64,000 bases of DNA from Pempheris klunzingeri (lineage: Eukaryota > Chordata > Actinopteri > Acropomatiformes > Pempheridae): positions 1,477,001-1,541,000 of the forward strand of contig NC_092020.1 of NCBI RefSeq assembly GCF_042242105.1. The letters are read 5' to 3'. Both the position numbers and the translations under genes were made by a program. The notes beneath the pieces are model-generated. The model was not told the DNA's origin, did not search any database, and saw only the letters and a program-made list of their open reading frames with translations. Position 1 is the stretch's first letter. Every line of letters begins with the position of its first letter. Positions 1 to 64,000 of this stretch are shown here, in pieces.

Positions 1-152
1 ACTTTATTAACCCTGGGCCTGCACACAAAAAGCTGTACCGCCACAAGACCAGTGCAAAGTTCCCTCGGATTGAGACACTGAAGGGGAAGCGAGCTGAGAG
101 AGACCCAAATAAGGACATAGCACTGATGACCTCTTTTGAGAAACTGAGGTAA
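1..152 (+). CDS. nexmif: 3' terminal coding exon, probable NEXMIF (partial)
   Basis: An open frame enters from the left edge (first full codon at base 3) and ends with TAA at 150-152, giving 49 basic residues that end in MTSFEKLR. The frame contains no recognisable domain, and I cannot confirm the family from the peptide alone. The identification rests mainly on context. The gene lies directly upstream of rlim on the same strand, which is the mammalian order and orientation of NEXMIF (KIAA2022) and RLIM. It is followed by a UTR of about 3 kb, as is usual for neuronal genes. NEXMIF is a nuclear protein of neurite outgrowth and neuronal migration. The alternative is an unrelated gene at the same place. 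The exon is cut by the window edge, so the acceptor is not visible. Confidence 0.5.
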   Translation, partial: FINPGPAHKKLYRHKTSAKFPRIETLKGKRAERDPNKDIALMTSFEKLR

Positions 153-3100
153 TATTTTGTTATCAGCTGCTGTTGCACCCCTTCTCACTTTCCCCCCACT
201 ACCTGCTCAGCCCTCCCTCCCAAGCATACCTACACTGACGCTATGCCAGAGCTGCATGAGTACTACGTTCCCCCTGACTACTCCCACTTCCTTTTAACCC
301 CCCCCCCCCCCCCCCCGAAGAGGAAATTAATATCTGCATGACAAACTTCTTGTACTTTGCAAACTACCTATTGAGTGATTGTGTCAAGCTTGATTGAGAT
401 TTGAAACGACCATGGCTGCATTTTTCTTGCTTTTGTTGTTTCTGCTTTGTTTGTTCTTCTTATAGTCGTTTTTGTTTTACTTTTGTCTGAAAAAAAAAGA
501 ATAAGCCTTGAAAACAGTTCTGTCGCCTTTTTGAGGAACTTGTTTTTGTATTTTCTCAGCAGAACTAGCTCCCCTGAATTATGTATTTATTGCCCTTTTC
601 CCTAAAGATGTAGCTATATACACAAATGCATTGAGTGACATCTACGCACCCCTCCTCCTCATCTGTTTTTGTATGCAGAATATGGATGTCCTGTTGTTGC
701 TGTCCTTCATACACTGCCTGGCTCATTTCAAGAGGGAAACCTACAATTAATGAGCCCTATTTAAGCCCAAGACATCTTGAAAACACAAGATGGGACCATT
801 TTGTATTGATGACATATCAGACGTTGTCTTTTTTTTCCCCCCTCAAATGGAATGACTCCCCGTTTCTTTTTATCAAGCATTTCTTTTTCTTCTGGAGTTT
901 AGAGGAACTGGTTATCTAAATTTACATTTTTACGCCTTGCAAATTCATAAAAGCTCCACCCTCAGAGTATTTTTGTCAATGTTGTTGTACAGGGACATGC
1001 AATATTTGCAAAAAAAGATGATTATAATCTTAAAATCAATGTGCCAAAAGTAACAATGCTGTGTAAATGACCTCTTATATATGTGTGAATATTGGCTGTT
1101 CCTCTTTTCTATCCATTGGAGTATTGGCTGCTCGGGTTGGAGACTCCTTACAGAGACTTGCCACTACAGGAATTCTTTATTTGGGACTTTTCTCTCTTCT
1201 CTGATGAAAGGCACCAACAGCTGGCAGTGGTACAACACCACTCACTAAACCAAATCAGAAAGACTCTGAATTCTCCTCGTTTCCCCCACTTTGTTTGCCA
1301 AATTCAATTTACCTCAACATCGCCTGGCACTGAGAAGCAACAAAAGAGAGGCAAAGGGGAGATCTGCTCTGAAGGCTACTGTAGAGGAAGAAGATGAAAA
1401 AAGAGATGTTCAAACGAGCTTTCTCTGGACCAAGGAGACTGGTAGTGCAGATGTTTGAGGGTAAGCAAGGAAATTATATATCAGCTGGGGCTGTGCCTCA
1501 CTGAATAGCTGTTTTGTACTGGAGATTCAAGGCAGTTTATTACTCACAGAGATTCTGATGTACGCATCAGTCGTGAATGGACATTACAGTTTTGCAGTTA
1601 GATTCAATGTGAATGTGAAAGCAGTTTTCGGTACAAATGGAATCAGTAATCTTGTAAATGAAGGAAAGCATGTCTTTGCATTAACTCCACATGGGAATCT
1701 TACTTCTATCTTACCTAAAATGGTAATTTAAACAGTAATTTTTCTTGACATTCTCATGTAATTCATTTCTGAATGTTCCCATACTTCATAATTTGCACCG
1801 CTGGTGTATTATTTTGGTTCATTTTCACATAATGTCTAAATCTGACTTCTTTCTTTTGAAGGTACTGTCTTTTATATGTTGTCCTTAATTGTCATCTCAG
1901 TTTTGGTGGGTCAATATTTTGGCAGAAAATCAAGGCCAAATAAAGGCAATCTGATCCAGTGTATTTCCAGGCTATGTACACTTATTACTTTGGGTTCATT
2001 CACTGCCTCACTACCCTGAAATAAATCCACCTTAAAATCAACCATACAATCATATTTAATTGGATGTGAAATCTCTGATTTTATATACTAAAATTAATTT
2101 CAGGAGAAATGCAGAGCCCCTTCAACCGGTTAGAAGAGTATCTTTAATAAATATATACTCAAACAATAGGCCTATATTTTCCCTCCCTTTTGAATGTTAA
2201 ATATAATTTTTAATCACAGCAGTAATTACATGAGACTGCATGGAGATGTGCGGGCAAACTGAAGCTTGACGTAAAAACAGGCCTTGCCACACTGGATATG
2301 GTAATTCTGACGCACAGGTGATAGTAATTGATTGCTTGCATATGGCAAGAATCATAATCAATCTTTCTCTGTCTCTTTTTTCTCTCCTCTCTGCCATGAT
2401 CCTTTGTTTCTTTTCTCCAGTGTATCAGGGTTAGGACCAAGACAAGCTGCTGATGGGAAGCTCCACATGGGCTGCAAGCCCATTTAGTCTGCCTTCTCTC
2501 ATTTCTGCCTATTGTCAAATTGAATGTACTTCTCTGAGTTCATAGTTTCTTTTCTTCTTTTTGTTTTGAAAATGTGCCACTGTTGAGCTGCCTCATGTTA
2601 ATGGTGCTAAGAAAGCTGACAATTGTTTTCTTTTGTTTGTTTTTTTTTTTCCTGGTTTTGGTTTTTTGTTTTCCCAGAGTTAACAAAAAAAAGAAATGCA
2701 AAATAGATTAGGTACCTAACCCTCTTTATGAATGTATATTATAATGTTATGTTTGATGTATTCACTTCATGATTCTTTGACATTGATTGGAATTACTTTT
2801 GCTCTTTTCATTAAAAGATTACCGAGCTTTATATATACTGTCTAGAGTTGTTACCAGAAGGAATCTTAATGAACTCTTGACACTACAAAATCTTGTATAT
2901 TTTTTGTGTGCCAATTTGTAACATATTTTGTAAGTGTATATTTTTCTTAGAAAGTGCTGTGAAGTATTTGTGTGTGTGAGTAACCTTTTATGCGCCTCTA
3001 TGGGCAGTGGAAAGGATATACAATGACAAGTTTCTGGTTTTAAAAACCAAAATATGAAAGTATCAACAGAAAACTAGAAATATTTACATTTTGTTGGGAG

Positions 3101-3400
3101 TTTTGTAATAAGACCATGATCTTGTTGTGAGAGTGTTGTGTTACTGTGCAAAACACAAATAAGCAAAGAAAAAAATGAAAACTTGGAAAAAAATATAATT
3201 TGTGAACAATTTGCTGTTTTATAGATTTTCATGTAAATTATTTGAGTATTATTTTGTTTTTTGTTTTGTTGTAACTGTTGCAAAGGTTTTAAATATTTGT
3301 GATCAAGCCTGTATGGTGATAATGTAATATTGGTAACTTGCTGAGTTTTGTAATAATGTTTATGGAGTAAATATACAAATTAAAATAAGATTTTGAATGC
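153..3400 (+). other. Probable 3' UTR of the upstream gene
   Basis: About 3.2 kb of AT-rich sequence after the stop at 152, with many T-runs and no convincing exon. ATTAAA-type signals near 2810 and 3380 could be alternative poly(A) sites; the last would end the transcript near 3400. Short open frames here (for example 1092-1397) have no splice sites or recognisable domains. The 3' boundary is an estimate. Confidence 0.45.
298..316. repeat. Poly-C tract
   Basis: A run of 19 C residues about 150 bases into the 3' UTR. It is a mononucleotide repeat, prone to length variation and sequencing error. Confidence 0.9.
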
Positions 3401-5560
3401 TGCTTTCTGAAGAGAGTTGGGTTGTGTTTTTTACCCATTGCTCTAGCCAGTAACTACAGTAAATGTAAAATCCCCAAACTATTGACTTCTCTGCAGACTA
3501 ATTCAGTCCATACAAAATAATAATAACAAAAGGTTATGGCGTGCAGTTTTGTTAAAAACAGTTAATATTACAAATAACTGCCAGGAATGAAACGTAAGTA
3601 ACACATCTGTAAAGCAGAAACACCCCACCCTGTCTTTTTGTGGTACTACTACAATAATAGTAATAGGGAAGCACATAATCTGTTATATTCAATGTTTTGC
3701 CACAAAATGTGTATATGTAAATACAACCTTAATAATTTCAATGAGTCTGTCTGTATTTGTTATGTTGGAAGGTTCTTAGACGAAAGGCATTTTAATTTCT
3801 GCACAAGTCTGGCTTTGCCTCATGTTATTTTAATGTCATATCTAATTAGCACACAGGGTCAGGCATTGCTAGAGTGACTGCTCATCCATAACTCTGAGCT
3901 GGGCTGCCATAGTCCGCACTGCAACTCATTCTGGCATGCTTAATTGGAGCTGGAGATACTGTCTCAGGCCATAAACAGATCCTGTGATGTATGCCTCCAA
4001 AATTGTCAGGTGGTATTAGCATTGTTTTTGTTCTTTAGTCACCCATAGCAGATAAGGGAGCAAGCAAATTATAAGATGGAATGTCTAATGCAATGGATCA
4101 GGTACACCTGTGGTTATTAAATGAGATCCTAGTTTTTTTCCAGTTTGTGCTCACACTGCATAGACAGACATGGACTCTCTCATTAGAGCATTTGTCATTA
4201 GGGCAATTGTTTGTTATTTATCATTACTGACAAGACTATAGAATAACACTTTGATAGAATCAGTCTATTTCGGGACGCTTTAATAATGTAGGCGCACACT
4301 TTTACTTATTGAGTGAAACCACAAGAACCTACAAACAATACAATTACTCAACACACATTTTTTTCTTGCTTGGCAGGCAGATTAGGGAATAGGGATTAAA
4401 AGGATCAAGGGAAATTTATAATATTACCATTGACTTTGACTGAAAATACTTGCTATTCTCACACACTATTTTCATACACTATGGTGTGCTCAAATGCACT
4501 AATATTGGACTACTAATAATTAACAATTATTATTAATACAAGTTACTAACACAAAAAGTAACAATATACAGAGGGTTTGGCATCAAGTTAGTAAAATAGT
4601 AATTAACTGGCTCAACAAAAATTGTTTTTGTCAATATTTTTACTATTGAAAGAGGAAATTAAGCCTCAATGGCAACACATTTTTGCGAAGTTGTATACCC
4701 TAACCTGTCACTTAAAGTGAATTAATGTTAACTTTGTACAGTTAGATTTGGATGCATGTCATATTCTTTTGTTCTTCCAAGCGAATCTCCCAGACTTCTG
4801 TCAAAAAACTTGATAAATTGCTCGTCCTCTGACAGGTGTAGTCTGCAGTGGCAGCTGTGGATGTGCCTACATGATGGCAGTGCGGAAAAAGCCTGTTCAT
4901 CAGTGGAACTTGAGTTTGGTACTCGATGCTGGTTGAGTGGCACTGAGTGAAGGTGTCCGTGAATTACTTCATTTTAGAGTTGCTTTCCTGAGCTACACAT
5001 ACTGTACATCATACTGTACATCATACAGTGTGTGCTATACTGTGTTGTTTTTGTATACAGTGCACACCGCTGGTTGTTCAACAGTGGAGCACTAATGATG
5101 CAGAAAACATCAAATAGGATTTTACTTATTGCCTTGCTGCCATTTGAATTTCACTATATGTCTGTAACATTTGTAGTTTATTGCCTTTTTTTTTTAAAGA
5201 AAAAATATAAGAACGGAAACCATGCTTTAAAAACACCAAACTACAAACGGGATTAATAACACAACGATAATGACATGATCCTTTAGTAACTATTGAAACA
5301 TGAATTGCTTAGTTTATGATGTGGATGCTGTGGATGCTGTTGGGTAAATGCCAAGTATGATTATGAATACATGAACAGATTTTATTAAAAGTCGTTGTTG
5401 CTGTCATATGCTATCTTCTAGCCTGAATTCTGCAGAAGGAGAAAGTGTTTGCATGAACAACCGCATCGTGCCGCTACAGCTGAACAGTACCACACAGTCC
5501 AAAACAAACACCTTTTTTTCTAATGCTCCTCTTGGACTGGCAGGGGTTCACTGAGCCCTG
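3401..5560. other. Intergenic spacer, no gene seen
   Basis: About 2.1 kb between the first gene and the rlim promoter. Overlapping short frames on both strands at 4728-4950 have no splice context and match no family I know. A short direct repeat built on CATACTGTACAT occurs at about 4996-5030. Confidence 0.5.
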
Positions 5561-5699
5561 AGCTTTGTCTTTCAGGCGAGCCCACTTATCGGGCTGCGTG
5601 TAACTCAGCCCGCCTCATTCGCTACGACTGTCGGGCGTAAACTCAAACCATTCGGCCTGCGTTATTCATGGTGGTGTTGCAGTGCCTGTGTCCACCTGC

Positions 5700-5880
5700 G
5701 AGGTTGTACTCAGGGACAACTCTTGTCTTGCCTCCGTTTCCGGAAGATCATTGTAGCCTTCCTAAAAGAAAGAAAATGGAATCCTGAAATCGCGTTTAGC
5801 TAAGCAGTCAAACGTTTTTCAGAGGATACTGGAAGAACAACAGGTCGTACGATTACATTGCTACTAACTTCACCGAACAG
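5700..5880 (+). promoter_or_regulatory. rlim: rlim promoter and non-coding exon 1
   Basis: GC-richer sequence with no TATA box. An ETS/GABP-type core (TTCCGGAAG, 5738-5746) is typical of broadly expressed genes. The first exon ends in ACAG|GTAATG with the donor GT at 5881-5882. It carries only 5' UTR, because the initiator ATG is in exon 2. The transcription start is inferred to lie near or just after the ETS site. Confidence 0.6.
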
Positions 5881-6457
5881 GTAATGTAATGCGGATTTTG
5901 TGACAGGCTGTATATACGTTGTGATTGCGATTATTTTCAATAGCTAGGTTAGCTAATTTTGGCTTGTTTGCTCTGGTTTGGTGCTGGTTGTGAACGTCAC
6001 TGGTTGACGTCGTTTGCTGGGTTAGCTTGCGGCGATGCTAACACGATTTTACTGAAACTATGTGTGTTGTCCAATATGCCCAATATCAATAAACAAGACA
6101 AATATCCGCTTCTCTTAATGTTTCCTAACATCATCGGCCTTTGTGCTCAATAAATAATTACGTGAAGCTAATGTAACTGAGGACACCCATCACGAAGTTA
6201 CTGGCCAAGTTAGCGTTAGCTGATGCTAGTATTCCCGGCTAGTTAACATGGAAGCTAACTAACTGTAGCGTAATTAAGGCTCAACATCACCAGGGTTGTT
6301 TTGTCATGTAAGACGCTTGGTTCGAGCCGACAATACAGATGGTATCATACTCACCGCATCGCCAGGTGTTCATTTGTACTGCACATTACAACAAACACAG
6401 TGGGTCGTCCTTGGTTAGCAGCGTTAGCACCCCTGTACAATGCTAATGGATAGTTAG

Positions 6458-6482
6458 CTAGCGTTAGCTAGGCTAACGCTAG
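6458..6482. repeat. Perfect 11-bp inverted repeat in rlim intron 1
   Basis: CTAGCGTTAGC at 6458-6468 and its exact reverse complement at 6472-6482 are separated by three bases. It is the densest point of a cluster of GTTAGC/GCTAAC hexamers running through rlim intron 1 (about 5950-6480). The same hexamer recurs around glod5 intron 1. Confidence 0.85.
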
Positions 6483-7030
6483 ATGATGCCATTTTGTTTT
6501 TATCTCGACTTTGACCAACATACCGTTTTCCCATATGTTTTAAAAACACACCAACCATCAAATTATCCACACCAGCTATTGCTATTGTACGGCCACATTA
6601 TCAGGATAAGTACGCCACGATGAAGTAGTGACTCAGCTAGCCAATATTACGTTTGTAGTAACTTAGCATGTCAGTGTGCTTTGTAACCGGTGGACGTTAA
6701 ATATTGATTGTGTTGTATTTCGACTCGAGTTTTCCCTTGATAACAGGTTCCCTGGTTGATAGTTATACCCTGATTCATCTTAGCTAGCAGAGTGGTAATA
6801 CTTGAAGTTGTCAGCTAAGACATTTTCTTGTGCCTGTGGTTGTGAACCTCTGTGGCACAATCCTATTGTGAGTGGTCTCACTCCTTTAACTCGTCTAACT
6901 ACATGTAGAGACAACAAGCAGTGCATATTCATCTGTTCCTGACATACATCTTGTCTTTCTGTTTGACTGCAGCAGCTGGATCTTGCTGAAAATTGGAGAA
7001 CACCCCTCGACCTCCCTCCCTTCAGAGTCA

Positions 7031-10000
7031 ATGGAGGGGTCTGACAGCTTAGAGCAGGGTGGCAGTGACCAGCCAGAGTCACAGCGCCGAAGGCAGCTGG
7101 ACCGTCTGGGCAGGGAGGAGGCCTTCTACCAGTTTGTCAACAATCTCAGTGATGAGGACTATCGTCTCATGAGAGATAACAATCTTTTGGGTACCCCAGG
7201 TAATCTAATCACACTAGTATTAAGTCTTGTGACAGTGATCTGTGATTATTGTATAATGTTAAGCAACTCAGATGGTCATGAGCTGTATTATAACAAAAAG
7301 TGGGGCAAGATATCAACACTCTGCACATCTCAGGTATTCAGAGTGAGGTAAGATGGTTGCATCACACAGATGTCTGTTTAAAAAGGCTCCAGCAATTACG
7401 CCAAGTAAGCATGAGTGCAACAATTAAATTCTTGTGTTAGATGCCTCACATCAGAAGTCTTCCAGTGGGCCGAATAAGTAGGCTACGGTGTCTGAAGAAA
7501 GTTGAGATTAAAAAGAGACATGTCTGGTCCAAAGACGTGAACATGCTTCTTTTTACTCCCATATGTTGTTGTGATGTGGTGTCACAGTAGTGTTTTATCT
7601 TTTGAATATTTGATTTTCAAATATTTTGATGGTGTTGATCATACTTCTAAGGTTCTGTTCAAAATAATTTTGATGATGGGTGCCTGCCCTTTGCAAACTT
7701 TTCAATCACATTTGGTTGATGATATCAACATTTTATTTTCTTTTGAGTTATTGGTAAAGTCTCTCTCCTCCTCCATCTTTTTACACGTCTCCTACCTGGC
7801 CAGTAGAACTAGAAGTTATAATAAAAGTTAGAGGGAGAGTTAGGATTATTTAAGATGGTGTTGTATGAGGCACTTATACATAGTCAGTGTATTACCTAGC
7901 TAAGCAATGTACTGCTGTAAATGAAGATGTATTTAAGCCACCTAAAAAAAAAATCAGTTGAAGTGTACTTTGTATATTCAGATTACTTTTATGATTTTAC
8001 ATTGTCGTCAGACAGCACTTTCCAACGGGAAAAATAAGCCTCTGTCTCTCTCTCTCTGCTGTCTTCAAAGACATTAGGTCTGATCTGATTTATCATTTAT
8101 TTAAAATATCACACAAGGTCACCATGTAAAGTCGCACAATAACAAATAAACAACTGATCAAGGCAGCAGTAGATTAGCAACTCTGTGTTGTGTTTTTTGG
8201 CTAAAATTTGGCGAGTTTTTCCTGGTGCCCCCATCCACATCAGTACACTGCTTAGCATCAGTGCCAGTAATCCTGTCTGCTATGAACACTTCCAAAATGG
8301 GGGCTACTGCAGTTACACTGGCTATGGACAAGTATTAGATACAACCCCACAAAAATCCGAACTATGCCTTTTTAGCTTAGCTAGTCTCCTCTAGTTATGG
8401 ATTTGTCACTATGTTGGAAATGCAAGCGCCTACGGACTACTGAAGACTCCCAATCCGTTTCTGTCCCAGGACAGTGGGAGGGGGAATGTAAGTTTGGAGC
8501 ATCCTTTAGCGGAGCACCCTGCAAGGAGAGGGCATTGAATGGACAGTGGCATGCCCTGGTAAGTCTGGAGGTTTTCAGTATTGTCCTGTTGCTCTGTGGG
8601 CTAATACAGTACAAACCAATTTCACCACTGATTTTCTTTCTGACACATGTACAGAATTTCTGCAACAGAACAATTTTTTATTTCCTTTTTCATTGTAATG
8701 TTCTGCCTGTCAGATATTTAGCTGTTACAGTGAGTCGCTCTGCCGACTTCTCCTCTTTCTATGCATTAAGTCAGAAAATGTTTTGTTCTTATTGTAGGGA
8801 GTTAAGCTTTCAAATCCTTCCAGACACCAATGAGCTTAACATTTAATAACCTTCAAGAAAGGATCACATGGATTGCCAAAAAGTAATTTCTCTTATAATA
8901 ACAGACTATGGTATTGTTTTCTAATGTCTCCTTCAGGAGAAGCAACAGAGGATGAGCTGTTTAGTAGACTTCAGCAAATCAAAGATGGTCCAGAACAGCA
9001 GAATAACACCCCCAGTACTGAAAGTGGAGAAGAACCAGTTGGTATGTTTGCCCTTTTTTGACGCTATAATTTACAGTGAAAATTAGAAACAGTTTGTCAC
9101 GTGTTAACTCGGCTGATTTTTCAGAACCACCGGAAAGCTCTGAGGATCCTGCCAGTGGGGACAGTCTCTTGGATTGGCTGAACACAGTGAGACGCACAGG
9201 CAACACAACCAGAACTGGTCATCGTGGAAACCAGTCATGGCGGGCCGTAAGCCAGACCAACCCAAACAGTGGGGATTTTCGCTTCAGCCTGGAAATCAGT
9301 GTGAACCGCAACCTGGCTGAGCAGCAAGCTGCTACTGAAGGGGAGCAGGAGTCCCCAGAGCAGTCCTCAGAGGTGTCTCCAGAGGCCCAAGAAGTGGTGG
9401 CAGCAAATGTTGAACCGCAGGTCCCCATGGAGACCGAAGTGATGGAGGAACCAGTTGTAGAGGAGTTAGCTGTCATTGTGGAACCGGAACCAGAACCGGA
9501 ACCAGAGCAGGAACCAGAGCCAGAGCCAGAGCCGGAGCCAGAGCCAGAGCCAGAGCCGGAGCCTGAATTAGAAGAGGTTGTTTCACAAGAGACAGCTGTC
9601 CAGCCCGTACAACCCCCACTTTCTCCTTCTCCACGCAGGGGACAAAGGAGAGCCCGCAGCCGCAGTCCAGAGCCACGCAGGACTAGGGCCCGCACAGCCA
9701 GGAGCCGCTCCCCTCTCAACTTGGATCAGCTGGATGGTCTTCCTAATCCACGTCATGCTTACATCTCTCAAGGTCCCAACTCTGCCACCAACGCTCCCCC
9801 TGTGCCTCAAGTAGAGGGCAGCTCTCGGACTCGACAACATGTTCTATCCAGGCAAAGCACTGTTGACAGTGATGTTCAACCATCTAGGGCTAGCGCAGAA
9901 CCAGTCCCAGAGGCCCAAAACGTTGCACCTCAGGAAGGAGAAGCTGCTGGGGGGGAAGGTGGAGCAACAGGGCGTCGTCCCCCTACTATTATGCTTGATC

Positions 10001-10845
10001 TCCAGGTGCGTCGTGTGCGTCCGGGCGAATATCGCCAAAGAGACAGCATTGCAAGTCGTACCCGCTCACGCTCCCAGAACTCAAACAACACATTTCTTTA
10101 TGAGAGTGAGCGTGGTGGTTTTCGTAGGACTTTCTCACGCTCTGAGCGTGCTGGTGTGAGGACCTACGTCAGTACAATTCGCATCCCTATCCGAAGAATC
10201 TCTGATGCAGGCTTGGGAGAGGCAACCTCAATGGCTCTCCAGTCTATGATTCGGCAGATTATGACTGGTTTTGGCGAACTCGGCTACCTCATGGATTCAG
10301 ACTCTGATTCTTCAGATTCAAACCGTGGAGCCAACACACCTGTGGATCTGGCTGAAGCCCTCAGCAACCCTGATGCTACTCCTGCTGCCACTCCTGCTGC
10401 TGATGTGGATGAACCACCTGTGGCTGCTGGAGTCAGGGCAAGGACAGCTGAGACTGATGTGGATGAGGGCCTTGCTGCTGGTCTGCCTGCCTCCGGTGGC
10501 AGAGCTCGACCTAGACCACCTATTAGCCTAGAGGAACCTAGCTCACTACCTTTCCTGCGGCTTGCTCACTTCTTCCTCCTAAATGATGATGATGAGGACC
10601 AGCCCCAAGGGCTGACCAAAGAGCAGATTGATAACCTCTCCATGCGTAACTTTGGTGAGAGTGATGCCTTGAAGACTTGCAGTGTCTGCATAACAGAGTA
10701 CGCAGAAGGTAACAAGCTGCGTAAGCTGCCCTGTTCTCATGAGTACCACGTGCACTGCATTGATCGCTGGCTGTCCGAAAACTCCACTTGCCCTATTTGC
10801 CGCAGGGCTGTCCTGGTATCGGCTAACCGAGAGAGTGTGGTGTAG
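7031..10845 (+). CDS. rlim: RING-H2 E3 ubiquitin ligase RLIM (RNF12)
   Basis: The coding sequence joins 7031-7199, 8937-9041 and 9125-10845 (664 aa); all junctions keep frame. RLIM is a nuclear ubiquitin ligase that acts on LIM-domain cofactors and, in mammals, REX1. The N-terminus carries the family block [12 protein letters not shown] at about residues 30-41. A central basic/RS-rich stretch includes [11 protein letters not shown] and [20 protein letters not shown]. The C-terminus is a RING-H2 finger (CSVC...CSHEYHVHC...CPIC) ending in the ESVV tail. The start is the first ATG of exon 2, followed directly by conserved sequence. An acidic Glu-Pro repeat (9481-9566) sits where mammals have other low-complexity sequence, and the mammalian Ser-rich tract is short. 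It looks intact. Confidence 0.97.
9481..9566 (+). repeat. rlim: In-frame Glu-Pro coding repeat in rlim
   Basis: GARCCN hexamers encode alternating Glu and Pro for about 28 residues, with a few Gln interruptions. It is likely to vary in length between fish. Long open frames on the opposite strand here are a by-product of this repeat. Confidence 0.9.
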
Positions 10846-12790
10846 CTCATAAAAGACTGCAGGTCTTTTGTCTCAACCCAAGTAATATTATATCCCAGGT
10901 CCATGAGAGGCTTTGAGGAAATGTATCTCCACTGTTGAAATGTATTTCCTTCATACCATTTGTGAGTTTAATCATAATGCAGTCACAGGTTTGATTTTTG
11001 GGTGCTCCATTTGGTGACATTGGGACATATTCAATCTCTAGTAAGAATTTTCTCATTTGCAGTCCAAAGTCAGGCACAAGCAATGCATGCTGTTTGAATC
11101 AACCTGTAGTGACCAAGCAGTTTGTTGCATTGCATCAAGCTGTGCTCACAAGCAGAATCCCCTGGTTATAAATGCTGCACACCTGCTTTTTTTATATTGG
11201 CTCCTAAAATGGCGCCTTATATACCAGAAGTTGGGTATTGGTACAGATCTTAGTTACACCAGTTCAAAGTATTAGCTGTAAATAAGCTTGTAAAAATAAT
11301 TTTGAATCATACTTTGTATCAGTGAATTGGTTTTGGATTGTAAATTATTTCATATTAAGATTAGGGTGGTGTTGGTCACAATTACATTCTATCAGAGCAT
11401 CCCTAAATTTGGTGTTAAACAAAGAGGTTGTATCAGTGTACACAGCAGAATTATGTAGAGATTGTGATGTCCAAAAAAATCTAAGACATTAATTGGTTTG
11501 CCAATGACAGTGTGACTGAACACCTGAAAGAAACAGCTGTTATATTGGAGTGGCATATAACATGAAAATTCTCAGTGTGCTGAATTGCTTTAAAAATACA
11601 ATGTTGTACAAGGGAAAGACAAGTCCAACAATCCTTGTTTTCTTGATCATTAAAAATGATTGACTGGTATCCATACCAGAAATTAGGGGTGTCTCAATGT
11701 TAACTTGATATTAAGTTATTGGCATGTGTATTTCCCAGCTCAAAAATACTATACTAACAGGCATGACATGTCAAAAAAATCTGATTGTAGATGCTTTTGT
11801 GTTTTTCCCCCCCATTTGTAAAAGGACATTTACTTTTTAATGTACAACCATGATTTCACAATAATTTTGTCCTGTCATCCGTTAGCTGCTGGTTTGATTC
11901 TTTAACTTTACACAAAAGTACTGGGTTGTCTATTAACTGATGAATTAAGTTCTCTGAAATGAGTGAAATGACCGGAAACTTGCCATCTCAGCATCTCTTT
12001 AAATTCACGTGCACCCCAGTGTACAAGTGACACTTAAGTTATTAATCCAAAGGTTTGAGTGTCGGACATTTACCAAGTCTGAAAAAAACATTCACACCAT
12101 TAGCCTTCTGTCTTCGTAAGGCTCTAGTTTAAAGTCAAGAACCTCGCCCACCGCACCCTCCTCCAGTCTCAAGAGCAGATGCTCCATATCGTTGTGCAAT
12201 ACATGCTAGACTGACAGTAGGGGAATACAAACCGTGGTATAAATGTATGCTATTGTTTAAAAACTGTTAATGGCTAAAATCTTAAATGAAGACTTATTAC
12301 CTTTTTAAAATGTGTTGACGTTCTTTTTATTTTATTTAGAAGTTCTGTAGGTTTTAATAGCACTGTTGAGGAACAGGAACGCTCGTTAAAGGAAGAAAAA
12401 GGCATTACTATAGATGCCATCCTGTCACGTTTCTTGTTTCACTGTTTGATGTCTTTGCCACAATTATTACTTCCCTTTGTGGGACATTAAGGTTTGAATG
12501 CAAGACACTGTCATTGTTGAATACCATGAACATGTAAATGAAATGTATGTTCCCTCTTAGGCCATGCTTTAGTTTTGGCCTTGTTCTGTGACCCACCCAG
12601 TGCAGTATGTTTACTGGGTGTTAAACGAAACTAACCGCTGAATTAAACAAGTTGTTATGCTTCAAAATGCATTGCAGGTATGCATTCTGTACAGTCACTA
12701 TGCTGTTGGGAATGTTTCTGCACCCAGGTGCACAAATTATTGGTTATTACTTCTACCTTATATATTAAACAGTATAAATATACTTTTATT
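10846..12790 (+). other. rlim: rlim 3' UTR
   Basis: About 1.9 kb of AT-rich sequence after the TAG stop with no further exon. An ATTAAA signal at 12764-12769 is a plausible end. Several upstream AT-rich stretches could support alternative ends. Confidence 0.6.
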
Positions 12791-13400
12791 TCCCCATTTG
12801 CTTTGATTTGACTGGTTTTTCTGGTCCCGTAAAGCCGATACTAGTGGCTTTGAATGGTGAGTGCGATAGTGGTGTGAAGGATTGTTGGTGTTCACTTCCC
12901 ATCAGTGTTATTATCATTAAAGTTCACACCCTTGGTGCTCTACATGACATTTTACAAAATATGTGTCATCGTTTATGATGCGTTTGTCCACTTATCCTTG
13001 CACTTGAGGAAGCAGTGTTACTATCAGCACCCCTACTGGTAAGACTGGTGAAAATCCCCATTCATTCCCAACTGTCAGATTTAAAAAAAAAAAAAAAAAA
13101 GTATGATTTTTGCAAGAATATCAGATCTTAAGAAGGTCCTGAAACAAGAATGACCACTAACTATCCCCACAGTTAATGAGCCGTGAAGGAGTGTTATTTT
13201 AAGTACAAACAGGGAAGTTAAGTTTATTTAATATCGTCCTTGCAGAAGCACCAAGCAGACACCACCATGCACAGCAGATTTCACCATGAAGTGTAGGAAA
13301 GCTGTTCCTTATCGCCCCCTTTGAAGGTTACTTGGTACTTTGGTCAGTGCAGTGTAGCAGCTCACTGGTTAAAAACAAGGAAGTAGCGCACCGGTGTCAG
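12791..13400. other. Short intergenic spacer between rlim and glod5
   Basis: About 0.6 kb with an A-run at 13083-13100 and no open frame of note. The last 100 bases hold the probable glod5 promoter, with no TATA box visible. Confidence 0.5.
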
Positions 13401-13416
13401 ATCTGTGCAGGGCAGG

Positions 13417-14663
<1,247 letters not shown>

Positions 14664-15494
14664 GATGTCTTTGGCCTTGTTTGTGAACAAGTCTGTTGGA
14701 GCCGCTTTGCACGACAGGAGTTTCTGCTGTGACGTTTTGAGACCAAAATTGCTGCAAGTTAAACAACACATGCACTATTTTCAGACAGGGTGGAAAGCAT
14801 CATTTGGCTTTACAGAGACAGACTCACTGTTCCTGTGCAGTTCTGCTGACCAATGGTTGCTGTTTTAATCATGCATCTTAAAGGCTGCCTTAGCACTCTT
14901 AATTCAGAATTAAAACTAAACATCTTTAGATGCTGAGCTATGTGACAAAATGGGTACTTTTGATGAATTTCTTTTACTTTCTGAAGAGAAACTGAACACT
15001 TAAAGAACCACTGCTTTTTCAACTGAAAATAAAAGGTTCTTGTATTCACACAAATACAAGGTCCTGTTGTTTCTGCTTTTTGATAAAATTTTTATAACAC
15101 TGATTTATATTAGGAATTGCCATTATGTATTCATTATTGTTGTTTTTATTAATGTAGTTTCTTAAGCCATTTATTATTGCAATAGTTCAGTTTTATGGTG
15201 GCTTTTTTATAACAGATAATTTGTCCATCTGAATAGAGAAAATACTCGCATTGCACTGCATTGCTCATCAGGTTAACAGTGAAAAATAAAAGCCAGAAAT
15301 GCTAGTTAATTAGGAAGGTAAACATAATTTTCCAATTTATATTACAAAGACCGTTAAAACGCATACTGTACAGTGCACAGGCTAGAGGGACAGATGAGAC
15401 TTGATTGTTTTGATGTATAGACACACATATTTAGGCTCTTTGAAGAGTTTGCCTGTGATAGTATTAAATTAAGTAGAATGGAATTTCCAGAAAA

Positions 15495-15715
15495 AACCTT
15501 TGTTTATGGTCTGTTCATATGTGGGCGACAAGATGACCCAGTTATCACTTCTACACACTGTGAAACCTGAGTGTGAGAGGCAGTGTAGATGTATAGGGTG
15601 TGTGAGGTTATTGATAGTGACGAAAGAGGAATTTCCTCCCTCATTCATTTCCCTGTTTCCTGACTGTAAACCTTTTACCTATTTTGGCTGACACCTATAA
15701 TTCATCCTTACTGAT
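15495..15715 (+). repeat. Dispersed repeat, copy 1
   Basis: This segment is closely repeated at 16964-17288. Both begin with AACCTTTGTTTATGGTCTG and include GACGAAAGAGGAA, and both end near ATTCATCCTTACTG. Copy 1 has about 30 bases after GATGAC that copy 2 lacks. Neither copy has coding features. Confidence 0.8.
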
Positions 15716-15799
15716 GTGATCACAAAACTGTCCCTGGTATGAAGTGCGAGGGACCTGTTGTTTTTGAAGAAATTATTATTATTCTCCCTCACAATCCTG

Positions 15800-16650
15800 T
15801 TTTTGAGGGGCTTAGGATGCTCAAAAATTGGCACAAATGTCAGAAGTGGTAAAAATGGCAATTGGGCTCAGATGTGGTCAGTGAGCTCCAGTCGCGCCCC
15901 GTGGTGCGTACTAAAAATTGGAAGGACACAGATTGGATCTCTATGAAACTCATTGGGATCATAGCTTACATGTTGAAGAAACTTGCAAAATATTTTTCAG
16001 TTTTGTTTTTCACAAAACAGAAAGTCAGGCATTTTAGACTTCACACATTCATTTTAATTCCTTGGACATGTGTTTGATGCTTTTAGGAAGCACAAAAAGT
16101 TATTAAACTTTGCATTCATGTTTCTATGAGCAAATACTTTGATATATGTCATAATCAGGCTTGGCTTATAGTGCCCCCTAATTTCTGTTAGCATTTTTGA
16201 GGTGCTAGAGGTGCTCTAAAAGTCTTTGCACATGTATCATGAGTGGCCAAGCCTGATATTTCATATGGGTCTTGGGTGTGGTAAATCAGCTTGAGGGCCC
16301 TCCCTGGAAAATTTCAAAGTCACAACCCCGTCCACAAATTTTACAGAGGTATATAAAAAACAGTGAAGATTTGTATCATGTCTAGACTTTAAAAACATAA
16401 CCTACTTCCATTTTAAATAGAGTTCTTGATTTTCTCGCAATTCAAGTCAAGCACAGAGTCGTTTAAACGCATTTTCGTTTGACAGAATTAACTTTAGCGA
16501 CTTCAGATCCAGGAACTTTTTGAAGCCAAATTGCAAAGCTTTTGAAGTTTCATGAAACACCCTTGACTTTAATTTCAATTTGTAATTTGCATTAATTTGC
16601 ACTGTTTCTTTATTTTATAATTGCCCAAATTTACATCAGTCACATTACTG
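15800..16650. repeat. Probable dispersed repeat remnant
   Basis: Non-coding AT-rich stretch with phrases such as AGTGCCCCCTAATTTCTG and CAGTCGCGCCCCGTGGTG, which resemble internal parts of non-autonomous fish elements. No clear ends were found, so the family is not assigned. Confidence 0.35.
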
Positions 16651-16683
16651 TCGTGTTTTATATATCTTTACTTATATTAAGTA

Positions 16684-16960
16684 AGGGGTGGCTGTGGCTC
16701 AGTGGTAGCGTGGGTAGTCCCTCAATCGGAAGGTCGTGGTTCATCCCCGGCTTCTATGAATCAGCATGAATGAACCCCAACTTAACATAGCTTCAGTGTG
16801 TCAAAGAATAGTTGCTAGACAAATGCGGACCATTCACCATTGAATTTCTGTGCATGTCAGAGTATGAGCTCATCGGGTTGCTTGAGCATGTGAATGTGTA
16901 ATCTTGCTTCTTATTTATTTTACTGGTTCACTTCCCTCTATCAGTTATCGTCCACTGTCA
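16684..16960 (+). repeat. tRNA-derived SINE
   Basis: The 5' part is tRNA-like with both internal RNA polymerase III promoter boxes: an A box TGGCTCAGTGG (16695-16705) and a B-box-like GGTTCATCC (16738-16746). It continues about 200 bases into a non-tRNA body. The sequence does not close into a cloverleaf after the B box, so this is a SINE and not a functional tRNA gene. The 3' limit is approximate and it abuts repeat copy 2. Confidence 0.75.
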
Positions 16961-16963
16961 ATC

Positions 16964-17288
16964 AAACCTTTGTTTATGGTCTGTTCATATGTGGGCGACA
17001 AGATGACACCAGTGTGTGAGAGGCAGTGCAGATGTATAGGGTGTGTGAGGTTGTCGATAGTGACGAAAGAGGAAAGACCTTCATTTCCCTGTTTCCTTAC
17101 TGTAAACCTTAACACTAGCACCCATGAAAAGCAACCTGTCCAGCCTGTCAACTGTTGGAAAGTCCATCCATCCATGTCACAGCTATTGTCGTGGACAGGC
17201 TTGGATTCTTTAAGTTGTTTCTATTGTGTTTTCTCATTGTGGGTGGAGACAATATGTAAAATGGATACCTGTAATTCATCCTTACTGT
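16964..17288 (+). repeat. Dispersed repeat, copy 2
   Basis: Matches 15495-15715. About 150 extra bases (17110-17262) separate the main body from the shared terminal part ATTCATCCTTACTG. The SINE sits immediately upstream. Confidence 0.75.
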
Positions 17289-17366
17289 GGTGGAATTCCC
17301 TCTTTTGTTGAGTGTGTTCCAGAACAAAAGCCTCTTTCCCGCATTGCAACATATCATATATATACA

Positions 17367-17589
17367 CAGTGGGTATATATATAAAGTATTCAGACCCCTT
17401 CACTTTTTCCACATTTTATTTTTCATACATTTGCAAAAATTTCTAAAATACTTTTTTCACTTTGTCATTATGGGGTATTGTGTGTAGATTGATGAGGGAA
17501 AAAAAGAATTTAATTCATTTTGGAATAAGGCTGTAACATAACAAAATCTGGGAAAAGTGAAGGGGTCTGAATACTTTCTGTACCCACTG
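17367..17589. mobile_element. Tc1/mariner-type MITE
   Basis: A 223-bp element with near-perfect terminal inverted repeats: CAGTGGGTA...AAAGTATTCAGACCCCTTCACTT on the left and its reverse complement ending TACCCACTG on the right. TA-rich flanks fit TA target preference. It holds no transposase, so it is non-autonomous. Confidence 0.9.
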
Positions 17590-18424
17590 TATATACAGAC
17601 TGAGAAGCCTGATTCGACACTCCAGAGAACACGTCTCCACTGCTCTAGAGTCCAGTGGTGGCTGCTTCACACCTCTGCATCCAACGCTTGGCATTGCACT
17701 TTTTATTACAGAGATTGTCAACCAGTGCAGGTTCTTCTGTTGTATTCTGAACCCAGGGCTGCTTTTAAACTTTGCTCCTTTTTTTTTTGGAAAGACCCAC
17801 AGCTCTCTTTAATGATAAAGTAAATGTTGACATCTTTAGTACAGTATTATTGCTAATTAACACAGCGAAGCACTTGCTTGTGGAGTTAATGCACACAGGC
17901 CTGTCCAGTCATGGCTAACTTGTGTTTGCTTCCCTTTGCCCCATGCTGGACTGAGCTGGACAGACGCCTGGAACAGAGCCCCCGTGTCTCAGAAACTGGC
18001 ATCAGTTTCCTCGTTTGTGCAGTGCCACACATTAACTTGAGGACCACACACTGGAATGAGGAAAACAGCTATCTTTTTCTAGCTATGCCCCACATTTAGA
18101 CGTCTTTTATGGGAATCTAACCTTTGTATGCATGGATGTTACTTATTAACTTTGTCCTAACTGAAGGACACATAAATGCATGATGAAAACACTACAGACA
18201 CCCACTTGGTTTTAAATGATTTATGATTACCCTAATTAAGATAATAACAAAAGTGCCAGTTTTTCCTTCCTTCTTTGAGGATAACACAGCAGGATGTTTT
18301 TTTCTGTTTGGTTTTTAATGAGTGTTTTAATAAGCATGGTCAAGTAATCACACGGGGAGATGTGAGTATTTTTCGAGGTCTAAAAGAACACTTTTTAATT
18401 TTCTCACACCATTTCACACAAGTT
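17590..18424. other. Intergenic, no gene seen
   Basis: About 0.8 kb of sequence past the MITE. No splice-supported open frame or repeat was recognised. Confidence 0.5.
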
Positions 18425-18957
18425 CTCAGACTGTGATTTGAGTTGTTTTATTAAACATAACATATTTAACATAAATGCACAAACAGATATACTACATATG
18501 TGTAATGAAATATTTACAGTCAAAGTTCTATTGCATTTACATTTTCAGAAGCATAAAATATTTACATGGTTTCAATTAACATTTTCACAATCCATTATTT
18601 GGCACAAAAAAACACAGTACAATACAACTTAATGTCTGTATAATGTTCAGTACATAAGTTTTCCTTCATTTTCCCTTTGCAATGTAACTAAATCAACTCA
18701 TCTTGATTTCTCAGTAAAATAAAACAAAGATGGAATAATAATATATATATATATAATAATAATATGACTTGGCTAAATAGATATTTCAGTATTTGTCACC
18801 ACTGGTAAAGGAAACAGTACTGGCTATAGCTCCTTTTTATGTAACACCTTCACCAAATGCAACAGCCAAAAAGTAATAATGCTCAAATATATAATTTTAC
18901 AGACAAGGTCTATCTAATAATGTCTGTTTTACTGTTATTGTGTATGAAATTGAGTGT
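18425..18957 (-). other. acod1: acod1 3' UTR
   Basis: AT-rich sequence after the stop. AATAAA on the minus strand (18452-18447) is the likely poly(A) signal. Several ATTTA pentamers occur on the minus strand, a feature common in unstable inflammatory mRNAs. An imperfect TA run lies at about 18741-18770. Confidence 0.6.
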
Positions 18958-21900
18958 TCATTGTAGCTGGGAGACCAGGGCCCTGCAGTCCCCCAGTCTA
19001 TCCAGATGCTCCACCACATCAATCAGCCTCTCAACCTTCTCTGAAGGAAGCACTGCCCCTGCGTTGTTTCTGAACTTCTTCCTCAGGCTCTCATTGCTCA
19101 GTGGGTTACGCCAGTGACCGTAGAAGGTGTCACAGCGTCCTTTCAGAATGTCGCCCCCAACAAGCGTCACCTGGACTTCGCCATACATGAGGTTGAAATT
19201 AGCCGGGTTGTCCTGCGGATGCTCCACGCGAACACGATTCAGCAGAGCATGCAGGTCAGAGCGCCTCATGGCAGCGGGTGTGAAGGACTGCACAGTCACC
19301 TCGCCATCCAGGAGAGCGCTGCAAGCATTGAACTGGAAGGAGTGGCGTGCCTCATGCTCTGAGTCAGGTAAAGGCCTGTTAATGTACTTTGATTTGGGGA
19401 CTCTGAGCAGGATGTCCTGGACTTGAGTTGGGGGGAAAGTGCCAGGGCCAAGCCCTACAAGAAGCTTATGGACTGAGGCTGCAGCATCTGCTACCCAGTG
19501 CATCCCCAGATGGGCAGGGAAGCGCTTGAAGCCCATGTCTTGCTCCTCTAGCAGGAACATATGGCCGTCATCACTGGGTGATTCTAAAGGCTGCGGGACA
19601 TAGTCTTCATAAAAAGCACTGAAGCCAGCCACCCCAGCCACAGCATCCAGGACCAGAGGACTTGCCTCTAAGCCTCGGGAGGCTAGCAGAGCGGCCTCCA
19701 AGCCCAGACGCGAGGCATTACCGATGTGGAGGGGTTTAGACTGAGTGGCAGCATTAGCCATTGGGGCTCCTGACAAAGAAGCAGCTATAGCCAAGGCATG
19801 ACTGCACTGGGAGGGATCCAGAGACAAGAGGCGAGCACAGGCGGCTGCACTACCCATGGTCCCCACCACACTGGGAGGGTGAAACCTGGTGACGAGAAAG
19901 ACGGAAAGAAAGAGACAAAGAGACCATGGTCAGGTGTTGTGGAACTACAGTGTTTACTCTTGTGTTTAAAGGAGCATTTAAAATGGGCGTTTGTCATCAT
20001 TATGGTTATAACAGAGCTCCTTATGTGTAAAAGTGTCTCTTTGAACAAACAGCTACTCTTAAGCATGCCTCTCTTTATGCAGTAGAGCTTATTTCAGCAG
20101 TGTGTGTTAGAGGAAATTGTTTTTTAGTCATTTCAGTATTTGATAAACAAGCAAATGATGTGGTGGGTCATTTGACTTAGTGTAAACACTTCCTAAAATG
20201 AGTCCTGTGTGATAGTCTCCTCCACATGGCTAATTGTGCTAACACTACCCACAGGGCCTCATCTGTGTCTGAGATTAACATAATAACATGCCTTTCACAG
20301 CTCATTGACACCACTATGAGACTGCAGATTACACTGCTCCGGCCTCCTTCTAAACCACACTGCACACATCAGCAAAGTCAAATATGGATCTCTTTAGACT
20401 CCTGTGGATACTTCTGTGGACAGTAAATAAAAACTCTTCAACAAGGAGCTGGCTTATATATCTGTTAAATGATAAATATTAAAATCAAATACAAAACCTA
20501 CTGCAATGCAGTTAAATTACAGTATCTACGTGAAATTTGACTGTGCTCTGTGGCCCTCACCTCTTGGGGATGTTGTGGGCCTCATTTGAGAACCTCATCA
20601 GTCGGCCCTGGATCTCGATGCCGACGTTGAATGCCAACAGGAAGTCCAGGCCGCTAGGTTTGCTGTTAGCAGGCATCATGTCACTGAGTGCTAACACAGC
20701 AGGGAGGACAGCTCCTGAGGGATGAGTGGCAGGGTGCCATGTATCATCAAAGTCCATAGAGTGTGTCTGCAATAAAAAAAAACGAAATAAATAAGTAAAA
20801 ACAAAAAGCCAACACATTTTCACAATCAAATGACTGTGAAAAAAAGTACATGGAGTTACTTTAACACTGAGAGCAACTCAGTGATTATCAATACATATTT
20901 TATGAAGCACAGAAATATTATGTTCTTGCTGGCAGCAATTCACAGCACTAATTCACAGATAAAGGAGATGGGTGCAGAGAGCTGCAATTTTGCTCTCTAC
21001 ACCCATCTCCTTTCTTAGCAAATTGGAAAATCCCTTTAATTGCTATAATTGGCTTTCACCACTGGAGGGAAATGTGGGCTGCAGAAATGAGCTTGACATC
21101 CTGATGCCTTCTTTAGGGAACGAGGGCTGCGAAATGTTTGCAGAAATACTTTTGGAAAATTCTGCAGAAGGGTAATGAGGGGTCAATTTATTATTTGCGT
21201 CAACCCTCCTGTGGTTGGCTGCCCACATGGTACCAGTGCTGAGTATAAAATAGCAGTATTTTGGTTGTGGAAATGGGTTCAGTGCATCTGAAATTGTCTG
21301 GTGTACTGCTGCACAATGGTGACCCATCTGTTCCACCTATTCATACTCACCGCCACTCCATTGACAAAAGCTGCCAGTGTTGGTGAGAGCCTTGTGCCCC
21401 TGCGTCCGTACACAGAGCTGATGTCATCAGCAGCATACATGTGCTGGAGGGAAAAGACGGAGACAGGTAAACAGAGAGTCTTCACAAGGACGTGTTTGTA
21501 ACACAGCAGTCGTCACATAAGTGAACTTTACCACTCCTGGCATATCACTTTTCAGCTGAAGCTGAATAACGTTCTTTGTGAGTTGTATGTCAAACACAGA
21601 AATTCAGTGAAAAAGGTCACCAGATATATCAAATTATATGATGAAAATTCAGTAATAACCTGTGATTTTTTTTTTTTACTCATCTCATCTGTCCTCACAC
21701 AGCTGTTGCACTCATCTGTTTCATTGCCTCATATCAGATAAGACCTTAAGACCTTTTTTCCCCCCCTGCCCCTCACCTGGCAGTGCTGCAGCGCCAGTTC
21801 AAACACGTCTGTTGTGCTGCCAAGCAGACCAACTCCAATGCTGTCCAGCACCATCCTTTTGCTGCGATGGAGCACCATGGAGGACAAGTGCTGGGGCTTT

Positions 21901-22679
21901 ACTTCACTGATGAACTTCCCGTAGCTGGCCGTGACTGTGTCGTCCGCGGCAGGGCCCTTCAACACTGCAGAAGGAAAGACAGAGGAATGCAGTGAGTAGA
22001 AAGAAAGCACATGAGCTGTTTGTAACAGCGGAAGCAGAGAGAAATGTTTTCTTGTGTTTGGACAAGAGGAGGAGGAGACAAGTTTACCTTCCACTGCAGA
22101 CTTATGCAGCCCCCTCACAGCCCATACTGGTCTAATGGTTTTCTGTAGAACAAAGAGTATAGAATATCATTATTAACACCTATAAATTGAGTAACATTTA
22201 TTTTATTTCTATGAAATAGATTTTTTTCCCCACATCTTAGCTCCCTTACACACTGTGTACAACATGATTTTCCTCTTTTGTCAGATTCTGTTCTAATTAA
22301 ATCCTCCTTGTAGCCGACTCTGACATCACTATAAGGAATGTTACTTAGCCTCGTTGTGCCTCGTTTCAAAGAGCTATTGTTCAGCCAAGGTGATGCTTTT
22401 ACAGGTGTAGTGTCATCTGCTCAATTTCTCATAAAGCGCTCTCTTAAATGAACTCTCACTATGTACTCATGAAAGCCATCTACACAGTACAAACCACAAT
22501 GTAAGTTTAGGGATTTGTGTTAAATTCTTCACAAGACTGGATGAAGTCAAACAGTTTGAAGCATTCCCAGAGTGATATTTTCCCTTTAATTCCTTTTTTT
22601 TAATCTATTAATCTGACAGATTAAAAAAAGTAGGCCTACAAAAGTATCTTTAAATCTTTACCTTTAATGTAGAGATCAT
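18958..22679 (-). CDS. acod1: Cis-aconitate decarboxylase (ACOD1/IRG1)
   Basis: Six exons read on the minus strand (22679-22662, 22142-22088, 21964-21777, 21443-21351, 20766-20561, 19885-18958), all in frame, give 495 aa. The enzyme decarboxylates cis-aconitate to itaconate in mitochondria of activated macrophages. MmgE/PrpD-family landmarks match ACOD1: HSMDFDDTWHPATHPSG, KPLHIGNA, KRFPAHL, SEHEARHSFQF and DTFYGHWRNPLS. These cover the active-site Asp and His segments. The first exons encode a basic, acid-free leader (MISTLKKTIRPVWAVRGLHK) typical of a mitochondrial targeting signal, longer than the short N-terminus of human ACOD1. The C-terminus stops soon after CRALVSQLQ, without the extra human tail. 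The gene is transcribed away from gene A, with a TATA box about 115 bp upstream of the ATG. Confidence 0.97.
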
Positions 22680-22794
22680 GGCTTCTGTCAGTTCTGTCAC
22701 GTTGCTCCTCTTTCCTCTTTCTTTGATGCAGTAGGTTTGGAGTCAGCAGGTTGTGAAGGATGTTGATACCTTTTGGACTGAGAGAGCACCAGCC

Positions 22795-22801
22795 TTATAT
22801 A
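22795..22801 (-). promoter_or_regulatory. acod1: TATA box of acod1
   Basis: TATATAA on the minus strand, inside ACTATATAAGG. It is placed to start transcription near 22770, leaving a 5' UTR of about 90 bases before the ATG at 22679. A strong TATA box suits an inducible gene. Confidence 0.75.
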
Positions 22802-23105
22802 GTCCAGGGTTCACAATAGTAGCAGGTACAGGCCTACAAGGAACAGGGAAGGGCAGGAATATCCATGACGAAACCTTGTAAGAGTAAATTGAGGAATTTT
22901 CATTATCATTATTGTCATCACCAGCATCACCATCCCCAGAAGAACAGAAAGAAGGGGTGGTACTTCATTGTTCAAGGTTAGGAGCAGCAGTGATGTCATC
23001 TCTCAGGTTTCACTCTGTAGTATAGTGTGGGGGAATTTTCAAGAACTCCTCCTACGCCTACCACTCCAGCCTTATTTATGACCACATTTCATCCCTCCTT
23101 AACTC
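22802..23105. promoter_or_regulatory. Shared upstream region between acod1 and gene A
   Basis: About 300 bp lie between the acod1 TATA box and a TATTTAT box (about 23072-23078) for gene A. An NF-kB-like site, GGGAATTTTC, lies at about 23030-23039, one base from the GGGRNWYYCC consensus. Two head-to-head TATA promoters this close could share enhancers. The motif calls are by eye. Confidence 0.5.
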
Positions 23106-23933
23106 AACTCAACAGTCCATCTGAGCTTCTTCGCCAGGTAAGGCTTTATTTTCATTTGCTTCATTACTGGCAAGCACTATGACTTTATTACAGGCACTCT
23201 TCAATGTGATTCAAAATGTATTGATGGTGATAAGATGCTTTTCACAAAAATATCTATAGTTAACTTGCAAGATGCTCCATGGCAGAACAAAACATATTAC
23301 AGTTTAATGTTATTTATGAGATTTACAACAAATACCAAAATTACAACTCTGAAAATATGTAACTGGCAAAATCAAAAACAGTACTGATCTCTTGGATGAA
23401 TAAGTCTATATCAGTCTATATCAGTCAGTTATGGATAAAATGTGGGCACCTGCTATTTTCCAGTTGTTAGATCAGGAAAGTTGAATACAGCTACTCCCCT
23501 GTGTCTCGTGCTACTGTCACACAATAACAGTGGTTTAGCCCACTTATGACTGGGCAGGGCCATCGACTCAGGTTCCTGAAAGTGCCCAGGGAGATACAGT
23601 TAGACAGAAAATAGTTTTTTTTGCATATTATATTAATAGTATATTAATGTTCCTTAAAGGTTTTATCATTTATAATTAGTTTCCTTTTTTGTAGGCCTCT
23701 CCTGCTCTATAAAAATCAAATAGAGGGTATTAAGGCCATTTTGCACCTTGTGGTCACCCTATGTGGGTTTTTAAGAGTCAAGTTGTGCCTCCCAACGACA
23801 AATGACCTCTCATTCTGGTTCTGCACATTATACCAAATTCATGGAAAGATTTAAATACCTTCATGGACATGTTCTCTGTGTCATTTGTTTGTTTGTTTCA
23901 GTGAAACTGCAGTTTGACACTAAACACGACACA

Positions 23934-26900
23934 ATGGCAACATCAGACAGGTTTCCAGCCAGTTTCTATGGTGAACCTGGAGTGTTAGGCATGTTATCAA
24001 ATGGAATCAGTGCGTTCCTCGTACTTCTACAGAACTTCAATACAGCACACACTGGCAAAGCACCACTCGGAGTGGAGAACATACTTGCAGGTACAACTTT
24101 TAGAAGATCTGCCTGAAGAATGTAATAAAAGGTAATATAGAGTTGTTTTAGTAATTTCAATTTCATATTTTTCTAGGTGTTCATCTCATCCTGATTGGTG
24201 GTGTATGCCAACTAGTGGCCGGGCTGCTTTCCTTTAGGAAATATGATCATCTGAGTGGCACTGCCTTCATTGGCTATGCTGCTCTTTGGGGCAGTTATGG
24301 TGCCACCCGAATATATGTTGGTGCCTTAGCTGAAACAGTTGCCATGCCACATCAGATGATGATGAACAACATATCTCTGAATGCCACCACAGAGATCCCA
24401 GTTTGCCATTTATGTCTGTCCATAAATGAGTCAGCGATTGCCGGTCTGGTCCCCTACATCCTTCTGTCCTTTGTTCTTGCCTTCTGCTCTGCCACAGTCA
24501 ACTACATCATGCCTTTTGTTTTTGGGGCCATCACAGCCACCTTAGTTTTTGAAGCAGTGGGTTTGGTAGCAAGCTCCTGGGCTCTCGTGGTCTCAGGGGT
24601 TCTGGAGTTGCTCATTCTGATTTTTGCCATCTACGGTTCAGCTGCACTGCTCGTCAAAGGTCTGACCCAACGTTTAGTCCTCAGAGGCTTCGGTACCCCC
24701 CTCTTTAATGTTCTCCTGTTAGGGACCACCAACTCAGGAAGCACCCAGAGCATTGGCCAAGAGAAGAAGAAAAATACGAAATATGCAGAGCCCATGGCCT
24801 TGGGTTTCTTCTGTGACACTGTTGCCCCCTTCATCTTTGCTTTCTACAGCTTTGGGTACATGAAGTCCTTTGGCCTAGGGGCTGCATGGATCTCAATCAT
24901 CACAGTTGCTCAGCTGCTCTCCAGCTACTACGCCTATTTGCGCCAAGATTGCTACCACACCACCAAGTTTGGTCTTCATGCCACATATTGGTTGATTAAA
25001 GCCTGGGATGAGTTTGTCGTATCTGCTCTGGTTGTAGAGGATGTGGTGTCAGGGAGGGAAATAATGATCGGAAATTGGTTCTTTGTGATAGCAGGCTTGG
25101 TGCTCTGCGTGGGAAGCCTCAATACAGATGTGCTGGAGCTGATCCACAACATACTGTTTGTCCTACTAACAGTCTCCACAATCCCCCAGATCCCTCTCCG
25201 GGGATACTACATCTTCTTTGGCGTAGCTTGCTCCCTGTTCACTGCTGCCTCCCTGTACGGCACCTTCTCACGTCTTATCAACACCATAGCAGAGAAGTTG
25301 CTAATCCCCGTAGGACCGCAGCCCGTGTCCACCGACCAGATGATGAAGGTTTTTAAATACAGCAGGTCCAAGCAGGGAGACCAGGAGGCGCTGCCCCAAA
25401 CTGACCAGGCTTCAGATGCCCTGTTCTACCTTTCAAATGGGGTTGCAGCTCTCTCAGCTCTTCATGCAAGTTCTTCCAGTACAAATCCTGCCTTCCTTCA
25501 TCTGACTGTCCCTTGGGTCCTCGTCTCTGGAGTCATCATCCAGGTCTATGTCAGTCGGCTACAGGTCATAGGAGGTGGCCGTTTTGGGTCTGTCATCTCA
25601 TCCATCTATGTTGCAGTTTGGGCAACATGGACCTGGTTTAGATTTGCAGGTATGTCAGTACAAACATGTTTAAATGGACACTTGTTTTGGCTGAATTACA
25701 CAAAATTCTGATCCCAGCTTTTTCTCCTCCAGGTAATCTGCTCCAGCTTTCCATAGCAGCAGCCAATGGTTTCACAGCAGGAGCCATTGCTCTCTTGGTC
25801 ATCAATGCTTTCCTTATACTGATTGGTAAGGTTAACAAGAGTATTGTTCTTAGGAGAATGAATGAATTTGTTTGATTTTGAGCTTGTTTTCATTCTTCCA
25901 TTATTCATGTCAGCTGCCTATAGGAACCTGGTTTTGCTGTTGCTAACAGCAGTCATGGAGGTTGTTCTGGTCTGTTTCCTGCTTTCCACTCTGCAGCAAC
26001 TGCCATATGAACTAGAAAGTAAGCACTCATTCTGAAAATTTGTTTAGGGTTTAGGTAATGCACTTTTTTTTAATAGGCTTAAATTATTATTATTATTGAA
26101 ACATTGTGGCATTTTCTTAACAGTGGCAATGCTTGCAATACTTTCAACAATTTGCTTATATGGAGCTCTGGCGTCACTGGTGAACTGCATCTACTCACAG
26201 AGGCTGATGCCCATAGGTCCTCCCTTGATAAAGGTAACCAATTAAGAAAATCATTTTGCATTCCTCTGCCAAATCTATAGTGGTTTGTTATATTCTATCC
26301 TCTTGATTGTTATGAAAATGCCCCTCCCTCTGTGGCCTGTCTCAGGAGGAAGTGAAGCAGGAGTCTGTTCTAGAGCTACCCTGTCCTGTGGCTGATTCAC
26401 GACTCACCAGTGGTCTCCTGAAGATCGCCCACCTGCTGGAGGAAGGAGGAGTATGTGGCATTCCCACAGACACTGTATATGCCCTGGCTGCCTCCTGCAA
26501 GAATCCTCAAGCTATAGAGAAAATCTACAATATTAAAGTAAGAAGTGAAAAATAACCTGGAGCATCTGAGCCAGATTATTTAATCCAATTGCAGCATTTT
26601 ATCTTTATTGTGAAACTCACTTATCTGTGACCTCATCCAGGACAGACCAGCGGAGAAGCCCATCTGTATCTGCATTTCTAGTGTGGAGCAGCTGGTGGCA
26701 GCCAAGCCTCCCTTCAGTCCTTTGCTGTGGGAGTTTATGAAGAATGTGTATCCAGGAGGCATCAGCTGCATTGTCAGCAAAGGAGACTGGCTGTTCAAAC
26801 TAGGTAAACTAGGTTTATAGTTCACAACTTTAAATCCTGTGCTACTGCATTCAGTTTATGTCAGTTTCAGCTTATTTTTTTCTGTAGGAGTGGGACCGGC

Positions 26901-27435
26901 TTACGATCGTGTTGGCACCAGGGACAGCATCATGATCCGCGTCCCTGACCACACTGTGACCGGGCACCTATGTGACATCACTGGACCCCTCGCTATAACA
27001 TCAGCCAACCCCAGCGGAGAGCCAGACAGCACCCATCACAGCATGGTCATCAAGTAAGTGTCATAGCAGTGCGACAAATGTGTCTTTTATTTTCAATTAT
27101 CCCAGTGTTAATGCTAATGTGGCACATGCATCACACATCTCCTGCCATCTGTTTTACCACAGGCGACTAGGACACAAGATTCAAGGGGTTCTGTGTGATG
27201 GGGACTCAAATGAAGTTGTTGCTTCCACCGTGGTCAACTGCCTGAAAATTGATGAAGGTAAAGGGCAAAAATATTCCCATTACACTCTCTAAATTTCATA
27301 TATTTTAGCAGACACTTTCTAACTCAAGTGTGTCATACTCTCTCCACAGGGATCATCACCATCGTGAGGGAAGGCTGTGTCCCTGCAGTAAAAGTCCGAC
27401 AGATCTTTGACAGAGTGAAAAGCACTATGGTGTGA
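23934..27435 (+). CDS. Gene A: triple AceTr membrane protein fused to YrdC/Sua5 domain
   Basis: Coding exons are 23934-24090, 24177-25649, 25733-25825, 25914-26018, 26124-26233, 26346-26537, 26641-26803, 26888-27053, 27163-27257 and 27350-27435, all in frame (879 aa). A non-coding exon ends at 23137. Residues 1-646 are almost all membrane segments and read as three AceTr (GPR1/FUN34/YaaH) units, about 14-232, 255-437 and 462-646. Units 1 and 2 open with NPAPLG-like motifs (EPGVLG, EPMALG). Unit 1 continues GVCQLVAGLLSFRK, as in E. coli SatP (GIAQIFAGLLEYKK). Units end in similar RGFGTP, IPVGPQP and MPIGPP motifs. Residues 647-879 form a whole YrdC domain: IPTDTVYALAA, KDRP (the KxR signature), ITSANPSGE, STVVNC and IVREGCVPA. 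NNIS and NAT in a loop could be glycosylated. Known AceTr proteins carry acetate or succinate; YrdC proteins make threonylcarbamoyl-AMP. The fusion's function is unknown to me. Confidence 0.9.
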
Positions 27436-27857
27436 TTGTCCCATACCTCATTTGTCTCCTTCAGACGGCCTCTTCATGCTCGCTTCCCTGCAAGATTAGC
27501 CTCTTCAGCACTCCTATTTCTATTCAACAATCTCAGGGACACTTTTTGAATAATATGAGAAAGAGTTTTGCTTGTGGTGTATGTATATAACTGTGGATGT
27601 CTTGGTAAATGTTACAGTAAAGTAACCATTTGTCTCTCAGTTTGTCAGATATTTCGGTTACTTTCAACTATATCAAAATATATTCATTATTGAATTGTAA
27701 ATGTTTATACTGTAAATATGTATTTGTTCCTTTAAATTATGACATGCATTAATCATTTTTGTTCATTTTAAGGGTGGATTATAAAATCTCGTATTTAAAC
27801 ACGGTTCATTCTTGAACTGAATAATTCTGTCAAAATAAACTATGAAACTATAAACTA
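27436..27857 (+). other. 3' UTR of gene A
   Basis: AT-rich sequence after TGA with AATAAA at 27834-27839, so cleavage is expected near 27855. Confidence 0.7.
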
Positions 27858-28574
27858 TTCACTGATGTTGTGTAACACTTGTGTCCTAAAAACAAATATA
27901 TAGAGTGATACAATTATTACAACTTCACATATGTTTTAGAGCATTTCTGCCTGTATTCAATAGTTCATAATTAAGATGTGACAAGAAACAAGAGGGGAAA
28001 GAAAGGAGGAAAATAAGATGCAATAAAGATCCCCAGATGGAGTAAAACCAGGGACACAGTGATCAGAACACAGCATGCTTGTCAACCAACAGTTGATTTA
28101 TTGATTTAGAATTTACAATGAAGAAACTATTTGTTTTTTAACTGATGCATTAAGGATACAAAGTTAATTTACATTTACAACATTTATAAAGAATACTTTT
28201 TAAAAACACAGAATGCTGAAAATTAAAACCAGTGTCCAAAATGCAGTCTAACAGTTAACTGAAGAATTAACAAAGCAAGTCAAGAGAAAATGTGGTGCAC
28301 ACACACAGAAAGTGATGGGGAAAGGTCTTTGCATGCATGTGATAATACATACATACAAGGCATTGCTCTAAACACTCTGAACTTAGACATACAGCAATGT
28401 GACTTAACCCAAACTCACACTGTCAATGAAAAAATAATTTATTGAAGCCACTTGAGCGGCTCTGCGAAGCTGTATTTAGGCACAGCAGTCACAGCTAGCA
28501 TGTGTGTAACATGGTTTCAAATCAGTTTTCATTTATTATGAAGCCATATTATTATGAAGCTTTATCTCTTATAA
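27858..28574. other. Intergenic, no gene seen
   Basis: About 0.7 kb of AT-rich sequence between gene A and the LINE. No open frame with splice support and no recognised repeat. Confidence 0.5.
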
Positions 28575-31500
28575 GCAGAGCTGCAGTCTTACACACTTCT
28601 CTGCTCCTCCATTAGAACAGTCACCCACCCAACATCCCATAGAGACTGTGTCTGTCCCCCGACCACTCAGACCATTTAGATCTATTAAGTCCAACAGGAG
28701 AGGAGTTCAGCCTAAACATTTAATCAGAGTTAATACCACTGGCACAATGAAACAGGACAGGAGAGTGAAATGTGGACTTTTAAACATCAGATCTCTGCCA
28801 TCCAAAGCTGTTTTAGTAAATGATCTGATATCTGACCATGAAATTGATTTATTGTGTCTGACAGAAACCTGGCTACGTCCTGAGGAGTATGTTTGCCTTA
28901 ATGAGGCCACTCCTCCCAGTCATACTAATACTCACATTCCCAGAGATTCTGGACGAGGATGCGGAGTTGCAGCAATCTTTAACTCTAGTTTAATAGTCCA
29001 ACCTAGACCTCCTTTGAAAGCCTTGTTCTTAGTTTTTCACACCCAACCTGGAAAACTCTAAAACCAGTGTTGGTTGTCACAGTGTACCGCCCTCCTGGTC
29101 CAGACTCTGAATTCTTAACTGAGTTTTCAGAGTTTTTATCAGATTTAGTCCTCAGTGTGGACAAAGTGATTATAGTAGGTGACTTTAATATTCATGTGGA
29201 CAATGAAAATGATCACTTTTGGACTCAATTGGCTTCTCCCAGAGTGTAAATGAACCAACTCACTGTTTTAACCACACTCTTGACCTTGTTTTGGCTTATG
29301 GTGTTGAAACTGAACAGTTAAGAGTCTTTCCACATAACTCTATTTTATCAGACCATTACCTGATAACATTTGATTTCTTGCTTACTTCCTTACAGGACTA
29401 TGCTCTATATGACAGAGAGGTCCTCACTAGATCCTTATCTGATAGTGCTGTTGTGTGTCTCTGTGCTGTGGATGACCCCCATGTTAATCTCAGCCCCTCC
29501 CAAATTGATTATCTGGTCGATAGTGCTGCAGGTTCACTGCGAATGACACTAGACTCTATTGTCCCTCTAAAAAAGAAGAGAATTAAAGAGAAGAGACAAG
29601 CTTCCTGGTATAACTCCCAGACACGCAAGCTTAAGCAACACTCACGAAAACTAGAAAGGACATGGCGGGCCACCAAAGAGGAAGAATCCTGTTTAATCGG
29701 GCAACATAGTCTTAAAACCTATAAAAAGGCCCTCTGTAATGCCAGAGCCGCCTACTACTCCTCATTGATAATGAAAATAAAAGCAACCCTAGATTCCTTT
29801 TCAGCACAATAGCTAGGCTGACAAGGAGCCAGAACTCTATTGATCCTTGTGTTCCCTTAGAGCTCAGCAGTAACGACTTCATGAGCTTCTTTAATGATAA
29901 AATTCTAACTATTAGGGACAAAATTCAGCACCTCCTGCCCTCAACAGGGTCTGGTCCAACCTCAAACCTAGGAACCATAGAAACAGCTGTTAGACCTGAT
30001 GTGTACTTGGACTGTTTTTCTCCAATTGATCTTGCTGAATTGGCCTCAATAATCTCCTCATCTAGATCGTCAACATGTCTCCTAGACCCCATTCCTACTG
30101 GACTCCTTAAAGAGGTCCTGCCCCTAATTAACACGTCCTTACTGGATATGACACATCAGTCTTTACTAACAGGCTATGTACCACAGTCCTTTAAAGTAGC
30201 AGTAATTAAACCTCTCCTGAAAAAGCCTACTCTTGATTCAGGTGTGTTAGCTAACTATAGACCTATATCCAACCTTCCCTTTCTCTCCAAGATCCTGGAG
30301 AAAGTCGTAGCTAATCAGCTGTGTAATTTTCTGAATTGTAATAGTCTATTTGAGGATTTTCAGTCAGGTTTTAGAGCGAACCACAGCACAGAGACACTGG
30401 TGAAGGTTACAAACCTCCTCCTTATGGCATCAGACAGAGGACTTCTCTCTGTCCTGGTCTTGTTAGATCTGAGTGCTGCTTTCGACACCATCGACCATCA
30501 CATCCTGTTACAGAGGCTGGAACAGTTCATTGGTATAAAAGGAACTGCATTAAGCTGGTTTAAGTCCTATTTATTAGATCAATTTCAGTTTGTACATATT
30601 AATAACGAATCCTCTGTCCACACTAAGGTTAGACATGGAGTTCCACAAGGCTCAGTGCTTGGACCAATACTCTTCATCTTATATATGCTTCCTCTGGGTA
30701 ATATTATCAGGAAGCACTCCATTAATCTCCACTGTTATGCAGATGATACACAATTATATTAATCAATAAAGCCAGATGAACACAATCAGTTAACTAAACT
30801 TCAAATCTGCCTTAAGGACATAAAGTCCTGGATGAGCAGCAACTTTCTGCTGCTAAATTCAGATAAAACTGAAGTTATTCTGCTCGGCCCCAGACACCTC
30901 AGAGACAGCTTTTCTACTACCATAACTGTTCTGGACGGCATTAATCTGGCCTCCAGCTCCACTGTGAGGAATCTGGGAGTCTTATTTGATCAGGATTTGT
31001 CCTTTTAACATTAAACAGATTTCTAGAACTGCCTTTTTCCATCTACGTAATATTGCCAAAATCAGGCCCATCATATCCACAGACGATGCAGAAAAATTGG
31101 TCCATGCATTTGTCACTTCTAGGTTGGACTATTGTAACTCATTATTATCAGGCTGCCCCAATAAATCGTTAAAGACTCTCCAGCTGGTCCAGAACGCTGC
31201 TGCTCGTGTTCTGATGAGAACTAAAAGAAGAGACCATATTTCTCCTGTACTGGCTTCTCTTCATTGGCTTCCAGTAAAATCTAGAATAGAGTTTAAAATC
31301 CTTCTCCTCACCTACAAGGCTCTTAAGGGTCAGGCCCCATCATATCTTAAAGAGCTCATAGTACCGTACTACCCCACTAGAGCACTGCGCTCCCAGACTG
31401 CAGGTCTACTGGTGGTTCCTAAAGTCCTCTAAAGTAGTGATGGAGCCAGAGCTTTCAGCTATCAGGCTCCTCTCCTGTGGAACCTCCTTCCAGTTTGGGT

Positions 31501-31850
31501 TCGGGGGGGCAGACACCCTCTCTACATTTAAGAGTAGACTAAAAACCTTCCTTTTTGACAAGGCATATATTTAAGGGCTGGCTCAGGCCTTAGACCAGCC
31601 CCTAGTTATGCTGCTATAGGCTCAGACTGCCGGGGGACTCCCATGATGCACTGAGCTCCTCTATTCTCTATCCTCCTCTTCCTCTCCATCGTTATGTCTC
31701 ATGTCAGCCAAATGTCTGCCTCTAACTTGCTGTCTTCCCCGGAGCCTTTCTGTGCTTTCTCATCTCTCAGGTTCCTGTGGATCCTGGTCCAGGTCCTGCT
31801 GATGTGGTTCTCCATCAGCCAATGGATGTGCGTCTGTCCTCAAGGGTAAG
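28575..31850 (+). mobile_element. L2/CR1-clade (Maui-like) LINE, broken
   Basis: An almost full coding region of a non-LTR retrotransposon in the + direction. The endonuclease part is seen at 28760-29270 ([40 protein letters not shown]). The reverse transcriptase follows at 29881-30960 ([47 protein letters not shown] and the catalytic YADDTQLY). The C-terminal part is at 30990-31440 (RLDYCNSLLSGCPNKSL, LHWLPVKSRIEFK). The frame changes at least four times and one stop follows YADDTQLY, so it cannot make the protein. The fairly clean motifs suggest moderate age. No target-site duplication or 3' tail was recognised, and the ends are approximate. Confidence 0.9.
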
Positions 31851-31906
31851 ATAAGGTGCTGCAACTTTTTCGCATTTTCCTCGTCTTGCTAGGTCTTCAG
31901 GAATTC
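31851..31906. other. Short unique spacer after the LINE
   Basis: The LINE 3' end is not marked by a clear tail. This stretch leads straight into a TATA box at 31907. Confidence 0.3.
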
Positions 31907-31915
31907 TATAAATAG
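31907..31915 (+). promoter_or_regulatory. TATA box upstream of the orphan signal-peptide exon
   Basis: TATAAATAG, a near-consensus TATA box 66 bp ahead of the ATG at 31973. That spacing would give a 5' UTR of about 35 bases. Confidence 0.45.
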
Positions 31916-31972
31916 TTGTTCTTTTCAACATGAAGCTCAATTTCAAGCCTTTTCCTTTGTGATTATTTTGAA

Positions 31973-32054
31973 ATGATGTGGTGGATTAAATTACATTGCC
32001 TCTTTTGTTTGCTGAATTGCGTACACTACTGTGGTGGGTGGTTTGCTAACAAAG
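31973..32054 (+). CDS. Candidate first exon encoding a signal peptide (unknown gene)
   Basis: From the ATG at 31973 the frame reads MMWWIKLHCLFCLLNCVHY and then CGGWFANK: a basic residue, a hydrophobic core and a polar end, like a secretory signal peptide. An AAAG|GTGAGC donor follows at 32055, leaving phase 1, the usual phase after signal-peptide exons of cytokines and immunoglobulin-type receptors. Without splicing the frame continues to 32242 (89 aa). I found no downstream exon that fits on this strand, so this may be a dead gene's relic, a very short secreted protein, or chance. The family is not recognised. Confidence 0.25.
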
Positions 32055-32242
32055 GTGAGCAACTTCATCCACTGGGATTTCCTCACATGATGTTTCATGA
32101 GGACACAGAAAGAGTCAGGAAATATCCACTGCAAAGAGGACTACGTCATGCTTCTCCCAACAAGACGTCAAACACTTGTTCTCAGCAGAATATATGTCGC
32201 ATCTTATACTTGTTTTATTTAACAGAAATCTTTGAATTTTGA

Positions 32243-33009
32243 GCTTATAATTTCTAAATGTTACATTCTTATAGGAAGAAATTGTATTTTCCCAATATAT
32301 CACTTTGAGTGAACTTGAAAGATGAGGCTATATGTAATAATAATGTCCTTGAATTTTCTTTCTTTAAAACACAATCTAAACTCTTGTTCTTATTGAAGGA
32401 AGTAATTTCCCTGACACCACACGATAACTGTCACAACAAGGAAATATCTTTGAGTTTTCCTGGTTCTCAAACCTGCACTGAGAAACACATCCTTATGACT
32501 TCTAAAGAATAGTAACTCATTTACAGGAAACAGGAAACTGATTTTCACATTACTTTGAAATAACAATATAAGGCCCATAAACATTAATCTTTTATTTACT
32601 CATAGGTGCCCACAGTACCCATTATTATATTATCATTTATAATAAATAAGTAATAAATAAGTACTAAATACGTATAAGGCTTAGATTGTAGTCATGCAGA
32701 GAACAAAGTGCTCAGTGATGTTTTAGTGGCAGTGAAAACCATCCGCACACGGTGGAAATGGTGAGAGAGGGCCAGACAGTCAACAAACACACAGATATTT
32801 ACCCATACACTACGTGTACTGAAACATGTCCACAGAAACACCCAAACCCTGTCTGACAAAACCACTGTTGTGAGAGGTTATAGGTGTGGATGTCTTCTCA
32901 CTTTCCTCCACAGGCTGTTAGTCACTGTGGTTATGAGTGTGCAGAGGATATCCTTTAGTCTTCAGCCAACTCATTGACACCCAAAGAGAGGACACAGGAA
33001 GTTCCTGAA
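32243..33009. other. Intergenic, no gene seen
   Basis: About 0.8 kb of AT-rich sequence. A possible acceptor near 32914 leads into an immediate stop in the phase needed by the orphan exon. Confidence 0.4.
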
Positions 33010-34250
33010 AGACAAAACCCGTGCGTATGCGTCTTAGTTCCTCAGCCAGATTTATCATCTTCTTAAAGTTTCACCAACATCTGTAACTGATCTGTAACAA
33101 GAATCAGGAAGTATTTTCAGAAAAGAAACGCACACAAAGAAGAACATACAAATAAAGAGCATTTACTGTCCAGGAAACAGAATCAGGAGACAACATACTT
33201 TACTGAAGGTTTCAGCAGAAGAAGACAAGAGGATGTTTTAGGTTTCATTTCTCTGAGTGTTTGTCCTGGCAACACTTTGTAAGTCAGATTAATGTCAATC
33301 ATTACCTATCGTGTGACAAAACACACCTGTTCTGCGCAGCTTTACCTGTAACCCTAATCCTAGTTGCGTTTTTATTGTAATAGAAACATGATTAAATTTC
33401 CACTTGAATTGCCAGCTTATGTGATCAGTATTAGTTTACAAACAAAGAATTATATTTTGGTATTATTTATTGTTAGATAATAAAGTGACTTGATTTCAGT
33501 CTTTTTCTTCCTCAAACAGTTGCTGTATTGATTTGCAAACAAAGAATGATATTTTCATTGGCTTCTGACAGACAAAACCCAGGAACGGCCTGTATGCGTC
33601 TTAGTTCCTCAGCCAGATTTATCATCTTCTTAAAGTTTCACTAACATTAACTGAACTGTGACAAGAATCAAGGAGTATTTTCAGGAAAAAAACGCACACA
33701 AAGAAGAACATACAAATAAAGAGCATTTACTGTCCAGGAAACAGAATCAGAAAACAACACACTTTGCTGAAGGTTTCAGCAGAAGGAGACAAGAGGATGT
33801 TTTAGGTTTCATTCCTCTGAGTGTTTGTTCTGGCAACACTTTGTAAATCAGGTTAATGTCAATCATTACCTATCGTGTGACAAAACGCACCTGTTTTGCG
33901 CAGCTTCACCTGTAACCCTAATCCTAGTTGTGTTTTAATTGTAATAAAATGTGATCACATTTCCACTTGGATTGCCAGCTTATGTGATCAGTATTAGTTT
34001 ACAAACAAAGAAGGATATTTTGATGGTTATCTACATAACGTAAAGTAGTAGGAGGTATATTATTTGAATTGCAAATTTTAATAAACAACAATGTGTCCAG
34101 GCAGCTTCACAAATGATGGACGATGATGATGATGATGATGATGATGATAGAAATCATGCCCGGGTGGCAGAAACTGTTTATCCTACTAGAGACAGCTAAT
34201 AAAATGACTTGATTTCAGCCTTTTTTTCCTCAAACAACAATTGCTGGGTC
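33010..34250. repeat. Tandem duplication of a ~560-bp unit
   Basis: GACAAAACCC at 33010 recurs at 33571, and about 450 bases that follow are nearly identical in the two copies (33010-33470 and 33571-34022), for example GCGTCTTAGTTCCTCAGCC and GGATGTTTTAGGTTTCAT. A further shared piece (TTGATTTCAGYCTTTTT) is at 33491 in the first unit and 34209 in the second. There it is pushed away by about 170 extra bases that include a GAT microsatellite. The repeat is non-coding and its origin is unknown. Confidence 0.85.
34122..34148. repeat. (GAT)n microsatellite
   Basis: About nine GAT units inside the extra sequence of the second tandem copy. Confidence 0.9.
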
Positions 34251-34311
34251 AACTGGTCAACTGGCATTTTACCTTTATAATGATCACATCTGTATTAATA
34301 AACATATTTAG

Positions 34312-35444
34312 CCCTCCTGTTATGTTCATTTGTCAGGAACAGCAATGATGTTCGTGGGTCAATGTGGGTCAAAAACCAAAACATCCTAATAAACATTGTT
34401 TATATGTGATTACCAACTCCATTACTAACAATTCCATCAATATTTAGTGCAATGGTGTTCTTTACCCCTCATAGATAATGGTTCAATTAGGATAATGCAC
34501 TCGTTTTTCTTAAAAAATACATGTTCAAACTTTTTTTAATGCACATTGGAAAGACCTACAGATAAAATACAATTGTTTTACATAAGGTTGATTTTTTTTA
34601 AATTTTGTTTTATATTTAAAAAAAAAATAAAAATTTCATGGGGGGGTATTGATAAATTAAGATGAGACACCTCTTCTGTTCAGGGTCAAATTGACCCGTT
34701 CACTTAAAATCACGACAAATTAGTCATAAAGAGCTCCTCCAACTGGTTTTCCAGTGTAAACCTGCATGTTCAATGCATAACCGGTGTTTGCGTCACATGC
34801 TGCCCAGATTTTTATGCTGTATATCCCTGGTTTGGAAGGCATGCATCACCTGAATGGGCAGTGAAATGGGCAGTTTTGCCTGATGTATATTTGGGGATGA
34901 GGACCACTGTATTTCACCATTTTTTTACATGAATGTCTTGCTTGGAGGAATTGAATAGCAATTTCCTCATCTGGTTCATAACCAGAATCAGAGTAATGTT
35001 AATAGGACTCCAAAGCAGAGAATCTTTTATATGTTTAGCCCCTCCCCTGATGAGGGTCCACTGAGTGTGGATGGAGTTTTCCCACGTGAACATGAAAAGT
35101 TCCCACCAAAAGTCATACTAACACCTGCACTGGCACTTTACAGGTGGGGTCAGATTGGAGTGAAATATGTTTAATAGTTGCAAAGACAGAAATAGTAACA
35201 ATTCTGACCCCTTTTAGTCTCCACCTGGACTGCCGGGTCAAATTGACCCGAACAGTATCAATGTAATATATACATGCAGGGGGGGGTTGCAAATATGTGA
35301 CATGAACAACTTTCATTTTATATGTTGATTACACTAAATAAGGCAAGCAGAAAAAGTTTCATAATAAAAAAATACTTTTAACTATTTTTCCCAGATTTTC
35401 AAAATTCAAAACGGGTCAATTTGACCCGGAACACGACAGGAGGG
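34312..35444 (-). mobile_element. piggyBac-type DNA transposon remnant
   Basis: A 1,133-bp element with inverted termini CCCTCCTGTTATGTTC (left) and GAACACGACAGGAGGG (right). It is flanked by TTAG on the left and TTAA on the right, close to the TTAA target rule. On the minus strand a short frame around 34730-34860 reads KPGIYSIKIWAACDANTGYAL then NMQVYTGKPVGGALYD, characteristic of piggyBac-family transposases. The rest of the transposase is degraded or deleted. Three palindromes of the type GGGTCAAATTGACCC lie inside it, at 34683, 35235 and 35413. Confidence 0.85.
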
Positions 35445-35815
35445 TTAAATATCAGTTATGTAACGGAGAAAAATCAGTGCAAAAAAAAATCTGTACACAC
35501 CCAAACAGGTGATTTTAATAGACTAAGCTAACCATAACTCTATGAACTAATAGCAATAGTAACAGTGTGATTATCCTAAAAGTTAACAGGAGAGAGATTG
35601 AGCTCTCAGTCAGCACAGTCTGCACACGCTCACTCAGCCTTGAGAAGAGGTCTCATCAGGCAGCATGCGGTCAAACACCTGTGAGGGAAGACGTTTATCA
35701 AGTCGTATCAAAACGTGTGTCCGTACGTGGCTGCACATTCTACGCTGCTGTACATAGACCATGACGTCTTTTACTTTTTTGAAAAAAGATGCTTTGCAAA
35801 TGAGAGGTTTTACTC

Positions 35816-35816
<1 letters not shown>

Positions 35817-35848
<32 letters not shown>
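35817..35848. repeat. (TTA)n microsatellite
   Basis: About ten TTA units in the spacer beyond the piggyBac remnant. The surrounding 35445-36130 holds no gene that I can see. Confidence 0.9.
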
Positions 35849-35849
<1 letters not shown>

Positions 35850-36500
35850 CTTATCACATTTATTTTGTCATTGGATGTCTCTTGAATATACAATTTAAAG
35901 ACCTCAAAATGTTAACACATAATGTGCTTAAATTTGTGAAAAAGTGAGCAGCAATGTTTGTTGTTCTAGGGCCAGTTAATAAAGTAACGTTTTTGTGAAA
36001 AGGCTTCCATCTCATTTCATTCAACTTGGGCAAAGATCTGTGAATGTTATTATGAATGAATTATCATAGAACAGAGTAAAAACATCGACAATAATATATC
36101 AAAAAGGTGTTTTGGAAATAATTTAATGTATAATTTATTATAAGAAATATGTACAGTACATTCATGCATCTAAAATAATTCAATTTCCAGTAAAAAGGCA
36201 GTACAGTACAAAACATAAATCAAATATCAGTAAAGTTCTGTTATGACAAGTGATAGTGCATTACAGTTTGTCTGCATATAATATATGTATCATAGAAACT
36301 TCAAACCAATACGTTTCCTCCTATAAAAGCAGTAAAACAAACAACAATGCTAAAACATCTATTTGGCCACCAAAAGCATAAACAGCTTGTTGGGTTGTCC
36401 CTGTAGCCTAATCAGCACTGTGGCAACTGTTAAACGTCCATCCATGCAGACACTTAAATTTCTGCTCCATTTGGCAGCAGTTTTTACAAGTGCATTGATA

Positions 36501-37328
36501 CTATGACCCATTTCTAAGGACTGGATCTTGTTCAGGTGTTGAGCTTCCAGTTTCTCTTCCTGACTGTGCAGTGCCGACAAGCACATCATATTCAAAAGCA
36601 GGATTGATCTGCCCCTGTCTGTGCCGCTTCTGAACCTCCTCGAAGATTTGAAGAACCTTTTAAGCACACAAATGAAAGCAGCAGAAATTAGTGTTTGCAT
36701 AATCTAAGGTGAACTTGCTTATTCAGAACAAATAGAACAAGAGGGGACACTTCTATTACCTTAGATTTAGGAATGAGACCCACTCTGAAGAAACCAATAT
36801 GCCCCGTTTCAATCTTAGTGCAGTCAACCACAGTAGATGCAATGTTCTCTGGGGAGGGTCCATCACATAACACTCCCTCCACCTAATCAAGCAAAATGCA
36901 CATGTTGTTCACTGCAAAAAACAAATACACCAGTGCCTTTTGAGTATAATAACACTGAAATATCCTCACCTTGTCGCCCAGCTTGGCGTAAACTTGGTTG
37001 TGGTGAGTTGTGTCTGCCTCGCCTGTAGGGTTGGCTGAGGTTACAGCAATGGGCCCCACCTGCAAGAAAAAAGGTTGTTATATTTACTAAAGGGCCTGCT
37101 GATTAGTTTCACTCACTTTAAGACACGTGGTGATTCATTTCCACAGCCACTTACCAGATTAATGAGGTGTGTGGCCACAGAGCAGTCTGGGTTTCTGATA
37201 GCAATACTTTGCGGAGTCCCTATGTGCTTGGCAGCATCTCCTAAACCGAATGTGTCCATCCAGAGGCCTGTGTGAGACGAGAAGCCCCGAAGATGCTCAT
37301 TAAACCCTCAGTAAGCAGCATAAGGCAC

Positions 37329-37368
<40 letters not shown>

Positions 37369-40364
37369 ACACACACACACATACACAATGCAAGGCATGC
37401 AATACAATTATGCATTCACAAACACACGCCTACCTCTGGGTATAACCATGCTAATGGAGGAGGGCCACGCAGCCTCCATGAAGTCCAGGAGCAGAGGGCT
37501 CAGCAGGTGTCGCACCGGCTCCAGCTGCTTGATGGAAGAGATCCACAGAGACATGGGTCGGTCCTGCGCCTGCTTCTTCACCCTGAAGTCAAGCACAGCA
37601 ATTAAAAAGTAATGAGATTGAATCAACAAATGAATGCCGACAAGGGCAGACTCATGAAAATGGAAACTCACTTGTAAGCTTTGACAACTGCGTCAGGCCT
37701 GTTGCAAGCAGCCACCAGCACATAGACTGTGTCAGTAGGCATTCCAACTATGCCACCATTTTTCATGATTTCTGCAGATGGAAGAGGCAGGATAAATAAG
37801 ACTGTCATCGAGTATGTAAACAACTGCGTGTTTTGTTTAAATGAACATTGATTCCTTCTAACCTGCAATCTGCTGGACAGATGTGGCCTTGCGAGCTGGA
37901 ACATGTGGACACATATCTGCGCCTCCCCCCACCCCTTTCAGCTTAATTAAAGGTTTTCCTAGAGGGATCTGGGGGGACTGGAAGGTGTTATTGAAAATGT
38001 GGGCCAGGAAACAATAAAAACTGACGAGACCAAAGATGATGGTGACTCCTATGTCATAACCATACGGCAGTGCACCTACTGCATCTAACAGGAAGCTAAT
38101 GAGGATGAGCTGGAAGGTGAGAGCGTAGGCAAACCAGGCAACATTTAGAAACAGGGCTGAAGCGGTCACTAAACTGTTAAACAACATGAAGCCAATGATC
38201 CCGACGGCCACGTTGAAACTTCTGGTTTCCCCGTACAGGCCGCCGTATCGCGTCAACCCCCACACTGTCCACATCACCCCATAGAGAACAAAAACTGTGC
38301 TCTCAAAGGTTTTACCTCGAGCAAAAGCCACTGAACCGCAGAGCAGCTGGAGAGCCCCTCCAGCCGCCACCACCCAGGGCAGAACCAGCACAAACAGAGG
38401 GTGTCTGTCACCACCTGTGGCTGTGATGGCAAAAGCAGCAAGCACATTGCAGGCGTGGCCCAACACCTCCGCATCTGCATACTTCGAGGAGCCCAGGTGA
38501 GGCGCGTGTAGCTCTTTATCATGGGCTCTTAAGGTAAGACCCCGCGCCCTGGTTACTAAAGCCTTGACATAGCCCCGCCCTGTGGGAATCATTGTAGTGG
38601 AGACCATATTGAATGTGGTGATTAAAAGCATACAGGCAGAGATTACAAATATAGCTCCCTGTACACCCTGCGTGCCTCCCTGGAAGAAGCCTTGAGGCTG
38701 GGCTGCAATGGCAATACAATAAGCTGCATAGAATAACTGGTAGAGCCCCTCCAGCAAGCTCTTCTGACAACTGAACAGAGCCAGGATGGAGAAAAGCACA
38801 GAGAAGACAATGGGGAGGGGAACAGCGGTGAAGGGCTGAATCAAGTAGAATGATAGCAGAGCGCTGTAGCCCTCTGCAAATTTCAGCAGAGCAGTTAAGC
38901 CGTAAAAAGTGGCAGCTAGTGTGTCCATGGCTCGGTAGAGGAGGACACACACGCCAAGCTGGAAGACTCCAGCTGTCCACAGCCAGGGGACGTGGCCGGT
39001 GGAGAGCTGGGGGACCACACCTAACAGAGGACAAGCTAACACAGAGGCGGACAGCAAGTTCATCACCAGACCTACTGACACTGCACCACTACCCCCCTCG
39101 TTCTGCTCTGTTTTCACCTCAGGTTTTCTCTTCAGGCCCGTTCCTTGAGGCTCCACTTTACCATGAGTGATGGTGGACAATAGACGTCCAAAACCAAAGT
39201 ACACACACACCAGACTGACAAGGAGATAGTTAGCAGCCGTGGCAGACTGACCAAAACCTGCAGCAGACAAACCAGCGATCTGATGGGCACATGCTAAACT
39301 AATGCCTACAGCTATTAGAAAAATAACTGTTTTCTTTACTGTGACTGCTACACTGCCTATGATGAGCAGGGCTAAGGTAAATGCTGCCAGGCCCGGGACC
39401 AGAGAGGATCTCAGCTCTGTGAGCTGCAGTATCCCCTGTCCCACCAGGATGTACACCAGACCAGAACCACACCACAGGGCGGACACAGTCAGACACAGAG
39501 AGGAAAACAGCCGGGCGTGGGTCAGACTGTGGCAAATACCTGGGAGACGAGGAGTAAAGAGGACAGAAGGACCAGTCAGAGGATTTACACATGGACACAG
39601 ATCAACCAAAACTACAAATGAATGACTTCAATAAAACTTGCAATAAGCATTCATCAAAAATAACCTGCATATGCTAAGAGGGCTGCAATGATGAGGAGCA
39701 CAATCCCCAGTGCAGTATGGGGAATGAAGTCCTTTTCAGGTGAGCTGGCATAGTTGTTCACCAAGAGCAGGAGAGAACCTTTAAGTCAAAAAACAAGCAA
39801 ACAAAAAACATTATCTACATCCACCTGGTACAAAAAAACAAGAAACTTACACAGGAGTTTGTTTTTAATTAGTAGTATTATTAACATTTAGACTAAAAAA
39901 GAAGCTATTTTGTCTCTAAAGGTAGAGCAAATGCCAGCCTACAAATATGACTTAGAAGTTTCCCTGTTTTAATTTCCTCACATGATTTACACTGCTAATC
40001 ATTAATTCAATAAAAACATCAGGCACAGTGTTGAGAATGGAATCGACTTCTGGGCAGTAAACTCTTTTTTAGGTTTTAATTTTAGTGTCTGCAGCTTTAA
40101 AGTTAAACAACGTGCTTCACAAAATGTGATACCATCGTGTCACTTTATTGTCAGTTTATGTTTTGAATTAGAATGACATAACAGTATAATAAAATAGTTG
40201 TTTTCTATGATAAGTGGTGGCCCACTCCTTTTTCAGCACATTTATGATAATAAGTGATAATAACAATAATTTGTTAACACGTAAAAATCGTAAACAGTTG
40301 AAAACTTACCGCCAGAGATGCTCAGTATGCCGACGGACATGTGAGGGGAGCGGGGCTGAGCCAT
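36501..40364 (-). CDS. Gene B: paralogous AceTr-like membrane protein fused to YrdC domain
   Basis: Nine exons on the minus strand (40364-40310, 39778-39665, 39539-37863, 37771-37672, 37582-37434, 37267-37155, 37059-36970, 36882-36760, 36656-36501) join in frame to 858 aa. Residues 1 to about 600 are hydrophobic and align in order with gene A's three AceTr-like units. Unit 2 begins AVSVGLVMNLL; units 2 and 3 end TMIPTGRGY and IPLGKPLIK, the last almost as in A (MPIGPPLIK). The C-terminal YrdC domain keeps MPTDTVYVLVAA, VTSANPTGEADTTHH, GVLCDG and STVVDCTKIE. The KxR site reads AQDRP with extra residues before it, so synthase activity is doubtful. A polar tail of about 40 residues ends RNGS. 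Introns differ from A: one exon covers most of the membrane part, and a B-only intron splits the domain before VGPIAV. A minus-strand AATAAA near 36139 may end the transcript. Confidence 0.88.
37332..37384. repeat. (CA)n microsatellite in gene B intron
   Basis: About 26 dinucleotides with two ATA interruptions, inside the intron between coding exons 5 and 6 of gene B. Confidence 0.9.
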
Positions 40365-40400
40365 GGCAGCAGTGCGTGCGTGAGCGGACGTGAACTGCGC

Positions 40401-40407
40401 TTTTATA
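40401..40407 (-). promoter_or_regulatory. TATA box of gene B
   Basis: TATAAAA on the minus strand, within CTGTATAAAAGCGC, 37 bases upstream of the ATG at 40364. The 5' UTR would be very short, about 10 bases, unless initiation is atypical. Confidence 0.65.
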
Positions 40408-40417
40408 CAGCTGCGTC

Positions 40418-40425
40418 TGACGTCA
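40418..40425. promoter_or_regulatory. Full CRE palindrome
   Basis: TGACGTCA, the complete 8-bp CREB/ATF site, lies 11 bp upstream of the gene B TATA box. This is a classic arrangement for cAMP- or stress-responsive transcription. Binding is inferred from the motif only. Confidence 0.7.
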
Positions 40426-41048
40426 GCACGCAGGAGAAACCTGAGAGGAGAAGCTGCACCTTTCTGGGAAAAACCTCAAGTCCTTTTCATAGACTGTCTG
40501 GTCGGATTCAGTAGCCTCAGTAGTAGTGAGGTTATCGGAAGTTTCGACACACGATCCATCAGGCTTTTACATGAGAAATAATGCAGGCTGACAGCTGACA
40601 CCTGTGTAGAAATAGTTTAGTCTAAATATCAATTTATTGCTGTTGTATTGCGGGAATGAAATCATAATTTTATTTTTTAATTTCTTTAAAATAATGCAGA
40701 TGCAGATGCGGCGATTTGTGGTTATATTTTTCCCTTTTTCACTATGCTCCATATTGGCAGTCAAATTAAACTTAAACCACCTGTTGTTTTTTCAGTATTT
40801 ATTTATTCTCATCAAAAATCGATTCATATATTTCTATCAGTTAAAATATGACCAAAAAGTGCATGTTCATGTGTTCAGGAAATAAACTACTCGTGGTTTA
40901 AATATTCCTTCATTACAACACATTCATTGTTTATTCAAGGTGCTGAGAGGAATGATTCAGCATATTGTGACAGCAGGGTTCCTGGTTACCTATAAGATGA
41001 ATGATGTCAGTGTTTCTGAGAGCAGGTTGTGGGAGGAGACAGAGGGAC
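40426..41048. promoter_or_regulatory. Divergent intergenic region between gene B and the ES1-like gene
   Basis: About 0.6 kb separates the two TATA boxes. It includes GGGAAAAACC (40466-40475), which only loosely resembles an NF-kB site, and otherwise AT-rich sequence. Shared control of the head-to-head pair is possible but not shown by the sequence. Confidence 0.4.
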
Positions 41049-41151
41049 TATAAAGAGTCTGTTTCAGCCCTCAGACAGCACACCTCTGCTGAACAGGTCC
41101 ATCACACACACACACACACGCACCGTGTGAAGCTCAGCCTAAGTATACAGG
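41049..41151 (+). promoter_or_regulatory. TATA box and non-coding exon 1 of the ES1-like gene
   Basis: TATAAA at 41049-41054 predicts a start near 41078. The non-coding exon then runs to 41151 (ACAGG|GTAAGA). It contains a short CA repeat (about 41103-41119) within the 5' UTR. Confidence 0.65.
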
Positions 41152-41530
41152 GTAAGATCTATTTACGCTGTCTTAACTTCTGCTGCCTAAACTTAACCAG
41201 TGCTCTGTCTAGATATTTCAGGAACAAACACGTGTTGATTTTAGACAATAATGTTAATGTTAAATTCAAAGATGCACTGTGTGCTTCCTGTAACTTCCCT
41301 TTTACTGGTGTCAACAGTGTTACCTGGCAGAGGCAACACCCCTGACACCTCTGCCACCTGGGTCTGTAAATTATTTATGTAAACAGGTGGCTAATGAGAA
41401 CGGATCTTCATATCTGATGGGGAGACAAATAAGGGATAAACACCAAATGATGTCAAGTAAAAGAATAGAGGTATCTTAGGAGTCTAGATCAACATGTGTT
41501 GTGTGTGTGTGTGTTTGTTTCACAGGAACC

Positions 41531-42034
41531 ATGGTGAAGCGTGTTGCAGTCATCCTCTCAGGCTGTGGAGTGTATGATGGCACTGAGATCCACGAGGCCT
41601 CCGCCATTCTCGTCCATCTGAGTCGGGCTGAAGCAAAGGTAAGCAAGAGAGCGAAGTAAACATATTTATTTACTGTTTTAGGTCAAACCTCTGGATTCAG
41701 TACTATTTAGAGAGACTTTGCAGTTTGGCCTGTTACAATTATTATCAATTTATCGTATGATATATGGACATCATTTTTTCTGACCTTGATATTGCCTGTT
41801 GTGTTTACATCTTATGTGATAACATAAGAATATCCCCAACATTTTCACTAACATGATGCCAGAATAAACAGCAGGGTTTTCTCACAATTATAAAACTTGG
41901 GGCGCAGCGGCTTAGCCAAATAAACCAGGAAAACATGTTTTACGACACATTTTGGTGTCAATTGTGGTCCTGTTGTTTCTGTCTCTTGTCTGCTTTCTCT
42001 TGTTTCACCATGGGTGTGGCTCAGACAGCTCCTC

Positions 42035-42083
<49 letters not shown>

Positions 42084-43256
42084 CAACAGTAAAGCAAGTG
42101 AAGTGCAGATATCGTGTCACTCGAGGCTAATATTTTATTTATGCTTTCTTTACTTGATATATTTTTTTCCACATCTTAATTCCAAAGTTCATTGCTCTTC
42201 GAAAGGGTGTACTTGCATTACTATGCTATTATATGATCACTATATCAGTGGTGCAAAATGGTCTTAACACAACAATAATGTAGTTTATTGCAATTACTTC
42301 TGGGACAATATATTGCCCGACAAAAGTAGTTATCGTGATCACGGTAACTATTCGCAGCTTTCAAACCTACATTTCTATCTATTTCTTAAGCAGCACAAAA
42401 ACAATGTCATCAACTTGGCCCACTAGTCACAGTTGGCCTCTCTAACACAATCCCACAATCCTCAGCTACAGAGGTGGATCCGATATATAAGGTTTTACGA
42501 GCTAGTGTTTCATTTCAGGTGGAGATGTTTGCTCCAAATGCAGATCAGATGCATGTTGTAAACCACTGTGAGGGGAAACCTACAGAGGAGAAAAGAAACA
42601 TCCTGCAGGAGAGTGCCCGCATCGCCAGGGGTGATGTGACCGATCTGGCCAAGTTGGACGTTTCAGCATTTGATGCCGTCATCATCCCAGGTTAGGCTGG
42701 CCGAGCCGTAAATAAATAATCTGCTTTTTCCAAATCCACTTTATTTACATGCTTAACTGTGTGTTCTCATCCAGGGGGCTTCGGTGTGGCTAAGAACCTG
42801 AGCGACTGGGCAGTGAAGAATAAAGACTTCACCATCCAGCCACAAGTAGAGAAGCTCCTCAAGGCTTTCCACAAAGCCGGAAAGCCGCTGGGCATGTGCT
42901 GCATCTCCCCCATCCTCGTTGCAAAGATCGTGCCTGGCTGTGAGCTCACTCTGGGACAGGACAAAGAGTGTGAAAAGTGTGTGAAATAGTTTGTCATCTT
43001 CAGATGTTAGATATAAAATATCTCAATCTACGGTCCTAACTTTCCCTCCCTGTTCGTCTGTAGGTGGCCGTACGCTCAGACAGCAGGTGCTGTGAAGGAG
43101 ATGGGCTGCAAACACGTCAACACGGATGTGGAGAAAGCACACGTGGATGCCAAAAATAAGCTGGTCTCTACCTGTGCATTCATGTGCAATGCTCCCATTC
43201 ATAAAGTCTTTGATGGGATAGGAGTCATGGTTAAAGAGACACTGAAACTGGCTTAA
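41531..43256 (+). CDS. ES1/GATD3-family protein (DJ-1/PfpI superfamily), no targeting leader
   Basis: Four coding exons (41531-41638, 42519-42690, 42775-42976, 43064-43256) join in frame to 224 aa. The sequence follows GATD3/ES1 and bacterial ElbB closely: [81 protein letters not shown] and KWPYAQTAG. The nucleophile-elbow Cys is present in GMCCISP. Human GATD3 is mitochondrial and has an N-terminal leader; here the first Met is only two residues before the core (MVKRVAV) and the upstream exon is non-coding, so a cytosolic product is expected (inference). Exon 4 uses the donor AAAA|GTGTGT, chosen because it restores the KWPYA frame. The biochemical role of the family is poorly known. AATAAA at 43393-43398 ends the transcript. 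The gene is divergent with gene B. Confidence 0.93.
42037..42082. repeat. (CA)n microsatellite
   Basis: About 22 CA units in the first coding intron of the ES1-like gene. Confidence 0.95.
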
Positions 43257-43906
43257 GAATTTCCTAATTACACACTGGGTGTTTATATTTATTCACTTTA
43301 GAACAATTTGACTGCGAGTGTCTGTATAAGCTTGCTCTTATCTCTGAGTATTTGTCTGGTGTGATATTGACAATATATTGTTTGAGATTTGCAATAAAAG
43401 CTGCTCTACAAGTAACAATTTTGTTTTTTTTCTTTATTAAAATAAAACAATGAAAATCCCAACAAATCTACAACATAAATACGATGGGATGATATTCTCA
43501 TATACTGTCTGCATTTGTACCAACCAGACTTTGTTTGACTTTGCCCTCTGCCTTTTTTAGAGCCATGTGATTATTACGTGTGTGCTGGCCAAGGGGAACC
43601 AGCATAGAAATGCATGTGAAGGGGCAATACACATGTTTTATGTGGTTTAATGTATAGATGATTTACGTATCATATCTTGCATGGTTTCCTTTTGCTGAGG
43701 TTTAAGAAATTCTAACAACCTGAAGTGGCTGGTTCAAGTATATAAAGTAAAGCACGCACAGCTATTACCTCTAGTATTGTTAAAATGTTGACTTCTTATT
43801 TCTGAAATCCTCTTAAGAGTATAAATAAATAATCTAGTTTGAGTAAAACAAGATGTCCTCGCGAGAATCAATACAGTCAATTACTGTAGCCCAGAACAGA
43901 AAAACA

Positions 43907-44947
43907 TCATCTTTTAAGTTGTTTACAGGAACATTTAAACAGTGCTTTGGGTATAAGAAAAGAAAAGAAAAACTTGTTGTTTTTTCTGGAGAAGTGATTT
44001 AAGTGATCCGTTCCACAGACTAACATTGTCGCATCAAATTTCCTGGGACGATCAGGATCCTGACGGCAACAGAAAGAACCAGGATCACTACTAGGTTCAA
44101 GTCTGAGACTGTGACATTATAACCTGCAGGAAATAAATAAAGGGAATAAATCTGTAGTCACGTTTGTCTCACCTGTATGGGACATGCACGGGTGGGAACA
44201 TAACGGATTACAAACCCATATCGCCTCCTCTGGGATGTGTTGGCATCACTGGCATGGACGAGTAATCCATCATGAATCTACTGAAACAGATCCGAAAGTG
44301 ATTCACCTCATATTGGACTCACGCCTGTTCTTAACCCTGGAATTGAATGAAAAAATAAATAAACTCACAGACATGTGCCCAGAGGGCAGAGCACAGCATC
44401 ACCAGCCTGCACCAGCTCCTCTCAACATGCCGGCGCTGTGGCTACCTACAGGGCACAAAGAAAAGAAGTTCAACACTCAGACAGACGACAGATTTATTGT
44501 CCAGGATGGCTTTGACCACTCGTAAGATTTGCTGGTGCTGGGTCAGGCTCCTCACCCATGGATACTGAAGGTGAACATTGTGGAGACTGTACTGGGTGTA
44601 CTGTTCACCTGGAAACATACAAACACACAATACACCCATTCGCTGACACAGTTACAAAAATATACATTCAAATTAGACTCAGTTGTGTGGCCCAAAAAAC
44701 ACGTTCCTGCTCGCCAAACTGGGTTTTATTAGTTTTCACTTATGCATTCTCTCTCTTTCTCCTGACTAGCTCTTGCCCTTCCCTCCTCATCCACCTTCAT
44801 CCTCCAGTGATACTCACCAAATTCCTTCTCCAGCTGAGAAAAGGCCTGATTGGCCTCCCTCAGCTCTGTCTCATTCACTACAGGCAGCGCTGAGAGGAAG
44901 CCCTGCTGGTTGTAGATCCCCTGCAGTTTAGCCGCGGATGTAGTCAT
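43907..44947 (-). pseudogene. Decayed phytanoyl-CoA dioxygenase (PhyH)-type gene
   Basis: On the minus strand, four exon-like pieces match Fe(II)/2-oxoglutarate oxygenases of the PhyH family. Exon 1 (44947-44818) reads MTTSAAKLQGIYNQQGFLSA. A second piece, from about 44610, reads SLHNVHLQYPWVRSLTQHQQ and IL. Exon 44277-44173 reads IHDGLLVHASDANTSQRRRY and then GFVIRYVPTRACPIQ. A last exon (44059-43907) reads DPDRPRKFDATMLVCGTDHL. Splice sites at the ends look good. However, about 100 central residues, which should hold the HxD iron ligands, are absent from the 330-bp gap. The one relic there (EELVQAGDAVLCPL, around 44420) has an in-frame TGA directly before it. I therefore call it a pseudogene with a central deletion; an assembly gap or a distant exon is the alternative. 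It is tail-to-tail with the ES1-like gene. Confidence 0.7.
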
Positions 44948-46485
44948 CTCTCTCTTTCAGACTGTTTCACTGCTCGCCTCAAGTCTTCTGCTTTCAAACA
45001 TTTATAAGGCAGAAAGTGTCTGTGGTAGTGGAGGAGGTTAGGGGGAAGAATAGAGAGAGAAAGGAAAGTTTAAATAAATGTCTGTCTCAGATGGTGTTTT
45101 CCATCTAGTTTCTGAGACAAGTTGGATTTCAGTTGTGTACGTAGACACAAAAAGAAAGCATGCCCTTCCCACCTGGCCTGATGGGAAAAAAACATCTAAC
45201 CACATTTTGTGGGGTCACACTGAGCGCCACCTTGTTCTACCTGCCCTATCAGACCAGTGTAACAGTGCCTGCGTGAGCCGTCCAAGTTAAGAGTCTCTTT
45301 GTCAAGGTAGAAAAACGGCCGACTAAAACAGGGCAGGGAAAGGACTGAAAAATGTCCTCCATGATCCTGTGGGTGAAATATGAACACTCTACCTGTAGTG
45401 ATGCAAGAAAAGAAGTCTTTTTATAAAGTAAAATTGTCAAAACCACAGTGAAAAACAGTTAAACTCTTGCATTCAAATATACATAACCCAGTAAAATGAG
45501 TAGAAAGGGAAATTTCCACCTTTCAGAGTTTGAAGAGGAGTTGTTATATCTAACTATTTCATTTTACATTATTTACATTTTAGCCATATGCCTCTTTGAG
45601 TATTCTTTATTTTCCATTTATATGTTTACAACGCTGCCTTGAGCAAAGATGCCACTCTTATTTTATACTGTGTGAATATGTGTGCGTGCATTAGATCCAT
45701 TAAGAAATCAATAATTGAATGACCATAAATGAAACCAAATGAATAGAAAACTTCTTATAGACTGTTTAATACAAACAACAGGTTGAGGAATCTCTTACAG
45801 GAACTGTAAAAGGAGAAACAGCTTTCAAGAGGAAACCCCAGGCTACCTGGGTGGTTGTGTGATGACGTGTCCGGAGTTTCAGTTCAGATGGTCATTGACC
45901 AAGGTACATCAACCTGGCACCCACACAAAAACAACTTCCTTGTCTGTCTTTCTGGCATCACTGCAAACACTTTTGATTGACGTTCATTGTTTGGTTAATG
46001 AGCCAAGGAGAATGATTTACTTTATAGACTTTAGAAATAATTAAACAATCATCAGACATATGCTGTGAACTGTGGGTAGCCTCCCATGACAAAACCATCA
46101 GCATGCTTGGGTCAGTTATTATTACTCATCTTATCATTTCAATGATTTATTTACTTTTTTAAATGGCTTCAATAACCAAAGTCAGAGTAAACAAAAAAAA
46201 TGAGGAAAAGATATGTTAGAAAGAGATATATTAGCTATATTAAATATATATTGATACCAAAGTTATCAACTGCTTCTGTTGAGTAATATACAGGAAAAAC
46301 ACTACAGACTATAATCCACAATATAACTGTAACCTCTCTTTACTATGAAGGGTAATGATGCTATGCTGCTTTTCTTCAGAAGAGAGTTAGAAAAAAATCA
46401 TTGTGAGACATTAGGTGACACTCATTTCACCGTGTTGAAACTCACAAAATTAAAACTTAATTTACTGTCTGCATGACTGTGTGGT
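44948..46485. other. Intergenic, no gene seen
   Basis: About 1.5 kb between the PhyH relic and the TNIP-type gene. Short overlapping minus-strand frames at 45196-45446 have no splice or domain support. Confidence 0.5.
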
Positions 46486-46513
46486 TTTATTTCTATTCTG
46501 CCGATCCTCAGTC

Positions 46514-48332
46514 TTATTCTTTGTCTCTATTTGAGTGTTTGGGGCAGAGTGGGTGGTGCTGTTTTCTCTTCTCTCCACTTTGTGACCTCTTGTCCCCTCC
46601 TAGTGGCTGCTGCTCATTATTGCAGCGGTGGATAAGCACTGCTTCCTTGTTTGAAGGCGTTTTCTTCAACAGCAGCCGCTGCAGCATCTGTTTGTCAGAC
46701 CGCTCCCGTCGGAAGTCATCCTCATAAACCTTGAGCTGTAGCAGAGTCAGAACCACAGACAGTCAAATCAGAAAAAAGAGATTCAGTAGATAAACAAAGA
46801 AATTCAGGGAGCAGCTTAAAGTGGATTCATCCCCATGTTATGTTATTTTGAGACCTTTATATTGAGTCTTTTTTTTAAGTTTAAATTAGGCTCCATTTTA
46901 GATCAAATCATTGCATATTCACTGTATAGAATATAGTATATTCAAACATCACTCGTCATTTTTTTGTTGGCTTTGGGTCAAAATTAAACTACAGATACTG
47001 TTAATAATTGATAGTTGAATATGAATGTACAGGTCTGTGTTAAAACGTGTGCACATTTGTATGTATGTGTTTGTGTGAACAGACACTAAAGACACACCTG
47101 CTCTTGCAGTAGTGCCACCTGTTGGCGCATCTCCTCCCTCTTCTTCCTCAGCCTCCGGTTCTCATGCAGTGTGTGTTTGTGGTCATTATGCTCCGTCTCA
47201 TATTCAGCTTCATAAATCTGAGTCTGCTGACAGAAGACATCAATAAGGCAGCGAGCCAATATCAAAGCCATATCTTGTGACCTGCAGATACTTCCTGTTA
47301 AACTGTGAGCTAATCTGAGAAGAGCTCAGAGCCACCACTTGGTGGTGCAGTTCACCATCTAGTTCATGTTTCAGTGTTTAACAAATCCTTCCCTGGCAAC
47401 AGTGAGTTGACATCAGTTCTGCTTTCATCACATCAGAAATTGGAACATTTTTGATGCTGTGCTAAAGAGGGCATCCCACCTGACATCTCAGTGCCTCCAG
47501 CTGCTCTTTCAGATCATGTACTTCTTGATGGGAGTCTCCCAGTGCTCCCAGTGGGGTACTGCTGCTCTGGCTTTTTTCCTGCCGCCCTGCATCTAGGCTG
47601 GAAGGAGCTGGGTGAAAGGGGGATGAGGGGTTGTATCCAGAGATGTGACTGGGGGAGAGGTCGGGACCTCCGGGAGGATTACTTGTGGGGCACGACACAG
47701 GACTGTGAACCACAGCACTGAAGTTGCCCTTTAGTAAAGACATAAGACAAAATGATGGTCAAGACCAGAGAATGTTGACAGAAGGGAGAGTGAACAAAGT
47801 GATCAGATGTAGAGACCCGCTGGCAGATATAATACCTGTTTGGCGGGTGTGCAGTCTTTGTCTGGGTGATGCATCCTGCTCTCCAGCAGTCTGATGTATT
47901 CTTGCAGCTCCTGGTTCTTCTTCAGCTCCTGCATTAATGCCTGCTCATAGTACTCCTTTGCACTCTGCAATCACAAAACACAGAAGTAAACCTCTCAAAA
48001 CCACTAAACCACAGTTATCACCTAAAAGCATTTATACCTGCTACGCCATAACCTACATTTACTGTACCCACACCCACTTCTCATGGTCTATACCGGTGCA
48101 ATGAACCTTATTTGTGTGCCACTGGCTGTGTGCGTACATTTACACTTCTTCAGCTTGAAGTGGTGTTGTGTGTTTACCTGCTGGTGCTCGACTTTGAGCA
48201 GCAGTCTGCTGTTGAGCTGTTTAATGGCAGTGTTCTCCAGCTCCACAGCCTCCAGCCTATGTTGTAGACCCAGCGTGGCACTGCGATACACTTGGTCCCA
48301 GTCCTCATTCAGCTTCATCAGCTGTAACACAG

Positions 48333-48374
<42 letters not shown>

Positions 48375-49221
48375 TATCATCAATTCCATGGCCTCAATTG
48401 CAGCCATCAATAGAATAATTCATGCCGCCATTACTGGCGTCATCTTCAGTCTGTCCCCACAACCATCAGGAAGTGAATTTAGGTCAGTGAGGTGAGACAC
48501 ATAAATCCTCACTCTACACTTGTGTGCTCTTTAAATACATCACAGTTTACATCAGTTGAGAAAATCATTCCCCCTCGTCTCTCTGTTTCTGTTTTTATAA
48601 AGCAGCATCTGATTAAAATCAAGAGGCGAAGGTTGTATAATTATGAAAGATGTAACTTTAATGATGAGTCTTCACAGCTTAGCAGCAGTTTTCACACAAC
48701 GCCCACAGTCCTCCTCTGGCTTTCAGAGAGAACTAGATGTAATTGCCAACATCAGCAATACAAATGCGGACCTGTAGAGAAGCTGCACTAGTTTAAGGTG
48801 ATGTTGTACCTCTTTGTTGACTCTGCGGAGCTCAGTGTTCTTGTTGAGCAGCAGCAGTTTCTCTTGGTCAGTGGAGGTGACAGTCATGCTCTCAGTGATC
48901 AAAGTGACCTGCTCCTCTGTGGACAGCAGCCTGTTACCCTCAGGACTCACATCCTCTGTCCTGCACACACACACACACACACAGATACGGTTACACATTC
49001 ACAGATAGACAGAGAATATGTGCCATAAATAAAGTCATGATGAAGAACATTAGCAGAGGATTTCCATTTATAAGCAAACACATCTGCGAACCAAAGAATG
49101 TCAGAGTACTTTTGAACACCCACTCGCACAGAGTGCACTTACAGAGAATCGAATCAGAGCTATTATGCACACCCACGCACACATATGCATGCACAGTCAC
49201 ATTATGCACTCAAGACTCTCA

Positions 49222-49260
<39 letters not shown>

Positions 49261-52080
49261 CACGGTGCACTTCTCTGCAGCTAGAGTCCTAGCCAATAAA
49301 AATCTCTGTTTACTATCAGATGTGTTTGCATATCGATAGCCTCTGGAAACAATGTGGGTGATGATCCCTGAAAAATCCTGATTTCTATTGAACCAATTGG
49401 AGAAAAATATTTGCAGAGATTAATTAGTGAAGCTAGCTTGCTCCCCAGCAGCCCTCTTGCGGGGTCTTGTCTAAAAGGAATAGCTGGAAGGGAGGCAGCG
49501 GAGATCTAAAGGCCAGGGGGAATCTGCTCATAGAGGAACACGCAGCCTCACATGTAGTCCCAAGGGCTTCTCCTCACACACATACTGTAGGACTGTTGTA
49601 ACCTCAGAGAGCTAAGTGCTATAAAGAATCACAACCTGCGATCACCTCTCACCCCCCTTAAGGCTAAACTCCCCTGCAAACACACTCTTTCAACCACTTA
49701 CCCACAGTGCCCTACTATGTGAAAACCAGCGTTACGTAATGTTAGTGAGTTGTATTGTCAGGTAAAGGCATTACAAATGGGAAGATGCAGGTTTATTTTA
49801 ATTCCAAAAATGACATATGAGGACTTAATTTTCGCAAGTTATATATTAATGACAAGTTTACTTATGTTCTATGAAAACCATCAGTTTTTTTTTACACCAC
49901 ATAGTCTCCTACTGGATAATAGAAATATGAGGTTAGAAATTATTTGGCCTTTCAGGCTTCAGGGAATTGATAAAGTTTTGGGAAATATGCTTATTTGCTT
50001 TTTTTTTGTTAAATAAATGCAAAAATTGACACCATGCTAAAGCTTGTCAGGCTACTGCCAATAGTGAGTTAGCTTAGCTTAGCATGGAGAAAGGTGAAAA
50101 CAACTAAACAGGCTCTAACAAGCCCTAACATGTCACAGTTTTACAGGGGGGACGTGGGGGACTATTTCTCGACCAGAAGCTTTTGTTGGCTGCCTGGAAA
50201 ATTTAAAGTGACAATCCGCCATAAAATATGAACTTGTTTTTATATTGTTTTGTACAAGTTGAAACAAATAAGATATGAAGCGTCCGTGGGCTTCAGATGT
50301 GCTGGTATGCAGATTTTGTTACCTTTGGACAGAGTCAGACTGGCTGTTTCCCTTTGTTTCCAGTCTTTACGCTGAGCTAAGCTAAGCCACTGTTGGCTCA
50401 GATGTTTTATGTACAGACATGAGACTGGTATGAATCCCCTCATTTCACTCTCAGCAAGAAAGGGAATAACCCGATTTCCCAAAATGTTGAAGGTTTTCTT
50501 TAAAAAAGCCCCTGGGTAAAAATGTGTTGTTGTCAGGCTTACAGGAAAAGGGCATTTTCCTTATCTTCTGAAAAGGTTATTGAAAATATTATCCAATGTC
50601 TATCTAAAGCAAGGTTATATTCTCCACAAAATACATGGCTATTTTCAGAAGATATATTGCAGTTTGTGTGAAACTAACATGGCCCCATCAGATAACCAAA
50701 GAGGGTCCTTACATAAACAGAAAGTTTACCCAGTCAAAAATATTTGTCAAAATCTACACTCTGTAACATCTGTCATTCCCCTGGGTTCAACAAGGCAGGA
50801 AAGAGCGTTAGTAAAGGCGGTTTATGGCCACTAATGAGTGACTCATCCACACAGAGCCAACAGTTTTTCAGTTTGGGACGTGTAGGGTGAAGGCAGAAGT
50901 TCAAACGAATGAAATGGAGCCTAAATTTAGTGGCCAGTATGAGCACAAAATGCTAACATACCCATGTCCAATACCCTGTCTTGGCAAGTCAGCACTGTGT
51001 GTTCAGCCATCCTATTGGGACCACACAGTGCACCATGTCTCCCTGATCCAGAGCCTGTTCTCTTTCAGCTTCTCTGACAGCCGACACACACTGTATGACC
51101 TACTTTTACAAAGTTTTCAATCGTATTTTGTCTTGGAAGGACACCAAAATGCCACTGCTTCCCACAGCAATATGCTAATTTACTGTCATGGCATATGATA
51201 GAGAGGGAGATAATATCTTTCTGTCTTGCTCATGGCAAACCTGACAAATATCATTCTAGATTTGTCTCTGTGTGCAACTGGTCGATGCTCCCAGTCTCCC
51301 AGTCCCCTTACAGAGGACAGAAGTGGGAACTACAGCGTATGAAAGTTATTTCAAGTTAATGGCTGGTAATTATATGACAATATCATTTTATTAGTATTTT
51401 TACAACATGATGGAGTGTCAGTGTTGTGAAAGAATGAACTGTAGCCTACATCTTTATGACCTAATGGGAAACTCCGCAGTCACTCTTTATTCCTCCTCTC
51501 GTTGAACTGAAATTCTTCATTTAACTGTCTGAGTGCCTCTGAACTTGAGAAGAAATATAACTCTGTGGGCTTCAAACTGTTTCTAGAAGTTCACAGACTA
51601 CACATATTGATCAGATGATAGCAAAACCAAAACCTTCCAGTCACCTTGGCCCAGTTTCGAAATGTATGTTCGTGGAGCTTGGTAAGAACACAGGGTGGAC
51701 AAAATTATAGGGATCACTTCACACTCTCAATACAATACTAAATCCTACCTTAAACATGACCTTATCACTTACTGTGTAGTGTTTAACATTTTTTGACATT
51801 CAGTCAGAGAAGTGCTGATTTCACTTAATGGGATTATTTAAGGCTGTAGTTGATGGACTTGCTATATTAGATTGTTATAGGTGACACTGTTATGTGTTCC
51901 TGTTTTTGTGTCCACCGCTGTATGTCGAAATGTGGAACATACATACCATAATTCTTCAGTTGTTTTGTGTTCCTGTTGGTTCTGATGGAGGCTGTTCGAA
52001 GTGTCTTTCTGTCCTCCTGCTGCTGCTCCTGAGGAGGATATTGATGAGAAAGATGACAAAGACAGCACATCTCCGTCCAT
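46514..52080 (-). CDS. TNIP/ABIN-family A20-binding, ubiquitin-binding coiled-coil protein
   Basis: Seven exons on the minus strand (52080-51947, 48960-48810, 48321-48178, 47964-47836, 47728-47480, 47223-47098, 46735-46514) join in frame to 384 aa. After a Ser-rich start (MDGDVLSLSSFSSISSSG) the protein is mostly coiled coil. LMKLNEDWDQVYRS in exon 3 resembles the ABIN homology region 1 (LLEVNKQWDQ), which contacts A20/TNFAIP3. A Pro/Ser-rich linker fills exon 5. Exons 6-7 give REEMRQQVALLQEQLKVYED then DFRRERSDKQMLQRLL, the UBAN motif that binds linear ubiquitin. ABIN proteins restrain NF-kB signalling. The C-terminus is short, with only CNNEQ and HHPLCPKH near the end, so a TNIP2-type zinc finger is at most partial. 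I cannot separate tnip2 from tnip3 from memory. A minus-strand AATAAA at 46491-46486 would give a very short 3' UTR. Confidence 0.82.
48332..48381. repeat. (CAT)n microsatellite at a TNIP splice acceptor
   Basis: About 15 CAT/ATC units. In the direction of the gene it reads (GAT)n and stops some 10 bases before the acceptor of exon 3 (exon starts at 48321). It takes the place where a pyrimidine tract is expected. Confidence 0.9.
48962..48982. repeat. Short (CA)n at a TNIP splice acceptor
   Basis: About nine CA units that read TGTGTG...TGTGCAG in the gene's direction. They form the 3' end of the large first intron directly before exon 2 (starting at 48960). Confidence 0.9.
49221..49259. repeat. 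(AC)n microsatellite
   Basis: About 19 AC units in the 3-kb first intron of the TNIP-type gene. Confidence 0.95.
49945..50490. mobile_element. Palindromic non-autonomous DNA element
   Basis: An imperfect inverted repeat of about 550 bp in TNIP intron 1. The left arm has TTTTGGGAAATATGC and AGTTAGCTTAGCTTAGCATG; the right arm has GAGCTAAGCTAAGCC and GATTTCCCAAAA. The GCTTAGCTTAGC phrase is common in fish non-autonomous transposons. No transposase is present, and the superfamily (hAT-like?) is uncertain. Confidence 0.6.
51691..51920. mobile_element. Tc1/mariner-like MITE beside TNIP exon 1
   Basis: Termini CAGGGTGGACAAAATTATAG (left) and CTGTTTTTGTGTCCACCGCTG (right) are inverted repeats around about 190 bases of AT-rich filler. 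A TA follows on the right. It begins only 26 bases inside intron 1 from the exon 1 donor. Confidence 0.65.
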
Positions 52081-52330
52081 GATCGACTAAATCTTCATAA
52101 AGTCTGACAGAAGAATAAAACACTGCTACAAGTCTCCCTTCACAATGTGTGCGGTAAGGATGTGTTGGAAAATAAATAGCGTTGTCAGTAGTGACGCGTA
52201 GCAATAGAGGAAGTAGCTGAGACCAAGAGCCACATGATGTGAAGTTATGAGAATATAGGAAGTGACGCTAACAACTGTTTCAGCTTCATGTGTAAAAGGG
52301 TCTCTCCCACTGTGGTGAATTGTACCTTAG
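52081..52330 (-). promoter_or_regulatory. 5' UTR and promoter region of the TNIP-type gene
   Basis: Sequence upstream of the ATG at 52080. AGAGGAAGTA (about 52206-52215) is a good PU.1/ETS match, and AGGAAGTGACG lies at about 52258. These would suit myeloid expression. No strong TATA box was seen. The start site is not fixed by the sequence. Confidence 0.4.
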
Positions 52331-52404
52331 ACGGTCTGATCGTACAGCACACAAAATTTTTTCTCAGCTGACTCTGATTGTTTATTGTTGCCACCACTTA
52401 GTGT

Positions 52405-52406
<2 letters not shown>

Positions 52407-52450
<44 letters not shown>
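52407..52450. repeat. (TG)n microsatellite
   Basis: About 22 TG units upstream of the TNIP-type gene. Confidence 0.95.
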
Positions 52451-52451
<1 letters not shown>

Positions 52452-52544
52452 ACAGAAGCCTGAGCAATGGAGCAGGCAGAGCAGCTGGGAAGATGTGTGT
52501 TTTTACACCCCCACTTTTTTTTAATCAGAAAACCCAATGGTAAA

Positions 52545-53085
52545 GTAGGGTAACATATGGTAATGTATGGTAATGTGTGGTATAATACGGTAATGTATCA
52601 TAATGTACGGTATTCCATGGTACCCTATGGTATTATATGGTAATTCTAGACCTTTCTGTTCTAATTAAATGATAAAACTCAATGAATGATACAAAACCTT
52701 ATTTTGGTACAATACACATAATCCAGAGGCCTTTGCCTTTCATATAAGCCATTTCAGATTCCAACTGATCAACTACAAGTCAAGTTATTATCTGTTGTTC
52801 CAACAACTTCGGTAAGCGACAAGACTTTTGTCAGGGACTGTATGGTATTCTATGGTAACGTGCGGTATTCTACGGTAATCTATGTTAATCTATGTTATTC
52901 TATGATCCTCTGTGGTATTCTATGGCATGGTACAGTAAGATATTGTACTCTATGGCGTGTTACGTATGTATGGATTACTATGGTACGTATGAATGGTGTT
53001 GTACGATATTTAATGATATGGTACAATAATGTACCGTAATCTATGGTAATGTATCGTATGTACGGTATACTATGGTATGGTACAG
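52545..53085. repeat. Degenerate TATGGTA-type minisatellite
   Basis: Two blocks (about 52545-52645 and 52840-53085) are made of imperfect 7-12 base units on the theme TATGGTAATG/TATTCTATGGTA, split by about 190 bases of other sequence. Short open frames inside are repeat artefacts. Confidence 0.8.
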
Positions 53086-53094
53086 TAGTACCCA

Positions 53095-53375
53095 GGTGAG
53101 ATGGTTTGGGAAGAGTTGGACCACAGCCTGAAGGAAAAGCAGTAAACAGTAAAGTGCTCAGCACCTCTGGGAACTCCTTTGTGTGAAAAGGTGTCATCAA
53201 AGCAAAAGACGGTCACACATATTCTCCATTGTTTAACACTTTCTGGTTCACTACATAATTCCATATGTGCTCCTTCATAGTTTTGATGTTTTCAGTATTA
53301 ATCTACAATGCAGAAAATAAAGAGAAAACCATTGAGTGAGAAGGTGTGTCCAAACTTTTGACAGGTCTATATATG
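53095..53375 (+). mobile_element. 3' fragment of a Tc1-like transposon
   Basis: The start, at about 53095, reads GEMVWEELDHSLKEKQ in the + direction, the C-terminal part of a Tc1-type transposase. It is followed by CAGCACCTCTGGGAACTCCTT and the AAAGCAAAAG piece, with an internal deletion between them. The right end carries the usual terminal sequence GAGTGAGAAGGTGTGTCCAA then ACTTTTGACAGGT. It is 5'-truncated and inactive. The minisatellite abuts it on the left. Confidence 0.85.
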
Positions 53376-53384
53376 AGTTAAGTA

Positions 53385-53645
53385 GCTTAATTTGTCTTGG
53401 CAAATATGAAATATATGCATTACGTACACTTTGAGAGCAGCTCCATTGGTTATTATTGAAGGCTCTGTATTGTTGGAAATGGCATTTTCAGGTGTTAATT
53501 AAATAAACATTTTCCTGCTATACATTCCCTTGCCTATCACTCATCATGCATCCCCACTTTTAACTATAACTACGCACCCATGTGAGTATGTTTATGTGAG
53601 TTTGTGTGTACAGTATGTGTTGTTGCGCATGTCTGTGTGCTGGGA
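53385..53645 (+). repeat. Diverged repeat pair, copy 1
   Basis: Shares extended similarity with 59735-60060, including TATATGCATTACRTA, ACTTTGAGA, GGCTCTGYRTTGT and GTGTTAATTAAATRAACATTTTCCTGC, then CATCACTMATCATGCAYC. Copy 1 lacks about 95 bases that copy 2 has in the middle. Confidence 0.7.
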
Positions 53646-54812
53646 GACTGTTACCTGTTATCTGAGCTGTTCAGGAAAGAGCTAATAGCGGGGGAGCTGA
53701 ATAGATATGCATAATTTCTGCATGATTATATATCGCAGGACATGTAATCATAATAATGGTAATGCATACATTTATTCATGACAAATAATGATAGGGTCAG
53801 GCTGATTGCATTCACCAGTCTGCTCATTACCAGGATTGAGGGAGGTAGGCTGCTGCAGGTTAATTAGTAAATCACATGTTCATCCAAGAGACAATCAAGT
53901 AAATTAAAGGATTTTTGTTAATTATGTTCCTCTTAGTCAGGCTAAGCTGTCTTTTATTAACACTAAGGAAATTAATTTGCCGACCTCGTTTGCTACACGT
54001 TCTCCTCCATCGACTGAGTCCAAGACATCCAAAGCCACTTGTGGTAAAGAATTTGCCAGAGAAAAAGGGCGCCACATGGCAAAAAGAAGAGCAGCAGTGC
54101 ATTGTTCAGATGTAAATATCCTGTTCTACAGGTAATGAAGCTCTCTAAAAGAAACAAAAGGAAATACCTCCATCAGTGAAATTTGTCAGCATCACAAGAG
54201 TCCTTTTCACTGGAAACCAGACAATGTTACGTTTAGTAACATAAAAACAAGACAATTCTTTTTAAACACGGCCGATGCGCAAAAATGGAGTTGGCTAATT
54301 GTGTATGAAACAATGGAATTGCAGAAAACCTGCAAAAAGAGGAAAACCCTTCCTCGGGATAAATTCTAGGCAAATATTGTTGTATTTATTCAATTCATTT
54401 GAAATTATCCAAATTCATAACATATGTTACTTGAAGTATATAGAGGTGCACATATATTTATGATTGATGTTTTTCTTTTGGTTTTCTCTACATGTTTCAG
54501 TAAGAAGTTTGGTTTTATGTTTTGGCATATAATCATGTTTTGTCATTTGTGATTGGCAAAATGTTTGGCATGATGTGACTGAAGTCTACAGCCACTCTAG
54601 AGGCTCTGTAAGGTTGCACTTTGTCACAATGGTGCTTTGAGTTAAATGCTACTTCTTGATATTTAGCAGGTAGAATATTTACCATCTTAGTTTACCGTGT
54701 TAGCATGCTGATATTTGCTAATTGGCACTTAATGCAAAGTAAAGGTGAGGCTGGTAAGAATGTCATTAGCTAGGCAGATAATTAGTCATATACCAAAGTA
54801 TACCTGACTTAC
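53646..54812. other. Non-coding; possible conserved regulatory block at 53690-53880
   Basis: The stretch 53690-53880 is dense in TAAT/ATTA cores and ATGCATAAT or CATAATAATGG octamer-like words, and it lacks repeats. It resembles vertebrate conserved non-coding elements in composition. No gene or transposon was seen in the rest. Confidence 0.3.
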
Positions 54813-54960
54813 TAACTAACTAACTAACTAACTAACTTAGACTTTACTTTATTGATCCCCCATAGGGGGAAATTCACATTTTACAGCAGCAACAGAGGCA
54901 GGGGCAAGCTAAGCAATACTAGAAAAAGAAATAAATAAAATAAGCAGCAGTAGAAAAATA
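54813..54960. repeat. (CTAA)n tract and probable retroelement tail
   Basis: Six to seven CTAA units (54813-54838) run into ACTTTACTTTATTGATCCC then CCCATAGGGGGAAATTCACA, a phrase found at the ends of common fish non-LTR retrotransposon fragments, and then an A-rich stretch. The family is uncertain. Confidence 0.55.
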
Positions 54961-57900
54961 AGCAATAGTAAATAATTGTATATTGTAATGATAAATAAAT
55001 ATTTACACTATGAACATAAATGTACAGTACAGTATGGAGAGGTATGTGAAAATTATGAATGAAAAACAGTGCCAATTAGCTACCATAGCTAACAATGATT
55101 CTGTCTGATTCACAGTGAGAGAGATAGTGTTGTTAAATTACTAACCCTGGTACCTGGTAACAACAGTAGATTATTACAAAAAGCTGTTGTTATCTACTGT
55201 GGTATCCAGAGGGCTGAGTCAAAGTTGTTGTCATTTTACCATCTGATGCACCACCATGAGATAAAAGCAGGCGAGGCAACAAAATGTGTCAGTGCTGCCC
55301 GGTCACTCCGACACGCTCCAGTGATTCCATTCACATGCCAGTGCCATCTATCATGGACGCCAGTCAGAGTATTGCTGTGCCAAGCAGAGGCTTTGCTGGG
55401 AGGCCCAACAAGGGAGTAGCGATGCAGTGCCTTTATTGACCCAAGCTTCTGTCAAAGCCAAGGACAAATGGGCTGCTGATCCACGGGGGGATTGATTTTT
55501 AGTCTAACAGGAGATCGTGGAGTGGAATGGGGACCGTCTCGTGGAGTGAGGACGACTGAGAGGTGGATAGTTCCACTGGGTTAGTGCTGCTCCTTTATGT
55601 GTCTGACCCTTCAGGCACATACAGAAATGACTAATTTTTCATTAGCAGCTTAAAGGAGAATGTCTGGATTTTTGAACTGGACTGGACCAAATTAGCCCCA
55701 AATTAGCCCCAAATTAGCCCTTGGTGTCTCTGCAGATCCACTCTACCCATAACAGTTGCAATTCACTAGCTGCAGTAGTCTGACCGACTTAGCCAGGGTC
55801 AACGATTGAATTTGACCATCTGTTTCAGGGTCAGTGACTGAGTGCATCTCTGCATGTCTCAACTAAGATCTATCAAAATGAATCTGGACTGATGTCTGTG
55901 CATGTGTGTGTCTGAGTTGCATGACTGTGGGTGAGGGAAAATGTAGGCACTGGAGAATTTCTGTCAAAACTCAACAAGGCTTTTACCTACCCTCTCCTGG
56001 TTTAGCACAAAGGGAAATGACACACAGGGCAGCATACACGCAAGCTTGCATTCACTCACTTCCACATGCATACACACAAACACATACTCCAAGTACTTAG
56101 TGTATCATTGCTTAATGTATGCACAATAACTCTTATGGGAGCAGTGAGGTATAATTGATTATATTTCAGTGCTCTGATTAGCAATTCAAGAAAAATCAAG
56201 AGGGTGAATTCCATTTCCACAAATAGCATGCCAGACTGTCATACTGATTAAATTTTGAACATGTAAAGTATAATAGCTAATTTGCGTGCATCACATAAGA
56301 ATGCACGGAGCAATGGCAGAGAGAGATGAAGCATAAAACATCTGTGTCCTTCAAAGAAGAAAAATGTGTTAGCATGCAGACTGAAGGAACTGAAGGTCAT
56401 TTTAAATGCAGGAACTGTCAATAATATAAAAGGCTTTTTAATTAAGTTTCTGATGGCATACTTGGCCTGCCCCTGTTGGTAATATTAGCATGAAAAAAGG
56501 CTGTTTAAAAAATGAATTTAAAAATGAAGGGCTTGTGCTGTGTCCAGCTCTGAAGTTCTCTTGAGTAAGGCCAAATACTCTGTACTGGGTGGCACAAGAA
56601 AACAAACAGATAATCTATTAAGTGGACAGTGTCTTTAGAAAGTAGAGGATACTTGTCCAGATAGAAAACAGCACTTCTAAATTGATATTGATTACGTCAT
56701 CGTGTGCACCACTCTTTTGTGTAACATATCTCCAAGGCCACCAAGGCCTTTGTAGATTTACAGACATGAAAGAGATTTGCTGCAAAGGCAAAGACAAAAG
56801 AGTGTAAAACATGTTGTTAGAGATAAATCCTGAAGTGTCGACGGGCAGACAGGTAAGTACAAGCAAGTACAAGCGCTGACAGACGGGGATCAGCTATTGT
56901 GTCATGAACTATTTGGAACAAAGAAGGTTGAATTTATTAATCTGTCAACTTCAGCGCTCAACCCCATCCAGTTCTATAACAAAAAAGTCCAGAGACATTA
57001 AGAGCATACAAGTTTTAAAGAGGATTTCACACATCAAAGTCTGTTTAGACATCTTGGCGAGTGCCACTGCATAGCTGAATAAAGATGTATAAAGTTTTTT
57101 TGTGGCCTCAGAGGGAGCTACATGAAATTTGATTAACTGCCTCAAGTGATGTCAAGTGAGTTACTTAGAGTTAGAAAGAAGTGAGCTCACCAGACCTCTA
57201 TGGCTCCTCATCTCTGCTTCACAATAGTGGCTCAAGACTACACTACTTGCTACTAGCATTACACAAAAGGATTTATGCAAATTATTTTAGAAACAGTTTT
57301 TGTCATATTTGTTGAAATTCTCACAAAAGACCAACAGCAATCAACAAATTAAATGGTTTGACAAAAAAGAAAAAAACTTCAAAGTCTGTGGCTGTCACAG
57401 GTCTGTAATAAGCCTGTTTAATCCTTTCATTCAGACTGAATAAAACAATTGGAAGGTGATTTAGTGAGCTAACCATACACCCATGAAGCTAAGCTGTTAG
57501 CAATAAGCAAAGTCTCTGAGCTAAGTTAGTAGCAACCCTGAACTGAAGGTATATACATCACTGAAGCATTCAATAGAGTTCAACAGAAAGGGTCAAAGAG
57601 AAGGAAGAGAGGGAGGCCTGAAATGACGGGCTGGGATTTTTTTCAGTTGAGTACTTTCAAAATCTAGCTATTCTTGCTAGTTTCTTCAATGTTACAGACC
57701 CTTCCTTTAAAGAACAAGGCTGGTGATGTTTTACATTTTTCTTGTTGTTAACGAATCCTATGAAAAGACCAAAACCAACCATAAATTGATTCTGCTAACA
57801 AGTATAATCTGTGAAGGATACGTCTGAAATATTTTATTCCTCTGTGACACAGAACAACTGGAAATAAAACACTGTTGCACTGGTGACATGTTGCTTCCAT

Positions 57901-59734
57901 GATGTTAACATGGGGACCTTATTGACTCAAATGCACATAGACTGTCCTCCTGCTTCCAGCTAAATATAAAAACTAGACAAAAAAAAAGGAACCAATGCGC
58001 TTGGGGCAGAGAGCCAAGACGAGAGAGTAAAACGTTTTGGGAAGTGGACTTTTTGCTTTGGTCTTTTAATGTGATTTGTTGACATTACAGAAATAGAATA
58101 ACACCAGTCTTATCCTGTAAAACATTTAAGCTGTGCTTTGGTCTTATAATATATCTAATATATATCTAACTCTACAGAGTCAGAGTCAGGATGCATTCAG
58201 ACTCCCTTCTGATTGTATCTAGAAAGCCCCGTTACAGAGAGGAAGGCAGACGGAGTTCAGCACAGTCTTAATGTCATGCTATTAATTTGGCCAGTTAATC
58301 ACAAATGCTCACTATTCTCCATTAACTAAGCTTTTAATGCTCCCATTGAAAATTAATGTCACCCTGCTTTGCACTTCAACATGGGTGAGCTCATTAGAAA
58401 CAATCTCTGAACATAGTCATGCCCAGTCATGACTCAATAGATCAACGCCCTGGTTCACTATCTAGATTATGAAGGAGTAAATCTAATCTGGTCCCCTTAA
58501 ATCTGTAGCCCAGCTAGGTCTGTCATTACCTCCTTGTTTAATCCAGATCTCCATTTTAAGTTCCATCTACATGTCATTCATTTCTTCTTCCCTAGTCTCT
58601 CTTTTCCTTGGTCTTTCTGTCCTTTTTTTCTTCCTCCGTTTGTCCTTCCCTCTGTACTTACTTCTTTTTCACCTCTATTTCTCCAGCAGGACAGACAGAC
58701 GAGAGACAGACACTTTGCATATCTGGCCTGGACCTCTATTTATCAGCTGTAGAAATTATAACAAGTGACAAAAAGATGGAGCAGCACTGTGTTCTTCTGC
58801 TGCTTACATTATGAACCACAATCACGTGCAGTGGGAGAACTACAGTGAAATGCTGCCCTGATCTTTTTCATTTAATTAGAAATGGTGCTGAGCTGCAGCA
58901 GCTCTTCCACCACACTGGCTTGCAGAGAGAGAGGAGGGGGTCACTCAGTCACACATACATCCATCAAAACACAAATCTGTCGCATATGTGTATGCAAAGG
59001 CACCTGACCATGGAGCATTCATGACAGCTGCACCCCCAATATAAAACTTAGGGGAGCTTTAGGGGTACTTTAGCAACTTTGGATCACAATTAGCTACATC
59101 TGGCCACCTTATATGTAGTATGTGAATTGAAAATTACATTTTCTGTCCTCACCTAAGACGTTTTCTCATATAAACTCAGGACATTTCCCCAAAAATCAGG
59201 TCCGAACATCTAGATTTGCCCTTTCACGCATGTAGCACACAACTACACAGTGTATGCACACATCAGGAGACAGTCTGTCAGACGTGTTACAAACTATCAA
59301 AACACTCTTGGTTTAGGCGAGGGCTGCAGGAGGCAGGACAAGATGCAGAAGTAATGACTTTTATTTGACAAGCAATCGCAGGAAGTCCTCTCCCATTGCG
59401 CACTCAGAACTACAATACTGTGGTCCAAACAAAACAGCCCCTGAATAACTGTGCGCTTGGTTTTCAGTCACTGAGCATGAAGAAGTTTACCTTCAGGGAT
59501 TGCTGCTAGAAAGACGCCAGGTGTGTTTAAAGGCCGACAAAGTCATTACATGAGTTGAGGTCCTGATGGTTGAATGGGTCAAAATTATAACTTTCCCCTA
59601 GCAGTGGTTCCCCTAGTAGCTAGGATTCTTTAGGGTTTAGAGGTACTTTTTTCTTAAGGTGTAGAGTTGCTTTCACATGCACATGATGCTGAATCAAGTC
59701 ACAAACACAACAGAAGCTTGTTTTTTTTATCGAA
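54961..59734. other. Gene desert, no coding sequence seen
   Basis: About 4.8 kb without a splice-supported frame. TAAT-rich, repeat-free stretches that resemble conserved non-coding elements lie at about 56120-56320 and 58260-58420. A segment around 57450-57540 (GCTAAGCTGTTAGC, GAGCTAAGTTAG) resembles the transposon-derived phrase seen at 50060. Confidence 0.35.
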
Positions 59735-60060
59735 ATGTGTCCACACAAGTTAAATAGCTTTGCAACTTTTAAACTATAAAATATATGCATTACATATACT
59801 TTGAGACAACATTTAATTGGACACTCAGACCACAATGAAAGACCAATATTTTATGGTGCAATACAAATTGAACTTTAAACTGAAAAAGCAGCTTTACTAG
59901 TCATTATTAAAGGCTCTGCGTTGTAGGAAATGACATTTTCATGTGTTAATTAAATGAACATTTTCCTGCCATACCTCTCTTTGCCCATCACTAATCATGC
60001 ACCTCCATTTTTGATGATAACACGGCATCCATATGTGTATGTGTGTGTATGTAATAAACA
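59735..60060 (+). repeat. Diverged repeat pair, copy 2
   Basis: The longer partner of 53385-53645, with extra sequence at about 59810-59905. Both copies are followed by [11 protein letters not shown]-type sequence. Confidence 0.7.
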
Positions 60061-60194
60061 TTGTAAAGGTAAAAGGCTATGTGTATGTGTGAGGACAGCA
60101 GGAATTTGCAATATCACAGCACGCTGCATACGAAAGATTTCATTTTCCACATCTCTCTGCATCCTAATCTGGTGCCCGCTTAGAGCTGGAGAGT

Positions 60195-60195
<1 letters not shown>

Positions 60196-60229
<34 letters not shown>
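60196..60229. repeat. (GA)n microsatellite
   Basis: About 17 GA units. Confidence 0.95.
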
Positions 60230-60232
<3 letters not shown>

Positions 60233-63200
60233 GTTGTATGGAACACGCAGAGCATCACAGTACCTGGAAAGATGTCAGAGCAAAGAATCAAACAAAAGAC
60301 TCATGCCAATGATTCTCAGCACCACAGGCAACATTTTGCCGCTTTCACTCCTCACCTCCTGCAATATTTTACTGGAGAGGCTGCAAAATATGGATCAACT
60401 GCCATATTTCTAGCATATTCACTAAATCTCCGCACAATATAACGCATTTGATGTGACTCCATGCTCTGTAATTTCAGCCTTTAGTATGTTATTTCCTCTG
60501 TGGTCTCGTGCACAGAGAGCAGAGCTGCTGTATGACACAGTTGCTGATAATCAGCCATGAGACAGTCAGTCAGTGTCATTCAAGTCCTGATCACTGGACC
60601 ACAATGTGACCTTATGACAAACCCAGCCAAGTATTGATCCTCACCTGCCGACTTCACACCCTCATAACTCTATTCCGATGCTGCTGCAGAGCTAATTTCT
60701 TCAGCAGTGGTGTGAGGTTACTATATGTGACATGATATATTTCTTGGCCAGCCCCTTATTGCATTCCAAGTGCTCAGCCATGTGAATGAATGCATAGAGC
60801 AGCACATACTTGGTGGGACAACATAAATTCCCATTACAGAACAGTGTGTGGCCATAATAAGGCAGGAGTAAAGTAAATAGGAATCCCGTGACCTGTGAAA
60901 TATGTATTTGAATGCTGCACATTGTATTGGAGAAATGTTGTGTATGTGTGTGCACTGGATGAAGGAGTATGAACTGAGGTCTGTGGGAATTTGAGCTGAA
61001 GGGGGCGGGGTGGCTCCAAGCCTGCAGGATCTGCATCAGCCTGACAGAATAGATGGGATCAATTAACATGGGGCCTGACTGAAAGCAAACCCTTTATTAA
61101 ATCCAACTGTAATCCACTATGTGTTTCTTCAGTGTGTGTGTGCTTGTACATGTGAATACTTCCACGTATATCTGCATGTACGAGATGCAGTGAAAGAGAA
61201 AGTGAAGAAAAAGGTGATTTCCCCACATCCTAGAGAAAGAGAAAGGAGCCACAAACAGAAGAGCAAAAAACAGAGTTAGATTATTATTAAGATTTGTTGC
61301 TTGTGCAGATCGATTTTTATTTAACATTAGAAAAGACATAAATCCTTTTTGTGTTCAATTCCAATCCAACTGGCAAGAATGAGCAGTCACACTTCCTATA
61401 TGACAACCATCTAGTAGTTTCACTGGGTTGGCAGTTCATCGATTTAGTTTTGTACTTCCACATGGTTAGGACACTTATGATTAGCAGATTTTTAAAGAAT
61501 TATCAATTTCTGAACTACAAACATGGAAATATCCTGACTTTTAAACTCAATTTATATAGTTAGATGCTTTCTGTGCTTACATTTTTTCATTTATGTGATA
61601 AAGACAGAAGTCTGTTTTTCAACTTGCTTAGTGCTGTCCTCACTATCAGCTACCATAATATACCATACTATAAATTCTCCATTAGTCCCTAGTGCCAAAT
61701 AAACTCCTAAACTAAATTGCAGTTCAATAGCATCTGTCTTTACACAATTGTTCTCACAGGCTGAGCAGTGCTCCCTGTGACGATTAAAACTTTGACTTTG
61801 TCAAATCAGTGGAGTGCACCTTTAAATGAAATCTAAAGATCAGCCTGGATTTCATCTAATCCAAGGGGATTTGATGTGTTGATGCGACTCTGGGTTCAAA
61901 GAAAAGTGCAAGAAAAAGAGTAAACACCCATTTAGCGTATATTCACTGTGGGTCATACTGCACAGACACTTCGCAGAGAATCAGATAATGATTCTGTTTA
62001 CCTGCTTTGGGACTGTTATAGTATATGGAGGCATTATACCTCCCAGGTTCCAGACAGTTAGTTCCTTCCTTTGCCTGCTTCTCATTTACTCAAAGCCAAT
62101 ATGACTATTTATGTGGGGTGCTGAGAAATGATAAATGATGGTGTGCTGCCTAATAAATATGAAATCCCTGGATCATTAGCTGGATTAGATTGGAGGGAAA
62201 AGTGCATAATCAGCCCATGGATGCACTGTAGTCAGGGAATCATCAATATCATCGCATCAGCTCACCCTTAGAGGCAGAGATAGTTAAAGAGACAGAGGGA
62301 GAGATAGTTAGAGACAGGGAATAAGAGAGAGAAAGAGAGAAGTCTAAAACGATTCATTCAGTAATGAGCAGTGAGCAGGCCAAAGCAATTACAGAATATG
62401 ACCATCTATTTAGCATTCAAATGGGGCTGCTATTGCCATGGATAGTGAGGTTGTTTAGACTTGCAGGTTGGAGATGGCTGCGGGATGTGAAGTGGGGAAT
62501 AGGAGAGAAAAGATGAAAGTTTCCTGACAGTAGAGCTGTGCAAAGGCAAGAGGAGGGAAAACAGAGTAGATGAAGACGTGTGTTGTCAAATTTATTTAGC
62601 TGACATGACCTTCCATCCAGTGATGCCTTTACCTTTTAGCCTCCAGCTAAGGCTCAGAGATGGTGGAGAAGTGGTACCATGGAGCACTGCAGTGGGCCAT
62701 CCCTCCAGCCCGCTGACAGGCCAGTCGATGGGTTTAATCAACCAAAGACATGCTATAGGGAAACAGGCTCTGCATCAAAGAAGTGCTGATACATTGATTC
62801 ACCTCACCTCCAGCCATAACAGTCTATCTGCTCTTCCTGATGCGGGGCATTCACGTGCAAACATACAGTCGTCATGACAAAGAGAGAGAAAGATAACCTG
62901 AAAGAGAAGCTATTTAGCAGGAAAAGCAGGATGTGTGCTGCTAGGAGATCAATATGGCGTTCAGGCATTGCTGTTTTCTACCATCAGAACATGACGGAAT
63001 TGATCTGGACCCCCTGTGAAACCTGTAGTCATTATATACATTAATATAAAATGTGACATTAAGAAGTTTCATAGCCAGGCTGCAATGCTGACTATAAGGC
63101 TCCCCCATCTGCTAATGCTCATCCAGATTTGGAAGCTCTTCACTAAATCATAAAGATGATGTACTGTCTCCTCAACACCACGGCTCTGCCTCACTTCCAC

Positions 63201-64000
63201 TTTATCCTTCTGGGACCTTTCAAAATGAGCAACAGACGATGTCATTGTCTTTCATGGGACAGTAACTTTTCCCAAGCAGCTTTCTTTGAGCACTTCAAGT
63301 ATTGAAATCTCCAAAGTATGAGGATACACAAGGGTTTACAGGATGAGGTGAACACTAAGGCATTGTCCAACACACACATTCGCATGTCCATCATATCAAC
63401 ATCATGCTTTGACAATACGTCACTGAGCTCTTGTCTCTGAAGAGGTTTATTTCTGGTGCAAATTTCAAGCCAGTGTGGAAAATGGGTGTTCTGTAATTCA
63501 TTCTTCCACCTCATCCTCTGATGTGAGCCCTCGTTTGTATAAATATTCCATAGAAGATAAACCCTACTTATTTTGTCTCTCATGCTCAGAGAGAATAACA
63601 GCAAAAATAGATTTCTTTGAGGATATGGCTTGAAAGATTACATTTCCTCTTACATCATCCTTTTCCATCTGCTCTGAGTCCTCCCACTCCCAGAGAAGGG
63701 GCTGATGGAGGCACTGCTGCAACCCTCGAGGTCTCCTTATTCGTCCCACTGCCCCTCGCCCTGGCCCGGCATCGTTAGCTCACCACAGGCATAATTGGGT
63801 TGTGTCTAATAACTGTGGTCCCCAGGGTGTGCTCTAATGAATAGAGAATATAATTAATGCCACGGTGACGGATATTGGCTCACAGCCCTCAGGCAGGACC
63901 TGCTCAGCATTCGACTTCTTCACCAACTTGTCTCCTTCTGTCTCTTTCTGTCTCTGCATCCACTCCACTGAGCGACCACAGCATTATTAGCACTGTGTGT
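60230..64000. other. Gene desert to the window end
   Basis: No coding exon recognised. The block 63765-63910, with CATAATTGGGTTGTG, CTAATAACTGTGG and GAATATAATTAATGCCACGG, and the block 62100-62230 have the composition of conserved non-coding elements. They may belong to a developmental gene outside the window, or this may be a long intron. Confidence 0.35.

Follow-up and report, generated by a model that had tools for sequence, protein, structure and literature searches.

A gene in which three tandem AceTr/SatP-like six-helix units are followed, at the C-terminus, by a YrdC domain of the TsaC type that has its full catalytic tetrad is carried by the 64,000-nucleotide stretch of Pempheris klunzingeri DNA analyzed here (the window). 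This gene, referred to as gene A, is a real, intact and conserved gene of ray-finned fish, and it is accompanied in the window by a second fusion, gene B, and by acod1. The reading that we prefer, to which we give a probability of roughly one in three, is that the products of genes A and B pair up to carry itaconate or a related carboxylate, A contributing an adenylate-forming domain and B a regulatory one.

The coding region of gene A (23934..27435, + strand) comprises 10 exons (23934-24090, 24177-25649, 25733-25825, 25914-26018, 26124-26233, 26346-26537, 26641-26803, 26888-27053, 27163-27257 and 27350-27435), encodes 879 aa and ends with a TGA stop codon at 27433-27435. All nine introns are of the GT-AG type, and in the spliced coding sequence the remaining five frames each contain 26-57 stops. 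These results bear out the proposal of the first-pass annotation that the region holds one continuous splice-consistent frame of 879 aa. The searches yielded 335 relatives of gene A and 441 of gene B, with 120 listed for each; the listed relatives were from ray-finned fish wherever named, and the names of the best matches placed gene A in the si:ch211-153b23.3 clade as the orthologue of that gene. Matches listed for gene A were from sturgeon, gar, bowfin and teleosts, and at least 94% of the query was aligned in 111 of 120 homologues listed, with members of all these groups included. Bacterial contamination was considered and rejected on the basis of the nine GT-AG introns and the close relatives in many fish.

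The further remark that no description of this fusion was known did not survive, as the architecture itself is already known and was published for vertebrates in June 2026. In passages of the paper concerned (Ghasemi et al., iScience, 22 June 2026, PMC13316224), vertebrate ATOs are described as proteins approximately 900 aa long in which three Gpr1/Fun34/YaaH units precede a C-terminal Sua5/YciO/YrdC domain. They are said to form two clades and to occur in all major lineages of vertebrates other than mammals, and two such chains are proposed to form a SatP-like six-unit ring. Gene A has the approximate size, the three six-helix AceTr-like units and the C-terminal YrdC domain of a vertebrate ATO so described, and the two clades of that paper probably correspond to A and B here. 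The first-pass annotation had suggested that carboxylate transport or sensing could be coupled to adenylate formation; a similar idea appears in the discussion of that paper, and the authors call the mechanistic implications unclear. Itaconate, acod1, irg1, zebrafish and synteny never occur in the main text of PMC13316224, and loss of the tetrad Arg in one clade is not mentioned in the parts available. This paper was the only description of the fusion in the literature searched (open-licence PMC), where acod1 was not found as a genomic neighbor of the fusion and no substrate, transport or enzyme activity of a vertebrate member was found. The acod1 linkage, the tracking of irg1l, the loss of the tetrad Arg in B and the loop sequons of A were likewise not found in print; neither acod1 nor the missing catalytic residue of the second copy figures in the first-pass annotation.

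Membrane units, pore residues and topology

The membrane part of the gene A protein consists of unit 1 (23934..24703, + strand; residues 1-228, exons 1-2), recognized by a PF01184 match and SatP alignment, unit 2 (24788..25339, + strand; residues 257-440), recognized by hhalign to SatP and to unit 3, and unit 3 (25415..26233, + strand; residues 466-646, exons 2-5). These units have the predicted SatP fold with six helices each, according to fold searches in which units 1 and 2 were taken together, and 18 helices are present in the predicted model of the Siniperca orthologue. Lack of a profile match of the membrane repeats to AceTr (PF01184) had been set beforehand as a result that would refute the first-pass annotation, and the outcome differed between units. 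PF01184 matched unit 1 alone at 30.5 bits against a cut-off of 25, while separate PF01184 searches with units 2 and 3 gave no match, so that for these two units profile-profile or fold comparison was needed. The full-length gene A protein scored 20.2 bits, under the cut-off, and the full-length gene B protein 27.0, above it, with the match placed on gene B unit 3. A Pfam match to BAG6 in unit 3 (E 0.009-0.057, under cut-off) was regarded as chance.

Comparison by hhalign with a SatP profile made from the E. coli protein and 80 enterobacterial relatives gave E-values of 0.0021, 0.0079 and 0.0074 for gene A units 1, 2 and 3 over 164-176 columns, whereas reversed versions of these units gave 0.38, 0.35 and 0.49; the corresponding probabilities for the gene A units were only 2-5% (2% for unit 2). 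In unit-to-unit comparisons, probabilities were 90.7% for A2-A3, 99.5% for A3-B3 and 42% for A1-B3. No hhalign match was noted for A1-A2, A1-A3, A1-B1, A2-B2, B1-B3 or B2-B3, or for gene B units B1 and B2 against SatP. As a common origin of all units is not carried by direct unit-to-unit comparison, this claim rests on fold.

Whereas SatP/YaaH of E. coli and Citrobacter koseri and yeast Ato1 have a single unit and no enzyme domain, gene A has three units and a YrdC domain. SatP and Ato1 also have an intact NPAPLGL motif and a Phe at the constriction, the residues of which we take to be F17/Y72/L131 in SatP numbering, as matched to the aligned SatP chain; a literature search on these residues found no paper. 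The exact NPAPLGL motif is absent from gene A, in which the units read EPGVLGM (N-terminal motif EPGVLG), EPMALGF (motif EPMALG) and DALFY, the register in unit 3 being set by the next Gly. In place of the constriction Phe are Asn23, Asp266 and Asn473 in units 1, 2 and 3, respectively (111/112, 119/119 and 119/119 of the listed A sequences, gaps left out). In TM3, which reads GYAALW in unit 1 and HATYW in unit 2, the signature Tyr is kept in unit 1 (Tyr86, 112/113 listed A sequences) and unit 3 (Tyr530, 118/119), whereas a profile alignment of low probability puts His320 (120/120 listed) at this place in unit 2 and Trp324 at that of the signature Trp. The ends of unit 2 (IPVG) and unit 3 (MPIG) resemble the LPIG end of SatP.

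Eleven residues past the signature Tyr, TM3 carries an Arg in unit 1 (R97, 110/113) and unit 3 (R541, 117/119) and, at the same spacing, in gene B unit 3 (R487, 119/120), as counted in listed sequences with gaps left out. The SatP counterpart of R97 and R541 in the alignments of units 1 and 3 is Leu83, to which R487 of gene B also corresponds when judged by spacing, and unit 2 has Glu331 (119/120 listed) at the place of this Arg. As judged from the sequence, units 1 and 3 would combine a polar gate with a buried base, which would fit a dicarboxylate like itaconate; because of Glu331 and His320, unit 2 does not conform to this argument from basic residues. Since the exact NPAPLGL motif and the Phe of the FLY constriction are not kept, the pore may work differently or may have lost its function, and gene A was for this reason filed as a vertebrate ATO related to AceTr rather than among the classical AceTr transporters.

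The TM3-TM4 loop of unit 1 (24317..24436, + strand; residues 100-139) is rich in N-glycosylation sequons. Scoring covered 121 sequences including gene A, two of which were dropped as too short in the loop; at least one N-x-S/T sequon was present in 119/119 scored A sequences and at least two in 115, with a mean of 3.21 sequons per loop compared with 1.16 in shuffles. Among the other stretches tested, which covered part of the loops, means were 0.00-0.30 in A and 0.00-0.08 in B. Together with the 18 helices, this loop suggests that the gene A protein enters the secretory pathway with both its N-terminus and its YrdC domain in the cytosol. A mitochondrial location, as implied by the title "YrdC domain-containing protein, mitochondrial" of some records, is disfavored by the same loop.

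YrdC domains of genes A and B

The YrdC/TsaC-type domain of gene A (26397..27432, + strand; residues 664-879, exons 6-10), set off from the membrane part by an intron placed precisely at residue 646/647, was indicated by a Pfam match to PF01300 (YrdC; residues 676-860, E=9.3e-37), by a score of 127.5 against a cut-off of 123.2 for the TC-AMP synthase equivalog TIGR00057, and by fold comparison, which agreed with the TsaC/YrdC type. These profile, fold and conservation results uphold the domain order of the first-pass annotation, in which three AceTr-like units precede a YrdC domain that retains the motifs PTDTVY, KxR and SAN. The KxR/SxN tetrad is given as a hallmark of TsaC/Sua5 in passages of PMC10321239 and PMC9654439, and serves as a family filter in the former. 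Gene A has this complete tetrad (K710, R712, S803 and N805, with Thr802 just before) and gene B does not. A TsaC rather than Sua5 type is indicated for gene A by Thr802, which is present in 120/120 listed sequences, and by a chain that ends at 879 with no SUA5 domain. The signature Thr of TsaC is presumably the one that directly precedes SxN. A Thr138/Pro143 signature is described in the available part of PMC10321239.

Gene A shares with TsaC, Sua5 and YRDC (PF01300) the fold, the PTDTVY motif, the KxR/SxN tetrad and the Thr before SxN. Unlike in these proteins, the YrdC domain of gene A is tethered to 18 membrane helices, with no SUA5 domain, and that of B is without the tetrad Arg. In HypF and TobZ carbamoyltransferases, according to passages of PMC10321239 and PMC9654439, YrdC is fused to Kae1-like domains and not to a transporter.

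Gene B (36501..40364, - strand; 858 aa) has nine exons (40364-40310, 39778-39665, 39539-37863, 37771-37672, 37582-37434, 37267-37155, 37059-36970, 36882-36760 and 36656-36501) and lies 9 kb beyond gene A in tail-to-tail orientation. Its product shows 100% identity over the full length with a deposited Pempheris klunzingeri protein (P0121), and the names of matches place it in the.4 clade as the si:ch211-153b23.4 orthologue; gar, bowfin and teleosts were among the matches listed. One record from the search with B (P0162) was titled "grp1_Fun34_YaaH and SUA5 domain-containing protein".

The clades differed at the tetrad. The residues K-R-S-N were present in 119/120 listed A sequences, the remaining one being gapped at K, and the Arg was kept in 120/120 listed A relatives whereas it was absent from 120/120 listed B relatives, which have Q (114), H (3; gar, bowfin and eel), K (1), A (1) or E (1) in its place. 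KxR accordingly reads KKQ in gene B, and the K and SN of the tetrad are kept in the listed B sequences. Mean pairwise identity among listed sequences was 0.876 for YrdC compared with 0.744-0.795 for the units of A, and 0.909 for YrdC compared with 0.745-0.814 for the units of B. Since YrdC is the best-conserved region of gene B, this domain appears to be constrained and not decaying, a pattern that points to a retained pseudoenzyme.

Linkage and co-expression with acod1

The neighboring gene acod1/irg1l (18958..22679, - strand), which encodes cis-aconitate decarboxylase, the itaconate synthase, was identified by the Pfam domain MmgE_PrpD, by a match to PDB ACOD1 (E=2.3e-96) and by tblastn, which placed coding blocks within 18961-22148; a first short exon with its ATG near 22677-22679 was added by eye from the N-termini of relatives. 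Gene A and acod1 are divergent, with inferred starts approximately 1.25 kb apart, and the region between the start codons (22680..23933) is 1254 bp long if the acod1 start is as inferred. For gene A, a probable 5' noncoding exon with its end near 23137 was recognized by eye. When this gap was scanned for seven motifs, with palindromes counted on both strands, no NF-kB or ISRE motif was found, and observed versus expected numbers were 3 versus 0.4 for CRE/ATF-like, 6 versus 0.8 for STAT-like, 1 versus 0.8 for C/EBP and 4 versus 2.9 for TATA motifs. As seven motifs were tried, no conclusion was drawn from the excess of CRE/ATF-like or STAT-like motifs.

Linkage of these genes was indicated by a comparison across fish, in which acod1 was on one contig with A or B in 29/29 comparable species (45 species with acod1 in total, 16 of them without an A or B entry for comparison), two genes being assigned to one contig when the longest contigs of their protein clusters were exactly equal in length, and not from gene maps. 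By pair, contigs were shared in 18/19 cases for acod1-A, 24/24 for acod1-B and 37/40 for A-B; different assemblies may lie behind the exceptions, which were Scophthalmus, Amia and Astyanax. The smallest contig shared by acod1 and A or B was 2.7 Mb (Genypterus). Locus tags were consecutive in Channa striata (Q5P01_009123 for acod1, _009124 for A and _009125 for B) and in Zoarces (VZT92_023257 for acod1 and 023256 for A), while in Siganus all three genes were on a same-size contig, yet with locus tag numbers far apart.

By database names, si:ch211-153b23.3 (.3) and si:ch211-153b23.4 (.4) are members of the fusion family, and we take si:ch211-153b23.5 (.5) to be another. In a table excerpted from PMC8877790, the rows of which were preselected by its authors as altered genes, correlations with irg1l over 18 zebrafish exposures were r=0.90 for.4, 0.88 for.3 and 0.86 for.5, which ranked 2, 4 and 5 among 54 genes with a median of -0.07. 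Ranks 1 and 3 were held by sult5a1 (0.91) and si:ch211-207n23.2 (0.90), and because these genes track irg1l equally well, co-expression may only mark inflammation. In passages of other zebrafish papers, irg1l,.4 and.5 are adjacent in a top-50 infection heat map, the direction not being given there (PMC6980646), irg1l,.3 and.5 are hubs within a single network module (PMC11140123), and irg1l,.4 and.5 are within the top five upregulated genes in one exposure (PMC9228135). In a stim2 knockout paper,.3 is present and irg1 absent from the text (PMC11489432), and.5 appears alone in a passage of a stickleback methylation paper (PMC7083608).

Proposed mechanism and alternative explanations

If the products of genes A and B form a paired carrier, they would constitute one carboxylate-transport system induced with acod1. 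Glycosylation of the unit 1 loop would place the protein in the plasma membrane or in that of the endosome/phagosome, YrdC facing the cytosol. A SatP-like ring of six units would arise from two chains of three, in keeping with the published dimer hypothesis, of which pairing of A with B is an extension made here. The substrate would be itaconate or, failing that, acetate or succinate, most likely carried with protons; itaconate would go beyond the acids known for AceTr (acetate, succinate and related acids). The YrdC domain of A could convert ATP and bicarbonate, together with threonine if the ancestral reaction is kept, to an adenylate, while that of B could bind ligand without turnover and thereby regulate.

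In a bolder version, which we regard as unlikely, acod1, A and B would be an ancient innate-immunity module of fish, in which a mixed A-B six-unit ring transports itaconate, alone or together with a proton, through the plasma membrane or that of the phagosome in the direction of engulfed microbes. Flux would be set by the active YrdC of A and by the ligand-binding pseudoenzyme of B sensing ATP or bicarbonate, and mammals would have lost a dedicated itaconate carrier. Mammals possess ACOD1. As they are without the fusion family, according to a passage of PMC13316224, neither production nor use of itaconate requires this family, which counts against the paired carrier.

The main rival explanation, to which we give a slightly lower probability than to the paired carrier, is that the fusions carry ordinary short-chain acids such as acetate, lactate or succinate, possibly of gut microbial origin, with YrdC as a tethered domain, and that proximity to acod1 reflects shared inflammatory promoters and not the substrate. 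Fungal and bacterial AceTr members transport acetate and related acids, as stated in passages of PMC13316224, and the tracking of irg1l by sult5a1 and si:ch211-207n23.2 in the excerpted table is what shared inflammation would produce, but linkage to acod1 in 29/29 comparable species and an adjacent divergent start exceed the prediction from inflammation alone. The TM3 Arg, which A conserves in its units 1 and 3 and B in its unit 3, also argues against ordinary acids.

That YrdC is in both A and B a non-catalytic sensor of a ligand (ATP, bicarbonate/CO2 or an amino acid) that gates the transporter seems quite unlikely. Conservation of all four tetrad residues in 119/120 listed A sequences is not required for pure sensing, even though such a role would agree with the highly constrained, Arg-less domain of B and with the CO2 sensitivity of mitochondrial t6A made by YRDC (a passage of PMC5951830). 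Improbable, too, is that the fusion serves at the membrane as an additional supply of TC-AMP and so increases tRNA t6A during immune activation, with the membrane part mainly an anchor. Vertebrates already possess soluble YRDC for t6A, several pore-motif positions remain conserved, and TC-AMP supply leaves unexplained why YrdC is best conserved in B when the Arg is absent from 120/120 listed sequences. An artefact of the gene model that unites two separate genes, for which the position of the intron at residue 646/647 might speak, is refuted by the alignments of 111/120 listed homologues, which span 94% or more of the query, and by the same fusion in passages of an independent paper (PMC13316224).

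The acod1 module and the loss of the tetrad in one clade are the parts that deserve a second look. Linkage to acod1, co-expression and the pairing of a catalytic domain with a putative pseudoenzyme make this orphan architecture directly testable in zebrafish, and adjacency to acod1 suggests a testable role for the fusion in fish immunity. If itaconate is carried, the family would reveal how this antimicrobial acid is delivered in vertebrates other than mammals and would raise the question of why mammals manage without such a carrier.

Other putative genes and the stretch between genes A and B

Genes A (23934–27435, plus strand) and B (36501–40364, minus strand), which each encode a fusion of AceTr-like units with a YrdC domain, were separated on our reading by eye by LINE-like open frames at 28558–31574, where a putative LINE-type endonuclease and reverse transcriptase were recognized by eye with the motif YADDTQLY. 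A large open frame at 9070–10845 carried a C-terminal RING-H2 finger (PF13639, E 8.5e-14) and appeared by eye to be a relative of RLIM/RNF12. The weak glyoxalase match of a fragment at 14190–14663 was under the cut-off (PF00903, E 0.009), and this fragment is perhaps from a glod5-type gene. Open frames at 42390–42989 resembled by eye an ES1/DJ-1-type protein; the single piece tried from these frames gave no Pfam match.

Deposited proteins and zebrafish co-expression

Gene B matched a deposited Pempheris klunzingeri protein at 100%. Among the matches listed for gene A, the top match was only 89% (Siniperca), and the species' own protein was absent. Several fish in these lists had more than one A or B protein, including multiple A proteins in Toxotes, Melanotaenia, Mugil and Acnodon.

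In the table of PMC8877790, correlation over 18 exposures indicated that zebrafish irg1l (acod1) was tracked by sult5a1 (r 0.91) and si:ch211-207n23.2 (r 0.90) as tightly as by its neighbouring genes.

The third helix of unit 2 in gene A

Within TM3, the third helix, of gene A unit 2 (residues 320–331, window approximately 24977–25012), His320, Trp324 and Trp329 were invariant and Lys327 and Glu331 nearly invariant among the matches listed. TM3 of this unit differed from that of units 1 and 3, a sequence pattern that reads as though unit 2 had a job of its own.
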